Source: an uncultured Poribacteria bacterium
GTDB lineage: Bacteria > Poribacteria > WGA-4E > WGA-3G
Assembly: GCA_951828385.1 (NCBI GenBank)
Contig: OX639973.1
Span: 4,641,200 to 4,705,199 of the forward strand
DNA: 64,000 nucleotides
Direction of reading: 5' to 3'
Shown: in pieces, positions 1 to 64,000 of the stretch
Numbering within the stretch: the first letter of the stretch is position 1
How the letters are laid out: every line of letters begins with the position of its first letter
The notes under the pieces: generated by a model
The model's input: only the letters and a program-made list of their open reading frames with translations
Databases searched by the model: none
Told to the model about the DNA's origin: nothing
Position numbers and translations under genes: made by a program

Positions 1-3000
1 AGGCAATCTGCCCAGCTTGGAACAACGAGTTCTGCACGAACGGAATCACCGTCTTCTTATCGGATTTTTCAACCGGCGCTGCGATTGTATTGATTTCAAA
101 GAAGGTGCTTACGGCCTGACGACTTGTATCTATATAGGGTTGTAAGTCAGTTCCGACTGCGTCAGAGAAGAGGGAGCGTGCTTTATCGGCATAGAGGAAA
201 CCGAGGGTATATTGCGCGGCGGCTTTTTCTGCCACACTCGCGTTCGGGTTCGACTTCGTACGACTCAAGGCTTCCACCGCTTCGGCGATAGCTTCATCTA
301 AGCGTCCCAATTCAGCATAAAGCGTTGAGCGACGGTTACCAGCATCAGCGACCATTGAGGCGATATTCGTATTTTCCGAACCGCTATAGTCACCGATGAG
401 GGTTTGGAAGACTTCCAACGCTTTATCGGACTGTTTCAGTTTGTCCTGATAAATCAGACCCATCCGGTAGTAGGATTGCGCTTTTGTCAGCGGATCCTCG
501 ACCAATTCAATAGCGTTCTGGTAACTCATCAACGCCTCCTCATTTGCTTGGAGTTGTTCCTCTTGCGCGAATGCCATGGCAAAGTAGGAACGACCCTTCA
601 GGTCAACGTCTTCAGAGTTTTCAATAATATACTGATACTCTTGCACCGCGGCGGCATGGTCGCCAAGGATGCCGTTGAGTTCAGCGAGCCGTGAGTGGGC
701 TTGGAAAACCAGCGTCTTCCGCGCTTCATCTTCGGTCTTACCTTCTTGTGCCGTAACTCGGCGGAACGCATCCGCTGCGCCTTTGGAGTCCTCTAACCCT
801 AACAAGGCTAAACCAGCAGTGTAATTAGCACTGATCAGGTTATTCGCGTCGTTCGTCAGGGTCGGTACTTTTTCAGCGGCACTCACGGCGTTCTGGAGGC
901 TCAGTTTCTTGCTACCCGCATCTGTCGCCGCTTGTGCAATTTGATAGTGACACACCGCTGCTTGGTATTGGGCGTTTGGTGCTAATTCGCTATTCGGGAA
1001 GGTTTGCACAAAGAAGAGATACTCTGCAAGGGCTTCGTCGTAGCGTTTTTCACTATAATAGGTGTGCCCAATCTTCAATTGTGAACGGCTGCGTACCACT
1101 TCCGGCGCGCCGGTGTTGTCAACAACACGCTTCAGAGAAGTTACGAGCGTGTCAACATCGACGGTTTCACCCGTGTTTTCAATCGCGGTCGCTTTAACCA
1201 ATTCGATTTGCCCGAGTACTTTAAGGATCAGCTCATTGTCGCTTGACCCGAATTTTTCGTGCGCTTCGTCAACGAGCTCAAAGATCAGACCCCACTTATC
1301 AGTAGCGTTCTGCTTTTGGGCGGCATCACGATAAGAAAGTGCTAAGCCGTAATAGGCTTCAGCAAGGTTCGGACTGTCAGGATAGTCCGTAATCACGCGT
1401 TTGAAAGCAGTTTCGGCAGAGGCCAAGCGTTCCGGTTTTTCAGGCGCGACTTCGTAGTAGCAGATCCCTACGAGATACAGCGCATCATCAGCATATTCAC
1501 CCGTCGGGTTGCCATCAACCACGGCTTGATACTGAACGGCGGCTTCTTCAAACCGTTCCTCCGCGCGGAGCAGGTCTGCGAGTTTGATTTCTGCCAACGA
1601 GCGGTTGTCAGCATCTGCAAGTTGGTCTAAAATGGAATTGTAGTAGTTAATCGCGCCCTCTTTATCGCCTTCTTTAACATGACTGTTAGCGATAAGGAGC
1701 AGGGCGCGTTCGTAGTATTCACTCGTTTCCGGGATAGAGGCGTACCGTTCGCGCGCTTGCAGCCAGTCGCCGAGCATCTCGTGGGAAAGTGCTTCGTTCA
1801 TGAAACAGGCTTCTACCTGCGCACCCCGTTCACTGAAGTCGTCATAACGTTCCTCAGCGATGCCGGGGAGGAAGGCTTCGTCATTAAACATAGCGACCGC
1901 CTGTTGATACGCTGCCACAGACTTCTGGAGATGTTCTTGATTGAAGCCTTCACCCGCATCGCCTTCCTGATAACCTTCAGGTTTGGAGGCTTCGTAATAG
2001 GAACGACCTTCAAAGAATTTACCCATCAACTTGACGCGGTGGAACTTCGGTAGATCGCGGTACTCCCACAATTTGGCATATTCTTGGGCAGCTTCAGTGT
2101 ACTGTTTGAATTCCGTCCGTTTGATGTCAGCGAACCGGAGTTGTACCTCTGCTGCGAGGATGTCGAACTCGTTGTCGTTTTTGTTCTTTTCGATGAACTC
2201 ACGGGCGACCGTTTCGAGCTCTTCCTGCCGTCCCAAGTCGTTAAGTGCCCAAATCGCGCCGTAGAGTGCATGCGGGGCAACGGGGTCTTGCGGGTAGTCG
2301 TCAATTGTTTTCTGATACCACTGCAAGGCGAGTTCAAGCGTTGCCATGCTAGCTTCGGTCTCTCCAGCCTTCCGTTGATTGGTGCCGAGTTTGTAGTACG
2401 CCTCACCGATTTGGAAGGAGCAATACGGGATGTAATCACTTCTGTCTGAGTGTTCGTTGATCACGCGTTCGTAAGCGACAGTCGCCTCACTCCAGTTCGA
2501 TAACTCGAAATGGCTATCAGCGATACCGATTTTCGCCTCAGCGATGAATTCACTCTCCGGATATTGTTCGAGGAGCAGGTTGTAGGAGACGATTGCGTTT
2601 TCATAGTCGCCCTGATCAAAGTAAGTCAGCCCGATGGCAGACTGGATTTCCGCTTGGAGTCCGCGATCGGCAGTGTTTTGGAGGGCTAACTCGTAATTGA
2701 CGCGGGCGTTGTCATAGTCTTTTTGACGTGCGTAAATCGCACCTTGGTCAAAATACGCTGCTGTGACGTATTGGCTCTCAGGGAACTGCGTAATGAAGTT
2801 GGTGTACCGGCCAATCGCCTCATCATCCCTACCGAGTTGGTTCAAACTGAAAGCCGCTTTATACATTGCTTCGGCTTGCAGCTCCGGATAATTTTTGTAC
2901 TCTTCTGTCGCGATCTTGTCGAACTCCTGATAGGACTGCTCGTAGTTGGTCTCGTTGAGGAACGACTGAGCAATGAAGTATTGCGCATCGTCCTTAAAAT

Positions 3001-3571
3001 CGGAATTCGGGAAACCGTCAAGTACGGATTTGAATGCCTGTCGCGAGTCTTCGTAGTTCTGCAGTTTATAGTTCAGCTGCCCGATAGTATACCAAGCGTT
3101 CTCAACGAAGAGACTGTTCGGGAAGTTCTCAATCAGCTGCATGAACTTCGGTTCAGCGAGCTCGTACTGCTCAGTCCGGTAGAGGATGTGGCCCCAGAGG
3201 TATGTTAATCCCTCTTGGTGTTTCGGGATCGTTGCTGTCGGGGCGACCTTTTCAATGTACTCTATCGCCGTATCGTAGTGATTCACATCGCCAGACTGTT
3301 CGGCGAGCCGTGCGTAACAGACTCCGATCTTATAATTGGCGAGTGTAGGAAAATCTTTGTCAATAACTTCGGTCTTCACACCACGCTTCGTTGATTCTTC
3401 GAGTGCCTCGTGATACTTAGCAATTGCGCCTTCATAATCCGCTTGACCGTAGAGGTCTTCAGCGGAATTGTAGAGTTGTTCCACCTTTTTGGAGCTACCC
3501 ATCATGAAAGGTGAAAGGAGTGCAACCACTAAAGCGAGGCCACCAATAATGCCCAAAATCCTTGGGTTCAT
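1..3571 (-). CDS. Giant TPR-repeat protein, C-terminus beyond window edge
   Basis: An uninterrupted minus-strand reading frame runs from ATG at 3571 to the window edge, about 1190 codons without a stop. The first ~25 residues (MNPRILGIIGGLALVVALL) form a membrane anchor or signal peptide. The rest is repeated TPR-like units with motifs such as NAWYTIGQLNYK and ANYKIGVCYARLAE, and it is rich in Tyr, Ala and acidic residues. Such proteins usually scaffold envelope or protein complexes; the partner cannot be told from sequence. The ribosome site AAGGAG lies 7 bases upstream of the ATG. Alternative: an outer-membrane-assembly or cell-division TPR factor (YbgF/BamD-like repeats). The family assignment is solid, the function is unknown. 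Confidence 0.85.
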   Translation of the reverse strand, partial: MNPRILGIIGGLALVVALLSPFMMGSSKKVEQLYNSAEDLYGQADYEGAIAKYHEALEESTKRGVKTEVIDKDFPTLANYKIGVCYARLAEQSGDVNHYDTAIEYIEKVAPTATIPKHQEGLTYLWGHILYRTEQYELAEPKFMQLIENFPNSLFVENAWYTIGQLNYKLQNYEDSRQAFKSVLDGFPNSDFKDDAQYFIAQSFLNETNYEQSYQEFDKIATEEYKNYPELQAEAMYKAAFSLNQLGRDDEAIGRYTNFITQFPESQYVTAAYFDQGAIYARQKDYDNARVNYELALQNTADRGLQAEIQSAIGLTYFDQGDYENAIVSYNLLLEQYPESEFIAEAKIGIADSHFELSNWSEATVAYERVINEHSDRSDYIPYCSFQIGEAYYKLGTNQRKAGETEASMATLELALQWYQKTIDDYPQDPVAPHALYGAIWALNDLGRQEELETVAREFIEKNKNDNEFDILAAEVQLRFADIKRTEFKQYTEAAQEYAKLWEYRDLPKFHRVKLMGKFFEGRSYYEASKPEGYQEGDAGEGFNQEHLQKSVAAYQQAVAMFNDEAFLPGIAEERYDDFSERGAQVEACFMNEALSHEMLGDWLQARERYASIPETSEYYERALLLIANSHVKEGDKEGAINYYNSILDQLADADNRSLAEIKLADLLRAEERFEEAAVQYQAVVDGNPTGEYADDALYLVGICYYEVAPEKPERLASAETAFKRVITDYPDSPNLAEAYYGLALSYRDAAQKQNATDKWGLIFELVDEAHEKFGSSDNELILKVLGQIELVKATAIENTGETVDVDTLVTSLKRVVDNTGAPEVVRSRSQLKIGHTYYSEKRYDEALAEYLFFVQTFPNSELAPNAQYQAAVCHYQIAQAATDAGSKKLSLQNAVSAAEKVPTLTNDANNLISANYTAGLALLGLEDSKGAADAFRRVTAQEGKTEDEARKTLVFQAHSRLAELNGILGDHAAAVQEYQYIIENSEDVDLKGRSYFAMAFAQEEQLQANEEALMSYQNAIELVEDPLTKAQSYYRMGLIYQDKLKQSDKALEVFQTLIGDYSGSENTNIASMVADAGNRRSTLYAELGRLDEAIAEAVEALSRTKSNPNASVAEKAAAQYTLGFLYADKARSLFSDAVGTDLQPYIDTSRQAVSTFFEINTIAAPVEKSDKKTVIPFVQNSLFQAGQIA

Positions 3572-3637
3572 TTATATTCTCCTTGTTTACATCGGCGCCC
3601 TGAAAGCACGCCAATGAGAATTAGATACTCTAATTAG

Positions 3638-3733
3638 TTATCAGTTATCAGTTGTCAGTAAAGAAACAACTTACGCCTATGGTTATCAGTTGTCAGTATT
3701 CCTCTGAGTACTGACAACCGAGTACTGACAACT
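3638..3733. repeat. TTATCAGTTNTCAG-type intergenic repeat tract
   Basis: The 168-base gap between the TPR gene and the anti-sigma gene is mostly copies of a TCAGTTATCAG / TCAGTACTCAG unit, followed by the inverted form (CTGACAACTGAGTACTGACAAC). Related tracts occur in many other gaps of this window, for example near 7110, 12280, 22777, 23020, 30295 and 37500. They can fold into hairpins and contain no gene. Confidence 0.7.
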
Positions 3734-3739
3734 ATCTTA

Positions 3740-4702
3740 CTACAATTCTATTGGATCGTAAACCGCTGCGACAGATAACATTTCCAGCGGTACATCTAAC
3801 AATTTTTCTGAAATTTGTGAAAAACCTTTCGATTCACTGCGTTTGCGTTCATATTGTTGGCGCGCGTGCTGTCCTGTATTGATACCTCGCAACAACAGCA
3901 GGGCATACCGATCCTCGGTTACCACATCTCGGCTCGTCAGACGTGCCCAGATTGCACCTTGGGCAGGAAACTCAGCATACGCAAGCAATTCCGAATCGAT
4001 GCCCAAGGCAACGCTCGGAACCGCATCCGAACTCTCCTTACGGAGTTTAGCAAAAATATATCCATCTACCATCGGTTCATCGGTGAATTTCCAGACCTCG
4101 GAACCAGAGTCTACAGCCGGTATTTCCGTTGTACGTTCACTATTTATATTTCGGCGGATACCGATCCGGTGTACCGCCGTCTTGTCCTGCTGGATGGTAA
4201 GTGTTACGGCGGGCTGTAAGGCGGCAGATGGCAAACGTACATGCTCTCCGTTATCGTACAGCGAAACTTGTGTTAAAAGGAACGGTGCTGCAATCAACAC
4301 CGTCATCGCTAAGGCAAGAACGTAGTACGGTAAAGCGTGTCGTCTTATGGAGATAAACCTGCTTGGACGGAAATGATCCGTGTATCGGTGTATCTGTGTC
4401 CGCAGCTGCCATCCGAGACGCGTCGCTGCTGCAGCGAACCGTTGATGAACCGCAGTCGGCGCACTCTGTTCAATACGGTGCTGAAGTTTCGCTGTAAACT
4501 GAGCATAATAGGCATCGGACGCATCCGGTTCAACGTAGAAGTTTTTCAAGAGATACTGCGTCTTTTTCAGGGCGGCGACTTCTCGTTGACACGACTGACA
4601 GGAACGGATGTGCGATGCGACAGCAGCTGCCTGCCGTTCAGATAGCGTCCCGTCTATATAGTCAGAGATACGGTATTCTATTTTCTGACACTTCGTTCTC
4701 AT
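3740..4702 (-). CDS. Membrane-anchored zinc-binding anti-sigma factor
   Basis: The product is 320 aa when started at ATG 4702, which has GGGGAG 7 bases upstream; a longer GTG-started frame to 4759 lacks a good ribosome site. The N-terminal ~70 residues form a ZAS/zf-HC2 domain with the H-x3-C-x2-C signature (SHIRSCQSCQ). One transmembrane helix follows at about residues 125-150 (LPYYVLALAMTVLIAAPFLL), then a ~160-residue presumably periplasmic domain. Such proteins hold the partner ECF sigma factor inactive until an envelope or redox signal arrives. The gene lies directly downstream of the sigma gene on the same strand, the usual pairing. The C-terminal sensor domain is not recognised. Confidence 0.88.
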   Translation of the reverse strand: MRTKCQKIEYRISDYIDGTLSERQAAAVASHIRSCQSCQREVAALKKTQYLLKNFYVEPDASDAYYAQFTAKLQHRIEQSAPTAVHQRFAAAATRLGWQLRTQIHRYTDHFRPSRFISIRRHALPYYVLALAMTVLIAAPFLLTQVSLYDNGEHVRLPSAALQPAVTLTIQQDKTAVHRIGIRRNINSERTTEIPAVDSGSEVWKFTDEPMVDGYIFAKLRKESSDAVPSVALGIDSELLAYAEFPAQGAIWARLTSRDVVTEDRYALLLLRGINTGQHARQQYERKRSESKGFSQISEKLLDVPLEMLSVAAVYDPIEL

Positions 4703-4789
4703 TGAGATTCTCCCCGACATTGCGTACATCCAATTAATTGGTGGTGATGTTTGAAACACCTACAGCCGTGTCCAACTGAAACCGTAGGG

Positions 4790-5374
4790 CTAAATCGCAC
4801 TCGCTTCCATGTAGGGTTTGAGTAAAGTTCGGAGTTTCTTGCGTGCATAGTGTAACCGAGACCGGACTGTTCCCTCAGAGCAGTTAAGGATTGATGCGAT
4901 CTCCGCGTGCGTTAACCCCTCAAATTCATGGAGGATTACCACCGTCCGATGCTTAAGCGGCAAATTGTTGACTGCCTCTGTGACGTATTGCCGGAGTTCT
5001 GCTTTCTCTGCTTGTGTGTGCGGGTCATTTGCAAGCTGCGCACGATAGCGGGTGGACACCTCGTATGCCGCTTCTGGGGTTGTTTCAATTGTAGATTCGC
5101 GCTGCCGTTCTCTACGCTTGACGAAGTTGAGTGCCTCGTTCACAGTTATCCGGTAGAGCCACGTCTCGAAAGCAGCATCCCGCCGGAACGTGTGAATTGA
5201 GTGGTAAACCTTAATAAAGGTTTCCTGCATCACATCGTCAGCATCAGCGTGGTTCTTGGTAATCTGCACGGCGAGGCGGTACACCATCCGTTTATATCTT
5301 TCCACCAGTGGTGCTAATGCTGTCTCGTCGCCTTCACACAGATCGGCAATGAGCAAAGCTTCCGTTCTATCCAC
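4790..5374 (-). CDS. ECF-type RNA polymerase sigma factor (RpoE-like)
   Basis: This 194-aa protein has sigma region 2 (DADDVMQETFIKVYHSI, then the promoter-melting stretch FETWLYRITVNEALNFVKRR) and region 4 with its helix-turn-helix (LTHAEIASILNCSEGTVRSR). Regions 1.2 and 3 are missing, as in group 4 ECF sigmas. Translation starts at GTG 5374 with GAGGAG 8 bases upstream. The cognate anti-sigma gene follows. A plausible promoter lies at 5509-5537. ECF sigmas direct RNA polymerase to stress or envelope regulons; the signal here is unknown. Confidence 0.93.
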   Translation of the reverse strand: MDRTEALLIADLCEGDETALAPLVERYKRMVYRLAVQITKNHADADDVMQETFIKVYHSIHTFRRDAAFETWLYRITVNEALNFVKRRERQRESTIETTPEAAYEVSTRYRAQLANDPHTQAEKAELRQYVTEAVNNLPLKHRTVVILHEFEGLTHAEIASILNCSEGTVRSRLHYARKKLRTLLKPYMEASAI

Positions 5375-5508
5375 CGAACTTTCTCCTCAAGATTTCTAAC
5401 TGATTCATAACTTAGACAACACTTTTTCAAAAACCGTTCAAAAAATTTTGGTTCTCAGTTCTCAGTTCTCGATTTTCAGTATATTTTGACAAGATTCTTG
5501 ACTGCCTT

Positions 5509-5537
5509 ATCTTATAATATTTCTAATTATTTGTCAA
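5509..5537 (-). promoter_or_regulatory. Putative promoter of the sigma/anti-sigma operon
   Basis: On the minus strand TTGACA (5537-5532) is followed after 17 bases by TAAGAT (5514-5509). It lies 135 bases upstream of the sigma start codon. The -35 is perfect; the -10 is weaker. Confidence 0.5.
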
Positions 5538-5634
5538 GGATATTTATAGCATTAATCAGAGCCATACCGCACCGGATCCTTAAAAAAGACGTGAAATCCA
5601 ATAATTTCTTAAAAATTGAATGGCTCTGTAGCAT

Positions 5635-5760
5635 TATAGTGAATCCTAAAAATAAATAGATACATTCGTACCACAAACTTCCAGTTTGTGCCAGTCTGAA
5701 TGCCTGTTATAGGTATTCAGACTGTTTGAGAGTGCCCAATTAATTCTAAACTTTACTATA
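5635..5760. mobile_element. 126-bp MITE, family 1 (TATAGT ends), copy 1
   Basis: The element begins TATAGTGAATCC and ends TTTACTATA, so the ends are imperfect inverted repeats flanked by TA. Inside are two hairpins: CACAAACT-TCC-AGTTTGTG, and CAGTCTGAATGCC with its complement seven bases on (one wobble in this copy). Nearly identical copies are at 51728-51888 and 60778-60903. TA flanks and these ends suggest a non-autonomous derivative of an IS630/Tc1-mariner-type element, which is an inference. Confidence 0.8.
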
Positions 5761-5814
5761 AAGAAAGTTTTGATTCACCAAAGTCCCTCTTAACTGAAAA
5801 CCGACAACTATACA

Positions 5815-5850
5815 CAAAAAAAGGGCAGCGCATTAAAAATACGCTGCCCT
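5815..5850 (-). terminator. Rho-independent terminator of the lipoprotein gene
   Basis: On the minus strand GGGCAGCG (5849-5842) pairs with CGCTGCCC (5830-5823) and is followed by a run of T. It sits just downstream of the stop codon at 5873. Confidence 0.8.
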
Positions 5851-5872
5851 TATTATCGAAATAGCCTCGATT

Positions 5873-6532
5873 TTACTCTTTACCCTTGGTTGTAAAGGTT
5901 ACACTAACTTCAGTTTCGTTACCAGCAGCATCAGCGACTTTACCTGCGATAACATAGGTAGTCTCGTTGCCGATCTCTTTGCCTTTGACGAGGTCAAGTG
6001 TGCCTTTGGTACCTTCGACATCGCCGATCCAACCGACATCGTCGCCAGCTTCAGTTTGCAGCGCGATGTTACCAGAGACCTCTTCACTGAAGGTAATTTC
6101 AATTACCCCGTCGGTGTTGATTCCTTCCGGATCAACATCTTCTTCGCCGTCTTCGACGGTTCCGCCGGTGACTGTCGGAGCTTCGTTATCCGCAGCTTTG
6201 ACAGTGTAGCTAAGGGAAGTGCTACCGTCGCCATTTGTCCAACTGACAGCGAGCGTGAGTGCACCCTCTGCGAAGGGACCAGCAACAGTACGCGTTTTAC
6301 CACCACCTGTAACGGTTGCACCGGGAACTGTTACTTCGCCAGGGTCGCTACTAAAGGTGAGTGTGATGTTAGTATTCGCGGCGATCTCGGAGCCGCCCGC
6401 CGGGGCTGCCGACGAGAATTCAGCTGCTGCGACTTCTTCTTCATCTTCTTCACCGCCGCCGCAACCGACTATAAGCGAGAGAGCAAACAGGGCTGCCAAT
6501 ACTAAAGCGAAAGTTCTAAACATTTTTGCCAT
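5873..6532 (-). CDS. Secreted lipoprotein with Ig-like (Big_5-type) domains
   Basis: The product is 219 aa when started at ATG 6532 (MAKMFRT), which has AAGGAG 9 bases upstream. A signal peptide ends in a lipobox (LSLIVGCGGG), so the mature protein should be lipid-anchored at the Cys. An acidic linker follows. Then come two beta-rich segments: SAAPAGGSEIAANTNITLTF, and a second with the typical Big_5 wording EDVDPEGINTDGVIEITFSE. Such domains mediate adhesion or structural roles outside the cell; no catalytic residues are seen. The gene has its own terminator and three candidate promoters up to 530 bases upstream, giving an unusually long leader. Confidence 0.8.
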   Translation of the reverse strand: MAKMFRTFALVLAALFALSLIVGCGGGEEDEEEVAAAEFSSAAPAGGSEIAANTNITLTFSSDPGEVTVPGATVTGGGKTRTVAGPFAEGALTLAVSWTNGDGSTSLSYTVKAADNEAPTVTGGTVEDGEEDVDPEGINTDGVIEITFSEEVSGNIALQTEAGDDVGWIGDVEGTKGTLDLVKGKEIGNETTYVIAGKVADAAGNETEVSVTFTTKGKE

Positions 6533-6651
6533 TAGAGTTAACTCCTTAAATTGTAAATTTATCAAAATACACCCTTCGGATAGGGTGTCCTAAAACTTTC
6601 GGTCCTTTCCCGTAGACAGAAATTGTGCCTTTGGGAAATTCCTGGTCCCGC

Positions 6652-6682
6652 TGTCGGTGTTGAGTGTACAATTCAACACCGA
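6652..6682 (-). promoter_or_regulatory. Leader hairpin upstream of the lipoprotein gene
   Basis: GTCGGTGTTGA and its exact reverse complement TCAACACCGAC are separated by nine bases, giving an 11-bp stem inside the long 5' leader. There is no following T run in the sense direction, so it is more likely an RNA stability or regulatory hairpin than a terminator. Confidence 0.5.
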
Positions 6683-6925
6683 CTGGAACCCACGATCATA
6701 TTCTCGGTAAGTCGAGTAACGTAGGGCTATTTCGTTTGTTGTTCTCTCCGCAGCGCGTCAAGAACAAACCGACACGTTGAGAACAGAATTTCGCGAGGAC
6801 AGTTAACTGTAAAAAGATTCCATTGGAACGTTAAACGCCTCGCCCGAAAGTCAATATCTAAACGAGTACCTTAAAGTTTAGCAAAAATTGCAAACTTTGT
6901 AAAGGTAAAATACGGATTTTCCGAA

Positions 6926-7005
6926 ATTATACAAAAATTAGTCTCTTTTGTCAAGAAAAAACTACATTGTTACGCAAATTTTACCTTAAATCTAAACGTT
7001 GTCAA
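6926..7005 (-). promoter_or_regulatory. Two tandem promoters for the lipoprotein gene
   Basis: On the minus strand a perfect consensus promoter, TTGACA (6954-6949)-N17-TATAAT (6931-6926), is preceded by TTGACA (7005-7000)-N16-TAAAAT (6983-6978). A third candidate lies at 7056-7084 (TTGCTT-N17-TATACT). Transcripts would have leaders of about 390-520 nt before the ATG at 6532. Confidence 0.65.
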
Positions 7006-7181
7006 GAAAAAAAAGACACACGCCGATAACAATCAAGCTTAAGGACGTATATAGTATACCACAAATCCGAAAAAAAAGCAATAAATTTCTTAAGGGCTGG
7101 CGGCTGTCAGCCATCAGTTAAGAGAGGTTCTGGTGAGTCAGCCCTTTCTTTAACTGTGTACTGACAACTGAGTACTGATAA

Positions 7182-8141
7182 CTACTTCTCAAACAGCCCC
7201 ATTTGTTCACTTGCAGTGCCGCTCGCGTACGTCTCAAGACGTTCCGGGTGTGTCAGCACATCAACGACCTTATGAACCTCTGTAGGTGCGAACGGAAACG
7301 CGCCAGTCCTGATGAGTTCCCTCGGCCCCTCGCTCAGGGCAGATTGCGTATCCCACCGACACGCGAGCACGGTTCTGTCCTGACGCTGTGCATATCGTGC
7401 CGTATGCATCGCACCACCCGTTTTTGGTGCCTCAACGACGATTGTTGCCATAGAAAGCCCACTAATAATACGATTGCGTTGTATTAGGTTGCCCGGCGAC
7501 GGTGTTGTCGGGAACGGGTGTTCTGAAAACAGGCAACCGTGTTCATAGACCTTCATCGCGAGTGGGTTGTTCTGGACTGGATAGATCGCGGACAAATCTG
7601 TACCGACGACTCCGACAGTTTTTCCCATCCCCGCCAGCGCGCCGGAATGCGCATACGTATCAATACCGGTGGCGAGTCCACTGACAATCGTAAATCCAGC
7701 AAGTACAAGCTGCGTCGCCAGCGAGAGCGTCAACTGAATCCCTTCAATACTCGGTGTTTTGCTCCCGACAATCGCCACGCAGCGTTCGTCGAGCTCGGTT
7801 AATGTGCCGACGCTGCACAAGATGCCCGGCGCGTCGGGGAGATGCTTCAGTTGTGAGGGGTAGCAGGTATCTTCGGGACACATCACCCGGACTTCCTGAG
7901 CTTTGAGTGCATCAAGCCTTTCGCGAAACGTTGGAAAATTACCCGATACCGTGAGTATCCGTGAGGCGAGCACCGGGTTGAAGGAGGGTAACCGCGCGAT
8001 TTCGGGGAGTTCTGCTTCAAAGATTGCCCGCGCACTCCCGAAACGTGCTATTAACCGTCTGATCCGCACGCTGCCAAGCCCTTCAACGGAGGCAAGAGCT
8101 AACCAGTATTCAAGAGGCGTTTTTTCTTCTGAGTCGGTCAT
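7182..8141 (-). CDS. dprA: DNA processing protein DprA
   Basis: This 319-aa protein loads RecA on incoming single-stranded DNA during natural transformation. After an N-terminal helix-hairpin-helix/SAM-like region (residues ~10-75) comes the Rossmann-like DprA domain with family motifs: AIVGSKTPSIEG, SGLATGIDTYAH and QRNRIISGLS. The usual extra C-terminal winged helix is short or missing. The gene stands alone on the minus strand next to an IS605-type element. Identification is firm; competence of the host is inferred only. Confidence 0.93.
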   Translation of the reverse strand: MTDSEEKTPLEYWLALASVEGLGSVRIRRLIARFGSARAIFEAELPEIARLPSFNPVLASRILTVSGNFPTFRERLDALKAQEVRVMCPEDTCYPSQLKHLPDAPGILCSVGTLTELDERCVAIVGSKTPSIEGIQLTLSLATQLVLAGFTIVSGLATGIDTYAHSGALAGMGKTVGVVGTDLSAIYPVQNNPLAMKVYEHGCLFSEHPFPTTPSPGNLIQRNRIISGLSMATIVVEAPKTGGAMHTARYAQRQDRTVLACRWDTQSALSEGPRELIRTGAFPFAPTEVHKVVDVLTHPERLETYASGTASEQMGLFEK

Positions 8142-8262
8142 GTTAGGTGTATAAGCGAGGGTACCATGAAGTCATAGGTACCCACTACCTAAAGGTAGGG
8201 GCTTGCGCTTCCTCGCGACTGCGGTTTTCTCAGAGAGTCCACCGTCTTATTATCGCTCCACT

Positions 8263-9375
8263 TTAGGCGGCCAAGCCCGCCCGTTTGATATTGATAGCAG
8301 CGTTTATGTCTCTGTCATGGTGAGAACCACATTCAGGACATGTCCACTGTCTATCTGAAAGAGAGAGGTCTTGATTATGGTATCCACAATCACTGCACGG
8401 TTTTGTTGTCGCAGTCCATTGACTGATTTGCTCAAGTTTTTTACCGTGTTTTGCACACTTCTGTTTTAGTATCTGTATGAACTGATAGAAGGCGTGGTCA
8501 GAGACTTTGCGGCCCCAAAGGCGTTTCATACCCTCAAGGTTCAGGGTTTCAAAACAGAGTATATCAAACTCCGTGCAAAGTTCGGTGGCAAGTTTCCATT
8601 GCCAATCTTCTCTTTGGCGGGCGACTTTTCTGTGGTGCCTCGCCAAAGCACGGACGCAACGCCACCAATTATTAGAGCCTTTGACTTTACGACTCAGTGC
8701 CTTACTCAGGGATCGCAACGTTTTCAGGGATTGTTTCAGAAACTGGGGTGAGTGTATCTTATTGCCTTCGTCGCTTGTAAGGAATGTTTTGTTTCCGTAA
8801 TCAAACCCTGCGCTCTTACCCGTCTTGGGTTTCGGTTCCGAATCATCAACATTCTCACACGAAAAGCATAGCCAATAGTCACCGCACTTATCACGTTTGA
8901 GTGTAATCGTCTTAATTAGACCTTTGATTTCTCGGTGTTTGTGAAAGGAGAACCATGTATCTATACAGTTGATTTTGATACGGTTCTCGTCAAGTATGTA
9001 GCCTGCTTGCGTAAACGTCATGGAGTTGTATTTCTGACGCGGTTTGATCTTCGGGAATCCTACTTTACGGGTCGTCAAGCCTGCTTTGCGGTCTTTTATA
9101 TTCTCAAAGAAAGCGTCCCGAGATGTGCCGTAACGCAGGACAACGTCTTGCACAACTTGACTTGGCAAGTCTGACCAATGCGGTTTGGTTGTCTTCTTCA
9201 GTTTTGTGACGTGTGCTTTCAAACGATACATAGATATGTTCTTACCAAATATACGGTAATATCTACGATCAAGCCGCATAATATGGAGGTGTATCTGCCA
9301 CATATCGTCAATCATATTACCAATCCTAACTGTGTTAGACTGGCTCTGAAGTTTAAACTTGTATGCTTTTCTCAT
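8263..9375 (-). CDS. tnpB: TnpB, RNA-guided RuvC nuclease of IS605 type
   Basis: This 370-aa OrfB/TnpB protein is a predicted RNA-guided DNA nuclease, the ancestor type of Cas12. RuvC motifs are intact: the first Asp in SAGFDYGNKTF, the Glu in LCFETLNLEGM, and the last Asp in DRDINAAINIK. A four-Cys zinc ribbon (CSDCGYHN ... CPECGSHHDRD) lies just before the third motif. Length is normal for the family. The start at ATG 9375 is preceded in frame by TGA nine bases upstream, exactly as in the second copy. Protein identity to that copy looks low, so the two are not recent duplicates. Confidence 0.92.
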   Translation of the reverse strand: MRKAYKFKLQSQSNTVRIGNMIDDMWQIHLHIMRLDRRYYRIFGKNISMYRLKAHVTKLKKTTKPHWSDLPSQVVQDVVLRYGTSRDAFFENIKDRKAGLTTRKVGFPKIKPRQKYNSMTFTQAGYILDENRIKINCIDTWFSFHKHREIKGLIKTITLKRDKCGDYWLCFSCENVDDSEPKPKTGKSAGFDYGNKTFLTSDEGNKIHSPQFLKQSLKTLRSLSKALSRKVKGSNNWWRCVRALARHHRKVARQREDWQWKLATELCTEFDILCFETLNLEGMKRLWGRKVSDHAFYQFIQILKQKCAKHGKKLEQISQWTATTKPCSDCGYHNQDLSLSDRQWTCPECGSHHDRDINAAINIKRAGLAA

Positions 9376-9404
9376 GGACTCTCAAGTCTCAAGCGTTTAT
9401 CCCC

Positions 9405-9482
9405 TACAGAGTGGGAGGCAGACACGTTACCGGGGCCCGCCCGTTACTTCGGAAGGGGGCGGTAACGCTCTGTATGTCTGCC
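9405..9482 (-). ncRNA. Structured leader with covarying pseudoknot, tnpB copy 1
   Basis: Read on the minus strand, GGCAGACA (9482-9475) pairs with TGTCTGCC (9424-9417), and within it CGTTACCG pairs with CGGTAACG. The 7-base bulge TACAGAG (9474-9468) is exactly complementary to CTCTGTA (9411-9405) downstream of the outer stem, a pseudoknot. The second tnpB has the same architecture with different but still complementary bulge strands. It ends about 30 bases before the tnpB start codon, so it could be the transposon left-end DNA structure, a leader RNA, or both. Confidence 0.65.
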
Positions 9483-9621
9483 AACTTGATACTCTAATTA
9501 TACGACATTTTCATAAGATTGTCAAATCTATTTTGACTTTCAAACGCAATGCCCGTCTACATCCCCTACCTAAAGGCAGCGGGTTTGACGGGGGAGTGCT
9601 AAAAAGTGAGTATTATACTTA

Positions 9622-9772
9622 ACGCCAGTTTGATTAATCACTTCGGATGTGTTGCAGTTCTATTTTCGCATCACAGAGACATCAATTGTAGCACAAACTT
9701 CCCAGTTTGTGGCGTATATGATGTCCATTAACAGTGGACGCTACATAAGTCCAACATTTATCAAACTCACGT
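9622..9772. mobile_element. 151-bp MITE, family 2, copy 1
   Basis: The ends ACGCCAGTTTGAT and ATCAAACTCACGT are 13-bp imperfect inverted repeats. Flanking them is an 8-bp direct repeat TATACTTA (9614-9621 and 9773-9780), a convincing target-site duplication. The interior carries a CACAAACT...AGTTTGTG hairpin also found in family 1. The second copy is at 18086-18235 with a different duplication. No coding capacity. Confidence 0.85.
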
Positions 9773-9902
9773 TATACTTAGTAAAGTATAACACAAGCGC
9801 GGGTAGATGTCAAGTTAGTTGTCAGCCATCAGTGGTCAGCAGTCAGTATGTTGTCCATTTTCTTTGCTGAAGGTTTCCGATAGCTGATGGCTAAAAAACC
9901 AA

Positions 9903-9931
9903 TTGACTTGTGCCTTTTAATAAGGTATACT
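9903..9931 (+). promoter_or_regulatory. Promoter of the livG-livF-lgt operon
   Basis: TTGACT, 17 bases, TATACT. The predicted start lies about 25 bases before the livG-like ATG at 9964. The gap upstream (9781-9902) holds only a TCAG-type repeat tract. Confidence 0.7.
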
Positions 9932-9963
9932 ATAAGAGCAGACACTCTCATGAGGAGACAGAA

Positions 9964-10743
9964 ATGGAAAACACCCGTATACGCCTGCTCGCAATAAACG
10001 AACTCAGTCGGCACTATGGCGGAGTCATCGCATTGTCGGAAGTGACGATGGCGGTGCACCCGGGCCAAATTTTTAGCCTAATCGGACCCAACGGTGCCGG
10101 GAAAACAACGCTCTTTAACTGCGTCACTGGATTGGATAAACCGACACTCGGAAATGTCCAATTCTTAGGCGAACCGATCACCGGCTTCCGGCCCGACGAA
10201 GTCACGGTACTTGGTATCGGTAGGACCTTCCAGAATATACGACTCTTCGCCGAGTTGACCGTCCTTGATAACGTCAAGATCGGTCGGCACCCACGCACAA
10301 AAAGCACATTTATCGGGGCAGTCTTCCACACCCAAGTGCAGAGAAGTGAAGAAGCAACCATCACCGCACGCGCACACGAGATGCTGGAATTCGTCGGGTT
10401 AGACGACATCAGCGACCAGACGGCTGGCAATCTTTCCTACGGGGACCAGCGACGCGTCGAAATCGCCAGAGCCTTGGCAACCGAACCCAGACTGCTACTC
10501 CTTGACGAACCCGCCGCCGGAATGAATCCACAGGAGACACGAGAACTTATTGATCTCATCTATGCAATACGCGAACAAGGTATCACTGTACTTCTCATCG
10601 AACACGATGTTAAACTGGTGATGCAAATCTCCGATTGGGTTACCGTCCTTGACCACGGCGAAAAAATCAGTGAGGGTGAACCGGCAGATGTGCAAAACGA
10701 TGAACGCGTCATTGAGGCGTATTTAGGAACAGCGGAGGAGTAG
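9964..10743 (+). CDS. livG: LivG-type ABC transporter ATP-binding protein
   Basis: The 259-aa product starts at ATG 9964 (MENTRIRLLAINEL), with GAGGAG 6 bases upstream. It has Walker A (GPNGAGKTTLFN), the Q-loop in the LivG-typical stretch GIGRTFQNIRLFAELTVLDN, the signature motif LSYGDQRRVEIARA, and Walker B (LLLLDEPAAGMNP). This is the ATPase class of branched-chain amino acid/urea (HAAT) importers. LivF follows after a few bases, but no permease or binding-protein gene is in the window. The substrate is therefore unknown. Confidence 0.9.
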   Translation: MENTRIRLLAINELSRHYGGVIALSEVTMAVHPGQIFSLIGPNGAGKTTLFNCVTGLDKPTLGNVQFLGEPITGFRPDEVTVLGIGRTFQNIRLFAELTVLDNVKIGRHPRTKSTFIGAVFHTQVQRSEEATITARAHEMLEFVGLDDISDQTAGNLSYGDQRRVEIARALATEPRLLLLDEPAAGMNPQETRELIDLIYAIREQGITVLLIEHDVKLVMQISDWVTVLDHGEKISEGEPADVQNDERVIEAYLGTAEE

Positions 10744-10749
10744 TTAGCA

Positions 10750-11454
10750 GTGCTTGAACTCAGAGACATTCACACCTACTACGGCAACATCCGAGCCGTA
10801 CGCGGCATCTCCATCACCGTCAACAGCGGCGAGATGGTCTGCCTCATTGGGGCAAACGGTGCCGGAAAATCGACGACCCTGATGACGACTTCCGGTATCC
10901 ATACACCCGTCGAAGGCAGCGTCCATTTCGAGGACCGGGACATCACACACACCTCCGCGGAAGAGCGTGTCACGCTCGGTATCTCGCAAGTGCCGGAAGG
11001 ACGACTCATCTTCTCGGATATGACCGTCCTTGAAAACATCGAACTGGGTGCTTACGCGCGAAACGATAAGCAGGGCATCAGAGAAGATATCGACAAAATC
11101 TTCCAATTCTTCCCTGTCCTCCAAGAACGACAGAAACAGCGTGGCGGTAGTCTCAGCGGCGGTGAACAACAGATGTTGGCAATCGGACGTGCACTCATGT
11201 CGCAGCCAAGACTACTTTTGCTCGATGAACCCTCCCTAGGGCTTGCACCCCTCATCGTTAAACAGATTTTTGAAATCATCCAGCAGATCAACGCCGACGG
11301 CACGACGATCCTCCTCGTCGAACAGAACGCACAAATCGCGTTGCAAGTGACCGACAGGGGCTACGTCATGGAGACCGGCGAAATTACAATCGAAGGCACC
11401 TCTGCCGACCTCTTAGCCGATGAACGCGTGCGGCAGGCTTACCTCGGAGAATAG
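10750..11454 (+). CDS. livF: LivF-type ABC transporter ATP-binding protein
   Basis: This 234-aa protein starts at GTG 10750, six bases after the preceding stop, with GGAGG inside the livG end. It has Walker A (GANGAGKSTTLMTTSG), the signature LSGGEQQMLAIGRALM, Walker B (RLLLLDEPSLGLAP) and the H-loop region replaced by the LivF-typical LLVEQNAQIAL. It is the second ATPase of a branched-chain amino acid-type importer. The following lgt gene begins seven bases later, so the three probably share a transcript. Confidence 0.9.
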   Translation: MLELRDIHTYYGNIRAVRGISITVNSGEMVCLIGANGAGKSTTLMTTSGIHTPVEGSVHFEDRDITHTSAEERVTLGISQVPEGRLIFSDMTVLENIELGAYARNDKQGIREDIDKIFQFFPVLQERQKQRGGSLSGGEQQMLAIGRALMSQPRLLLLDEPSLGLAPLIVKQIFEIIQQINADGTTILLVEQNAQIALQVTDRGYVMETGEITIEGTSADLLADERVRQAYLGE

Positions 11455-11460
11455 ATAGCC

Positions 11461-12276
11461 ATGTATCCAACAATCGTCGATTTCGGTTTCGTCGGTATCC
11501 ATAGCTACGGACTGATGTTAGCGACTGCCTTTATTACATCTGTCTTTGTCATGCAACACGAACTGAAACGCCGCGGTTTTGTGCCAGATGTTGCAGCGAC
11601 TATCGTCTTTGCAGCGGCTATCGGTGGGATTGTCGGTGCGAAAATCTATTATGCACTCTTAGACGGTAGAATCACACTTGACGAACTTTTTTCAACGGAC
11701 GGGTTGGTCTGGTACGGCGGCTTCATCGGCGGTTGTCTCGGTGTCCTTATCGTCGTCGTCCGTTCACCGAACCCGACACTCGCCACCATTGATATTATCG
11801 GGCCGACCGTCCTCCTCGGCTACGGAATCGGTCGGATCGGTTGTTTCTTGGCTGGCGATGGCGACTATGGGCCCCCGTCCGATCTCCCTTGGGCAATGGC
11901 ATTTCCAAACGGCACTGTCCCGACAGATGTCCCCGTTCATCCGACACCTGTCTATGAGACACTCATATCCTTCACATTTTTCGGGATCCTCTGGTCGCAG
12001 CGCCGCAAGTTGGAGGACATCTCCGGCGTATTGTCCGGTGTGAGTCTAATCTTGTTGGGTGTGGAGCGATTTTTTGTGGAATTCTGGCGTATCACGCCAC
12101 GCGTATTGGGATGGATGACAGGGGCGCAGATTTTCAGTATTGGCGCATTCATTGTCGGCATCGTTTTGATTTTCTGGGCGCGTTCCCGGCCACCTGTCGA
12201 GGCAGTGGCAGAAGCCGTCGCAGCGGAACCCACCAAACGGGCATCGCCATCCCGCAAACGTCGCAGAAGAAGGTGA
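11461..12276 (+). CDS. lgt: Prolipoprotein diacylglyceryl transferase
   Basis: This 271-aa polytopic membrane enzyme transfers diacylglycerol to the lipobox cysteine of prolipoproteins, the first step of lipoprotein maturation. It carries the Lgt signature (GYGIGRIGCFLAGDGDYG), the N-terminal HSYGLM motif with the catalytic His, and the conserved VHPTPVYE. The C-terminus ends in an unusual basic tail (SRKRRRRR). It fits the presence of lipobox proteins in this window. Confidence 0.93.
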   Translation: MYPTIVDFGFVGIHSYGLMLATAFITSVFVMQHELKRRGFVPDVAATIVFAAAIGGIVGAKIYYALLDGRITLDELFSTDGLVWYGGFIGGCLGVLIVVVRSPNPTLATIDIIGPTVLLGYGIGRIGCFLAGDGDYGPPSDLPWAMAFPNGTVPTDVPVHPTPVYETLISFTFFGILWSQRRKLEDISGVLSGVSLILLGVERFFVEFWRITPRVLGWMTGAQIFSIGAFIVGIVLIFWARSRPPVEAVAEAVAAEPTKRASPSRKRRRRR

Positions 12277-12390
12277 TTAGTTATCAGTACTCAGTTATCA
12301 GTACTCAGTTAAGAATTCTTTCCTGACAACTGATAACTAAAAGATTTTTCGCAGAAAAATCGTACTGACAACTATATACCTTATATAAGG
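12277..12390. repeat. Foldback TCAG repeat plus GATTTTTCGCAGAAAAATC hairpin
   Basis: TTAGTTATCAG and its exact complement CTGATAACTAA enclose further TCAG repeats downstream of lgt, so the gap can fold on itself. It is followed by the perfect 8-bp hairpin GATTTTTC-GCA-GAAAAATC. The hairpin block recurs near 23045 and 37517 with the same following bases, marking a dispersed repeat. Confidence 0.6.
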
Positions 12391-12408
12391 GAGGAACCCC
12401 AAAGAAAC

Positions 12409-13149
12409 GTGCAAACAAAACGGATATGCCTCTGGTCGGGCCCCCGGAACGTCTCCACCGCCCTCATGTACGCCTTCGCACAACGCAGCGATACGCGCGT
12501 CATTGACGAACCGCTCTACGCACACTACCTCCACACAAAATACGGCGCAGATGCTGCCGATAGCACACATCCGGCTACCGCTGAAGTCCTCGCATCGATG
12601 GCAACAGACGCAACGGAAGTGGTCCGTGATGTCATCCTCGGTCCCTGCGACAAACCTGTGCTGTTCATGAAACAGATGGCGCACCATCTCATCGAGATAG
12701 ATCTCGGCTTCCTCGAACAGACCGTCAACATCTTTCTCATCCGTGACCCGAAAGAGATGCTCCCCTCCCTTGCGAAGGTCATCGGTCCCCCGACGCTTGC
12801 TGACACCGGACTCAAAACGCAGCACGATCTGCTCATCTCGTTGCGCGCTGCCGGACAATCGCCACCGATTCTTGATGCGCAGTTGCTTTTAGAGGACCCG
12901 CGTAGTGTCTTGTGCCAGCTCTGCGAACGGCTCGGTTTACGCTTTGAAGCGTCAATGTTATCGTGGGAGGCGGGTGGTAATCCTGCGGATGGCGTCTGGG
13001 CACCGTATTGGTATGGCAACGTCCATCGGAGTACCGGTTTCGCGCCCTACCGTCCGAAATCGGATCCGTTTCCTGCAGTATTAGAAGATGTGTTAACGGC
13101 GTGTTCGCCACATTATGAAACCCTCCGCCGGGATGCGATCCATCCGTAG
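12409..13149 (+). CDS. Sulfotransferase-family protein
   Basis: This 246-aa protein starts at GTG 12409 behind a GGGAGG motif about 18 bases upstream. The N-terminus RICLWSGPRNVSTALMYAF is the PAPS 5'-phosphosulfate-binding loop typical of a widespread prokaryotic sulfotransferase-like family, and LFMKQMAHHLIE and FLIRDPKEMLPSL match its later conserved blocks, including the 3'-phosphate-binding region. The natural acceptor is unknown for most members. It stands alone between a repeat tract and a 222-bp foldback element. Confidence 0.78.
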   Translation: MQTKRICLWSGPRNVSTALMYAFAQRSDTRVIDEPLYAHYLHTKYGADAADSTHPATAEVLASMATDATEVVRDVILGPCDKPVLFMKQMAHHLIEIDLGFLEQTVNIFLIRDPKEMLPSLAKVIGPPTLADTGLKTQHDLLISLRAAGQSPPILDAQLLLEDPRSVLCQLCERLGLRFEASMLSWEAGGNPADGVWAPYWYGNVHRSTGFAPYRPKSDPFPAVLEDVLTACSPHYETLRRDAIHP

Positions 13150-13368
13150 GTTGGGTTGAATGTGTACGTGCGAAATGTCCGTGAAATCTACTATGCTGAT
13201 ATATGAGACGGTGTTAGCAAAACCCAACGTTATAGGATCAACGTTTTGGGAGCAGCGCGAGTCAGGCGTTGGGTTTCACTGGGTATTAGGTTAATGCGTT
13301 ATGTATGGAGGTCCCTTATTTTTTCTATTTTTTTCAGGGTTTTGGTGTGATGGGTTCAACCCAACTTA
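13147..13368. mobile_element. 222-bp foldback element with GTTGGGTTGAA ends
   Basis: TAGGTTGGGTTGAA (13147-13160) and TTCAACCCAACTTA (13355-13368) are inverted repeats matching at 13 of 14 positions. Within them AAACCCAACG and CGTTGGGTTT form a second inverted pair. The element fills the gap between two convergent genes and encodes nothing obvious. It looks like a MITE, but with a single copy in the window this is an inference. Confidence 0.6.
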
Positions 13369-13374
13369 CGATGC

Positions 13375-16300
13375 TTACCGATCCTCCTCGCCGATGAGAT
13401 CGGCGAGTTGCTTAAAGAGTCGGTCTACCTCTGCGCCATTTTTCTCGTTTGTCTGGCGGATCTGCTGCAAAATCTCCTTCGCCGTCATCTGTTCCTCACC
13501 ATTCGCCGGGAGCTCACCGTTTGTAGGTAACCCGAGCAGGAGTACATCCAACACCTGATCAAACGTCTTCGCTTTATCCACTGCTGCCAGTTCATTCGAA
13601 CCTGCCTTCACGACGACCATTCGCAACTTCGGACGCCTCGGTTTGCCATCGTCAACGTTTGCCTTTTCACCTTTCTTCGCTTTCGGTTTTTTCGCTTGCA
13701 GATAGATGGCCTCAATATAGAACAGCGTGTCCTCAACCGGAATGATTAACAGATTCCCGCGGATAACATCACTCGTTTTATCCCAGTCCAGCTGTAGCCC
13801 TCCGGTTTCTTTATCAATGTCTTCTTCCACTTGTGTGGGGCCTACGATGCCCGCATTATCAGGCAAAATATAGACCGTACGTTCCCCGTAGTGCGGATGG
13901 TCACAGCGCGTCACCATCCACGCTTTGAGGTTTTTCTCCTTGTCGGGCGGCGTAAAGGCGATCATGTTCACAAACTCGACCTTCTCCTCACCGGGCAGCT
14001 TAAGCATCGCGTAGTAAGGCATCATCTCTTGGTCGGCTTTTAACGAGTAGTATGTCTCTTTCGGGATGGACCAGCGGTTGTTGGTTCCATGAAATGATTT
14101 TGATTCTTGGTGATAATCCCCATATAACTTTGCTTGAATCCGCGTCAAGTAGTCGGGATACCGTAGGTGCGCCGCTAACCCAGTTGGCATCTCCTTTAAT
14201 GTTTTAAAGAGGTTCGGAAACGCCTGCTGGTACGTCTGCATCACTGCTTCATCTTCCTTGACAGCATAGAAGTTTACTTCACCGGTATAGGCGTTAACGA
14301 CCGCGACCCCTGAATTGCGGATGTAATTGAATATATTAAAATCCGGCTCGTCATATAATTCACTGTTTGTCAGCTGCGTCTTATCGTCGATGTACATCTG
14401 TGAGTTCGGGTAATACCGGCTGGTTACATAGAAGTCGATAATCCAGTATAACTGTCCATCATTAATTACGATGTAAGGGTCAGGATCATAATTGAGGAAG
14501 GGCGCGATATATGAAACGCGGTCTCGGACGAGCCGATCGCCGCGGCGGGTACCGATCTTCCGCCGGAACATGATGCGGCTCTCTGAAGTCACACGATGTG
14601 AGCGCAGGATTGGGAAGAAGTCGAGTCGGAGTGCAAAACAGAGTCGCCGGAACCAGCCGCCGACGAGTATCCCGCCGTCGCCTTTGTAGGTGTGCCGTTG
14701 CCACTCCGGTACTTCGGACCCGGCGGCCTCAACGGGGTCAGCGTCGCTATCGCTACTTGTCTCGCTGCTGCTTGCACTTGGCCGCGTATTGACAATTGCA
14801 TAGTCGTGTGTCATTTCGCCGTAGTAAATCTCTGGACGTTTCACATCAAGTTCAGCATATCTGCTCTCTACCGGCGCGTTCTTCACCCAAAAGTCTGGCA
14901 ACCCTTGACCAATGAATTCGTTAACCGGTGCGACACACACGCCGAACCCGTTGGTAAATTCCAGTTTCCGGCGGTACCAACCTGTAACGCTCGCTACTGG
15001 ATCAATTTCACGTGCAGCGATCAACACCTGTCGGTACTCACCGTTTACCATGTACCGGTCTACATCTGTGTAGGGATGAAAGTCGTAATTCCGAATAATT
15101 TGGTCTTCGCGGAGTGCCTCATGGAGCACACGCCGATCCCACAACTGAATGTTGTCTTTGATTTCGGCGTTTTTCGTTATCATCTCTAATGTTGCTGGGG
15201 CTTTCGCTGGTTCCCAGGTCACTGTCTGAAGCGTATCAAGTTCAAATGCCCGACGCGTCTCTTCAATGTGGCGTTGTAAGTAAACAGCCTCTTTATCATA
15301 GGCATCGACGCGCAATTGCCATACATAGAGACCGAGTGGATAGATATGAAGCAACAGGACATAACTCAATCCCCACACCCCTGTCGTCACGTACCACAGT
15401 AGCCGGCGCCGCCAGAAGATGTTAAAAACGATAACGATAGCAATTCCTATCAGCACCCCACAATAAATCTGGGTTGCGCTCTCAAGATGCGCATCCGTAT
15501 AAAACAGCCCGTGCAGTGAGGTCATCCCTTCTGACAGCGGCCGCTTGTAAACCTTGCCCCACAAGTTCGCATAACTCCTCCAGCCGCTCACAAGCAGCAG
15601 CAAGAGCCACAAAGCCGTCCCGTGAAAAATAATATGCCGTTTCACACGCGACATCGTGTGCGCATCCCGACGGTAGTAGAAATTATACAGTAGCCCAACA
15701 ACGATACACGTCACCCAAAGCAGAATCTGTACCCAAAGACTCATCCATTTGTGCATCGGGTAACTAAACAGATAGAAATTCCGGTCTTTCCCGAAATGGA
15801 GACCCGCTTCTGCAGGCACCGCTTCTGCCTCCGCTTCGCTGTCCGGGGCTGCAGCATCTGGCTCGCCAGCGACGGCTGCAACAGCACTATCGGGTTGATG
15901 CAGGAACCGGAGCGCGATGTCGTCGAGCAGGAGCATCGGTGTCGCCATCAGCAACCCCAGCACAATGGTGATCCCTATAACCGTTCGATGGAAAGAGAAC
16001 GTGCGTGTATGCGTCCAGCGTCGGAACTCACGCGATTCTGGACACAGCATATTCGCAATCGCGGCGTTGATGTTCATAAACCCTGCCGCAACGATGAAGC
16101 AGAGCGCGAAGAACCCCCAGCGGATTTTATGGAGTCCCCAGAATACGGTGGTGTAGCCGAGGTTCTCGTACAAGAGATGCTCTGTATAGAGCCACGCCAA
16201 CGGGTAAAAAGTGCTGATTCCAATGATGCCGCTCAAACCCCAGAGAAGATATGCTTGCAATTTACTGTGCCGATCCCGCCGGTAGTAGTCGCCGCGTCGG

Positions 16301-16383
16301 TACCGGAAGATACCCCATACAAAGGTAACACTCACGAGGAGCGCGCTGAGCACTAATTGTGCGATTGCGAGATTTGCTGTCAT
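13375..16383 (-). CDS. UPF0182-family large membrane protein
   Basis: The product is 1002 aa when started at ATG 16383 (MTANLAIA), which has AGGAGG 10 bases upstream; an ATG eight codons earlier overlaps that ribosome site. The N-terminal ~370 residues hold about seven transmembrane helices, and the remaining ~600 form a soluble domain on one side of the membrane. An Ala/Glu-rich insert (AVAGEPDAAAPDSEAEAEA) lies near residues 185-205. Motifs such as DFHPYTDVDRYMVNGEYR and GVCVAPVNEF fit the UPF0182 family. No molecular function is established for the family. Confidence 0.85.
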   Translation of the reverse strand: MTANLAIAQLVLSALLVSVTFVWGIFRYRRGDYYRRDRHSKLQAYLLWGLSGIIGISTFYPLAWLYTEHLLYENLGYTTVFWGLHKIRWGFFALCFIVAAGFMNINAAIANMLCPESREFRRWTHTRTFSFHRTVIGITIVLGLLMATPMLLLDDIALRFLHQPDSAVAAVAGEPDAAAPDSEAEAEAVPAEAGLHFGKDRNFYLFSYPMHKWMSLWVQILLWVTCIVVGLLYNFYYRRDAHTMSRVKRHIIFHGTALWLLLLLVSGWRSYANLWGKVYKRPLSEGMTSLHGLFYTDAHLESATQIYCGVLIGIAIVIVFNIFWRRRLLWYVTTGVWGLSYVLLLHIYPLGLYVWQLRVDAYDKEAVYLQRHIEETRRAFELDTLQTVTWEPAKAPATLEMITKNAEIKDNIQLWDRRVLHEALREDQIIRNYDFHPYTDVDRYMVNGEYRQVLIAAREIDPVASVTGWYRRKLEFTNGFGVCVAPVNEFIGQGLPDFWVKNAPVESRYAELDVKRPEIYYGEMTHDYAIVNTRPSASSSETSSDSDADPVEAAGSEVPEWQRHTYKGDGGILVGGWFRRLCFALRLDFFPILRSHRVTSESRIMFRRKIGTRRGDRLVRDRVSYIAPFLNYDPDPYIVINDGQLYWIIDFYVTSRYYPNSQMYIDDKTQLTNSELYDEPDFNIFNYIRNSGVAVVNAYTGEVNFYAVKEDEAVMQTYQQAFPNLFKTLKEMPTGLAAHLRYPDYLTRIQAKLYGDYHQESKSFHGTNNRWSIPKETYYSLKADQEMMPYYAMLKLPGEEKVEFVNMIAFTPPDKEKNLKAWMVTRCDHPHYGERTVYILPDNAGIVGPTQVEEDIDKETGGLQLDWDKTSDVIRGNLLIIPVEDTLFYIEAIYLQAKKPKAKKGEKANVDDGKPRRPKLRMVVVKAGSNELAAVDKAKTFDQVLDVLLLGLPTNGELPANGEEQMTAKEILQQIRQTNEKNGAEVDRLFKQLADLIGEEDR

Positions 16384-16629
16384 GATGAGAAAGCCTCCTA
16401 TATACATTAATTATAACATAGTTCTATCGCATTGCGCAAATTGGTTGTTGTCAGTCAAAAGACCGTCATCACCCTCATGCGTCTGAGCTGTGATTTATCT
16501 TATCTTCGGTGTCAAAACCCCCGTGCTTTAGCTGGGGGATGTAGACACCGCCTTAGTGCATTAGACCAAACCTTTGAAAAAAGATTTGACATTGTGTTGA
16601 AAGTGTGGTTTAATTAATGGTATCACACT

Positions 16630-16709
16630 GACAGACATAATCAGCGTTACCGCCCCCTTCCGAGTAACGGGCGGGGACCCCGGTAGCGTGTCTGTCTACC
16701 TACTGATTA
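16630..16709 (+). ncRNA. Structured leader with covarying pseudoknot, tnpB copy 2
   Basis: GACAGACA (16630-16637) pairs with TGTCTGTC (16689-16696), and CGTTACCG pairs with CGGTAGCG through one T-G wobble. The bulge TAATCAG (16638-16644) is exactly complementary to CTGATTA (16703-16709). In copy 1 these strands are TACAGAG and CTCTGTA, so the pairing is kept while the sequence is not. The outer stem also shows one compensatory G-C to A-T change. Alternative inner pairings (CGTTAC with GTAACG) are possible. Confidence 0.68.
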
Positions 16710-16738
16710 GAGGTTAAAAGTGTGGCGTGTGAATCTCT

Positions 16739-17950
16739 ATGCGAAACACGAAACATAAACTTTTTTACGATAAGACGTTGAAGTCTCTGCATAACGATTT
16801 TGATATTTGCGGCATTGTGCGTAATCATTTCATTGCGTTGTGTATGCGTTACTTCCGCAGATATGGGAAAGGTCTTTCGTATGCTAAAATGTCTGCTCAT
16901 TTGACGAAGCTCAAGAAACTTGAGAAATACAAGCATTGGAATATTCCGTACTCGTGGGCATTACAAAATGTTTTGAAGCGATTAGCCCAATCTTTTCGTG
17001 AAATGAAAACGCTCGGCAGAGGACACCCGCACTTCAAGTCCTGTAAGAAACACAAAGGTATGACCTTTCGCGGTGGACAGGTCAAATTTGAATATCTTTT
17101 ACCGAAGCAGAAAAACGAAAGAAATCACCCGACGTATCGTATTCGCCTCAATGGTCGTTGGTATCGTTTTGCTTTACACCGTCCGATAGAGGGCAAAATC
17201 ATACAAGTTCAAGTAACACGAGATGCCCTCGGAGACGTGTATATCACCCTCACAGAAGCATGTAATGAAGTTAGACCGGAACCCAAGACGGGTCAAGCCG
17301 AAGGGTTCGATATGGGTATTAAAGACTTCCTAACTGGCAGTGATGGTGAACGCTATACCTCTCCTATGTTCTACAAACAAAACGCGAATAAGTTAGCGAA
17401 AGCCCAAAAAGTGCATTCCCGCAAGGTCAAAGGTTCTAACAACAGAGAGCGAGAACGCAAGAACGTGGCGCGTATCCACAAAAAGACTGAAAATCAGAGA
17501 ACGGACCACCATTGGAAACTTGCCATAGACCTGTGTCAAAAGTTTGATATACTGTTCTTTGAAGACCTGAACCTTCGCGGTATGAAAGCACTCTTTGGTA
17601 AACAAGTTTCGGATCTTGCCTTCGGTGCGTTCATGCGGAAACTCAAACACCAATCTAATAAACGCAATCGTTTTGTATTTACGATTGGACGCTGGACACC
17701 GACGACAAAATGCTGTTGTGTTTGTAATCATAAAAACGACAATCTCACTTTAGAAGATAGAGAGTGGACGTGTCGAAAGTGTGATACACACCTGGACCGC
17801 GACCAGAACGCTGCGATGAACATACTTAAGGAAGGGGTAGCTTCCTTTGGCTTAGGCGTTGTAAGACCTATCGTTTTGCTTGGCAAAATAGTCGGCTACT
17901 CCGTTGAAGCGTCCAGTTCGCTTCTGAAATCCACAATCGCTTTCGCATAA
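16739..17950 (+). CDS. tnpB: TnpB, RNA-guided RuvC nuclease of IS605 type
   Basis: This 403-aa TnpB protein has intact RuvC motifs: Asp in AEGFDMGIKDF, Glu in LFFEDLNLRGM, and Asp in DRDQNAAMNIL. The four-Cys ribbon (CCVCNHKN ... CRKCDTHLDRD) is complete. It extends about 35 residues beyond the third motif, longer than copy 1; this 3' end overlaps the expected omega/re-RNA region. An in-frame TGA lies nine bases before ATG 16739, supporting the start. It is divergent from the first TnpB although the two leaders and ends are well conserved. Confidence 0.92.
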   Translation: MRNTKHKLFYDKTLKSLHNDFDICGIVRNHFIALCMRYFRRYGKGLSYAKMSAHLTKLKKLEKYKHWNIPYSWALQNVLKRLAQSFREMKTLGRGHPHFKSCKKHKGMTFRGGQVKFEYLLPKQKNERNHPTYRIRLNGRWYRFALHRPIEGKIIQVQVTRDALGDVYITLTEACNEVRPEPKTGQAEGFDMGIKDFLTGSDGERYTSPMFYKQNANKLAKAQKVHSRKVKGSNNRERERKNVARIHKKTENQRTDHHWKLAIDLCQKFDILFFEDLNLRGMKALFGKQVSDLAFGAFMRKLKHQSNKRNRFVFTIGRWTPTTKCCCVCNHKNDNLTLEDREWTCRKCDTHLDRDQNAAMNILKEGVASFGLGVVRPIVLLGKIVGYSVEASSSLLKSTIAFA

Positions 17951-18054
17951 CTTTGCGGAGGTTTCCCCCATGCTTTAGCTGGGGGTCTATCACGTGATTT
18001 ATTTTCTTAGTCCCGGTTCAGACAATTAAACTGACAAAGAAATCGAAAACACGC

Positions 18055-18083
18055 TTGACAAAAAACCGCATTTACCGTATAAT
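18055..18083 (+). promoter_or_regulatory. Consensus promoter hit by MITE copy 2
   Basis: TTGACA (18055-18060), 17 bases, TATAAT (18078-18083). The MITE begins at 18086, and the octamer TATAATTA containing the -10 is its target duplication. The promoter now reads into the MITE. Confidence 0.65.
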
Positions 18084-18085
18084 TA

Positions 18086-18235
18086 ACGCCAGTTTGATTA
18101 ATCATTTCGGATATGTTGCAGCTCTATTTTCGTATCACACAGCCGTGAGTTGTAGCACAAACTTTCCAGTTTGTGCAGTATAGGACAGAAATTAACAGGC
18201 GCGCGACATAAGTCCAACATTTATCAAGCTCACGT
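18086..18235. mobile_element. 150-bp MITE, family 2, copy 2
   Basis: It has the same ends (ACGCCAGTTTGAT ... ATCAAGCTCACGT) and interior as the copy at 9622-9772. It is flanked by the direct repeat TATAATTA (18078-18085, 18236-18243). Because the duplication differs from copy 1, the two are independent insertions rather than one duplicated block. Confidence 0.85.
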
Positions 18236-18314
18236 TATAATTAGGAAAATAAAGTGGGTTTTACCCGCTGACGGAAACCGAAAGCCGACTGTTGACAGCC
18301 AGGAAAAAAAGTAT

Positions 18315-18343
18315 TTGACAATAAAACGCTTTTATTGTACAAT
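18315..18343 (+). promoter_or_regulatory. Near-consensus promoter, function unclear
   Basis: TTGACA, 17 bases, TACAAT. It resembles the promoters at 18055 and 18532 in surrounding sequence (TTGACAAWAAAMCGC), suggesting duplicated upstream regions. No gene follows directly. Confidence 0.55.
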
Positions 18344-18531
18344 TAAAAATAATGGCAAATTTGACCCGCTGACAGTTGATGACTGACAGCCACAAAAATT
18401 TTTTTGTAACTTTTTATATCCTAACGGTGTTAAATAGGATACGGAGATACGCATACCGACGTGCTGATACCAGAAATCGGCGACCCGAGAAACACAATTC
18501 TCCACTACCAAAAAAATTTTCAAAAAAAAAT

Positions 18532-18560
18532 TTGACAAAAAACGCAACTAAAGGTATAAT
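18532..18560 (+). promoter_or_regulatory. Consensus promoter, function unclear
   Basis: TTGACA, 17 bases, TATAAT. An ATG at 18567 opens a 73-codon Lys-rich frame to 18788, which would be almost leaderless. I do not regard that frame as a supported gene. Confidence 0.55.
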
Positions 18561-18657
18561 TAACTCATGTTTAAGCGGAAGGACGCAAAATTACATAAGT
18601 TTTGCCAGTTTTCGCATAAACTTCGCACCAAACGCAAATTTTTTCTTGAAGAAAGTC

Positions 18658-18686
18658 TTGACATCATATTACTGATGTTGTATAAT
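18658..18686 (+). promoter_or_regulatory. Consensus promoter, function unclear
   Basis: TTGACA, 17 bases, TATAAT. Short frames follow near 18755, such as a 53-codon frame, without a ribosome site. The stretch 18244-18899 holds otherwise only TCAG-type repeats and no gene I can recognise. Confidence 0.55.
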
Positions 18687-18899
18687 ATAATACATAAGAG
18701 ATTCAAGTTGTTGGGCAAACACCCTAAGTCCAAAACCCTCTTACAAGATATCGCATGGAAGGAAGGGGACGGAAACCGTTTACGTTAGTATGGGCGAGCT
18801 TCACGCACAACCTGAACAACAAAGCGGGACAATCCGAACCTCAGTGGCGTAGGTGCCGGTGGCGGAAAACCATCGAATCGCACCGCACAGAAAAAATAG

Positions 18900-18928
18900 T
18901 TGACACGTTTCCGTAACTATTTTACAAT
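18900..18928 (+). promoter_or_regulatory. Near-consensus promoter of the 19-kb transcription unit
   Basis: TTGACA, 17 bases, TACAAT. About 600 bases downstream is a strong terminator, so this delimits a predicted short transcript (about 18935-19545). Confidence 0.6.
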
Positions 18929-18934
18929 CTACAA

Positions 18935-19545
18935 CGTTTATATAAGTGGTTTGGTTATTTTTGTTAGAATCCATAACACAAACATAACACCCAAACCCAA
19001 CATCATTTAAGGTTAGTTCAGAATAGATTTCATCCCTGAATCTGTTCTTGATATTTCGATTTTGATTGGGAACTCCAATACAACGGCGTTTCCAAGTGAG
19101 AAAAATTAATTGTTTTTGTTTTCTAAGGAGGAGAATACGTAATGGTTTTGTCAAAGCAATTGACATTTTCCTTAAATGGGGCGGACGCAGCAAGTCCTGG
19201 TCTTCCTACTTTTTTGCTGCCACCGAGGCACTTACCGCACGGTAGGAAGGTATGCCGGATTTAGAAGGAATCTTCTTCTTTGATCTTTGGGCTACTGAAA
19301 AAGCGTATTAGAGGTTAGCGATATCGAGTACGGTTATCAACGGGTCAGTGCAGTTGCCTTCAAACTGACATTTATGGTCAGGTTCAAACCTTACGAACCA
19401 TGCACCTGAGAGGTAAAGTCAAAGCATCTGGCAAGTTGGCTACGACTGGGGGCGAACTGAAATTACAAGATTAACTCAGGGATATTCTAACTAACCTACC
19501 CCAACCCATAGGCGATGGACTTCGGTTCATCGCCTGCAGTTTTTT
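18935..19545 (+). other. Predicted ~600-nt transcript, small ORFs or decayed gene
   Basis: The unit is bounded by a promoter (18900-18928) and a terminator (19511-19545). Inside, AAGGAGG precedes ATG 19142, which opens a 40-codon frame ending at a TAG near 19262. Another frame gives protein-like wording (KAIDIFLKWGGRSKSW) but is broken by stops. CTTCCTAC and GTAGGAAG (about 19202-19249) form an 8-bp stem. It may be a decayed gene, a small-protein mRNA or a non-coding RNA; I cannot decide from sequence alone. Confidence 0.4.
19511..19545 (+). terminator. Rho-independent terminator
   Basis: GGCGATG (19511-19517) pairs with CATCGCC (19528-19534) and is followed by TTTTTT at 19540-19545. Confidence 0.8.
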
Positions 19546-19584
19546 AATTCGCTGGCGGCTGATTACTGACAGTCAAAAACTCCC

Positions 19585-19613
19585 TTGACTTTCCTCCAAA
19601 AATCGGTTATACT
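19585..19613 (+). promoter_or_regulatory. Promoter of the redoxin-monooxygenase fusion gene
   Basis: TTGACT, 17 bases, TATACT; the predicted start is about 30 bases before the ATG at 19649. Confidence 0.7.
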
Positions 19614-19648
19614 AAAAACAGACAACAAACCCAAAAATGGAGGTCCAC

Positions 19649-21481
19649 ATGAAACTGTATATAACAACGTTATTATTAATGCTCACGCTGCCACTCATCC
19701 TACACGCAGCACCCAAGTACACGATTGCGAACAAACACCGCGTCATTGAAGAGATATCTGTCAACCAGAATCGCGTCCCAATCGGCACGCAACTCTCACG
19801 CCTCAATTTTACGACGCTTGAGGGCAACACACACACCTTAGATACTGTCATCCAACAGGGCCCCGCAGTCTTCGTATTCCTTGCAACCGAATGCCCGGTC
19901 GCCCAACGCTACGCGATGCGCCTGAAACGCCTACACACCGAATTCACGGCAGAAAAACACACCACTTTCGTCGGGGTTTACGCCAACGAAAATGACGCTG
20001 TTGCGGAAGTTGAGACTTACGTCGCCAAGGCAGCATACACGTTTCCGATCGTCAAAGACACAGAGGGTCGCCTCGCACGCATCCTCGGCGCGACGATGAC
20101 CCCACAAGCTGTCGTCATCGACACAACCGGCACGCTCCGCTACCGCGGTTCTATTGACGATAATCGCTACGAGCCTCGCGTCAAACACCACTACCTACAC
20201 GATGCGCTCCTCGCAACACACACCGAGAATCCTATCCCGGTGCAAGAGACACCGGCGTTCGGCTGCACGCTCCATCTCCCGGACTCAGCGTTCCCTGCAG
20301 AGGTCACCTATAGCCAACACATCGCACCGATACTGCAAAAAAATTGCCAGACGTGTCATCGCCACGGCGAAGTCGCACCTTTCACACTCATCGACTACAG
20401 CGACGCGAAGGCATGGGCAACCGAGATCGCTGAATACACACAGGCACGTCTCATGCCACCCTGGAAACCCGCACCCGGCTACGGACACTTCAAGAACGAG
20501 CGGCGGCTCACAGACACTGAAATCGAGATGATCGCGCATTGGGTAGACGCAGGCGCGCCTTCTGGCGACCTCAATGCCGTCCCACCCGCTCCCAAATTCC
20601 ATAATGGATGGGCACTCGGTGAACCCGACTGGATCGCTGAGATGCCTGTCGAATACGAGATCGCACCTGAAGGCGAAGACGAATATCGGCAGTTCATCAT
20701 ACCTACTAACTTTGAGACCGATATGTACGTCCAAGCCGTTGATGTACAACCCGGTAACCGGAAGACCGTTCATCACGTCATCGCATACTTAGATGTCAAC
20801 GGCGAAGCCCGAAAACTCGACGCGCAGGACCCAAAACCCGGCTATGTTACTGAAGGCACAGGTCCTGGATTTGATACGATTGGCACCGTCGGTGGTTGGG
20901 CACCCGGTGTTACACCGCTCGTTTTACCCGATGGTGTCGGCTATCTCTTACCGAAAGGCGCAGACATCGTCATGCAAGTACATTATTACCGCACCGGACA
21001 CGTTGAATATGACCGTTCACGGTTGGGGCTCTATTTCTCTGAGACACCCGACACCGCGAAACTCCACATCGGGGACGCTATTAATACCGAGTTCGTCATC
21101 CCGCCCGGCGAAGCGTGGCATGAAGTATTAGCATCGGAGAAGTTCAAGCAGGATGTTTACCTCTTAGGGACGATGCCACACATGCATCTCCTCGGACGTG
21201 ATATGCGGCTCATCGCAACGACCCCAACAGGCGAAGTACACGACTTGATATGGATCCAGGATTGGGATTTCAATTGGCAGGATGTTTATCACTATCGTGA
21301 ACCGTTATTTTTACCGGCGGGGACGCGTGTGAAGCTCGTCGCGCATTTTGACAATTCGGCAGAGAACCCAGCAAATCCGCACGACCCACCGATCCCTGTC
21401 GGCTGGGGCGAAAAAACGACGGATGAGATGTGTATCGGGTTCTTGTATTACGTCAAAGCAGCCGAGTTCTCACCAAATTAG
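19649..21481 (+). CDS. Redoxin + cytochrome c + copper monooxygenase-like fusion
   Basis: The 610-aa product starts at ATG 19649 (GGAGG 5 bases upstream) with a signal peptide ending near LPLILHAAP. Domains in order: an AhpC/TSA-type thioredoxin fold (about 25-190), with a single Cys in VFLATECPVAQRYA; a heme-binding segment with NCQTCHRHGEVAPF (CxxCH, about 235-245); and a C-terminal DBH/PHM-like copper type II monooxygenase region with the His motifs RKTVHHVIAY and GTMPHMHLLGRDM. It is probably an exported redox enzyme. The substrate is unknown; this fusion is seen in planctomycete-like genomes as I recall. Confidence 0.8.
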   Translation: MKLYITTLLLMLTLPLILHAAPKYTIANKHRVIEEISVNQNRVPIGTQLSRLNFTTLEGNTHTLDTVIQQGPAVFVFLATECPVAQRYAMRLKRLHTEFTAEKHTTFVGVYANENDAVAEVETYVAKAAYTFPIVKDTEGRLARILGATMTPQAVVIDTTGTLRYRGSIDDNRYEPRVKHHYLHDALLATHTENPIPVQETPAFGCTLHLPDSAFPAEVTYSQHIAPILQKNCQTCHRHGEVAPFTLIDYSDAKAWATEIAEYTQARLMPPWKPAPGYGHFKNERRLTDTEIEMIAHWVDAGAPSGDLNAVPPAPKFHNGWALGEPDWIAEMPVEYEIAPEGEDEYRQFIIPTNFETDMYVQAVDVQPGNRKTVHHVIAYLDVNGEARKLDAQDPKPGYVTEGTGPGFDTIGTVGGWAPGVTPLVLPDGVGYLLPKGADIVMQVHYYRTGHVEYDRSRLGLYFSETPDTAKLHIGDAINTEFVIPPGEAWHEVLASEKFKQDVYLLGTMPHMHLLGRDMRLIATTPTGEVHDLIWIQDWDFNWQDVYHYREPLFLPAGTRVKLVAHFDNSAENPANPHDPPIPVGWGEKTTDEMCIGFLYYVKAAEFSPN

Positions 21482-21493
21482 GCCCTCTATCTC

Positions 21494-21521
21494 GCTGGCG
21501 AGGTTTCCGAACCTCGCCAGC
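21494..21521. repeat. Palindromic REP-like hairpin
   Basis: GCTGGCGAGGTT and its exact complement AACCTCGCCAGC flank a four-base loop between two convergent genes. Related hairpins occur at 23987-24007 and, in GGCGGGGTT form, at 29071-29090. With no T run it is a REP-like repeat or a weak bidirectional terminator. Confidence 0.6.
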
Positions 21522-21568
21522 AAGAGCGCGCAGATATCGGCAAACGCTGGAGGTAAACAAGTACACCC

Positions 21569-22771
21569 TCACAACAAAGATGCAACCGTAACATCCGCTA
21601 AACACTCCCGCTGCGATGCCGCCAGCCTATCTAACGCACGCGCACCCGCTTTAGAAGATAGACCCTCCACAAAATGTGCCGTCATCTCACCCTCAACTGC
21701 TGCGACGATCTGATCCAACGGGATCTCTGTCAATGCCCGCGCCGGGAGATACCCTTCTGTATCCCCTTGGATCTCATGAATTAGCCCCGCCGCCTTGAAC
21801 CGCTCAAAACTCGCCTGCACGACCAGCTCCGAAACACCTGCACACACCGCCACCTGCTCCGTTGTAGATGCTCCCTCACCCTTCGCGAACCGATCCGCCA
21901 CAATCAGGAACAACGCGATAACGCCAGCACTGTTCAGATAACCATTGCTACCATGTTGCAGCTTCCGACGCGGGGCTAAATGCTGAAACGCATGTGAGAC
22001 CTCCACACCAAGCAAGATGATCACCCAAGCCGCATACGTCCAGATTGCAAGGATGATCAGCATCGCCAACGCGCCATAGATGTTGCTATAGTTCTTCCAC
22101 ACCAGTTGAAAATAACGTCCAAACGCGAGCCGCGCGATCTGGAACAGCGTCGCTGCCACAAGCGTTCCGAGCAATGCCGAGTGCCACTTCACAGTAGTAT
22201 TCGGCATCGCAATGTACATCAGGAAAAAGAGGCAGTAGATCAGTATCCACGGGAACGCATGTGCGAACACCCAGTTCTTCGCAGTCGAAAAGAAGAGGAA
22301 GATGAGCAGCGGTCCCACCGTTAGCAATGTATAGAAGACGGCGTATTTCTGGAACGCTCGCATCACTGGCAACCGCCGCCGCGCACCCCAGATGTCATTA
22401 ATATGTTGCTCGACAGACATAAACAGCATCGTCGAGACGAGGAGGAACAGCAAAAACCCACCGACACCGAGACCCCCAAGATTTCTATTGGCAAATGCGG
22501 AGAGTTCTGATACAATCTCTTCAGCACCGTAGCGGGGCAGGAAATTATTCAGCGCGGCAATCAAGGGTGAAGTGCCGTCTTCAAATGCACCAAACGTCTT
22601 TAACAGGAACAATGCGACAGCCGACAACGGCACGAGACACAACAACGTGTTAAACGCCAACGCCGACGCTTGCTGCATGCAGTTGTGGTCCCGGAATTGA
22701 CGCCAGACGTTCGCACCCAGACGTGCCACTAATGTAAGGTGGTCCCCATATTTATCCGCAAGGTTGTTCAT
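21569..22771 (-). CDS. YihY/BrkB-family membrane protein
   Basis: This 400-aa protein has about six transmembrane helices in residues 35-275 and the YihY family wording (CMQQASALAFNTLLCLVPL, VEQHINDIWGARRR, NIYGALAMLIILAIWTYAAW). A C-terminal cytoplasmic part (about 290-400) resembles a winged helix, as in several family members. The family was once called RNase BN but is not a nuclease; it may act in transport or envelope functions. No ribosome site is visible before ATG 22771, which sits next to TCAG repeats. Confidence 0.85.
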   Translation of the reverse strand: MNNLADKYGDHLTLVARLGANVWRQFRDHNCMQQASALAFNTLLCLVPLSAVALFLLKTFGAFEDGTSPLIAALNNFLPRYGAEEIVSELSAFANRNLGGLGVGGFLLFLLVSTMLFMSVEQHINDIWGARRRLPVMRAFQKYAVFYTLLTVGPLLIFLFFSTAKNWVFAHAFPWILIYCLFFLMYIAMPNTTVKWHSALLGTLVAATLFQIARLAFGRYFQLVWKNYSNIYGALAMLIILAIWTYAAWVIILLGVEVSHAFQHLAPRRKLQHGSNGYLNSAGVIALFLIVADRFAKGEGASTTEQVAVCAGVSELVVQASFERFKAAGLIHEIQGDTEGYLPARALTEIPLDQIVAAVEGEMTAHFVEGLSSKAGARALDRLAASQRECLADVTVASLL

Positions 22772-22844
22772 AATAGTAGTACTCAGTTATCAGTTATCAG
22801 TACTCAGTTAAGAAGTCTTTTTCTGACAACTGAAAGGTTTTCGC

Positions 22845-22995
22845 ATGAAGTTTAATAAAATATTTGGGTAATTCTATATTCCTCCAAACCCGGTAGGTGC
22901 GGTTTGGAACCGAAAGCCGAAGCCATCCCACCCGTTACTGGGTAGGGGCACCGGACTTCGCCAGTAAATTACCCGATTAAATTCTTAATCTTCAT
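22845..22995. mobile_element. MITE family 3 (ATGAAG...GGGTAATT ends), copy 1
   Basis: The ends are ~29-bp imperfect inverted repeats. The left runs from ATGAAG to GGGTAATT (22845-22873) and the right from AATTACCC to CTTCAT (22967-22995). The interior starts with the GGTAGGTGCGGTTT hairpin motif. A shorter copy with the same ends is at 40263-40378. Confidence 0.7.
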
Positions 22996-23039
22996 CAGAA
23001 AAACCGTACTGACAACTGATAACTCTTCTTCTGACAACT

Positions 23040-23080
23040 GAAAGATTTTTCGCAGAAAAATCGTATTCTCACTGCGAAGC
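23040..23080. repeat. GATTTTTCGCAGAAAAATC hairpin repeat
   Basis: This perfect hairpin is followed by CGTATTCTCACTGCGAAGC. The same ~45-base block is found near 37514-37560, and its hairpin half near 12345. Confidence 0.65.
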
Positions 23081-23098
23081 AAACTAATAACTATATCT

Positions 23099-23800
23099 AT
23101 GCCAGACTCGAAACCGGATCTAATTTCACGTATAAAACACAAACTCAGGCAAAACCCGTTCTTATCTCACCTCATTGGGTGCCCGTATCCGGCACCGCGC
23201 TGGAGTCGCTGTGTCAAACGGCTCCTCTACCAACTCGCTCCTGACACAAATGTCTTAGATCTCGGTGCTGGCAACCACCGCCGCGCCCCGAATGTTATCA
23301 ACCTCGAAATCGAAACGACCCCAGAAGTTGACATCATCGCGGACGGGCATCTTTTGCCTTTCAAAGACGATACCTTTGATGCCGTGATCTCTGAAGCCGT
23401 GCTGGAGCATGTTCATTCCCCGGGCATCGTTATCTCGGAGATCTATCGTGTCCTGAAGCCCGGCGGCTATATCTGCGTCGCAGTACCCTTTCTACAAGGC
23501 TACCACGCCTCGCCGCACGATTACCAGCGGTGGACAGCATCCGGTATTGTGCAGCTGTGTACCGCCTTCACCGAAATTGAGAGTGGCGCCTGTGCAGGCC
23601 CCACGACCGCTTTACATTGGATCTTCCGAGAATACGTCGGGCTTATCTGTTCTTTTGGGAGTCTTCTCGTCGCGAAGGCGGTCTCACTGCTTGTCGGATG
23701 GTTAACATTTCCATTCCTGCTCTTAGATGTTCTGTTATCCCGACACAAGGATGCCCATATCTTGGCATCAGCCGTCTACTTTTTCGGGAAAAAAGAGTAA
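23099..23800 (+). CDS. Class I SAM-dependent methyltransferase
   Basis: This 233-aa protein has the Methyltransf_11 fold. Motif I is VLDLGAGNHRRAPNVINLEI, with the acidic residue for SAM ribose, and the post-motif DTFDAVISEAVLEHVHSP precedes IYRVLKPGGYICVAVPF. The C-terminal 50 residues look hydrophobic and could be a membrane anchor. Such genes often act on lipids, quinones or cell-surface sugars; the substrate is not evident. No ribosome site is visible before ATG 23099. Confidence 0.82.
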   Translation: MPDSKPDLISRIKHKLRQNPFLSHLIGCPYPAPRWSRCVKRLLYQLAPDTNVLDLGAGNHRRAPNVINLEIETTPEVDIIADGHLLPFKDDTFDAVISEAVLEHVHSPGIVISEIYRVLKPGGYICVAVPFLQGYHASPHDYQRWTASGIVQLCTAFTEIESGACAGPTTALHWIFREYVGLICSFGSLLVAKAVSLLVGWLTFPFLLLDVLLSRHKDAHILASAVYFFGKKE

Positions 23801-23978
23801 TCGGTTGTCAATTATCAGTTTTCAGTAGACGCGGTTTGCTATCTCACCCGGAAACCGTCCTAATTTCTTCCCGCTGTCCTCCGTATCCATATTATATAGC
23901 ATTTGATAATGGGATGTCAAAAAAAATATGGCTGTTAGCAATCAGCCTCTCATCTCCGTAACTGACAACTCGGAATTA

Positions 23979-24010
23979 AAAAAAACGGCGAGGCTACAAA
24001 CCTCGCCAGC
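23979..24010 (-). terminator. Terminator of the rpsU-dsRBD operon
   Basis: On the minus strand GCTGGCGAGG, loop TTTGTAG, CCTCGCC is followed by a T run (23985-23979). It lies about 50 bases beyond the dsRBD gene stop. Confidence 0.65.
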
Positions 24011-24056
24011 AAAAAAGTAGGCTACTGATGAAAAGACTGATAACTGATAATTATCA

Positions 24057-24578
24057 CTACAGCAATGTAATCTTATCCTTCTCTGCTCTCTCAAGCAGGC
24101 TTCGGACAATCTGTAATGTCAATTTAGAGAGTTTTTCCGAAAACTCGGCATCCGTGAGCGTTCGATAGCGCGAGGGTTGTGATGTCGTCAGCCGTTCATT
24201 CGCAATTGTCAACGCACTCGACACGAGCGGCATAGGCACTTCGAGCGGCACAGACGCAGGGGCACCGTTTTCTTGAGACGCAGGAATGGGTATCCTTCCC
24301 GCCGTATCACCTGCCAAAAAATTTTCGCGCCGTGAATTGATTTCGGCTAATACTTGCTGTGAGGCGATTTGGTGTGCAAACTTTTTTGAACCGGGGATAG
24401 GTTCCGGTGTCTCATGAACGTGGTCACCGTAAGACACGGTCACCTGCCAACGAGGTGCATCCGCTGGACCCTGCTGTGTCTCCATATACGTCGGTTGCTG
24501 CAATCCCCGTTCTTGGCAATATTGAATCAAAAGTCCTTTATAATTTTCTGAAGCCTCGTCAGGCACCACATCTGCCAT
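24057..24578 (-). CDS. Double-stranded RNA-binding domain protein
   Basis: This 173-aa protein starts at ATG 24578 with AAGGAGG 5 bases upstream. Residues ~10-85 match a dsRBD: NYKGLLIQYCQERGLQQPTY opens the first helix and strand, and GSKKFAHQIASQQVLAEI is the canonical last helix. The C-terminal half is Pro/Ala-rich and then helical. No RNase III catalytic domain is present. It lies 20 bases downstream of rpsU and likely shares its transcript, so a role in rRNA or mRNA handling is plausible but inferred. Confidence 0.72.
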   Translation of the reverse strand: MADVVPDEASENYKGLLIQYCQERGLQQPTYMETQQGPADAPRWQVTVSYGDHVHETPEPIPGSKKFAHQIASQQVLAEINSRRENFLAGDTAGRIPIPASQENGAPASVPLEVPMPLVSSALTIANERLTTSQPSRYRTLTDAEFSEKLSKLTLQIVRSLLERAEKDKITLL

Positions 24579-24598
24579 AGGTCCCTCCTTGAACCGTC

Positions 24599-24850
24599 TT
24601 ACCGGGAGTTACCACCGCCACCGGAACCGCCGCTGCCGTTATAATACTGCGGACGTTCACCCGTTCTGCGGGGTTTGACTTTTCGCTGCCGTTTCATCTC
24701 AATCCTACGCCGTTTCTCGCTCGGTTTCTCATAGAAACTCCGCTTTTTAATCTCCGTAACAATACCTGCTTTACCGCACATCTTTTTAAAACGTGCCAGG
24801 GCGCGATCAAACGCTTCACCTGAGTCTACACTCACTTCTACTTGAACCAT
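24599..24850 (-). CDS. rpsU: 30S ribosomal protein bS21
   Basis: This 83-aa protein matches bS21 ([20 protein letters not shown], then [12 protein letters not shown]). S21 sits near the anti-Shine-Dalgarno region of 16S rRNA and helps initiation. The C-terminus is extended by a Gly-rich tail ([10 protein letters not shown]), longer than in E. coli. GGAGG lies 9 bases before ATG 24850, and a promoter (TTGACA-N17-TACAAT) lies at 24902-24930. Confidence 0.93.
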
Positions 24851-24901
24851 TGCTTTAAGCCTCCATTGGAATGTGAAATCTTGAAAACATTTTATAAATA
24901 A

Positions 24902-24930
24902 ATTGTATCACATTTCAGCCGAGATGTCAA
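24902..24930 (-). promoter_or_regulatory. Promoter of rpsU
   Basis: On the minus strand TTGACA (24930-24925), 17 bases, TACAAT (24907-24902). Confidence 0.7.
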
Positions 24931-24972
24931 ATAATTCTCAGAAGGCTTCAGTTTTCAGTAGCTGTCAACCCC

Positions 24973-25001
24973 TTGACAATTTATTAACAATTCGCTATAC
25001 T
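24973..25001 (+). promoter_or_regulatory. Promoter of the TauE-like exporter gene
   Basis: TTGACA, 17 bases, TATACT. The expected start near 25008 leaves a ~20-base leader that contains AAGGAGG but rules out the out-of-frame ATG at 25003. Confidence 0.7.
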
Positions 25002-25027
25002 TATGCCACCTAAAAGGAGGCAGCACC

Positions 25028-25783
25028 ATCACAGAAATCGTTATCCTCTGCTTCGGCGCATGGCTCACCGGTGTCAGCAAAGCGGGGTTCGGTGGGGGCA
25101 TCGGCATGATTGTCGTCCCCATGTTCACGCATTTCCGCAGCGCGCGAAACGTCATCGGACTCATGCTCCTGCTGCTCTTCTCAACGGATGTCTTCTCGCT
25201 CCGGCACTACTGGAAACGGTGGCACCGCCAAAGCGTCACGCGGTTGATCCTCGGTTCCGTTCTCGGTATCGTCCTCGCAAGTTTGGTTTTAAAAGACATC
25301 TCCGACGTTCACCTCAAAAAGGTGATCGGCGGCATCGCATGTCTATTTGCCGTGCTGGAAGCCTTACGTCCCTACTGGCAACCCTTGCTTGGCAACTCGG
25401 AACATCCGACCAGCACAGCACTCCAATTCAAATTGTGGCAGGGGCTACTTGCCGGGCTGCTCGCTGGGGTATTTTCAACACTTGCGCACATGGGTGGGCT
25501 TGTCGTCGTCATGTATCTCCTCCCGCAACGCTTAAGTAACACCGCCTTCGTCGCGACCACAACCGCTACCTATTTCTCACTGAACCTCATCAAAATCCCG
25601 TTCTATTATCAACTCGATCTTTTCTCTTTCGAGATTTTAGTTGAAGCCGTCGCGCTCCTGCCATTCATCGGACTCGGCGTGCTAACGGGTATCTCGCTGA
25701 ACAACCGTGTACCGGAGCGTCTCTTTTCAAGGATCGTTTTGTTTTTTCTATTCGCCACAGGCTTGCATCTACTTTTTGGTTGA
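25028..25783 (+). CDS. TauE/SafE-family sulfite or organic anion exporter, ATC start
   Basis: This is a ~251-aa protein with about eight hydrophobic segments. The family N-terminus (ITEIVILCFGAWLTGVSKAG, then FGGGIG) lies upstream of the first in-frame ATG (25106), so that ATG is too late. No NTG codon occurs in frame in this stretch. AAGGAGG at 25014-25020 is spaced 7 bases from an ATC codon at 25028, which is therefore the likely initiator. TauE-type proteins move sulfite, sulfoacetate or similar anions across the inner membrane; the substrate here is unknown. Confidence 0.8.
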   Translation: MTEIVILCFGAWLTGVSKAGFGGGIGMIVVPMFTHFRSARNVIGLMLLLLFSTDVFSLRHYWKRWHRQSVTRLILGSVLGIVLASLVLKDISDVHLKKVIGGIACLFAVLEALRPYWQPLLGNSEHPTSTALQFKLWQGLLAGLLAGVFSTLAHMGGLVVVMYLLPQRLSNTAFVATTTATYFSLNLIKIPFYYQLDLFSFEILVEAVALLPFIGLGVLTGISLNNRVPERLFSRIVLFFLFATGLHLLFG

Positions 25784-25808
25784 TATATTTCCAAGGATCC
25801 TGTATAAT
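25780..25808 (+). promoter_or_regulatory. Promoter of the MocA-family dehydrogenase gene
   Basis: TTGATA, 17 bases, TATAAT, overlapping the stop codon of the preceding gene. Confidence 0.65.
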
Positions 25809-25843
25809 ACAACCCACAACAAAATAGATGAGGTCGAAAAATA

Positions 25844-26833
25844 ATGAGCTTAAAATGGGGCGTGCTGGGCGCAGGGAGCGTCGCTCAACGTCGAGCGATG
25901 CCAGCTATCAAGAAAGCGGACGGTGCAGAACTCCACGCGCTGCTCTCACGCGATACCGAACGCGCAAAACGACTCGCACGCGAACACGGCGCAACCCACG
26001 CCTATACCACCGTGGACGCACTTCTCGCAGACGATGCACTCGATGCGATCTACGTCTCAACCCCCGTCTACTTACACCGTGAACAGGTCATCGCCGCAGC
26101 CGAACGCGGTCTACACGTGCTGTGCGATAAACCCATGGCACTCACGCCGCAGGAATGCAAAGAGATGATCGCCGCCTGCAATGCCAACGGCGTACACCTG
26201 CAGCTCTGTTTCCTCTTTCGGTTCCACTCCTGTTTCCGGCAGATCCGGACGTGGGTAGACGAAGGATGTTTCGGACAAATCGTTCACGGACGCATGCCGT
26301 TCCTCAAACAGTACCAACTCGCACCCGATGAATGGCGCGCACAACCCGAAAAAGGCGGTGGTGGATGCTTGATGGACCTCGGGCCGCACAGCGTGGACTT
26401 ACTCCGTTATCTCATCGGCGAGGTGAACACTGTCAGCGCATTCTATAACAGTGCAACCCAAGGCACCCGTGTTGAAGAAACCGGCGGTATCTTCATGCGT
26501 TTTGATAGCGGCGCGCAAGCGTTCACAGACCTCAGCTTCTCAGTTCCACAGTGTGATATTGTATTAGAACTCTATGGAACAGAAGGCACTGTCTGGGTTT
26601 ACAACGACGACGGTTGGAAAATGAAATCCTACTTCGGAGACGAAAAGCAATTAATCCCCTCGCAATACGAGGACTTGTATCAGTGCCAGTTTGAACATTT
26701 TACAGACTGCGTGCAACACGGAGCATCGCCAATCACGACAGGGTTTGATGGATTGAGGGCAAGCGAGATTCTCGCCGCTGCCTATCGCGCAGGCGAAACC
26801 GGGCAAGTAGAACCGTGCCCCGCTGTGCAATAG
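25844..26833 (+). CDS. Gfo/Idh/MocA-family oxidoreductase
   Basis: This 329-aa NAD(P)-dependent dehydrogenase has the Rossmann dinucleotide motif (WGVLGAGSVAQRRAMPAI) at the N-terminus and the family's catalytic-region motif EKP in the form LCDKPMALTPQE. A C-terminal alpha/beta domain contains GGGGCLMDLGPHSVDLLRYL, with the conserved D-x-G-x-H. Members act on sugars, inositols or sugar acids. The start at ATG 25844 has GAGG 10 bases upstream. The exact substrate cannot be told. Confidence 0.88.
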   Translation: MSLKWGVLGAGSVAQRRAMPAIKKADGAELHALLSRDTERAKRLAREHGATHAYTTVDALLADDALDAIYVSTPVYLHREQVIAAAERGLHVLCDKPMALTPQECKEMIAACNANGVHLQLCFLFRFHSCFRQIRTWVDEGCFGQIVHGRMPFLKQYQLAPDEWRAQPEKGGGGCLMDLGPHSVDLLRYLIGEVNTVSAFYNSATQGTRVEETGGIFMRFDSGAQAFTDLSFSVPQCDIVLELYGTEGTVWVYNDDGWKMKSYFGDEKQLIPSQYEDLYQCQFEHFTDCVQHGASPITTGFDGLRASEILAAAYRAGETGQVEPCPAVQ

Positions 26834-26866
26834 CCATCAGCAACTCCGCTCGCGTTCCGCCATCTG

Positions 26867-26944
26867 TGCCAAAATGGCGCAATATACCCACCCTGATTTT
26901 TAAGAGCGTCAATTTGTCGCAGTCGAAAACCTGCCAAAATGTCA
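26867..26944 (+). promoter_or_regulatory. Two TGCCAAAATG motifs upstream of groESL
   Basis: TGCCAAAATGGCGCA (26867-26881) and TGCCAAAATGTCA (26932-26944) share a core and are each partly palindromic. They lie about 110 and 50 bases upstream of the sigma-54 promoter, the right place for an enhancer-binding activator. The role is inferred from position. Confidence 0.45.
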
Positions 26945-26986
26945 CGGCTGCCACGGAAACACTGATGCTCTGGCAGTTTTAGAGAT

Positions 26987-27002
26987 TGGCACGAAAATTG
27001 CT
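26987..27002 (+). promoter_or_regulatory. Sigma-54 (-24/-12) promoter of groESL
   Basis: TGGCACGAAAATTGCT matches the RpoN consensus TGGCACRNNNNTTGCW at every defined position. The transcript would start about 100 bases before the groES ATG. No CIRCE element (TTAGCACTC inverted repeat) is present in this gap. Confidence 0.75.
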
Positions 27003-27110
27003 AAGATATACATGAAGACGGTCTCTCTTTTTACCGTCTCATGGCAAAGAGGCATTCGAGCCTCTCCTTATAATTTTTTTTACGCCAAACTCAAGGAGGA
27101 ATTCAACGAC

Positions 27111-29043
<1,933 letters not shown>

Positions 29044-29070
29044 ACCACATCGAACGCTAAGACTGTGGTA

Positions 29071-29104
29071 GGCGGGGTTCCAAACCCCGCCTTTTCTTTT
29101 TAAC
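29071..29104 (+). terminator. Terminator of groESL
   Basis: GGCGGGGTT pairs with AACCCCGCC across a three-base loop and is followed by TTTTCTTTTT. It also fits the dispersed GGCGGGGTT hairpin family. Confidence 0.85.
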
Positions 29105-29127
29105 GGGTTTGTCACCCGCACCCATGA

Positions 29128-30288
29128 TTACTGACGGAAACCGATGGTTTCCGATGGCTGATGGTTTGCCAAAAACCGATCACATTCCCGAAGCACAGCC
29201 GCAACCTCAATGGTATGCATACACGGCGAAGTCCCATCAGATAACGCCTGACACCCATATTCAAATCCTAAATTCAGGCATGGACTACACGGCAGTGCTG
29301 CACGGACAATGCCCGCATCACGGTTCCAAGGTCCCCACTGCGCCGTGTTCGTCGGACCGTGTAACCCAATAACCGGTGTGCCAGTCGCAGCCGCAAGATG
29401 CATCGGACCACAGTTACCGCTCACCACTAACGCCGCATCCGAAAAAAGTGCAGCAAGTTGATTCACATCTGTCCGTCCTGCAAGTATGACCGTCTGATGC
29501 TTCGTCCGCGCCGCAATCCCTTCGGAAACGTGAACTTCATTCGGCGCGCCTGTCAAGATAATTTGTACCTTGTAGCGTGAAATAAGGGCATCTACTAACG
29601 CGACGTAACGTTCTTGGGGCCACCGTCTGCGCGGTTCACCCCGTCTCCCCGCTTCTGGATGTAGTACCACAAACGGGATGTCCGGCGAAACCTGTTCTTG
29701 AACCAAGGTCTCGCGCACCCACGTACGTACTGCCGCATTACACCACACCTCAAGCGTAAATTCCTGTGTTGGGCATTCCAATTGCGTCGCGAGATCCAAG
29801 AAATTTCGCACTTCGTGCCGTCCTTGGATGTGTGGCACTGTTTCTGTGAAGAGAAAGTGACGATACTGCCCTTTTGTCCAAAACCCGACCCGCACCGGTG
29901 CCCCGCTCATGTAGGCAAGCAGTGCACTCAGCCGGGGCCAATGTTCCAGATCAATCACCCAATCAAATTTTTCGCGACGCAGCAATACAAGCAAGCGATA
30001 CATCGGCATCTGAAAAGAGATATGCTTATCGATGTACGGACAGTTTGCCAAATAGTTAAGATTGGTTGCGGATGCTAACATTGTGAATTCCGCATTAGGG
30101 AAGGTGTGACGTATCGCACGGATCGTTGGGACAGCCAAAATGGTATCACCCAATGCGGAAAGTTGGATGAAGAGAATTTTTTTCGGTGTATCAGACCCCG
30201 AATCGCGCCTACAAAATAGACTGAGCATACCACAAACCGGTATGCCCAAATAACGGTCTAAGTACTGTTGAAAACGATTGGATTGCAT
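29128..30288 (-). CDS. Glycosyltransferase family 9 (heptosyltransferase-like)
   Basis: This 386-aa protein has the GT9 pattern: N-terminal PKKILFIQLSALGDTILAVP (acceptor-domain motif with conserved Asp) and a C-terminal nucleotide-sugar site (SGNCGPMHLAAATGTPVIGL, LHGPTN). Such enzymes add ADP-heptose or related sugars to lipopolysaccharide core on the inner face of the membrane. It is the last gene of a minus-strand run starting at 34560. The sugar donor is inferred only from family. Confidence 0.88.
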   Translation of the reverse strand: MQSNRFQQYLDRYLGIPVCGMLSLFCRRDSGSDTPKKILFIQLSALGDTILAVPTIRAIRHTFPNAEFTMLASATNLNYLANCPYIDKHISFQMPMYRLLVLLRREKFDWVIDLEHWPRLSALLAYMSGAPVRVGFWTKGQYRHFLFTETVPHIQGRHEVRNFLDLATQLECPTQEFTLEVWCNAAVRTWVRETLVQEQVSPDIPFVVLHPEAGRRGEPRRRWPQERYVALVDALISRYKVQIILTGAPNEVHVSEGIAARTKHQTVILAGRTDVNQLAALFSDAALVVSGNCGPMHLAAATGTPVIGLHGPTNTAQWGPWNRDAGIVRAALPCSPCLNLGFEYGCQALSDGTSPCMHTIEVAAVLRECDRFLANHQPSETIGFRQ

Positions 30289-30355
30289 AATAGTTGTCAG
30301 TTGTCAGCCGTCAGCAATCGGCTGGCAACTGATGGAAACCGATGGCTGACGGTTA

Positions 30356-30958
30356 CTAATTCGCATACCCATACAACTCAATCTCTGAGATCTTCGCCAA
30401 CGCCGTCGTCGGACCCGTTAGATGGTACAGATACCGCCCGCGCCGCCGCTGTCCTTCAGAAGTTTCTACATTTTCACGTTTGAGTTTCAGGTTCTCACGC
30501 CGACGTGCCGCATCATCTGTCGTCCGCCGCACCAGCAGTTTAATACCTGTCGTTGTGACAACCTTGTTCAGACGGATGTCAATCACCCGATCTTTATTCG
30601 TCCGGCGGTCATAGATCTTCTGCCATTCTCCGAGCGAATCAAACGCTTGCACCTCAAACTCCTCGAGATTCGTGGAGTGGATGACGATACGATAAATCGA
30701 CCGCTTCTCCGGCAGATGGATAATCGCCTCTGACGGAATATTGAGGTCCGTTAGAGCACTGCCGGAACCCTGCTTGCGTTGGGACTGCCCAATCGTTTCA
30801 GGTTTACCATCAATAAACGTCGGGTCACTGGCTGTTACACCCGTTTGAAGCGCGTAGTTCTCACTCCACTGCTGCCCGAGAACACAACCCGAACATAAAC
30901 ACATTAATCCCAACACCAGCAACGTGTAAATACGCCGGACGTTGAATTTCGTACGCAT
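30356..30958 (-). CDS. Putative lipoprotein with discoidin-like domain
   Basis: This 200-aa protein has a signal peptide and lipobox (LMCLCSGC). The mature part resembles an F5/8 type C (galactose-binding-like) domain: TGVTASDPTFIDGKPETIG, then IYRIVIHSTNLEEFEVQAF. A basic linker (ARRRENLKLKRENVE) interrupts it before a final strand ISEIELYGY. Its ATG overlaps the stop of the preceding peptidase gene by one base (TAATG), implying translational coupling. Function is unknown; surface carbohydrate binding is a guess from fold. Confidence 0.65.
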   Translation of the reverse strand: MRTKFNVRRIYTLLVLGLMCLCSGCVLGQQWSENYALQTGVTASDPTFIDGKPETIGQSQRKQGSGSALTDLNIPSEAIIHLPEKRSIYRIVIHSTNLEEFEVQAFDSLGEWQKIYDRRTNKDRVIDIRLNKVVTTTGIKLLVRRTTDDAARRRENLKLKRENVETSEGQRRRGRYLYHLTGPTTALAKISEIELYGYAN

Positions 30959-31998
30959 TATTCCCTTCTCCTCTGGATTTGAGCATTCAGTGTCTCAATG
31001 TACTTAACGATGTCCGATTTCGTCAAACGACGCACTTTAATAAAATGCAATTTTCTAAAGAACGGCACCAGGTCCTCACCCGCCACTTGACTGAAATAGT
31101 AGACGAGAATACTCGTCGGCATCAAGGACTCTAATTGTTGGTGCAGCCCATCTGCCTCCATCAATTCAAAGACCTTAATGTAAAAATCGTTGCCGTATCG
31201 TTCCCACAACTCTGCCACCAGTGTATACGCATAGCGATACCGCCACTGTGTCAATGGGCTGTTTTCCGTATGCCCAACCCAATTCTCCAGTTCATTTTCG
31301 CCGTTGATATCAATCTGGACATCCGCCTTGAGGCTATCAAATTTAGAGTGCAATCCGCCTTGTGCATACTCCGACTGAATCAGGACGGCAATACCTTCTG
31401 AAAACCAGACCGGTATGTAATAGATATTCGTGAAGGCGTGTGTCAGTTCATGGGCTCGCACCCCGTGTTTTTCATACATCTGCATCGGAAAGTCCATCTG
31501 TATACCGCCAATAAACTTTACATACCGTCCGTTTTGAATGCCAGAGCGATACTGGGTCGTCGTAAACGCGCCGAGTCTACTGCCTCTATAGGCATCGTGA
31601 AGTGTTACATGAATCTTATGCTCCGGATGGAAACCGAAATGTTCGTGCATCGCATCGTAAAGACTTTCCATATAGCCGAGTGCGCTGAGGATGAATTCCT
31701 TGCGTTCGGCGACCTCATCAAATGCTGGCAGCTGCAGTAAATCTTCAGCAAATTTAATCGTATAGTGATCGCTCTCACCGAACAGCGCATCTTCTGTGAT
31801 GTTATCGGGATCAATTTCGGATTTCGGAGTCTTGAGCATCAGGGAGCTCGCGTTCCGCTCTTCGAGGAGTCGTTTCTCACGACGCTGCCGTGCCTCTTCA
31901 AGCGCGGTGCACCCATTGAAAACGAATGCCGCGACAAGCAACATCGGTATCACGCACCCAAAAATTGAGATAAGGGGTCGTCTGTTTTTCAGTTTCAT
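30958..31998 (-). CDS. Lipoprotein zinc metallopeptidase (peptidase_MA-like)
   Basis: The 346-aa product starts at ATG 31998 (GAGAGG upstream) with a lipobox (AAFVFNGC). The gluzincin core is clear: HELTHAF supplies the HExxH metal ligands and WFSEGIAVLIQSEY the downstream Glu. It is most like the peptidase_MA families of planctomycete-type bacteria. The longer frame to 32121 overlaps the upstream gene and lacks a ribosome site. It is predicted to act outside the cytoplasm; the substrate is unknown. Confidence 0.8.
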   Translation of the reverse strand: MKLKNRRPLISIFGCVIPMLLVAAFVFNGCTALEEARQRREKRLLEERNASSLMLKTPKSEIDPDNITEDALFGESDHYTIKFAEDLLQLPAFDEVAERKEFILSALGYMESLYDAMHEHFGFHPEHKIHVTLHDAYRGSRLGAFTTTQYRSGIQNGRYVKFIGGIQMDFPMQMYEKHGVRAHELTHAFTNIYYIPVWFSEGIAVLIQSEYAQGGLHSKFDSLKADVQIDINGENELENWVGHTENSPLTQWRYRYAYTLVAELWERYGNDFYIKVFELMEADGLHQQLESLMPTSILVYYFSQVAGEDLVPFFRKLHFIKVRRLTKSDIVKYIETLNAQIQRRRE

Positions 31999-32011
31999 GA
32001 TGCACCTCTCT

Positions 32012-33379
32012 TTAGAGCAGTACCGCCCTCGATTTATCGCCAATGCGACGCATGGTAATCTCTTGTTCAACCGTCGGGTCGGGCAGCCCCGTCTCGGCGA
32101 GCCGACGTTGCAAAAACGCATCCATTTCCGCTTTCAAACGCGCAACGACATCGTCCGCCTCCTCAGCGAGGTTGTAGACCTCATCCGGATCCTCTTCAAG
32201 ATCGTAAAGCTCCAAATCCGGTGTGTTGTAGACAGCAGGCGTACCCCCGGTTTCAACAATCAACTTCCATTTCTGCGTTTGCCACCCGCGCTTTTTCATC
32301 CAGCCACACTCGGTAAGATAGACCCCTGCTGTTGTGCCGTTATGTGCACCGCTCTCCATTGGCACACGTAAACTTGTCCCTTCCATCTTTTCGCGAGCTA
32401 CCACCGCAGACAGCCCAGCATAATCAAGAATCGTCGGCGCAATATCAGTGAGACGGACAAGACCATCAAGCCGCTGCTCCGCTGGAAGGATCGCCGGACA
32501 GTGAACGATTAACGGCACGTGGCAGTTCGTTTCGTAAAGCCCGTGATGGTCATACCAGAGTTCGTGTTCATCAAGCTCTTCACCGTGATCCGCTGTAATA
32601 ATCAGAAGTGTCTCTTCAAGCTGCCCAGAATCTTGTAGATACCGAAAAAGCTGCGCGAGGCATGCGTCCATATAGGCGATCGAGGCATCGTACTGCGAAT
32701 TCACATACCGTCTATCTCGCCAGAGCCGTTTCTTCGCAAGGTTTTCGGGATCCGCAGGGTCGGGTGTGCACATCCACTGTCGGAAATAGTCCGTGAAAGG
32801 TTCGCAGCCATAAACAGCATCCATACTCCGATTGTTCGGATCGCATTCATCCCCGCTATAAAACATCCGTTCAAACGGCAGCGGCGGATGATAGGGTGTA
32901 TGCGGATCCCAGTAGTGGAGAAAAGCGAACCACGGCTTATCTTGCGATTGCGCAAGGTCTAAGAGTACCATCGCTGTCTCATTCACCGCCTCCGCTTTTC
33001 GCGCTTTCCGGTAACCGCTCTCCCATTGATAGCCTCGGTACTGACCTTCAGGAAAACCGCGCTGGAACCAACGACCCAAATTATCCGCTGCGACAGTGAA
33101 ATAGCCCGCTGCGTTCAGCAATTCCGGCACCGTCTTAACATCTTCTGCCAAATGTAGTGTCCCACCTTGTGTGATGATTTGGTGAGACAAAACGTCCTTA
33201 CCGGTGAACATCGTCGTATGTGCAGGATGCGTCGGGATATGTGGACTAATACACTTCTCAAAAAGCGTCGATTTTTCTACCAGCGCATCGAGGTGTGGTG
33301 TTGTTAGATGGTGATGTCCGTAACAACTCATACTCGATGCCCGAAGTGTATCCAATGATATAAGAATAATATTGCGCAA
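32012..33379 (-). CDS. Sulfatase-like enzyme with Thr at nucleophile position
   Basis: This ~455-aa alkaline-phosphatase-superfamily protein starts at TTG 33379 (AAGGAG 8 bases upstream); the longer frame to 33472 overlaps the aminotransferase gene. It has the N-terminal metal motif NIILISLDTLRASSMSCYG and the later ITADHGEELDEH. The usual sulfatase signature C/S-x-P-S-R is replaced by T-H-P-A-H (IPTHPAHTTMFTG), so formylglycine cannot form there. A Thr-nucleophile phosphatase or phosphodiesterase, or a sugar phosphotransferase, is more likely than a true sulfatase. Confidence 0.8.
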   Translation of the reverse strand: MRNIILISLDTLRASSMSCYGHHHLTTPHLDALVEKSTLFEKCISPHIPTHPAHTTMFTGKDVLSHQIITQGGTLHLAEDVKTVPELLNAAGYFTVAADNLGRWFQRGFPEGQYRGYQWESGYRKARKAEAVNETAMVLLDLAQSQDKPWFAFLHYWDPHTPYHPPLPFERMFYSGDECDPNNRSMDAVYGCEPFTDYFRQWMCTPDPADPENLAKKRLWRDRRYVNSQYDASIAYMDACLAQLFRYLQDSGQLEETLLIITADHGEELDEHELWYDHHGLYETNCHVPLIVHCPAILPAEQRLDGLVRLTDIAPTILDYAGLSAVVAREKMEGTSLRVPMESGAHNGTTAGVYLTECGWMKKRGWQTQKWKLIVETGGTPAVYNTPDLELYDLEEDPDEVYNLAEEADDVVARLKAEMDAFLQRRLAETGLPDPTVEQEITMRRIGDKSRAVLL

Positions 33380-33414
33380 ACTTAAAACTCCTTTATCGGC
33401 TATCTTGCTAACAA

Positions 33415-34560
33415 CTAATCTCCCGCCGCAACATCCGCTGCTGAACTCTGTGCTGCACGAATCGCCGCACACAGATACGTAATCCCTTCAGGAATATCAT
33501 CTACATGGCAATATGCGTACGCCAACCGGATCGACTTCACGGGTGCGTTCGCATAGTGGAAAGCACTCCCGTTGCTGTAACCGACCCCTTTTTCAGATGC
33601 CAACTGTTGCAACTTCCGCATATCCGTCGTTTCTGGCAAATCTATCCAGAGGAACAATCCACCGCGCGGGCGCGTCCACGTACAGAGATCACTCACGTGC
33701 GCATCAAGCGTATCTACCACTGCCCGACATTTCGCACCGACAGCCGCGTTCGTCTTCACAAGGTGCGCTTCAAGATGCTCCGTGAAGAATTCAGCAACAA
33801 TTGCACTCGCCAACGCGCTCGTCCCACCGTCCCAGCGGTTCTGGTGGATTTGACCGTAATGCGGTTGCCTCGCCACAAAGTAACCCTGCCGAACACCGGC
33901 ACCTAAAATCTTGGAGAAAGTCGCAATGAAGATTACCCGATTTGAGGTGTCTAACTTAAAAAGCGAATCCGGGGTCGGTGTTGATGTAAAGTCGATGTCA
34001 CCGTAGCAATCATCTTCAACAATCAGTGTATCGTACGCTTCTGCCAGTGCCAGCATCCGCTTTCGGCGTTCAAGCGAGAGAATCGCACCCGTCGGATTCT
34101 GATGGTTCGATGTCGTATAGATCAACGAGGGACGGATGTTTTTCTCTTTGAGTTCCTTCAGTTTCGATGCCAGCGCGTCCATATCCATACCGTCGGTATA
34201 GTCCATCGACACGCCTTCAATATTCGCCTTGAAATGTCGCATGATGCCCAAGGTGCCGCTATAAGTATATTCCTCTGTTAGCACCGTATCACCCGGGTTG
34301 ATAAATGTACCAAGCACCAATTCCAGTGCCTGCATGGAACCGGAGGTAATTGAGATGTTATCTATCGGCAGTGGAATCCCTTCACGCCGTTCAAACCGCA
34401 TGGATGCCAGTTCACGCAAACCGCTATAGCCCGATTCACCCGGATAGTTGACTAAATCGCCCCCCAATTTTCGGAGTGCCTTCTCACTCGCCGCAATCAG
34501 CCCCTCCGTCGGGAATGTATACGGATCCGGACGACCGCCTGTAAAAGCAAAATCTTTCAT
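33415..34560 (-). CDS. PLP-dependent class I/II aminotransferase
   Basis: This 381-aa fold-type I aminotransferase resembles 2-aminoadipate/MocR-type transaminases without the DNA-binding domain. GSMQALELVLGTFINPGD and the PLP-ring Asp region (LIVEDDCYGDIDF) are present, and the Schiff-base Lys lies in FIATFSKILGAGVRQGY. GAAGGAG is 7 bases before ATG 34560. The amino donor and acceptor are unknown. It heads a minus-strand run of five genes. Confidence 0.88.
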   Translation of the reverse strand: MKDFAFTGGRPDPYTFPTEGLIAASEKALRKLGGDLVNYPGESGYSGLRELASMRFERREGIPLPIDNISITSGSMQALELVLGTFINPGDTVLTEEYTYSGTLGIMRHFKANIEGVSMDYTDGMDMDALASKLKELKEKNIRPSLIYTTSNHQNPTGAILSLERRKRMLALAEAYDTLIVEDDCYGDIDFTSTPTPDSLFKLDTSNRVIFIATFSKILGAGVRQGYFVARQPHYGQIHQNRWDGGTSALASAIVAEFFTEHLEAHLVKTNAAVGAKCRAVVDTLDAHVSDLCTWTRPRGGLFLWIDLPETTDMRKLQQLASEKGVGYSNGSAFHYANAPVKSIRLAYAYCHVDDIPEGITYLCAAIRAAQSSAADVAAGD

Positions 34561-34664
34561 AAGTATGCTCCTTCTTGTAGACAGATGCCTCTTAGCATTT
34601 AATTATAACAAACTTCCCGAAAAAAATCAACAAGTTGTCGGCTGACTCGGCTGACAACTTATCC

Positions 34665-34693
34665 TTGACACCAACGCCACAATATGCTATACT
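34665..34693 (+). promoter_or_regulatory. Promoter of rimI and the hydrolase gene
   Basis: TTGACA, 17 bases, TATACT, ending 46 bases before the rimI ATG. Confidence 0.7.
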
Positions 34694-34739
34694 TTCGCTA
34701 TCTTTTTAGAGAAACAGAATCTGCCAGGCAGTTACCGAA

Positions 34740-35219
34740 ATGACAGCCGAAAACCCGCGCCAAAATCTCACATTTGAACCGATGCATCTTGACGACCTCC
34801 AACAGGTCCTAGAAATCGAGAACCAATGCTTTGAGGATCCGTGGAGCAAAACCTATTTTTCAGTGTCCCTGAAACGACCTCGGTCCTATGAACATTTTTA
34901 CGTCGCACGGCGCAAGGATACCCTCGTCGGCTACATCGTGTTTAACATCTTTCATGAAGAAGCACATATCCTGAACATCGCGGTACCCCCTGCCAATCAG
35001 CGGCAAGGTATTGGCAAATACTTGCTCGCTTCAGCCTTAGAGATGATACTGGCAGATGACGGACACGAGGTGTTCTTAGAAGTCGCCGTCAGCAATCTAC
35101 CGGCGCAATATCTTTACCGTCAATTCGGGTTCCGCATCTGTGGCATCCGAAAAAACTACTACGGACGCTATAAAGACGCTTACGTCTTTCGCAAAGGAGC
35201 AGATGCCGATGCTACTTAA
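34740..35219 (+). CDS. rimI: RimI-like protein N-terminal alanine acetyltransferase
   Basis: This 159-aa GNAT protein has the acetyl-CoA loop (NQRQGIGKYLLASAL) and the RimI-type wording HILNIAVPP and FLEVAVSNLPAQYLYRQFGF. RimI acetylates the N-terminal Ala of ribosomal protein S18 in E. coli; homologues may have broader targets. The next gene begins before this one ends, so translation is coupled. Confidence 0.87.
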   Translation: MTAENPRQNLTFEPMHLDDLQQVLEIENQCFEDPWSKTYFSVSLKRPRSYEHFYVARRKDTLVGYIVFNIFHEEAHILNIAVPPANQRQGIGKYLLASALEMILADDGHEVFLEVAVSNLPAQYLYRQFGFRICGIRKNYYGRYKDAYVFRKGADADAT

Positions 35220-35988
35220 CCTCTTAAGCCACACGATTTCAGCGACCTCAACCCTATCGCTCTCAACCCGCCGACAAGAGGCACGAACCGTCGGTAGAAA
35301 CGGTTGGCGCATCATTGAAGAAGAGGTACAGTGGAGCCCCGCTGAAACCGCTATTATTGTCGTCGATATGTGGAACGAACACTGGTCCTGGGGCGCGACA
35401 GAACGCGTAAATGTAATGGCACCTCGGATGAACATCGTACTTGGACGCGCAAGACAAAACGGTGTACAGATTATCCACGCACCCTCCGACACGATGGATT
35501 TCTACGAAGCACATCCGGCGCGCCGCTCGGTACTGGAATTCCCACACGCCGACCCACCCCCTGAACGCGAGATGCCCGATCCGCCGCAACCTGTTGATGC
35601 CTCCGATGGCGGTTCAGATACCGGCGAAGCCGACAGCTACAAAGCCTGGCACCGTCAGCATCCAGTCATTGAAATCGACGATACAGATGCCATCAGCGAC
35701 AACGGGCAGGAGGTCTACAACCTGCTCCATCATAAAGGCATCAAGAACCTTATCTTTATGGGGGTTCACACGAATATGTGTGTACTCGGACGCTCTTTTG
35801 CGATTAAACAGATGGTACGCTGGGGTTTCAACGCGGTGCTCGCCCGCGACCTCACCGATGCGATGTACAACCCATTTAAACCGCCGTACGTCAGCCACGA
35901 GGCAGGCACACAGTTAATCATTGAATACATTGAGAAGTTCTGGTGTCCCACAATCCTCAGCGGCGATCTAACAACCCCGAAGGTGTAA
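35209..35988 (+). CDS. Isochorismatase-like cysteine hydrolase
   Basis: This ~259-aa protein starts at ATG 35209, 9 bases after AAAGGAG and overlapping the rimI stop. The catalytic triad of the family is visible: Asp in TAIIVVDMWNEHW, a Lys candidate in the middle region, and Cys in FMGVHTNMCVLGRSF. A charged insert (about residues 120-150: PPPEREMPDPPQPVDASDGG) is unusual. Members hydrolyse isochorismate, nicotinamide or carbamoyl amides; the substrate is not evident. Confidence 0.8.
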   Translation: MLLNLLSHTISATSTLSLSTRRQEARTVGRNGWRIIEEEVQWSPAETAIIVVDMWNEHWSWGATERVNVMAPRMNIVLGRARQNGVQIIHAPSDTMDFYEAHPARRSVLEFPHADPPPEREMPDPPQPVDASDGGSDTGEADSYKAWHRQHPVIEIDDTDAISDNGQEVYNLLHHKGIKNLIFMGVHTNMCVLGRSFAIKQMVRWGFNAVLARDLTDAMYNPFKPPYVSHEAGTQLIIEYIEKFWCPTILSGDLTTPKV

Positions 35989-36027
35989 ATAGCCATCAGC
36001 AAGAATGGCTATCGGCTACACACAAAC

Positions 36028-36065
36028 AAAAAGCCCACGGCACCAAAAATACCGCGGGCTTTTTA
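36028..36065. terminator. Bidirectional rho-independent terminator
   Basis: AAAAAGCCC (36028-36036) and GGGCTTTTT (36056-36064) frame a hairpin between convergent genes, with A and T runs serving both strands. Confidence 0.85.
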
Positions 36066-36081
36066 TATTTACCACGTACGC

Positions 36082-36729
36082 TTATTGACGGTCGTCTTTC
36101 AACGCCCCCCATGTCGTCGTGACTTTCTGCTTCGGATCCACAGCAGTGCTCACAGCAGGAACAACCTCCAACGCACTAAACATCGCATTGAGATCACCTG
36201 CACCGGTATCCGCGTTTCCAGCGAAGTTGAGATCGAGCGCACCATCGCTCACTTCAATCCCTGAATAGGTCTTGATGTCGATCTCATCTTTACCCGGTGT
36301 AACGTAGAGCGGCTCAACGTTTTCCTCTTCAATGAAAATATCAAAACCGCGGTTTTCTGGCGACCAATGTTCACCGACGAGATACGTTACATCAAAGGTA
36401 CCGTTACCTGTCTTGAACTGATACTTAACAGTGTCAGGGAACTGTGCCCAACTGACAGCGTAGAAGAGATCCACGTCGTAGCCAGCCGCTTCCGCTTGTG
36501 CTTGTGCATCCGCTGTCAAGGTTTTGACTTCAGCCGTTCGCGGTGCCTTTTCAATCCAACCGCCCCACGATTGGTTTTCCTGTTGCGCGCCATACCAGAC
36601 GCGTCCTTTTGAGTCAGTGAAGTCATCTGTCTTGCCACCCCATACACGGAATTCCTCCGCTGGCAGCAGCGTCGGCAGTGCGAACACAGATAGTAAAAGC
36701 ACTATTGTTAAAACACTAAAAAGTCTCAT
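36082..36729 (-). CDS. Exported malectin-like protein, paralogue B
   Basis: The 215-aa product starts at ATG 36729 (GGAGG 8 bases upstream) with a signal peptide ending near LPTLLPAEE. The mature region has the malectin pattern: FRVWGGKTDDFTDSKGRVWY at the start and FDVTYLVGEHWSPENRGFDI in the middle, ending NAMFSALEVVPA. Malectin domains bind glucans or act in surface complexes. The gene is a tandem partner of the one at 36748-37401, with about half the residues identical by eye. Confidence 0.75.
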   Translation of the reverse strand: MRLFSVLTIVLLLSVFALPTLLPAEEFRVWGGKTDDFTDSKGRVWYGAQQENQSWGGWIEKAPRTAEVKTLTADAQAQAEAAGYDVDLFYAVSWAQFPDTVKYQFKTGNGTFDVTYLVGEHWSPENRGFDIFIEEENVEPLYVTPGKDEIDIKTYSGIEVSDGALDLNFAGNADTGAGDLNAMFSALEVVPAVSTAVDPKQKVTTTWGALKDDRQ

Positions 36730-36747
36730 CAAAATTGCCTCCATTTA

Positions 36748-37401
36748 TTAGTGGTTTTGCCGTTCCGATTTCAGCGCACCCCACGTTGTGGTGACTTTCT
36801 GCTTCGGATCAACGGCTAAGGCGGGAATTACCTCGATCCCGCTGAACATCGCATTGAGATCGCCGGCACCAGTATCTCGATTACCCGCGAACTCAAGGTT
36901 CATCACTTGATCTTTAACCTCAATGCCCTCATATCGCTTAATATCTATCTCATCCTTACCGGGTGTTACATATTCCAGTTCAACAATCTCGTCCTCAATG
37001 ATAATATCGAAACCACGATTGTTCGGCGACCAGTGCTCACCGACGAGATAGGTTACATTGAACATGCCTTTACCGGTTTTCAACTCCATCTTGACGACAT
37101 CAGGGAACTGTGCCCAACTGACAGCATAGAAGAGCTCTTTATCGTACCCTTCCGCTTTCGCCAGTTTTTCAGCATCTTTTGTTAGGTTTTGGACTTCAGC
37201 GGTGCGTGGCAGTTTCTCGACCCAACCCCCCCACGCTTCCTTCTCATTCTGTCCACCGTGCCAGACCCGTCCGTCGGAATCTTTGAAATCCTCCACTTTA
37301 CCGCCCCAAACCCGAATCTCTTCGGCAGAACCAGCATCGTGGACCAGCGTTACCGCAACAAATACGGCAAGCATACCAATTAAAAATAAATTGTGTCGCA
37401 T
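36748..37401 (-). CDS. Exported malectin-like protein, paralogue A
   Basis: The 217-aa product starts at ATG 37401 (AAGGAGG 4 bases upstream) with a signal peptide ending near VHDAGSAEE. It has the same domain as its downstream neighbour (IRVWGGKVEDFKDSDGRVWH ... FNVTYLVGEHWSPNNRGFDI ... NAMFSGIEVIPA). Both end with the same short motif PKQKVTTTWGALK, which suggests a shared C-terminal docking or sorting feature. The pair arose by tandem duplication. Confidence 0.75.
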   Translation of the reverse strand: MRHNLFLIGMLAVFVAVTLVHDAGSAEEIRVWGGKVEDFKDSDGRVWHGGQNEKEAWGGWVEKLPRTAEVQNLTKDAEKLAKAEGYDKELFYAVSWAQFPDVVKMELKTGKGMFNVTYLVGEHWSPNNRGFDIIIEDEIVELEYVTPGKDEIDIKRYEGIEVKDQVMNLEFAGNRDTGAGDLNAMFSGIEVIPALAVDPKQKVTTTWGALKSERQNH

Positions 37402-37499
37402 GTTTCCTCCTTGTTGAATTGTGCATAAAAATACACGCAATCTTAAAATAACACAACTATTTTACAATTTCAACTTTTTTTTTTCAAAGGTATTCAGTT

Positions 37500-37565
37500 A
37501 TTAGCACTCAGGACAACTGAAAGATTTTTCGCAGAAAAATCGTATTCTCACTGCGAAGCAAACTG
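37500..37565. repeat. TCAG repeat with GATTTTTCGCAGAAAAATC hairpin
   Basis: The third occurrence of the dispersed hairpin block, here ending in CACTGCGAAGCAAACTGAAAAC, just downstream of the UnbV protein stop codon. Confidence 0.6.
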
Positions 37566-37569
37566 AAAA

Positions 37570-39174
37570 CTATTCCCCCTCAACCACAACAAGCCGCTGA
37601 TTCGCTGCTACATCCGTCAACGTCTGCACAATACCGCTCGACCACTGGATAACAATCCGATCCACTACCTTGTGATGTGCAAGCCCGAATTCGACATCAA
37701 GGCTGCTCTGTGAAAGGTAGCTATCCCCCGCCGTTACCTGCTGGACCTGATGAAGATCCCCCGCACTCACTTTAACGAACGCACCAACACCATCCCGATT
37801 GCTGACCGTACCAATCGTGCGAATCTGGAGCCAATGCTGTCGATTGCCGCCGTCGTTTCGGAGCAAGGTCGGTTTCCCACCGCTGTTGACAATGAACATA
37901 TCCAAATCGCCATCGGCATCATAATCCGCGACCGCCACGCCTCTGCCGACACCATAAGCATCGGATTCTCGGAGACCGACAGCCTCGGAAATGTCCCTGA
38001 AAGTGCCGTCGCCATTGTTCTCGAGAAAGACATCCGCTTGCCCGTGTGCTTCCCATGCAGCCGGATCAATGTGACCCGCCGCAAAAAATATGTCCAGATC
38101 GCCGTCGTTGTCAGCATCAAAAAACGCCGTCCCCCAACACGTCTTATCCAACCCGGACTCAAAAACGCCGCTCCGCGCAGAGACATCGCTAAATGTACCA
38201 TCACCGTTATTTCTATAGAGCACATTGTTCTCATCAAGCCAGTTGGTAACGAAAAGATCCAAGTCACCATCGGTATCATAATCACCCCAAGTGACGCCCA
38301 TCCCACTTCGGATATCGCCGGTACGGCTTCTTGCCTCTGGACGGTTCGTATTCGTGAAAGTCAACTCACCATCGTTCCGATAGAGGATGTTCTGGTCGGT
38401 ATCATTGGCGAGATAGAGATCCAGATCGCCATCAGTATCGTAATCCGCCGCGGCGACCCCAAGCGTCAGATGGAACCCGCCGTTCACCTTCGCAGCATCC
38501 GTAATATTGATGAAACCGCCGTCCCCTTTGTTTAGATACAGAATGTTCGTCTGCCCGAAAAAATCGTAAGGAAAAAAGACCTCATCGCCTTGCGGAACTT
38601 TTGTATATTCAATATAATTACCGATATAGAGGTCTAAGTACCCATCAGTATCGTAATCTCCCCATGCGATGCCTGCACCGAAACCGTTGTGACCAATCCC
38701 ACCTGCACCAGATGAAAAGCGTTTGAAAGTGCCATCGCCGTTGTTCCGATAGAATATATTTGCCTTGTAGTTCGTGACGTATAGGTCAGCATCGGCATCG
38801 TTATCATAATCTGCGAAGGCACAGCCCATACCCCATCCGGTATCACCGACCCCAGCTGCATCGGTTACATCGGTGAAAGTGCCGTCGCCGTTGTTCCTAT
38901 ATAGCGCATTTTTGGGGAACACCGCGTCCGGCGCAGGGCGCACTAATGCAGCGTTGACGATATAAAGATCCAGCCAACCATCGTTATCGTAGTCCCGCCA
39001 CGCCGCACCCGAACCGACAAGGGCTGGCACTACGCGCAGGTCAATACCGCCAGCATGCACAAAATGGATACCGGCTTGTTCGGTAACATCCACAAATTGG
39101 ATGTCAACTGCATAACTATTGAATATAAATGCCCAACTCAAAATTACAGTAATATTTCGTAGCCGCTGCTGCAT
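37570..39174 (-). CDS. Secreted FG-GAP/VCBS repeat protein with UnbV (ASPIC) domain
   Basis: This 534-aa protein has a signal peptide (about 1-22) and a run of FG-GAP repeats with the calcium-binding wording D-x-D-x-D-G (DYDNDGWLDLYIVNAALV, DYDTDGDLDLYLAND, DADNDGDLDIFFAAGH). These should form a seven-bladed propeller. The C-terminus is an ASPIC/UnbV domain (GVGAFVKVSAGDLHQ, VIQWSSGIVQTL). This CRTAC1-like architecture is common in planctomycete-type and marine bacteria. The function is extracellular and otherwise unknown. Confidence 0.9.
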   Translation of the reverse strand: MQQRLRNITVILSWAFIFNSYAVDIQFVDVTEQAGIHFVHAGGIDLRVVPALVGSGAAWRDYDNDGWLDLYIVNAALVRPAPDAVFPKNALYRNNGDGTFTDVTDAAGVGDTGWGMGCAFADYDNDADADLYVTNYKANIFYRNNGDGTFKRFSSGAGGIGHNGFGAGIAWGDYDTDGYLDLYIGNYIEYTKVPQGDEVFFPYDFFGQTNILYLNKGDGGFINITDAAKVNGGFHLTLGVAAADYDTDGDLDLYLANDTDQNILYRNDGELTFTNTNRPEARSRTGDIRSGMGVTWGDYDTDGDLDLFVTNWLDENNVLYRNNGDGTFSDVSARSGVFESGLDKTCWGTAFFDADNDGDLDIFFAAGHIDPAAWEAHGQADVFLENNGDGTFRDISEAVGLRESDAYGVGRGVAVADYDADGDLDMFIVNSGGKPTLLRNDGGNRQHWLQIRTIGTVSNRDGVGAFVKVSAGDLHQVQQVTAGDSYLSQSSLDVEFGLAHHKVVDRIVIQWSSGIVQTLTDVAANQRLVVVEGE

Positions 39175-39255
39175 TCAGAACCCTCTCTACCCGTCTGAGT
39201 GTGTTTGTAATCATATATTATACACAAAATCGAAAGTCCGTTGTATCTAATTTAG

Positions 39256-39284
39256 TTGCAATTCCCGTGAAAATATGTTAAAAT
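39256..39284 (+). promoter_or_regulatory. Putative promoter of the HNH-rnpA-yidD-yidC cluster
   Basis: TTGCAA, 17 bases, TAAAAT, about 50 bases before the HNH gene start. Confidence 0.5.
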
Positions 39285-39335
39285 ACATAGGAGACAATGT
39301 TGTAGAGCCAATCGTTCAAGGTAGAGGAACTGCAA

Positions 39336-39848
39336 GTGGAAATGTCTGTCTTAGTACTCAACGCAAGTTACGAAGCGATCAACGTTTGCAACCTCCGGCG
39401 CGCTATGAAAATGGTTTTCAAAGGCACCGCACAGACGGAAGAAGTCTCAGATATCGAGATTAATTCGCCAAGTGCTGCGATAAAAGTACCCCATGTCATC
39501 CGTTTAGTAAGATATGTTCACGTCCCGCGGAGTGTCGTCAAATTTTCACGAAGAAACGTCCTCGTCCGCGACCAGTATACATGTCAATACTGCTACAAGG
39601 AGTTGCCGACTGTGCAGCTGACACTTGACCACGTGGTCCCGATCTCTCGCGGCGGCGAGACAACGTGGGAAAACGTCGTGACAGCCTGCAAAAAATGTAA
39701 TAACAAAAAAGGGAATAAGCTGCTCTACGAGACGCGCCTAAAACTTGCACGCCAACCCAAAACGCCTTCAATCTTAACATATTTGCAACTCAACCGTCAT
39801 TTTCGCGGGTGCCACCCGTCGTGGAGAAAATATCTGTATATCAACTAA
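39336..39848 (+). CDS. HNH endonuclease-family protein
   Basis: This 170-aa protein starts at GTG 39336 (GAGG upstream; an ATG two codons later is possible). The HNH fold has paired CxxC zinc ligands (CQYCYKELP ... CKKCNNKKGNK) around LTLDHVVPISRGGETTWENV. This type is a stand-alone protein widespread in bacteria, often without known substrate. It lacks the RuvC and RRXRR parts of IscB. It sits 3 bases upstream of rnpA, in the place usually held by rpmH, which I cannot find nearby. Confidence 0.85.
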   Translation: MEMSVLVLNASYEAINVCNLRRAMKMVFKGTAQTEEVSDIEINSPSAAIKVPHVIRLVRYVHVPRSVVKFSRRNVLVRDQYTCQYCYKELPTVQLTLDHVVPISRGGETTWENVVTACKKCNNKKGNKLLYETRLKLARQPKTPSILTYLQLNRHFRGCHPSWRKYLYIN

Positions 39849-39851
39849 ATC

Positions 39852-40220
39852 ATGCAAGATCCCGAAAAACTAAAAAAGTCTTGGGAGTTCCAGCGCGCGT
39901 ATCAGAACGGCAATAAGTATTGGAATCGCTATTTCGTGATATACGTGCTACATAACCACTGCAATCATCTCCGGCTCGGGGTAACCGTCAGTAAAAAAGT
40001 CGGGAAGAGTGTACAAAGGAATCGGGTCAAGCGATTAATTCGTGAATCATTTCGGCAATTACGCACACGAGTGAAGGTAGGATACGATATTGTCGTCGTC
40101 GGCAGGACACCGGCATGTCGGCTCACATGTCAGGAAACACAGAATGCGTTGGCACACCTGTTCCAAAAAGCGGCGATCTTGAACAGTTCACGCCAACACA
40201 ACGGAAACCGCAATAATTGA
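39852..40220 (+). CDS. rnpA: Ribonuclease P protein component
   Basis: This 122-aa protein binds RNase P RNA and aids 5' maturation of tRNAs. It has the N-terminal aromatic region (EFQRAYQNGNKYWNRYF) and the RNR signature (SVQRNRVKRLIRESFRQL). The start at ATG 39852 is three bases after the HNH stop with no clear ribosome site, so coupled translation is likely. It is part of the classic rnpA-yidD-yidC-jag-mnmE cluster. Confidence 0.92.
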   Translation: MQDPEKLKKSWEFQRAYQNGNKYWNRYFVIYVLHNHCNHLRLGVTVSKKVGKSVQRNRVKRLIRESFRQLRTRVKVGYDIVVVGRTPACRLTCQETQNALAHLFQKAAILNSSRQHNGNRNN

Positions 40221-40262
40221 TGGCATGTTTTTCCTAACGAATGATACTGCCCGATTTTTATA

Positions 40263-40378
40263 ATGAAGGTTAAAAAATAAACTGGGTAATTTACGCCAGG
40301 TCCGGTAGGTGCGGTTTCCTAACCGCACCGAGTCCTATAAAAAACTGAAAATTACCCGATTAAATTCTTAATCTTCAT
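40263..40378. mobile_element. MITE family 3 (ATGAAG...GGGTAATT ends), copy 2
   Basis: The left end runs from ATGAAG to GGGTAATT (40263-40291) and the right end from AATTACCC to CTTCAT. The interior is a short hairpin GGTGCGGTT-TCC-TAACCGCACC. It is inserted between rnpA and yidD. Confidence 0.7.
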
Positions 40379-40415
40379 ACTAAAAATCTGGAATGATGGG
40401 GCATTGGGTGGAAGA

Positions 40416-40619
40416 ATGATACTCACATCTCCGATCCGTTTTTATAGACGTTTTATTTCACCGCTCTTGCCGCGCGCGTGCCGTTTCTATCCGACATGCT
40501 CACAATACGCACTTGAAGCTTTAGAACGCTACGGAATGCTCAAAGGGGGCTGGCTAACACTCAAACGACTCTCAAAATGCCACCCATATCACCCGGGTGG
40601 CTTTGATCCGTTGAAATAA
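40416..40619 (+). CDS. yidD: Membrane protein insertion efficiency factor YidD
   Basis: This 67-aa protein (ATG 40416; a TTG four codons earlier is possible) has the YidD signature with three conserved Cys: [19 protein letters not shown] and [11 protein letters not shown]. YidD assists YidC/Sec insertion of membrane proteins. It lies between rnpA and yidC as in most bacteria. Confidence 0.93.
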
Positions 40620-40681
40620 CGGATGCGGACTTCGGAAATTAATTTCTAAAATACACATAAAATGGGGAGCACCTAATCTCA

Positions 40682-42508
40682 ATGGGCGCACGTTACATTC
40701 TCGCATTGGTTCTAATGATCGTTGTCATGATCGCATGGAGCCTGTTTCTCGCACCGAAACCCGATGAAATTCCATCTACCGAGGAGATACCTGTCGCATC
40801 AGACACCGGCGAAACGCCAATGGATCCTACGACGCAGGCAACACCCGACGCAACCGATGCACCCATCAGCCCGGACCTCTGGACTGCCGTTGAGGAGAGC
40901 CCGGACGATGCAATGGTCAACGTCCGAACCGATAACTATCATATTATCTTTAACGAAAAACTCGCAATCGCCAAACAGTGGCGACTCAATCAGTTTCCCG
41001 ACCGATCGGATCCGGCTCACGCACCTTTGAATCTGATTCCTGAGAATGCACTTAATTGCCTTGCACTACGGTTCGCGAACTCGCAGCTACAGCTTGACGC
41101 ACTTCGGGCTACATGGCGAGCAGATAAATCCGAGATTGACATTACAAACGGACAACCGAAAGAAACGCTCACCTTCACGACAACAATTGGAGAAAAACTA
41201 CGCGTAGCAAAGCAGTTTACCTTCAGCCCCGGCACCTATTTTGTTGATATGGCGGTGACCTTCCAAAATATCTCCGAGGAACCGCTGCTCATGGGTGGCA
41301 CCGAACCTGTAAATGGATATGAACTGCAGTGGGGACGCGGTATCAATGCCGATCTGCTACCCCACGAAAAAAGGAGCGGTAAACGCGGACGGCGCATCCA
41401 GGAAGGCGCGAAAGCCTATATCGGTGAAGGGAAACCTCAACGCCAACTCAAGTCTGAACAAGCCTTGGCTACAGTCCTCTGGGCAGGGATGGATAGCCAG
41501 TACTTCAGCGCACTCATGATACCCGACCCGCAACTCGCAGCAACATATAAACTCACAGAGACACCACAGGCAAATACACTAACAGATATCAATGTGACCG
41601 GGGCAACGGATACCGCATCACTCGTCATGCCAAGTTTTTATCTCACATCCGGGCATAAGGAGATGCAGACCTTCCGATTGTACGTCGGACCGAAAGACGA
41701 TACGATTCTTAAGGGCATTGAAGCACCGAATGCACCAGAGGACCCTGTCCGTCTGTCTAAAATTATCGACTTCGGATTTTTCTGGTTCATCGCATGGGGG
41801 ATGCTCTGGATATTCAAAGGGGTACACGGGGTCTTCGGGAACTACGGCATCTCGATTATCCTCTTGACGGCTTTCGTCAAGATAATCTCTTATCCGTTCA
41901 CGCGCAAAGCGCATAATTCCATGAAAAAGATGCAGAAACTGCAACCGCAACTGCTCGAATTGAAGGAGAAATACAGAGACGATCCACAAAAACTCAATCG
42001 CGCAACAATGCGCCTCTATAAGGAAAACGGGGTTAACCCATTAGGCGGTTGTATTCCGTGGCTCCCACAAATCCCTATTTTCTGGGCACTCTACGCACTC
42101 ATCGGCAGTGCAGTCGAACTCCGTGGCGCACCGTTCTTTCTCTGGATCAATGACCTCTCTGCCCCTGATACTCTCATCGATCTGCCTTTCACGATCCCTT
42201 TGATCTTCACGCAGATAGATGCTATACGCCTATTGCCTATCATAAACGGGTTGACAACTTGGCTCCAACAGAAATTCGTCGGGAATATGACACCAACGAC
42301 TGACAACATGCAAGCGAAATTGATGCAGTTTATGCCCCTCATCTTTATCTTTATCTTCTACAACTGGGCTTCCGGGTTTGTCTTATATTGGCTGTGCAAC
42401 AATGTATTCACAATCGCACAACAATACATACAGAACCGAAGCGCAACCGACGAAGAGCAAGTCGCAGTCGTAGATACCCGAAAACGGAACAACGCCAAAC
42501 AAAAATAG
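40682..42508 (+). CDS. yidC: Membrane protein insertase YidC
   Basis: This 608-aa protein has an N-terminal anchor, a Pro/Thr-rich linker, and a large periplasmic beta-domain (about 90-340), as in Gram-negative YidC. The conserved 60KD_IMP transmembrane core follows from about 355 to the end, with KGVHGVFGNYGISIILLTAF and GGCIPWLPQIPIFWALY. It inserts and folds inner-membrane proteins. A two-membrane cell envelope is implied by the long periplasmic domain. Confidence 0.95.
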   Translation: MGARYILALVLMIVVMIAWSLFLAPKPDEIPSTEEIPVASDTGETPMDPTTQATPDATDAPISPDLWTAVEESPDDAMVNVRTDNYHIIFNEKLAIAKQWRLNQFPDRSDPAHAPLNLIPENALNCLALRFANSQLQLDALRATWRADKSEIDITNGQPKETLTFTTTIGEKLRVAKQFTFSPGTYFVDMAVTFQNISEEPLLMGGTEPVNGYELQWGRGINADLLPHEKRSGKRGRRIQEGAKAYIGEGKPQRQLKSEQALATVLWAGMDSQYFSALMIPDPQLAATYKLTETPQANTLTDINVTGATDTASLVMPSFYLTSGHKEMQTFRLYVGPKDDTILKGIEAPNAPEDPVRLSKIIDFGFFWFIAWGMLWIFKGVHGVFGNYGISIILLTAFVKIISYPFTRKAHNSMKKMQKLQPQLLELKEKYRDDPQKLNRATMRLYKENGVNPLGGCIPWLPQIPIFWALYALIGSAVELRGAPFFLWINDLSAPDTLIDLPFTIPLIFTQIDAIRLLPIINGLTTWLQQKFVGNMTPTTDNMQAKLMQFMPLIFIFIFYNWASGFVLYWLCNNVFTIAQQYIQNRSATDEEQVAVVDTRKRNNAKQK

Positions 42509-42624
42509 TTATCAGAGGGAGGGTTATCAGTTATCGGATGGTAACTATTAAATAGGAGTAGTTCCTAAACAGTTCTTTTTCTGTGTTTTCCTTGATTTTT
42601 CTGTGTTAAACGGTAAACGATAGG

Positions 42625-42955
42625 CGTTTCTGTGGGGTTCGATTCCTCACTACTGTATTGCGTAGTGTTGTGCAATAACCAAGCACAAGAGACAAAAACC
42701 ACGTCTTTGCTACGCAAAAGGTTCATACGCGAGTGAGACGAACCTTAACATTGTGAGGACACTCGGAAATGATAAGGCGTCAGTCTTTTGGGACTGACTT
42801 TGAGGGTTACTCCACGTAGCGCGTTTCCTTTGCTACGTGCAGATCGCCTGCTATCTTCTATGACGTGCATAGACGACACTGGATGCGGGCAGGTTAGACA
42901 CGACGGTGTCTACAAAGGGACTTAAGGAATCCCGTAGAGAACTGTGTTTTTCAGA
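42625..42955 (+). ncRNA. Highly structured RNA candidate, possibly HEARO/IscB-type omega RNA
   Basis: The ~490-base gap between yidC and jag is filled with hairpins. They are TTGCGTAG/CTACGCAA (42658-42665/42710-42717) enclosing TTGTGC/GCACAA; AAGGTTC/GAACCTT (42718/42746); GTCAGTC/GACTGAC (42779-42798); CACGTAGC/GCTACGTG (42813/42839); AGACAC/GTGTCT (42896-42911); and GGGA/TCCC. A T-loop-like GGGGTTCGATTCCTC starts the block. No reading frame is convincing. From memory the wording (GGTTCGATTCC, AAGCACAAGAGACA, GAGGGTTACTCCACG) resembles HEARO RNAs that guide IscB, but no iscB gene follows. Other RNA classes remain possible. Confidence 0.5.
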
Positions 42956-42999
42956 TGGACATAGATTAACATAGTTTTTTACTAACAGGATATGAACCT

Positions 43000-43623
43000 G
43001 TGCAACACTATATTGAAACCGAAGGCGATACAGTGGAGGAAGCAATTGAACAGGCTCTCAACGAACTTGAGGCAACTCGGGAGCAGGTGACCATCGACAT
43101 TGTCACTGAACCGACAAAGGGAATTTTGAACTTCGGCGCGAAGCAGGCGAAAGTCCGGGCAACGCTCAAACAAGATGTAACTTCTGCACCAGACGCAATC
43201 CTAAACGAAATTCTCAGCCGGATGGGCGTTGACGCAGAAATTGAATCGAGCTTCATTGACGGAAGCACGCATCTCAATATCGCCACAGATAGTCCGGCTT
43301 TACTGATCGGAAAGCACGGACAAACCCTTGACGCGATTGAGCGCTTACTTAATTGTATCATCAATAAAGCCTCGCTTGTCAAAAGACGCGTCTTTGTTGA
43401 TACCGAAGGCTACCGCAAACGTCGAGAAGAGCGGCTCGTCGAAATGGCGCATCAAGTGGCAGAAAAAGTCAAATATACGGACCGAGAGGTCGTCCTCGCA
43501 CCGATGTCCGCACGCGACCGACGGATCATTCATATCACCTTAAAAGCGGACGATGTTGTGTCTACTTACAGCCAGGGCGAAGGCGAAATGCGACGCGTCA
43601 TCGTCACTACGCAACAGCCTTAA
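43000..43623 (+). CDS. jag: RNA-binding protein Jag/KhpB
   Basis: This 207-aa protein starts at GTG 43000 with AGGA 9 bases upstream. It has three domains: Jag_N (about 1-52), a KH domain with the GxxG loop in LLIGKHGQTLDAIERLLN, and a C-terminal R3H domain (REERLVEMAHQVAEKVKY ... ARDRRIIHI). KhpB pairs with KhpA in RNA binding and affects cell elongation in some bacteria. mnmE begins directly after its stop. Confidence 0.92.
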   Translation: MQHYIETEGDTVEEAIEQALNELEATREQVTIDIVTEPTKGILNFGAKQAKVRATLKQDVTSAPDAILNEILSRMGVDAEIESSFIDGSTHLNIATDSPALLIGKHGQTLDAIERLLNCIINKASLVKRRVFVDTEGYRKRREERLVEMAHQVAEKVKYTDREVVLAPMSARDRRIIHITLKADDVVSTYSQGEGEMRRVIVTTQQP

Positions 43624-45012
43624 ATGAAATTTCACGATACGATTGCAGCCATCGCAACAGCACAAGGTGAAGCCGGCATCGGGATCGTTCGAGTCAGCGG
43701 GGCACTCGCACGGACCATCGCCGCTGAAGTCTTTCGATCGCCGCGCGGTGTATCTCCGACACAACTGCCAACGCATACACTGACTTATGGGCGCGTCGTC
43801 GATGCAACCGCATCCGATGAGATTATTGATGAAGTCCTACTCGGAGTCATGCACGCACCGAGAACTTATACCGGCGAAGACATTGTTGAGTTTAACTGCC
43901 ACGGTGGGGCAATACCCCTCACGGCGGTGTTAGACGTAGTGGTGAAGAACGGCGCACGCATCGCAGAGCCAGGCGAATTTACAAAACGCGCGTTCCTAAA
44001 CGGGAGACTTGACCTTGCACAAGCCGAAGCCGTCGCGGAACTCATCGCCGCAAAAACAGACCTGAGCCGAAAAATCGCTGTAGAGGCACTCGCCGGAAAA
44101 CTCTCTGATACCGTTAATGGATTGAACGACCGGCTCGCAGCCTTACTCGCAGAAATCGAGGCTTCTATCGACTTCCCAGAGGAAGACTTGGATTTCATGA
44201 AGGTGGAAACGCAACTCGAAGCCGCACGTGCAGTCCAGACCGATCTGACGGCACTCCTTGAAACCGCCGCCGAAGGCAGGCTTATCACGGAAGGTGCTAA
44301 CGTCGCGATCCTCGGTAAACCGAACGTCGGGAAATCGAGCCTGCTCAACGCACTGCTCGAAACGACACGCGCGATTGTCACCGATATACCCGGCACAACG
44401 CGCGATACTATTGAGGAGATGATGAACATCGGCGGGATCCCCTTGAAACTCATTGATACTGCCGGAATCCGACACACAGATGACATTGTAGAACAACAAG
44501 GCGTTCAACGCAGCAAAGCGGTACAGGATCGGGCAGAATTGCTTCTGATGATGTTCGATGCATCGCAACCGCTCAATGATGCCGATCTCGAACTCTTAAA
44601 AACAGCACAATCCTCCAAGGCAATTCTTATTCTAAATAAGATGGACCTACCTGTTGTAACGTCACCAACAGCGCTGCTCGCGCACTGTCCGAAAAAACAG
44701 GTCGTTGAGACAGTGATTCCTCAAGGTAAAGGACTTGACAAACTGAAAGCCACCGTCTCTGAGGAACTGCTCGGCGGTGAATTGGTCATCGGTGAATCGC
44801 CGATCGTGACAAACGCTCGCCACCAAGAAGCACTCCGACGCGCCAATGAAGGACTTAATTATGCGATAGAAAGCCTCGAAAACGCGATGCCCCCTGACCT
44901 CATCGCTGTCGATCTACGAATCAGCCTTGACGGCCTCGGTGACATCGTCGGTAAAACAACGACTGAAGATATTCTCGATAGAATTTTCTCACAGTTCTGT
45001 GTCGGAAAGTGA
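43624..45012 (+). CDS. mnmE: tRNA modification GTPase MnmE
   Basis: This 462-aa protein works with MnmG to install carboxymethylaminomethyl groups at wobble U34 of tRNAs. It has the N-terminal tetrahydrofolate-binding domain, the G domain (GKPNVGKSSLLNALLE for G1, DTAGIR for G3, NKMD for G4), and the C-terminal Cys motif FCVGK (CIGK in most species). There is no gap after jag, so the two are coupled. Confidence 0.96.
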   Translation: MKFHDTIAAIATAQGEAGIGIVRVSGALARTIAAEVFRSPRGVSPTQLPTHTLTYGRVVDATASDEIIDEVLLGVMHAPRTYTGEDIVEFNCHGGAIPLTAVLDVVVKNGARIAEPGEFTKRAFLNGRLDLAQAEAVAELIAAKTDLSRKIAVEALAGKLSDTVNGLNDRLAALLAEIEASIDFPEEDLDFMKVETQLEAARAVQTDLTALLETAAEGRLITEGANVAILGKPNVGKSSLLNALLETTRAIVTDIPGTTRDTIEEMMNIGGIPLKLIDTAGIRHTDDIVEQQGVQRSKAVQDRAELLLMMFDASQPLNDADLELLKTAQSSKAILILNKMDLPVVTSPTALLAHCPKKQVVETVIPQGKGLDKLKATVSEELLGGELVIGESPIVTNARHQEALRRANEGLNYAIESLENAMPPDLIAVDLRISLDGLGDIVGKTTTEDILDRIFSQFCVGK

Positions 45013-45102
45013 TGTTTACAAAAACGGAACTTTTATCGTGATGAGGTGTGTCTATTTCCGCGTGTCAGCGGGAGGCACAATCTTACAAAGGAGTTATCGA
45101 TT

Positions 45103-45300
45103 ATGTTAGCCGCAAAACAACAGTGGTGCCCGCGCTGCCAAAGGCACGTCCAAACAGAACAGAAACAGTCCAGTATTGGCAGACAGAAAGAACTCGTCAG
45201 AATTATCATTACCTGTTTCAAGTGTCGGACAACGCTATCGAGCAAAACAACCAGCGCAGCTGCGCTTGAACAAAACGAGGATAATTCAACGGAAGAATAA
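45103..45300 (+). CDS. Small zinc-ribbon protein
   Basis: This 65-aa protein starts at ATG 45103, 9 bases after AAAGGAG. It has two CxxC pairs (WCPRCQRH, CFKCRTTL) spaced ~28 residues, a likely zinc ribbon, and an acidic tail. No wider family is recognised. It follows mnmE by 90 bases. Confidence 0.65.
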   Translation: MLAAKQQWCPRCQRHVQTEQKQSSIGRQKELVRIIITCFKCRTTLSSKTTSAAALEQNEDNSTEE

Positions 45301-45384
45301 CGCATTTCCCAAGCCTGGTAGGCACTGACGACTGATAACTGAAAACCAACAACTAACAACTAATAACCAACAAAGGAGAAACGC

Positions 45385-46299
45385 ATGTTTAATTCCGTTT
45401 TTCGCCGTGTTTCACTCGGCGTTTTACTGCTGATGATAGGCACAATGTCAGCACTCGTCGCGAGCGCAGAAATCAGCTGGGAAAAATCGCTTGAGGACGG
45501 TATGAAGGAAGCCGAAAAAACCGGCAAACCTGTTATGCTCGACTTCTACACCGACTGGTGAGGCGCGTGCAGTCAGCTGGATGCTGAAACATTCACGAAT
45601 GCGCGCATCATTGAGTTGTCCAAAGGATTCATTCCGATCAAGGTAAACCCAGAAGACCAAGAACACCCTGAGAATATGGAAGCCGTTAGACGGTATCAGG
45701 TTACCGGATACCCGACAATCGTCTTCACGAGTTCAGATGGCGGGATGATCTCGAAACAGGTAGGATTCGCCTACCCCAACGACTTCGCACCGGTGATAGA
45801 AGCTGCGTTGGAAAAAGAGCAAGCCTTCGTCGAACAACTTGCCAAGCTTGAAAAAAAACCGGACGATGCTAAGTTGAACGCGCAGGTTGCACTCACCTAT
45901 CTCGAACGGACGCAGCTTGAAAAAGCACTCCTGTTCAGTAAGGAAGCTTTTAAACGCGACCCGAAAAATAAGACAGGTCTTATGCCAAATTTGCACAACC
46001 AACTCGGACTCACTTACGCCGCAAAGGTTGAAGCGGCTATGGTTGGAGCACCTGAAGAAGCCGAGATGTACTTTGAAAAAGCGGTTTCTCACTTCAGAAC
46101 GGTGATAGACGAGTATCCGAAGAGCGATGTCAACGGTCCCGCCCAATATTTTCTCGGTGTGACGTACGCGATCAAAGGCGAGTTTGATGACGCAATCGCA
46201 GTGCTTGAGAAGCTAATCCATCATACCAGCGATGCGAATATCAAACAGAACGCTGAAGCGATGTTGGAACGGGTAAAAGATTTGGCGAGTTCTAACTGA
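45385..46299 (+). CDS. Thioredoxin-like TPR protein, in-frame TGA read as selenocysteine
   Basis: The frame starts at ATG 45385 (AAAGGAG 6 bases upstream) with a signal peptide (LLLMIGTMSALVASAE) and runs 304 codons to 46299 if TGA 45559-45561 (codon 59) is read through. The context is FYTDW-TGA-GAC, exactly where thioredoxins have WCGAC, so the motif becomes UxxC. The reading frame continues perfectly as a thioredoxin fold (VTGYPTIVFTSSDGG) and TPR repeats (ISN-terminal region from ~160). A hairpin TCAGC-TGGAT-GCTGA starts 12 bases after the TGA. Sec readthrough is the best explanation; a point nonsense mutation is the alternative. Confidence 0.8.
45562..45606 (+). promoter_or_regulatory. 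Bacterial SECIS-like hairpin
   Basis: Immediately after the TGA, the lower stem GCGCG/CGCGC (45563-45567/45602-45606) and CA/TG enclose an upper stem TCAGC/GCTGA (45573-45577/45583-45587). The loop TGGAT begins 17 bases after the TGA. Bacterial SECIS elements need a stem-loop in this window with a G in the first two loop positions, which is met. Confidence 0.65.
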
Positions 46300-46330
46300 C
46301 AATCCCTGTAGGGGCGGTTTTCGACTGCAT

Positions 46331-47044
46331 CTACAATGCCATTAACGCTGTAATCTCCCTCGGGGTCAAAAATCGATATTGTCCTTGTGGGAGGTTACCC
46401 AATCGCAAATTGCCAATCCGAGTCCGCTGTAAACGGATGACCGGATGCCCCACGGCTTTAAACATCAAGCGCACCTGCCGTTTTTTCCCCTCGTGAATGA
46501 CCACCTCAAACTTCGTTGACGCGCCATCTCTGCTTATTTTTATACGTTCAACTTTCGCCGGTGCCGTTGTCCCGCTCGGAATCGTGACACCTTCACGCAA
46601 CCGTTGAACCGCGGCAGCGTTTGGCAGTCCTTTCACCCACGCGAGATAGGTTTTTTCTATCTCATGGCTCGGATGTAGCAACCGATAGGCAAAATCTCCA
46701 TCATTTGTGAAGAGGAGAAGCCCCTCGGTCTCCAAATCCAAGCGTCCAACCGGATAGATACTATCAGGTAAGTCTGCGACGAGATTCATGACAGTAGGTC
46801 GTCCCCGTTCATCGCTGCGTGTCGTTAAGTAGCCCGCAGGTTTGTTCAGCATCAGATAGATGCGTTCCGTTAGCGGTTCGACCCGTTTCCCTTCACATTC
46901 AACTATATCGGTCTCCACATTAATCGGGTGTCCCGGTACAAGAACAGGTTCACCGTTCACAGTGACCAACCCAGCTTGGATACGCTTTTTCACCGCCCGT
47001 CGAGAGGCGATGCCTGAGGTGGCAATATACTTTTCAAGTCGCAT
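46331..47044 (-). CDS. rluB: RluB/RsuA-family pseudouridine synthase
   Basis: This 237-aa protein has an N-terminal S4 RNA-binding domain (RLEKYIATSGIASRRAVKKR) and the pseudouridine synthase catalytic motif PVGRLDLETEGLLLFTNDGD with the essential Asp. The later KKRQVRLMFKAVGHPVIRLQ is typical of RluB/RsuA. It modifies 23S or 16S rRNA; which position is not decidable from sequence. Confidence 0.88.
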   Translation of the reverse strand: MRLEKYIATSGIASRRAVKKRIQAGLVTVNGEPVLVPGHPINVETDIVECEGKRVEPLTERIYLMLNKPAGYLTTRSDERGRPTVMNLVADLPDSIYPVGRLDLETEGLLLFTNDGDFAYRLLHPSHEIEKTYLAWVKGLPNAAAVQRLREGVTIPSGTTAPAKVERIKISRDGASTKFEVVIHEGKKRQVRLMFKAVGHPVIRLQRTRIGNLRLGNLPQGQYRFLTPREITALMAL

Positions 47045-47063
47045 GTTGGCTCATGGCTAATGG

Positions 47064-47744
47064 CTATTCTTCTATCTGCCATCCTTTTTCTCTTGCAATT
47101 CGCCGCAACTTTGGGTCCGGGTTAACGGCAACCGGATGTCCAAACAATTCTAACTTGTATGCATCTGTATGGTGGTTGCCATAGGCGTAGGAATGGCTGA
47201 GGTCGAACCCGTGTTCGGTCGCGAGTTGCTGCGCGAGTTTCGCTTTGTTTTCCGCATAAGGGTGCAATCCGACACGCTTGCCGGTAAGTTTTCCATTAAC
47301 CACCTCCAGCTCGTGTGAAACCATTAAATCGGTTTGAAAATGCTCATGAAACGGCTGAACGAGGAACGACAACGAACCTGACATCAGAATAACCGTCCGT
47401 CCATCGGCTTGGTGTGCGTGTATCAAGTCGGAGATATGGGGCGCGATGCTCGGACGGAGTGTATCAACAAAGCAGCGTCGCGCAATCTCATCGAGACGTT
47501 GCTGCGCCAAACCGCGAAGGTAAACTTTGTTAGATTTCGCCACCGCCAGGGACTTCACCTTCAGAAAATTGGAGGTCCATGCAAGCAAGTTCGGTATCGG
47601 GATCTCACCGTGGCTCAGCAGATTTGACAGAAAAACTTGTTCTGAGGAGGCACGGATAATCGTGCCATCTAAATCGAAGATAGCGCATGTTTTAGATTTT
47701 CGGTGCAGCTCACAGGTGTCCGAAACTTGCTTTAAAGAAGTCAT
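47064..47744 (-). CDS. HAD-superfamily phosphatase (subfamily IB)
   Basis: This 226-aa protein has HAD motif I (CAIFDLDGTI), motif II (VILMSGSLSFLV) and motif IV (YAYGNHHTDAYKLEL). It resembles the SerB-like IB subfamily that acts on phosphoserine or lysophospholipid-type substrates. Its ATG overlaps the pdxJ stop codon by four bases, so the pair is co-translated. The substrate is unknown. Confidence 0.82.
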   Translation of the reverse strand: MTSLKQVSDTCELHRKSKTCAIFDLDGTIIRASSEQVFLSNLLSHGEIPIPNLLAWTSNFLKVKSLAVAKSNKVYLRGLAQQRLDEIARRCFVDTLRPSIAPHISDLIHAHQADGRTVILMSGSLSFLVQPFHEHFQTDLMVSHELEVVNGKLTGKRVGLHPYAENKAKLAQQLATEHGFDLSHSYAYGNHHTDAYKLELFGHPVAVNPDPKLRRIAREKGWQIEE

Positions 47745-48493
47745 GCTATATGCTGTCCCAATGCACGTCGATACGCTTTGACGGCGGCTTCCATTCCGAT
47801 ATAGAGCGCGTCTGCCATGAGATGATGCCCGATAGAGACTTCGAGGAGCCCCGGTAACTTCTGCATCAGCGGGAGGTTCTCAAGGTTCAGATCGTGTCCG
47901 GCGTTAACACCAAGTCCCAAATCTACCGCCTTCACCGCTGCGGTTTCCAACAACCTGAATTCACCGTCAATTTCCGCTTCCGTTTCTGCCATCGCGTAAG
48001 CGGCGGTGTAGAGTTCGATTCTATCCGCACCGATGTCGTGTGTCCTCGCTATCTGTTCAATATCCGTTCCACTAAATAGGCTGACACGAATATCAGCATC
48101 TTTCAACGCTGCGATGATCGGTTTTAACGTATCACCGTCTTGGCGAATATCCCAGACGGTATGGCTTGTGATCTCACCCGCCACAACAGGAACGAGGGTG
48201 CATTGTGTCGGTTTTGTGTCGAGTACCATATCAATAAGGTCGGGTCTCGGATCGCCTTCAATGTTGTATTCAATCGTAGGTGTTTTTTGTGTATTAATTT
48301 CTATGAGTCGTTCGGCGATGTCCTTCACATCTGCAGGTCTGATATGGCGTTCATCCTCACGCGGATGCACGGTGATACCTTGCGCACCAGCAGCGACACA
48401 GGTATCGACAGCGGTCAGTACATCCGGAATATCACCACCCCGTGAGTTTCGTAGTGTTGCGATTTTATTTACGTTTACACTTAAGGCTGTCAT
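47741..48493 (-). CDS. pdxJ: Pyridoxine 5'-phosphate synthase
   Basis: The 250-aa product starts at ATG 48493 (GGAG five bases upstream); the frame to 48574 begins too early. PdxJ makes pyridoxine phosphate from deoxyxylulose phosphate and 3-amino-1-hydroxyacetone phosphate. Family motifs are LSVNVNKIATLRNSRGG, GITVHPREDERHIRPADV, VNAGHDLNLENLP and EVSIGHHLMADALYIG. It belongs to the deoxyxylulose-dependent vitamin B6 pathway. Confidence 0.95.
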   Translation of the reverse strand: MTALSVNVNKIATLRNSRGGDIPDVLTAVDTCVAAGAQGITVHPREDERHIRPADVKDIAERLIEINTQKTPTIEYNIEGDPRPDLIDMVLDTKPTQCTLVPVVAGEITSHTVWDIRQDGDTLKPIIAALKDADIRVSLFSGTDIEQIARTHDIGADRIELYTAAYAMAETEAEIDGEFRLLETAAVKAVDLGLGVNAGHDLNLENLPLMQKLPGLLEVSIGHHLMADALYIGMEAAVKAYRRALGQHIA

Positions 48494-48522
48494 TTTTTCT
48501 CCGTAAGGGTTGCGTGAGCGTC

Positions 48523-49128
48523 TCACGCTTTTTGGGTTACCATGTTCGCAAGGATACCGAGAATTTTGTTGCAAAGCGCGATCGGGTAGATTGTCAAATC
48601 AATGTGCAAGCACTTCGCCTCCAATTTGAGAAACAGCCAGTCTGTCCCTGAAGTGACGGCCCCGTAAATGCAGGAGACATTATTTTCTTTTTCCGCATTA
48701 AAGCGTTGGGCTGCAAGCATCTCAGCGACACATTGTCCGAGCCCGCTGATCAAGTCTTCTTTCTTTGCCTCAACGAGCATGATGACCGGGGCATCTAAAA
48801 CAGTTTGCAGTGGTGACAGACTGACCAAGAAATCGCATACCCCTGTCAAACCGTTTTCGACATCGACGCTGAAGTCAATGCCAGAAAAGAGGCTGATGCG
48901 CTCTTCAAAATGTTCCCGAAGTTCAAACAGAACGTCGGCGACAATGAGTTCCGAGCGGGCTTTCTCCGTTCCGATCGTAGCGGCTAACGGGACTTTTTTC
49001 GCCAGTTCCGCTGTGAAATGCGGGCGCGGTGTCACAGGCTCGCTTTCAGAAAAGAGGCCGACAGATTCAACTGTTTCTAATTGAAACGTTGACAGCACCG
49101 CTGCTAACGTAAAGTTACTATAAACCAT
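48523..49128 (-). CDS. PD-(D/E)xK nuclease-like hypothetical protein
   Basis: This 201-aa protein of unknown role contains a probable PD-(D/E)xK core: Asp in TGVCDFLVSL and the E-x-K pair in VIMLVEAKKEDLISGLGQC, followed by the typical helix MLAAQRFN. Similar proteins occur in cyanobacteria and related genomes, as I recall, often as mobile or multi-copy families. It sits upstream of pdxJ with a short gap. Confidence 0.55.
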   Translation of the reverse strand: MVYSNFTLAAVLSTFQLETVESVGLFSESEPVTPRPHFTAELAKKVPLAATIGTEKARSELIVADVLFELREHFEERISLFSGIDFSVDVENGLTGVCDFLVSLSPLQTVLDAPVIMLVEAKKEDLISGLGQCVAEMLAAQRFNAEKENNVSCIYGAVTSGTDWLFLKLEAKCLHIDLTIYPIALCNKILGILANMVTQKA

Positions 49129-49193
49129 TTGTATCCTCCTTTCATATATATAGCAGCGTAGTTATTGAGAAAAATGTGACCTGTCCGTTCCTT

Positions 49194-50615
49194 TTAAGGA
49201 AAAATTCCGAGCTGCATATACGATTGCGCGATTCTATGGATCGCATTGATGAATGCCGCCGTTCGGCAATCTACGTCATCATTTTTGCTTCTGTGCGCCA
49301 TGCGGGTCTCACGTAACTCCTGATAGGCTCTTATCATCGTGTCCTGAAGCCCGGAGTTTACCAAATCTTCCTCATCGGCACCATGTATTGACTGACGTTC
49401 CTCGTTCGAGAATTGATAGCCGGTCGCTTTTTCAACGGCGTGAAGCATCGCGTGCTGCGTACTGTCTTCAAACCGTTTTCCGAGTCGTCCGAGTTGCACG
49501 TGTGAGAGGTTCCGAAGCCACTCGAAATAGGAAACGGTAACACCACCCGCATTGAGATAGGTATCCGGGATAACCATTATTCCGCGTTCTTGAAGGATCG
49601 CATCGGCGGTGGGTGTCGTTGGACCGTTCGCTGCTTCGGCGACGATAGCGGCTTTAACCTCAGACGCGTTCGCTGCTGTGAGTTGGTTCTCAAGCGCAGC
49701 TGGCACGAGGATATCGCATGCTAGCTCTAAGCCATCATTCGGATTCTTAATAAGTTCAGCGTCAGGATACCCGCAGATGGATCCGGTTTCCGCACGATGC
49801 TCGGCGACTTTCTCAACATCAAGTCCCTTCGGGTTATAAATGGCACCGTCTATCTCGATGATCCCAGTAACACGGGCATCTGACTCCATCAGAAACTTCG
49901 CCGCATGGTACCCGACATTGCCAAACCCTTGGACGACGACGCTTTTTCCGTGTAGACCGGCTGTCAATCCAAGCGACTTCATATCCTCTTCAATACTGCA
50001 CGCCTCTTCCAAACCGTAGACGACCCCGCGTCCGGTAGCACCTCTCCGCCCATGAATCCCGTTTTGTTCAATCGGTTTGCCTGTGACGCACGCAATTGCA
50101 TTCAGCTTATCGGGTGCCATTGTGATATAGGTGTCGAAAATCCACGCCATTTCCGTTTCGCTGGTCCCGAAATCCGGTGCCGGCACGTCTACCCCGGGGC
50201 CAATGTAATTTTTCTGGATGAGCTCGTAGGTATAGCGACGGGTAATGCGTTCCAGTTCACTTTCCGAATACTGGTTCCGATCCAGTTGGATACCGCCTTT
50301 CGCACCACCGAATGGAACATCAACAATCGCACACTTGTAGGTCATCAATGCCGCAAGCGCGATGATCTCATCTTCGTTAACGAGGGTACTGTAACGGATG
50401 CCACCTTTCGTCGGAAGGTTGTGATGGCTGTGCTCCGCGCGCCAACCGTGAATCGTTTGGATAGTCCCGTCGTCGCGTTTTATCGGAAACGTAAAGTGGC
50501 AGGAACTATTACAAATCTTTATCTGTTCTAACAACCCAAGCGGATAGTCGGTGAACCGCGCGGCTTTGTCAAAATCTGTATTCACCTTCTGAAAAAACGA
50601 GAGACTTTCTGCCAT
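49194..50615 (-). CDS. gdhA: Glu/Leu/Phe/Val-family amino acid dehydrogenase
   Basis: This 473-aa protein has the dehydrogenase catalytic Lys region ([13 protein letters not shown]), the NAD(P)-binding Rossmann motif ([16 protein letters not shown]), and [13 protein letters not shown]. Length and motif order fit a hexameric glutamate dehydrogenase that interconverts glutamate and 2-oxoglutarate plus ammonia. The cofactor preference cannot be told. glnE lies 2 kb away, so nitrogen genes are loosely clustered. Confidence 0.9.
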
Positions 50616-50722
50616 AGTGTTTTGACCTTAATAGCGGAGCGGGCAAGGCACAGAACCCTCACCCTACAATATAGGACTATGATCGCGAGGCACAAGCCCT
50701 TCGCCTGATAAAATCTACGTTA

Positions 50723-51580
50723 TCATTGCCGGATAAATTTCTGCAGGCGCGCATCTGCTTGAACTTCGCCGACGTATATATCACCGTGTGAATCTAACCA
50801 GATGCCGTGAGGGCACGCCATGAACTCGCCAGGGACGCTACTACCGCGTTCACTGCCCCATTGCGAAATAACTTCACCGTCCAGTGTCATGATACTGATA
50901 CGCTGGTCCAACTCAGCAATATAGACGAGGTCGTCGTCACCGATATAGATCGTGTCTGGATGCAACAGGTCGCCCCACTCCTCAATGTACTCCCCATCAA
51001 GGGTAAAGAATTGGATACGATTGTTCTCCCGATCTGCGACCATGAGTCTGTTGCGTGGATCGACTCTAACGCAATGCGGTAGATCAAACTCGCTGGGACC
51101 TGAGCCGGGTTCTCCCCACGATTTAATCAGTTCGCCATCCGGTGAATATTTATGGATACGCGCATTCCCGTATCCGTCGCTAATAAATATCTCGCCATCG
51201 GGGCCGAGTGCCAAGTCTGTTGGCAGATTGAAGGGTTCACCTTCTGCCCCGGGTTCATCGGGCGTACCGAGCGTCATCAGCAGTTCACCCGCCGTGTTAA
51301 ATTTACGCATGACGTGCGTTTCACGTTCCGTACAGTAAATATTATCATCGGCATCGATGAAAATTCCGTGGGCATCCTTGAGGATGTCATCACCCCAAGA
51401 GTCAATAAAGTTACCGTCTCGATCAAAGACGACCATCGGGTGTTCGCTTCGACTATAGACATAAACCCTGTCCTGTGAGTCAACCGCGACAGCCGGAACC
51501 CATCCGAATTCCCAACCCTCTGGCAGTGACCACCAATTTTCTTGTACCGTGTACTGATGTGTGCCTTGTCCAAAAATCAT
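50723..51580 (-). CDS. NHL-repeat beta-propeller protein
   Basis: The 285-aa product starts at ATG 51580 with GGGAG 6 bases upstream. It consists of about six NHL/SMP-30-like blades (AVAVDSQDRVYVYSRSEHPM, GDGNFIDSWG-type turns, LPHCVRVDPRNRLMVADREN). There is no signal peptide. Such propellers are abundant in planctomycete-type genomes and may be lyases or binding proteins. The function is not known. Confidence 0.82.
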   Translation of the reverse strand: MIFGQGTHQYTVQENWWSLPEGWEFGWVPAVAVDSQDRVYVYSRSEHPMVVFDRDGNFIDSWGDDILKDAHGIFIDADDNIYCTERETHVMRKFNTAGELLMTLGTPDEPGAEGEPFNLPTDLALGPDGEIFISDGYGNARIHKYSPDGELIKSWGEPGSGPSEFDLPHCVRVDPRNRLMVADRENNRIQFFTLDGEYIEEWGDLLHPDTIYIGDDDLVYIAELDQRISIMTLDGEVISQWGSERGSSVPGEFMACPHGIWLDSHGDIYVGEVQADARLQKFIRQ

Positions 51581-51662
51581 AGGTTTCTCCCTACACCAAA
51601 AAGAATTGGCATCTATTCTAACAGGTTTATCGCGATTTCTCAAGGGAAATTTCGCGCCTTTC

Positions 51663-51691
51663 TTGACATCTTTTCGGGCTTATGTTACACT
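51663..51691 (+). promoter_or_regulatory. Promoter now separated from its gene by a MITE
   Basis: TTGACA, 17 bases, TACACT. The next gene on this strand starts at 51940, and MITE copy 2 (51728-51888) lies between. Confidence 0.5.
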
Positions 51692-51727
51692 CTGTGATAC
51701 TTGGGTAATACTATTTCTAAATAATGA

Positions 51728-51888
51728 TATAGTGAAGTCCAAAAATAAGTGGACATCTTTGTAGCATGATGCACTTCGCATCTGGGCGAGTACGCCGCAA
51801 AACTGTTAGTTTGGGTTTCCAGTCTGAATGCCTGTTATAGGTATTCAGACTGTTGGAGAGTGCCCAATTAACTATAGATTTTACTATA
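51728..51888. mobile_element. 161-bp MITE, family 1, copy 2
   Basis: It has the same ends (TATAGTGAAGTCC ... TTTTACTATA) and 3' half as copy 1, including the CAGTCTGAATGCC foldback. The middle is longer and replaces the CACAAACT hairpin with unrelated bases. Confidence 0.75.
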
Positions 51889-51939
51889 TTACATTATAAC
51901 ATTACCGGTTTTCGTGAAATGCATGGCGATGAGGAACGT

Positions 51940-52338
51940 ATGGATATGGAAAACGAACGCACCACAGAGAAAAAACAGGTGTTGAGAAATTTTATATGGG
52001 CAACGATGTTTCTATCCATCTTGCTTTTCGCGGTTATGGGAATCCTGTTTTATATGCTGATTCCCAAGTTACAAATTTTACCTATTTCACCCAATACAAA
52101 ACAACTCCTTTTGTTCGCTGCATCATTCCTCTCGCTCGCAGCACTTTTCACTTGGATATTTGGGTATAGACCTGCTTTAAAAAAATATAAGAGAGAATAT
52201 AAGGAAGAACTGGAAAAGTTGGAAAAGTCAAAGATGGGGATATTCCTTAGTAATCGAGCATTTTATGTGTTTCTATTTCTCCTGATTCTCTTAGGTGCTG
52301 TAATCGGTTGGTATTTCGGAGACAGGATTTTCGAGTAA
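51940..52338 (+). CDS. Small three-helix membrane protein
   Basis: This 132-aa protein starts at ATG 51940 with GAGG 5 bases upstream. Three transmembrane segments are clear (WATMFLSILLFAVMGILFYM, LLLFAASFLSLAALFTWIFG and FYVFLFLLILLGAVIGWYFG). A charged Lys/Glu segment lies between the second and third. No family is recognised. It is the only gene downstream of the promoter at 51663. Confidence 0.6.
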   Translation: MDMENERTTEKKQVLRNFIWATMFLSILLFAVMGILFYMLIPKLQILPISPNTKQLLLFAASFLSLAALFTWIFGYRPALKKYKREYKEELEKLEKSKMGIFLSNRAFYVFLFLLILLGAVIGWYFGDRIFE

Positions 52339-52362
52339 ATAATAATGGATGTGTTTATAGTT

Positions 52363-55300
52363 TCAATCAACCAGAATCTGATTAAAAAGGGCGCGCGTTG
52401 TCTCCGTCCACTTACCGTAATCCTGCAAAAACGCATCTGCAATAGGTGTTCCTTCAGTTTCCACATATCCGAGGCGGCGTGCCAACTGCGCCAATTCTGT
52501 TCGGTTTTTCGGGAGCGCATCCAACGCACGATCATGCACAATCCGCAACGCATTCTCGACGCGTCTCAGGAATAGATACGCCGCTGACAATCCATCGCGC
52601 TGAACCTCTGTCAACACGCCGATACTATGTAATCTCTCAATCGCAAGCGGCGTGTTTTGGACACGGATAGAAGGCGCATCACCACCATGTACGAGTTGCA
52701 GGGTTTGCACGACGAACTCAATATCAACAAGTCCACCATAGCCTGATTTGACATTCGCAATAGGTGCCTGTGTTTTACCGCGTCCTCTGCGGCGCGTAGA
52801 TGTTCTCCGAGTGGCTTGCGCTTCCTTCCGTTTGCGGGTATGCACTATCTCGGCGATCTCTTCAGATGTCAGCGCATCGCTATAGCAGAAAGCGTGGGCA
52901 ATTTCTAAAAACTGATTGCCAAGTACTTCTGTATCTCCAGCGACGACGCGTGCGCGTGTTAATGCCTGACGTTCCCAAACCTCCGCAGTGGTATCGTAAT
53001 AATGCTGATACCCCGTCAACGGTAATGCAATCGCACCACCTGCGCCGTGTGGACGGAGCCGTAGATCAATTTCATAGATACCCATCCCGTTTCCAGCAAG
53101 CCGATTGACTAACGCTAAACCCACAGCCGAGAAATACTCTACATTCGGCATACCTTTAGTCGTCTCGCCGTCTGCCGAATAGACGTACATCACATCTAAA
53201 TCTGAGCTGAAGTTCAGTTCGCGCCCACCAAACTTACCCATCGCAACGATCGCGAATGTCACCGGGGTGCCATCGGAAGCAAGCGGGGTGCCGTGTGCCT
53301 CACGCATTTCGGCTTCAATTTCTGGATAAATCGCTTGCAGGACAGCCTCCGCTAAATCCGAGAGTTCTTCCGTCGTCGTCGGGAGTGTCGCATTGCCGAG
53401 GATGTTCCGGAGCGCGATCCGCCAAATCTCGTCGTTCTTATACTGCCGCAACATCGACAACATCCGCCCTTCCGGTGTCTCCGCAACAATTTGTAACGTC
53501 TCCGCCCGTTTCTCAGCAAGCGTCTTGGAACGTTCTATCAACGTAGGCACCGTCAACAGATCAAAGAGTTCAGGACTTGCGATAAGCATATCCGAGAGGT
53601 ACAGACTTGTACCACAGACACGCGTAAGTGCCTCAAGTGTTGACGGTTTCTCAGCGAACATCGTGTAGTAGCTGCTGCGTGCACCAACTTTATCTGTAAA
53701 TGCTGAAAGATAACGGAGTGCCATGTCCGGGTTCGGAGAATCCCGTAAGACGTTTAAGAGCGTTGGTGCAAGTTTAAAGAAAGTGCGCCGTACACTCGGC
53801 GAGAATTGGATACCGTCGCCACCGTTCGCGAGTTGTCTCAATAGACGTTGCGCGTCTCTCACATTTTCAAAACGAAATGTGCTTAAGAAACTCTCCAATT
53901 GGTGTGGATCCTCTTCTGAAAGCAGAACAGCAATATCGATCCCGTCTTCAGATTCAATTGAAGTCGTGGTAATCTTCTGAAAAATGGCGCGGACCTGTCC
54001 GGTATGGGCGCGGTAGGCTTCCCAAAATGCTTCAAGCGCATCCGTTTCTGCTGTGTCTTGGTAACCGACGCGTCGCGCGAGTTCCCGTTCTTCGGTCTCT
54101 TTCTCAGGAATCGAGTAACGCTGCTGATCTCCCTCAATTTGAATAGCGTTCTCAACGGTGCGTAAAAACCGATACGCAGCCGTGAGCGCGTCGGTATCCT
54201 CTGCGGTGAGTAGTTTGTTCGCTTTCAGCGCGGAGAGTGCTTCTAATGTATTGTGTGAACACAACGATTTCCGCTTAGCACCGTGAATCATTTGGAGACA
54301 CTGCACAGTGAACTCAATATCACGGATAGCACCCGGACCAAGTTTCACGTGCTTTTCAAGATTCGCACCCTCGCCAACGAGGCGTTCCTCTATCCGTGCT
54401 TTAGTGCGCCGGATGTCCGCCTTAATTTCGCCAAGTGTGACACCGTCTAAATAGCGTTGATACACAAATGGCTGAATCATTCGGATGAACTCGTCACCGA
54501 ATGCCATATCGCCCGCGACAGAACGTGCCTTGATTAACGCCTGACGTTCCCATAGATCCCCCCAACCTTCATAGTAACTTTCATAACTCTCCATGGAACG
54601 GATAATAACGCCTGCACTACTTTCAGGACGTAAGCGGATATCGACCCGAAAGACGTAGCCATCAGGTGTAATCTCACTCATCGCTTTGATGATGAATTCG
54701 CAGAGACGTGAGAAGTACTCGCTATTGTCGGTGCCCGTATCCGTGCGGGCATCATCCGAATAGACGAAAATGAGATCGATGTCGGAACTAAAGTTTAACT
54801 CATAACCGCCTAACTTCCCCATCCCGACGATAGCGAAACGGCACGGTGCGGTGCCTTCTTCGTTGAGCGGTGTGCCAAACTTCGGTCGCATGATCTCGTC
54901 GCGCCCGATCTCATAGCAGTGTTGCAACGCCGCCTCTGCAAGGTTGCTCAACTCCAACGTTGTCGTCTCAACATCTGCCGCTTTGAGTAGGTCGCGCAGA
55001 CCGATACGGAGTGTCTCTCGCCGTTTGTATCGTCGGAGGATACGGAGTTTCTGATCCACTGGATCGAATTGCGAGAGTGATCGCGCGAGTTCTTGGTACA
55101 TTCTCTCAGAAGTCTTCGGTGTCCCCATCACATTCGCGTCAATGATGTCATAGAAATATTCAGGTTTGCGGATGAGGGTTTCGGATAAATACGTGGACGT
55201 ACCGAACCCCCAGATAATGGTATGTATAAGAAACGGCGCATCTCGCAGGAATTGATACAGCCATCTACGATTAAACGCGACTTGCGCGAAGCGTGAGAAA

Positions 55301-55527
55301 CGGTTTAAAGCGGATTCCGGGTTCGGTGAATTGAGGGAGGCTTCCAATAACCGGATCACGATATCTGAAAAACAGTTTTGGATGTCCGCATCGTCAGTGG
55401 CGAGTTCTTGTAGGCTTCGCAGTATGGCATCGCTATCTATGCCACCGTCACCGTTGGCAGCGTCTGATAAAATCCGATGAATTTCTTCTCTCTGGTGTTC
55501 GGGGAGTGGCAGTTCTGCGTGATTCAT
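52363..55527 (-). CDS. glnE: Glutamine synthetase adenylyltransferase/deadenylylase
   Basis: The ~1054-aa product starts at ATG 55527 (or the adjacent ATG 55530) behind AAGGAG. It has the two nucleotidyltransferase halves of GlnE. Each carries the G-G-x-E-L-N-F-S-S-D-x-D motif: GKLGGYELNFSSDIDLIFVY (adenylyl-removing half) and GKFGGRELNFSSDLDVMYVY (adenylylating half). Each is followed by a helical regulatory domain. It tunes glutamine synthetase activity to nitrogen status, and it ends close to the small membrane protein gene. Confidence 0.96.
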   Translation of the reverse strand: MNHAELPLPEHQREEIHRILSDAANGDGGIDSDAILRSLQELATDDADIQNCFSDIVIRLLEASLNSPNPESALNRFSRFAQVAFNRRWLYQFLRDAPFLIHTIIWGFGTSTYLSETLIRKPEYFYDIIDANVMGTPKTSERMYQELARSLSQFDPVDQKLRILRRYKRRETLRIGLRDLLKAADVETTTLELSNLAEAALQHCYEIGRDEIMRPKFGTPLNEEGTAPCRFAIVGMGKLGGYELNFSSDIDLIFVYSDDARTDTGTDNSEYFSRLCEFIIKAMSEITPDGYVFRVDIRLRPESSAGVIIRSMESYESYYEGWGDLWERQALIKARSVAGDMAFGDEFIRMIQPFVYQRYLDGVTLGEIKADIRRTKARIEERLVGEGANLEKHVKLGPGAIRDIEFTVQCLQMIHGAKRKSLCSHNTLEALSALKANKLLTAEDTDALTAAYRFLRTVENAIQIEGDQQRYSIPEKETEERELARRVGYQDTAETDALEAFWEAYRAHTGQVRAIFQKITTTSIESEDGIDIAVLLSEEDPHQLESFLSTFRFENVRDAQRLLRQLANGGDGIQFSPSVRRTFFKLAPTLLNVLRDSPNPDMALRYLSAFTDKVGARSSYYTMFAEKPSTLEALTRVCGTSLYLSDMLIASPELFDLLTVPTLIERSKTLAEKRAETLQIVAETPEGRMLSMLRQYKNDEIWRIALRNILGNATLPTTTEELSDLAEAVLQAIYPEIEAEMREAHGTPLASDGTPVTFAIVAMGKFGGRELNFSSDLDVMYVYSADGETTKGMPNVEYFSAVGLALVNRLAGNGMGIYEIDLRLRPHGAGGAIALPLTGYQHYYDTTAEVWERQALTRARVVAGDTEVLGNQFLEIAHAFCYSDALTSEEIAEIVHTRKRKEAQATRRTSTRRRGRGKTQAPIANVKSGYGGLVDIEFVVQTLQLVHGGDAPSIRVQNTPLAIERLHSIGVLTEVQRDGLSAAYLFLRRVENALRIVHDRALDALPKNRTELAQLARRLGYVETEGTPIADAFLQDYGKWTETTRALFNQILVD

Positions 55528-55612
55528 CATTTTTCTCCTTACAATTAATGCTATTTTACCACACTTTTCGCCTTCATTGCAAACCAATTCGTTATGGGTT
55601 CAGACAATAACC

Positions 55613-55641
55613 TTGACGCTCCACCGAAAACCTGCTATACT
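55613..55641 (+). promoter_or_regulatory. Promoter of the ATPase-nuclease gene
   Basis: TTGACG, 17 bases, TATACT, ending 31 bases before ATG 55673. Confidence 0.65.
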
Positions 55642-55672
55642 TTTGAGAAAAAGAGAAAACGGAAATAAAAAG

Positions 55673-57295
55673 ATGAGACACTTCGGCACCCACGGTCCCG
55701 TGAACACTATAGACAACTACGTCGTTGCACGCACCGAGAGACTTGACGACTTCATCAAACGCATCAAACTCGGACGGTACATCGTGCTGTTCGCACCTCG
55801 GCAGACCGGTAAGACGACCTTCTTCCAAGACGCGATCACCACCCTTAAAGCCGAAGGGACAGGCTACTTCCCCATACACGTCAATTTTGAGGAGTACGAA
55901 GACTTAACACCTGACGGTTTTTACGCGAATCTTACCAACGATCTACGCATTGCTATTAGCAGAACACTTCAGGCGCGCAGGAATCTACCATCTGCACAGC
56001 TTACAGCCCTCTTGGAAAACCTAAATATCACCGACAATATAGCGATGCGGCGTTTCTTTGAGAAACTTCCGACACTACTGACATCCGAAAAAACTGAACC
56101 CTCACCACCGAGGATTGTCTTAATTATTGATGAATTTGATGGCGTTCCAGAAGCCGCTGCCAAAGGGTTTCTCCGTTCACTCCGCCGTATCTACCTCTCC
56201 GGGCGCGAGGTGCGTTGTCCCTACAGCGTCGGGATTGTCGGGGTCAAGAGCATCACCCAGCTCAACTATGACCGCTCCATCTCACCCTTCAACATCCAAG
56301 ACGAATTCACGCTCCCAAACTTCACGCTTGACCAGGTTCAAGAACTCCTTGCCCAATATACCGAAGAGGTCGGCCAATCCTTTGCACCCGATGTCGTTGA
56401 GAAACTCTATCAACAGACCGCCGGCCAGCCGTTCCTCGTCAACAGGTTCGCTCAGATTCTCACTGAGGAATTTGACATCCCCAAAGCCGAGACAATCCTG
56501 ATACAACACTTCTTAGCGGCACAGGCGCGGCTCCTCACAGAGCGAAACACGAACATTGAACATCTCATTACAAACGTCCGGCGGGATCCACGTTTTGAGA
56601 GAACACTGATGCGTATCGCTTTTTATCAGAGCAATATCAATTTCACGCTACATAACGAAGTGATCAGCGAGCTCGCTACCTATGGCATCATTGAAGAGGG
56701 CGAAGACGGGATGTGTCAAATTCTTAACCCGATCTATCTCCACTGTATCATTCAAGCCTTTAAACCGCTCATCAACGGGTTGGAGGACGAATATCTCCCT
56801 GAAGACGGACCCATCGACTTTACAGGGTATATTACAGAAACTGGGCATCTTCAGATGCATACGCTCATTGAGAACTTCAAGGATTTCATCGCCCGTGCCG
56901 GGTTCAGAATCCTCCAAGTCCCCGACACGCCGCAAGAGTTCGTCGGACAATATCTGCTTTTTGCTTATCTTGATGAGTTCGTCCGGATGGTCCGTGCGAC
57001 GATGCACTTGGAGGTACCGACGGGGCGAGGTAGAACGGACCTCATCATTGGGCATCAAGGTCGGAAATACATTATTGAGACGAAAGTGTGGCGGAACGAG
57101 CGGGCTTATGAAGCAGGGAAGCGACAACTCGTTGCGTATCTAACCTTAGAAGGCGAGCGGGAGGGCTATTATATCGTATTCGACTATCGTCAGAAGTCGG
57201 ATCCCCGCGTTGAAACCGACACGATTGACGGTTGCACGATTCGGAGTTATCTCATCCCCATTTTACAAGATGTGCCATCGACTGCCGCCCAGTAG
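55673..57295 (+). CDS. AAA-like ATPase with C-terminal PD-(D/E)xK domain
   Basis: The 540-aa product starts at ATG 55673. The N-terminal ATPase has Walker A in YIVLFAPRQTGKTTFFQDAI and Walker B in IVLIIDEFDGVPE; the sensor region is YSVGIVGVKSI. The C-terminal ~110 residues form a PD-(D/E)xK nuclease-like fold (TDLIIGHQGRKYIIETKVWR, with D and E-T-K). This pairing (AAA_35-type ATPase with DUF1703-like nuclease) is common, often in mobile or defence islands. The restriction-modification gene follows, which supports a defence role, but this is inferred. Confidence 0.75.
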   Translation: MRHFGTHGPVNTIDNYVVARTERLDDFIKRIKLGRYIVLFAPRQTGKTTFFQDAITTLKAEGTGYFPIHVNFEEYEDLTPDGFYANLTNDLRIAISRTLQARRNLPSAQLTALLENLNITDNIAMRRFFEKLPTLLTSEKTEPSPPRIVLIIDEFDGVPEAAAKGFLRSLRRIYLSGREVRCPYSVGIVGVKSITQLNYDRSISPFNIQDEFTLPNFTLDQVQELLAQYTEEVGQSFAPDVVEKLYQQTAGQPFLVNRFAQILTEEFDIPKAETILIQHFLAAQARLLTERNTNIEHLITNVRRDPRFERTLMRIAFYQSNINFTLHNEVISELATYGIIEEGEDGMCQILNPIYLHCIIQAFKPLINGLEDEYLPEDGPIDFTGYITETGHLQMHTLIENFKDFIARAGFRILQVPDTPQEFVGQYLLFAYLDEFVRMVRATMHLEVPTGRGRTDLIIGHQGRKYIIETKVWRNERAYEAGKRQLVAYLTLEGEREGYYIVFDYRQKSDPRVETDTIDGCTIRSYLIPILQDVPSTAAQ

Positions 57296-57348
57296 GCGCG
57301 CCCGTCTGAAGCCCTTATTTTTTAACGAAATTCTCTGTCCAATTTTTC

Positions 57349-57377
57349 TTGACCGTTTGCCGAAAACCTGCTATCAT
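57349..57377 (+). promoter_or_regulatory. Promoter of the restriction-modification gene
   Basis: TTGACC, 17 bases, TATCAT. The predicted start coincides with ATG 57384, which would make a leaderless mRNA; no ribosome site is visible. Confidence 0.55.
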
Positions 57378-57383
57378 GCTTGC

Positions 57384-60300
57384 ATGCCGCAACTGAAACT
57401 CAAATCCAGCCACAAAGCGATCCGAGACTACTACGCCACGCTGCAACAGTACGAGCAGCACAATATCACACACGAAGGCGCAGTTAGCAATCCCTTTGCT
57501 TTTTTACTCAATGCCTGCGCCAAACAGGTAGATGCTACGCTCGTTCCCCAATACCCGATGCGGACACCAGCAGGCAATCGCATCGTCCTTGACGGCGTGA
57601 TCCTCGACGCATACCGAATCCCGTTCGCGTATTGGGAAGCGAAGGATATAGACGATGACCTCTACAGAGCCGTACAGGCGAAACGGGACGCGGGCTATCC
57701 GTTCGACAACATCCTCTTCCAAACCCCGCAGCGCGGTATCCTCTATCAGAACGGCGAGCAGGTCTTTGACGTAGACATTACCGATCCGACGCGGTTAATT
57801 GTAGCACTCCAGCACCTCTTCGCTGCGCCGCCGGCTGCACTTGAAAACTGGCACGCCGCTGTCGCAGAATTTAAGGAGATGGTCCCCGCACTCGGCAAGA
57901 GACTCGCAGAGTTGATAGATGAACAGCACGAAACGAACCCGCAATTTGTGACCGCATTCACGGACTTCTACCAACAGTGCCGCGCCGCAATCAACCCGAA
58001 TCTCTCTGTCGCTGCCGTTGAGGAGATGCTCATCCAACACCTACTCACAGAACGCATCTTCCGAACCGTCTTCGATAACCCCGACTTCACCCGCCGGAAT
58101 ATCATCGCCCGCGAGATTGAAAACGTCATTGAGGTACTCATCCAGAACGCCTTCAGTCGCGACGAGTTTCTTAAACCCCTGAATCCTTTCTACATCGCTA
58201 TTGAGAACGCCGCAACCCTCTGCAAAGACTTCTCCCAAAAACAGGAGTTCCTCAACACTGTCTACGAACAGTTTTTTCAAGGGTTCTCCGTAGAGGTAGC
58301 GGACACGCACGGCATCGTCTACACACCGCAACCGATCGTCGATTTCATGGTGAACAGCGTCGAACAAATCCTCGAAACCGAGTTTAACCGGTCGCTATCG
58401 GATACCGGCGTGCATATCATCGATCCATTTGTCGGCACCGGCAACTTCATCGTCCGTCTGATGCAGGACATCCGAGGAAGCACATTGGCGGAGAAATACC
58501 ACAACGAACTCCATTGCAACGAAATCCTACTGCTGCCTTACTACATCGCGAGTCTGAATATTGAACATGAATTCTTTCAACGGACACAGACGTATCGACC
58601 CTTTGAGGGAATCGCACTTGCGGATACCTTCGAGCTGCTTGAGGAACACCAGGCGAGGCTTTTCACTGAGGAGAACACAGAGCGCGTAGAACGCCAGAAG
58701 GCAGCGGATATGTTCGTCGTCATCGGAAATCCGCCCTACAATATCCATCAAGTCAACGAGAATGACAACAACAAAAATCGGAAGTATAAGGCGATGGACA
58801 CACTACTGCGGGAGACGTATTCACGGGACTCAGCAGCGACAAACAAAATAGCACTCTCAGATCCGTATGTGAAAGCAATTCTCTGGGCATCAAGACGGAT
58901 TAAAGAGGAAGGCGTTATCGCGTTTGTAACAAATAACGGTTTTTTGGATGGTATCGCGTTCGATGGCATGCGAAAACACCTTGCAGACGATTTCGACGCG
59001 ATTTACATTCTGGATTTGGGTGGGAACGTCCGTAAGAATCCGAAGTTGTCAGGCACAACGCACAACGTTTTCGGGATTCAGGTTGGTGTGAGCATCAACT
59101 TGTTCATCAAAAAGAATGCTGGTAGTACCGATTTAGAATCTGACGTAAAACCTCCCAAAATCTTTTATGCACGTGCTGATGAATTTTGGCGAAAGGAAGA
59201 AAAGTACCACTATCTCAATTCAAAAGAGCATTGTCAAAACATTGACTGGCAGCAGATAACACCTGACAGACGGCATACATGGCTCACAGAGGGACTCCAC
59301 GCTGAGTTTGATACCTTTATCCCGATGGGAACTAAAGAGGCGAAGGCACAGAAAGGAGCAGCGATAGATGTGATCTTCAAAACCTACGGTCGTGGGATCG
59401 CAACCTGCCGCGACGCTTGGGCTTACAACTTCAGTGCACGCACTCTCACAGAGAACGTTCAGCAAATGATGGAATTTTACAATGCCCAGGTGCTAAAGTG
59501 GTTGACCCTCCCAGAAAAATCGACTGTGAGTGTTGATAATTTCGTTGCGTATGACAACGAGAGGATCAGTTGGAGTGCCGGTTTAAAACGGAAGTTGAAA
59601 GCGGGCAAGCGTATTGAGTTTTCAGAGGAAAGCATTCGGACATCTCTTTACCGTCCATTTACGAAATCGCACCTCTACTTTGATAGAACGATGAATGAGG
59701 CTGTATATGTTTTTCCTTCTATCTTCCCTACGCCTGATACAGAAATGGAAAATCGGGTAATTTGTGTTAGTGGTTATGGTCGGAAAGAGTTTGCTGTTCT
59801 AATGAGCCTATATATTCCTGATGTGAACCTCTATGGCGATCCACAACAATCCTTCCCTTTCTACACCTACGATGAAGACGGCACAAATCGCCAAGAGAAT
59901 ATCACCGATTGGGCATTGGCAGAATTCCGAAACCACTACGGCGATGACACTATCGCTAAGTGGGACATTTTCCACTATAACTACGGACTCTTGCACCATC
60001 CCGACTATCGCGAAAAGTATCAGGCGAACCTCAAGCGCGACCTCCCGCATATCCCGTTTGCCGAAGATTTCTGGGGTTTCGCCAACGCAGGCGCAGCATT
60101 AGCAGACCTCCACATCAACTACGAATCCGTTCCGAAATACGACCAACTGAAACACATCGAAACGCCGGGGGTGCCGATAGACTGGCGCGTTGAGAAAATG
60201 AAGCTATCCAGAGACAAGACGCAGCTGAAATACAACGAATTCCTCACACTCGACGGTATCCCTGCAGCAGCGTTTGACTATCGGTTGGGCAACCGTTCTG

Positions 60301-60470
60301 CGTTGGAGTGGGTCGCGGATCAGTATCGTGTCAAGACGGACAAACGGAGCGGAATTGTGAACGACCCGAACCGTGCCGACCAGCCGCAATATATTGTTGA
60401 CCTCATCGCCCGCGTCATCACCGTCAGTCTAAAGACGGTAGAGGTTGTGGGCAAGTTGCCCGGCTTGTAG
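57384..60470 (+). CDS. Type ISP-like restriction-modification enzyme without helicase
   Basis: This 1028-aa protein starts at ATG 57384. The N-terminal ~150 residues contain a PD-(D/E)xK-like nuclease core (VLDGVILDAYRIPFAYWEAKD). The N6-adenine methyltransferase follows, with motif I variant DPFVGTGNFIVRL and the catalytic NPPY in VVIGNPPYNIHQ. The C-terminal ~300 residues (DIFHYNYGLLHHPDYREKY ... QYIVDLIARVITVS) match the type ISP specificity region. No helicase motifs are seen, so it is closer to a type IIG-like single-chain enzyme. It is expected to cut and methylate one recognition site that cannot be read from sequence. Confidence 0.82.
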   Translation: MPQLKLKSSHKAIRDYYATLQQYEQHNITHEGAVSNPFAFLLNACAKQVDATLVPQYPMRTPAGNRIVLDGVILDAYRIPFAYWEAKDIDDDLYRAVQAKRDAGYPFDNILFQTPQRGILYQNGEQVFDVDITDPTRLIVALQHLFAAPPAALENWHAAVAEFKEMVPALGKRLAELIDEQHETNPQFVTAFTDFYQQCRAAINPNLSVAAVEEMLIQHLLTERIFRTVFDNPDFTRRNIIAREIENVIEVLIQNAFSRDEFLKPLNPFYIAIENAATLCKDFSQKQEFLNTVYEQFFQGFSVEVADTHGIVYTPQPIVDFMVNSVEQILETEFNRSLSDTGVHIIDPFVGTGNFIVRLMQDIRGSTLAEKYHNELHCNEILLLPYYIASLNIEHEFFQRTQTYRPFEGIALADTFELLEEHQARLFTEENTERVERQKAADMFVVIGNPPYNIHQVNENDNNKNRKYKAMDTLLRETYSRDSAATNKIALSDPYVKAILWASRRIKEEGVIAFVTNNGFLDGIAFDGMRKHLADDFDAIYILDLGGNVRKNPKLSGTTHNVFGIQVGVSINLFIKKNAGSTDLESDVKPPKIFYARADEFWRKEEKYHYLNSKEHCQNIDWQQITPDRRHTWLTEGLHAEFDTFIPMGTKEAKAQKGAAIDVIFKTYGRGIATCRDAWAYNFSARTLTENVQQMMEFYNAQVLKWLTLPEKSTVSVDNFVAYDNERISWSAGLKRKLKAGKRIEFSEESIRTSLYRPFTKSHLYFDRTMNEAVYVFPSIFPTPDTEMENRVICVSGYGRKEFAVLMSLYIPDVNLYGDPQQSFPFYTYDEDGTNRQENITDWALAEFRNHYGDDTIAKWDIFHYNYGLLHHPDYREKYQANLKRDLPHIPFAEDFWGFANAGAALADLHINYESVPKYDQLKHIETPGVPIDWRVEKMKLSRDKTQLKYNEFLTLDGIPAAAFDYRLGNRSALEWVADQYRVKTDKRSGIVNDPNRADQPQYIVDLIARVITVSLKTVEVVGKLPGL

Positions 60471-60509
60471 AGGTTCTTTCCTTATCGCCTTATTTTTTCA
60501 AAGTAAATC

Positions 60510-60538
60510 TTGATTTCTGATAATTTTAGTGGTATAAT
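60510..60538 (+). promoter_or_regulatory. Promoter of the HicB-like gene
   Basis: TTGATT, 17 bases, TATAAT, 72 bases before ATG 60611. Confidence 0.5.
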
Positions 60539-60610
60539 TATTAACACGCAAGGATAAAGGTCTGGGTAGGTTCGCTCCCCTATTTGGTTGGTACAATTTG
60601 GTGCTATCTT

Positions 60611-60802
60611 ATGAAAACACAAAAATACATTTATTGGCAAGATGAGGACATGTTTCTTGGCTACCTTGAGGCATACCCCGATTATTGGACGCAAGGTGAG
60701 ACATTAGCAGCACTTGAGGAAAATCTTCTTGACCTTTACACTGAACTCACAAGCGGCACTATTCCATATGTAAAAACTATAGTGAATCCTAAAAATAAGT
60801 AG
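60611..60802 (+). pseudogene. HicB-like antitoxin gene, 3' end replaced by MITE
   Basis: A 63-codon frame encodes a HicB-type domain (YWQDEDMFLGYLEAYPDYWT, then LAALEENLLDLYTELTSG). The last eight codons (TIVNPKNK) are MITE sequence, because family 1 copy 3 begins at 60778 within the gene. HicB proteins neutralise the HicA mRNA-interferase. No hicA gene is visible on either side, so the module is probably dead or the antitoxin acts alone. Confidence 0.6.
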
Positions 60803-60903
60803 ACATCTTTGTAGCATAAACTTCCAGTTTGTGCCAGTCTGAATGCCTGTTATAGGCATTCAGACTGTTTGGAAGTGCCCAATTAATTATAGGTTTTACT
60901 ATA
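60778..60903. mobile_element. 126-bp MITE, family 1, copy 3
   Basis: It runs from TATAGTGAATCC to TTTTACTATA. The central foldback CAGTCTGAATGCC / GGCATTCAGACTG is perfect in this copy. Inserted in the 3' end of the HicB-like gene, it supplies the stop codon. Confidence 0.82.
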
Positions 60904-60905
60904 AA

Positions 60906-60982
60906 TAGGACTTACGCAAAATCACAAAATTACGCCTATTACGGTGTGGTATAGCACATACTAAGGCGTTGCGTAAGTCCTA
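60906..60982. mobile_element. 77-bp MITE with perfect 14-bp inverted ends
   Basis: TAGGACTTACGCAA (60906-60919) and TTGCGTAAGTCCTA (60969-60982) are exact inverted repeats. It abuts the preceding MITE by two bases. Ends of the GGACTTACGCA type are familiar from IS5-like MITEs in other bacteria; the parent IS is not in this window. Confidence 0.78.
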
Positions 60983-60987
60983 AACTA

Positions 60988-62001
60988 CTAACGAATGCGA
61001 TACCGCTCAACCGCATCCATATCAAGACTGATACCCAATCCGGGGGTGTCTGTCAGGTTGATTGCGCCGTTAGACAAATCCATACTACCCCCAGAGAGAT
61101 CATCAATACGGATGTGCGGGAGTTCGTCAATCGGCATCGTGCAGTTCGGGATCGTACACACCATGTGTGCGGCAAAGGTCGAGGCGACGCATGAACCGAA
61201 GGCGAAGATCTGCACCCAAATCGGCAAACCTGCGGCTTCAGCGACAGCAGCACTCTTACGCAGTCCAGCGACGTTTCCAGCTGTATTAATAGCATCCACA
61301 GCGTCTGCCCGGATGTTCTTCAAAATCTCCTGCGGTCCACCGATATGCCGAGCAACAGGGACTTCCACCTGCTCCCGCATCTGACGATACCAAGACAAAT
61401 CCTCAAACCGAATCGGGTCTTCATAGACTTCGATGTTATACGGGAGCAATTCATCGGCGAGCCGAAGGCCGGTCTCCAAGTCTCCGAATTCTGTATTCGG
61501 ATCAACGCGAATCTGGAAATCCGGTCCGCACGCTTCTTTCGTTAAGCGCGCCGTTTCGACGATCGTCGCTTTACGCGCTTTCAGCTTGTGTACCCGAAAC
61601 CCAAGGTCTGCAGCCCGTTCTGCCTCCGCCGCTGTCGCTTCCGGCGGCATCGGCGGCGACCAGTAGGCGAGTTCAACGCTATCCCGATGTTTTTCACCGA
61701 TGAGTTTATGTGCCGGCACCCCTAATGCCTGTCCCGCTAAGTCATAAAAGGCTGATTGGAAAGTGAATGACTCGGACGAAAGGTCAATATCCCAAAGGTT
61801 TTTGCCGACGTACCTTTCAGCGATACTGTCAGCTTGATCTGTAATATCGCTGTGTAGAGAATTGCTTTCACCCAATCCTGTCAGCCCTTCATCTGTATGT
61901 ACCCAAACCAACGTTGTCGGATACTCCATGCCCGAGTGTTCTTGTATCGCTGGAAGGAAAGGGATAGAAACGGTCCGATATTCAAAGCCTGTAATTTTCA
62001 T
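60988..62001 (-). CDS. Mandelate racemase/muconate lactonizing enzyme family protein
   Basis: This 337-aa enolase-superfamily protein has the N-terminal capping domain (about 1-120) and a barrel. The catalytic K-x-K is in RVHKLKARKATI, the metal-binding Asp and Glu are in IRVDPNTEFGD and IEVYEDPIRFED, and a later candidate acid site is PVARHIGG. Members abstract a proton alpha to a carboxylate. The substrate is unknown but sugar acids are common. The C-terminus ends right at the adjacent MITE. Confidence 0.85.
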   Translation of the reverse strand: MKITGFEYRTVSIPFLPAIQEHSGMEYPTTLVWVHTDEGLTGLGESNSLHSDITDQADSIAERYVGKNLWDIDLSSESFTFQSAFYDLAGQALGVPAHKLIGEKHRDSVELAYWSPPMPPEATAAEAERAADLGFRVHKLKARKATIVETARLTKEACGPDFQIRVDPNTEFGDLETGLRLADELLPYNIEVYEDPIRFEDLSWYRQMREQVEVPVARHIGGPQEILKNIRADAVDAINTAGNVAGLRKSAAVAEAAGLPIWVQIFAFGSCVASTFAAHMVCTIPNCTMPIDELPHIRIDDLSGGSMDLSNGAINLTDTPGLGISLDMDAVERYRIR

Positions 62002-62034
62002 AGTCGTAACTCCTTGTAAAGTCTACAATTGTTT

Positions 62035-62100
62035 AGACACAAAAAATTGGCGGGTTCCTAGACGAAATACTCAGGCAAAAACACCCCGCCAGCGAAGGAG
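62035..62100. other. Gap with an imperfect TGGCGGG/CCCGCCA inverted repeat
   Basis: The 193-base gap upstream of the racemase-like gene holds TGGCGGG and CCCGCCA about 35 bases apart, related to the GGCGAGG hairpin family. No gene is seen. Confidence 0.35.
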
Positions 62101-62194
62101 AGTGTTTGAAAAACTACCGTTTACCAAATGTCCGCATATTTCGGACTTGACTATATAAGGATACCATCAAAACGAAATTACATCACAAACTTTT

Positions 62195-64000
62195 TTAGCG
62201 TTTTGGGGAAAACTGAGTGTTCCCGCGCATGGCTTCAAGGCGACTGATGATAACTGTGACATGTCCGCTCAGCCGATTTTGCCTCGCTATGTATGGAAAC
62301 TCTTCGCGGAAAGTTTGCCATAACTGTCCACCGCGACTTTTAGCAACGAGACAGGTCAGCAGCACAAGATTATCTCCGTAAATATCGTGTGTTGAGAGTG
62401 CTGCTTGTAGTGCCTTATCGTTTCGTGCAGACGGCTTAAGCAAGCCTTCAGCAATCAGACGCGCTGTTTTCATGCTTATATAAGCGTTTGTATCCATTTT
62501 CATCAGCAGTGACTTCGTCAGATCTTTGTTTGCATCCCCTTGACGCGCCAGTACAGCATACAGTGTGCTGAGATAAGCGGACAAGTTATCTTGCAGCTTC
62601 GGCAGCTTGATCTTGCTTACCTTCGAGAGCACACGTTCAGAGAGTGCTGTCAGTTCAACATCGGTTGGAACTGCTTGGGCTGCCGTGCGAATACACCAGG
62701 CAGAACGGACCACAATGTACTGGTTTCCGCCGGTGATGATTGCTTCAAGTAGCGGATCTTCCCAAGCCTTTTGGAGCGTCGTGAGTGCCTCTTTGTCAAC
62801 TTTACCATCAATTGCGCCTGCCAAAAGCCGCCAAGACGGTACGACCAAAGACTTTCTTAAAAATTCCGGTTGCACAGAAGTTCTTTCTACTTCGGAGAGC
62901 ATCGCAGATGCCTCAGGATTTGCAGCATCTACCTGTAACGCTTCAACAGCTGGACCTCTATCAACAACACTCTGCCGTTCAGTTGGCGCAGCAGAGGCCA
63001 TAGGGGCACTACGTCTTGCCATTCGCCTCCGGCTGGAAGCGGCAACCGTTGTGCCCTGATTGTAGAATCCTTGGTAATCAGTGCCTTCCGGCAAGGGAAC
63101 AGGCACCACAACCTGCCGAGGTGCTTTCGCTTCTTGATTGATCGGTTGCATGTCATTCTCGTCTACAGCGACGAAACTCGTGTATTGCGTCATCAACCGA
63201 TGGGTGAGCGCAATGTTCGTGATTTCCTCAATAATTTCCGGCGCACCCGCGGCATGTAACCGTGCAGAAATGTCTTCGATTTTCTTACGCGCCCACACTT
63301 TTGACAGAACATCGTGTGCCGGTTGTGCGTCCGGAAGTGTCACATGTAACTTATATTTTAGCGGTTTCCCCTCTGCGCTGCCGGAAAGTTCAATTTTTTG
63401 ACTGCCACCTGCACCATAGCGTCCAAACATAAGTACCGGACGACCCGCCCAAAGTTCAGGGATCCGCCGCGGGTAGGTCTCGTAGACAGAGAGTCCGTTC
63501 CAATCAATCTGGATTTTGGCGAGTTGCGCGCGATGGATACGCTCAGCGATCTGCGCGACAAGTGGTCCGGGATCGGTGTTAAGTGCGATCACGTCTGCCA
63601 ACCCGCCACCGTGTTTTGCCACGCCGTCAATCAGATAGCGGTTCGGCGATGTGCCGATGCCGAGCGCCGAAAAACGGATCTGATCCCCCGCCCGCCTGTC
63701 AATCTCAGCGATAATTTCCGCTTCGTTGCCGATGTAGCCATCAGTGAGCATGACGACGATGCGGACCCGTTCTCGGTCAACAGGTTCGTTGAGCACCAAC
63801 TTAATCGCTTTCAGCATCTCCGTCCCGCCGCCGCCCCGTATCCGTTGTGTGAAATTAAGGGCGTGTTCAATGTTTGCTTGCGTCGCTGGCACCGATTTTT
63901 CAAACAGTTTAGCTGCACGATTTGAGAAGGTGATCACCTGCACGGTATCCTTCGGTTTGGTAAGTCGGAGGAAATGGTGCATCGTCTCTTTCACTTTTTG
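62195..64000 (-). CDS. VWA-domain protein, N-terminus beyond window edge
   Basis: A minus-strand frame runs from the window edge to the stop at 62195. What is seen starts inside a von Willebrand A domain (VQVITFSNRAAKLFEKSVPA, then ERVRIVVMLTDGYIGNEAEI with a MIDAS Thr/Asp). The MIDAS DxSxS and any VIT domain would lie outside. A ~400-residue C-terminal part is partly low-complexity (VAASSRRRMARRSAPMASAA). It looks like a VIT/VWA secreted protein as found in planctomycete-type genomes. The first in-window Met (63994) is not taken as the start. Confidence 0.75.
   Translation of the reverse strand, partial: QKVKETMHHFLRLTKPKDTVQVITFSNRAAKLFEKSVPATQANIEHALNFTQRIRGGGGTEMLKAIKLVLNEPVDRERVRIVVMLTDGYIGNEAEIIAEIDRRAGDQIRFSALGIGTSPNRYLIDGVAKHGGGLADVIALNTDPGPLVAQIAERIHRAQLAKIQIDWNGLSVYETYPRRIPELWAGRPVLMFGRYGAGGSQKIELSGSAEGKPLKYKLHVTLPDAQPAHDVLSKVWARKKIEDISARLHAAGAPEIIEEITNIALTHRLMTQYTSFVAVDENDMQPINQEAKAPRQVVVPVPLPEGTDYQGFYNQGTTVAASSRRRMARRSAPMASAAPTERQSVVDRGPAVEALQVDAANPEASAMLSEVERTSVQPEFLRKSLVVPSWRLLAGAIDGKVDKEALTTLQKAWEDPLLEAIITGGNQYIVVRSAWCIRTAAQAVPTDVELTALSERVLSKVSKIKLPKLQDNLSAYLSTLYAVLARQGDANKDLTKSLLMKMDTNAYISMKTARLIAEGLLKPSARNDKALQAALSTHDIYGDNLVLLTCLVAKSRGGQLWQTFREEFPYIARQNRLSGHVTVIISRLEAMRGNTQFSPKR

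Follow-up and report, generated by a model that had tools for sequence, protein, structure and literature searches.

An in-frame UGA at the active site of a putatively exported thioredoxin-TPR protein, predicted to be read as selenocysteine and kept across a Poribacteria-type order

The analysed stretch of 64,000 nucleotides (hereafter the window), located at 4.64-4.71 Mb of a 6.66 Mb genome contained in one contig, was found to carry a gene at 45385-46299 that, with very high confidence, encodes a bacterial selenoprotein: a predicted UxxC envelope oxidoreductase with a TPR domain, in which UGA codon 59 would be read as selenocysteine (Sec) by way of a SECIS element. The active-site stop codon of this thioredoxin-like protein is almost certainly read as Sec, a feature shared by an entire order of uncultured bacteria (Poribacteria). 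The protein most probably serves as a thiol-disulfide oxidoreductase (UxxC) that is exported and carries a TPR domain for protein binding; Sec insertion, export, redox activity and the role of the TPR part are what we infer. All coordinates refer to the forward strand of the window unless stated otherwise.

Translation of 45385-46299 yielded 304 residues and a terminal stop. The only internal stop was the TGA at 45559-45561 (codon 59), in the context DFYTDW-U-GACSQLDAETF, and the predicted Sec59 is followed by Cys62 (TGC, 45568-45570), the second residue of the UxxC motif. The first-pass annotation, which had described one frame interrupted only by this TGA, was right in both coordinates and codon number. 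When the whole window was scanned for in-frame TGA codons flanked on both sides by coding-like segments, the codon at 45559 obtained the top score, and only two others passed, both marginally. As had also been claimed, a ribosome-binding site and a putative signal peptide lie ahead of the TGA. The former, AAAGGAGA at 45372-45379, has its GGAG ending 6 nt upstream of the ATG at 45385, and in the upstream sequences compared, AAGGAGA was kept at this site in most relatives. The putative signal peptide, MFNSVFRRVSLGVLLLMIGTMSALVASA (residues 1-28, 45385-45468), was judged by eye; a signal-peptide-like start was present in nearly all homologous copies. A standard gene finder would begin this gene at an internal codon, the TTG at 45616, and selenoprotein genes usually end up annotated as broken or truncated.

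The expected thioredoxin fold and TPR repeats were both recovered. A thioredoxin-like domain (Thioredoxin_2/Thioredoxin_7) was placed at approximately residues 31-139 (45475-45801) by Pfam, PDB alignment and Foldseek, and a TPR domain at approximately residues 155-302 (45847-46290) by Pfam and by the paired helices of a structure model. Thioredoxin_2 (PF13098) scored 55.4 bits (cut-off 27) at residues 43-137, while Thioredoxin_7 (50.8 bits) and TPR_19 (30 bits) also exceeded their Pfam cut-offs; the PF13098 domain is combined with a UxxC motif (UGAC). The AlphaFold2 model, built from ten sequences of the window family, had a mean pLDDT of 76.7. Its strands and helices succeed one another in a thioredoxin-like manner up to approximately residue 126, and paired helices come after that point. 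pLDDT was low for residues 1-27 and below 50 for residues 56-67, and the model supports the predicted order of the fold while offering nothing reliable on the active site.

Conservation of the TGA was evaluated in 79 homologous copies, 78 of them distinct around the site, which were picked by the pattern UxxC..LDA.T. Within this set, the codon matching position 59 was TGA and the one matching position 62 encoded Cys in every copy (78/78 distinct sequences). The residue preceding the TGA was Trp in 60 copies and otherwise Ser, Thr, Arg or Tyr. In the match tables, to which no pattern selection was applied, one TGA lay inside every orthologue match spanning the site. Sequences with the TGA reached down to 44% identity over the flanking 57 residues. 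Given its presence in all distinct homologous sequences, the in-frame TGA is not a product of chance.

Matches were obtained in 58 of the 59 genomes at the level of the family and in 74 of 85 (E <= 1e-15) at the level of the phylum. The closest named loci, with up to 92% protein identity, belonged to Candidatus Poribacteria MAGs. TGA-bearing homologues were distributed over four families of the order and extended to a more distant genome from another family of the class (G070), where the protein was 33% identical and the TGA was retained. The gene was present in every genome of the order except one (G015), in which the sole match was a DsbD-sized protein. This 95% complete genome of the family contains selB, and the gene has either been genuinely lost there or falls into a gap of the assembly.

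The two halves of the gene had similar dN/dS values, about 0.18 upstream of the TGA, 0.16 downstream and 0.20 over the TPR region, at a median dS of 0.7-1.0, that is, with highly diverged synonymous sites. These ratios indicate that purifying selection acts on both sides of the TGA.

At the position aligned with codon 59, Cys was found in homologues, as the first-pass annotation had anticipated. In solved structures, the first Cys of CxxC aligned with this codon (WCGHC in PDI, WCGPC in 2kuc, WCGAC in TXNDC12), and the same was true of DsbD structures. A thioredoxin-TPR protein of Leptospira, 27% identical over residues 15-297, carried WCSYC, a DsbD-like protein of the window's own genome (L002) carried WCAAC, and one relative (G076, locus L118) carried LCYWC. 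Sec was paired with Cys in the Leptospira, L118, DsbD and PDB sequences. All Cys forms found were distant, and the 85 phylum genomes yielded no close Cys orthologue. In this strict retention of Sec the family differs from many other selenoprotein families, for which frequent exchange between Sec and Cys has been described. The Cys form in G076 lies in a single ORF (L118:12-2297) composed, in this order, of an ECF sigma factor, a thioredoxin-TPR unit like the window protein and a PD40 beta-propeller, which is possibly a redox-linked sigma factor.

The machinery for Sec insertion, proposed earlier as a check, was complete: selA, selB, selC and selD were all present in the same genome. The scores were 603 bits for selA, 355 bits for selB and 363 bits for selD, and the tRNA-Sec gene, located immediately 3' of selB, reached 76.4 bits against a cut-off of 47 bits and has the anticodon TCA (UCA in the tRNA). 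The selD gene itself (G000:C1:1330118-1331041, L116) has an in-frame TGA, and because this codon sits in the CAG-U-ASK loop (CAGUASK), selD is also read as a selenoprotein gene. A hairpin was observed 3' of the UGA of selD.

Across the phylum, selB was above the cut-off in 76 of 85 genomes. Eight of the nine genomes lacking it were 61-83% complete; the ninth (G062, 95% complete) was the sole case once the comparison was restricted to genomes with a completeness of 90% or more and a contamination of 5% or less, and it also lacks the selenoprotein gene. SelA and SelB have been reported to co-occur in most sponge symbiont bins and to be missing in most close references (PMC5649159). The selenoprotein described here fits this pattern and is one concrete candidate for the reason behind the persistence of the Sec trait in such bacteria. 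When the genome of the window was searched for the combination of UGA and loop found in this gene, no other match was obtained without a mismatch; with one mismatch, ten matches were found versus six for a reversed-pattern control, and no further selenoproteins are therefore claimed from this search.

The search for a SECIS element after the UGA, likewise suggested at the outset, revealed a SECIS-like stem-loop following codon 59. The candidate apical stem-loop of the bSECIS, UCAGC-UGGAU-GCUGA (45573-45587), is separated from the UGA codon by 16 nt up to the loop, and the motif RGC-UGGAU-GCY was conserved in 78 of the 79 copies, with an unchanged offset. Published bSECIS rules comprise a loop of 3-9 nt that has G within its first two positions, an upper stem of 4-16 bp, a distance of 16-37 nt from the UGA and an MFE <= -7.5 kcal/mol (PMC13188914). 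The window element agrees with all of them (16 nt, loop UGGAU, 5 bp, -14.5 kcal/mol in the best fragment). Over the family, the full rule set was matched by 57 of 78 sequences versus 61 of 401 positions taken from these genes as controls; agreement with the rules is enriched and not universal. The 42-nt element had a folding energy of -10.3 kcal/mol, and the folding of the window element alone was unexceptional (z between -0.4 and -1.3). A scan of the window at Rfam gathering thresholds returned no match, and no tRNA was found in the window.

At codons +5 to +8, codon identity among same-residue pairs was 0.93 versus 0.48-0.58 elsewhere. Within the element, Leu was encoded by CTG in 78/78 sequences, whereas CTG makes up 15% of the Leu codons in the remainder of these genes; the corresponding values were 69/70 versus 21% for CGG (Arg) and 70/78 versus 19% for GCC (Ala). 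The element codons are, as their usage indicates, synonymously constrained, with a uniformity well beyond what the protein sequence requires. In 7 copies, CGG/GCC was replaced jointly by CAG/GCT, so that the stem pair was preserved, and in the non-redundant alignment 9 cells were changed on both sides versus 3.3 in shuffles. Compensatory change was limited to one strong pair and the variable 15-29 pair. Shifting the stem partners by +1 yielded a similar covariation score (0.102 vs 0.081). A longer, two-helix SECIS (positions 10-14 with 35-39) was also considered and rejected: 79% of its cells pair, with two-sided change in only one of five pairs, for which reason only the apical helix is claimed.

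Among other readings of the codon, one is a sequencing error, or a nonsense mutation that arose recently in a thioredoxin of the Cys type and left a pseudogene. TGC and TGT are one base from TGA; however, the TGA recurs in every distinct sequence, in dozens of assemblies and at the divergence given above. Its presence in relatives rules out a read error, and together with the low dN/dS on both sides it refutes the pseudogene reading, whose probability is negligible; the first-pass annotation had already regarded a random nonsense mutation as the less likely case, and every refuting condition that it had named was resolved in favour of its reading. Decoding of UGA as another residue, for example as Trp through a changed code or near-cognate readthrough, would agree with the predominance of Trp just before the codon, and an in-frame TGA alone names no residue. 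Nevertheless, TGA terminates 9 of the 44 large ORFs in the window and is thus not globally reassigned; the upstream gene at 43624-45012, which we take to be mnmE (trmE), ends in TGA, so the codon is also a normal stop here. The aligned position in homologues holds Cys, not Trp, and both a SECIS-like element and the full Sec machinery are present, which makes this reading extremely improbable. Termination usually competes with Sec insertion at Sec-UGA codons, and the UGA might in principle be mainly a regulatory stop, with a 58-residue peptide as the usual product and Sec inserted only when selenium is plentiful. Such termination would, however, truncate the thioredoxin fold ahead of the active-site helix, and the two halves of the gene are about equally constrained. 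Partial termination is compatible with a selenoprotein, whereas an exclusive role as a stop is not, and this reading is considered very improbable, if slightly less so than the preceding one.

A different question concerns function, namely whether the selenoprotein is a holdase chaperone under redox tuning, comparable to YbbN/CnoX of E. coli, instead of an envelope oxidoreductase. Foldseek searches matched the thioredoxin part to YbbN (3qou), DsbH, 2kuc and DsbD and the remainder to TPR proteins; YbbN was the top match (E 1.2e-4) and the only one below E 0.001, and its thioredoxin domain is followed by TPR-like helices, the same order as in the window protein. On the other hand, the whole-chain TM-score to YbbN was only 0.27-0.29, at 14% identity, and the nearest sequence matches were of the DsbD, DsbH and PDI types. 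YbbN/CnoX is a cytosolic chaperedoxin without a signal peptide, with a non-CxxC active site and without UxxC. The window protein differs in both respects, with a start resembling a signal peptide by eye, as in nearly all copies, and a UxxC motif whose second Cys is intact. A holdase role is accordingly rated as unlikely, though it deserves clearly more weight than the three readings above.

For the favoured reading, an exported UxxC selenoprotein, the following course may be proposed. SelA and SelD would make Sec-tRNA(UCA), and SelB, bound to the stem-loop just 3' of codon 59, would deliver it, so that UGA 59 would yield Sec and not a stop. The signal peptide would export the thioredoxin-TPR protein to the cell envelope, where thiol-disulfide (selenenyl-sulfide) exchange would proceed through nucleophilic attack by Sec59 and resolution by Cys62. 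Partners or substrates are probably bound by the C-terminal TPR repeats, and a DsbD-type donor perhaps feeds the Sec59/Cys62 pair.

In comparison with known systems, the Sec-for-Cys UxxC pattern invoked by the first-pass annotation is indeed established: both the chemistry and PF13098 are already known among selenoproteins, and a PF13098 thiol:disulfide interchange selenoprotein with UxxC is listed (PMC13188914 Table 1; compare Trx-like 2, PMC2398784). It shares with the window protein the domain type, the Sec-first UxxC and a bSECIS after the UGA, but no TPR fusion is listed for it (representative WP_011366075.1; compared by table entry). The TPR fusion had been described as uncommon, and a thioredoxin-TPR selenoprotein is absent from the 119 families of this 2026 inventory (PMC13188914 Table 1). 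The Leptospira interrogans protein (WP_000735721.1) has the same thioredoxin-TPR order, but it carries CxxC for UxxC and belongs to another phylum. The DsbD C-terminal domain (2fwe, 1vrs and L002) is also thioredoxin-like with Cys aligned to Sec59, but it is part of a membrane electron carrier with CxxC and no TPR.

None of the NCBIfam selenoprotein models reached its cut-off on the window protein. The best match, in the DsbD-like region, was TsoB (NF045694), a rhodanese/DsbD fusion of another architecture with the Sec motif UxxxxU (79.8 bits against a cut-off of 805). The Trx7/PDZ (seleno)protein (NF041199) likewise has a Thioredoxin_7-type domain in a multidomain selenoprotein; it scored 28.9 of 300 bits and differs in having CxxU for UxxC and PDZ for TPR. 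No publication on selenoproteins of Poribacteria or sponge symbionts, or on thioredoxin-TPR selenoproteins, was found in a search outside which most subscription papers and preprints fell. As far as these sources were consulted, the mechanism, UxxC thioredoxins and PF13098 selenoproteins are known, and only the TPR fusion and the lineage-wide fixation appear to be unlisted. With moderate confidence, the exported thioredoxin-TPR proteins may be regarded as a selenoprotein family of their own, Sec-fixed across the Poribacteria-type order with no close Cys orthologue and duplicated as Sec. If this is true, the lineage relies on selenium for one envelope redox step.

Additional Sec copies were observed in some genomes. 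Two or more copies per genome were often present in one genus (g4; L103, G008:C130 and others), all in the Sec form, with one pair in tandem and some carrying U-Y-W-C or U-D-F-C motifs. A second copy, also in the Sec form but shorter, was seen at another locus (L114, G001:C50); its start resembles that of a lipoprotein (LLLLLIAGC), its motif is U-GFC, and it ends about 70 codons past the UGA.

No hint as to the substrate was found among the neighbouring genes. The conserved upstream neighbour, the presumed mnmE, is followed by a small ORF of 65 aa with two CxxC motifs (45103-45300), then by the selenoprotein gene, and then, on the opposite strand, by a conserved gene at 46331-47044, presumably an rluB-like pseudouridine synthase, and a HAD-type gene. 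This order, from mnmE to the HAD-type gene, was the same in almost every relative of the genus whose locus was long enough, and the 65-aa ORF was likewise conserved in nearly all relatives of the genus.
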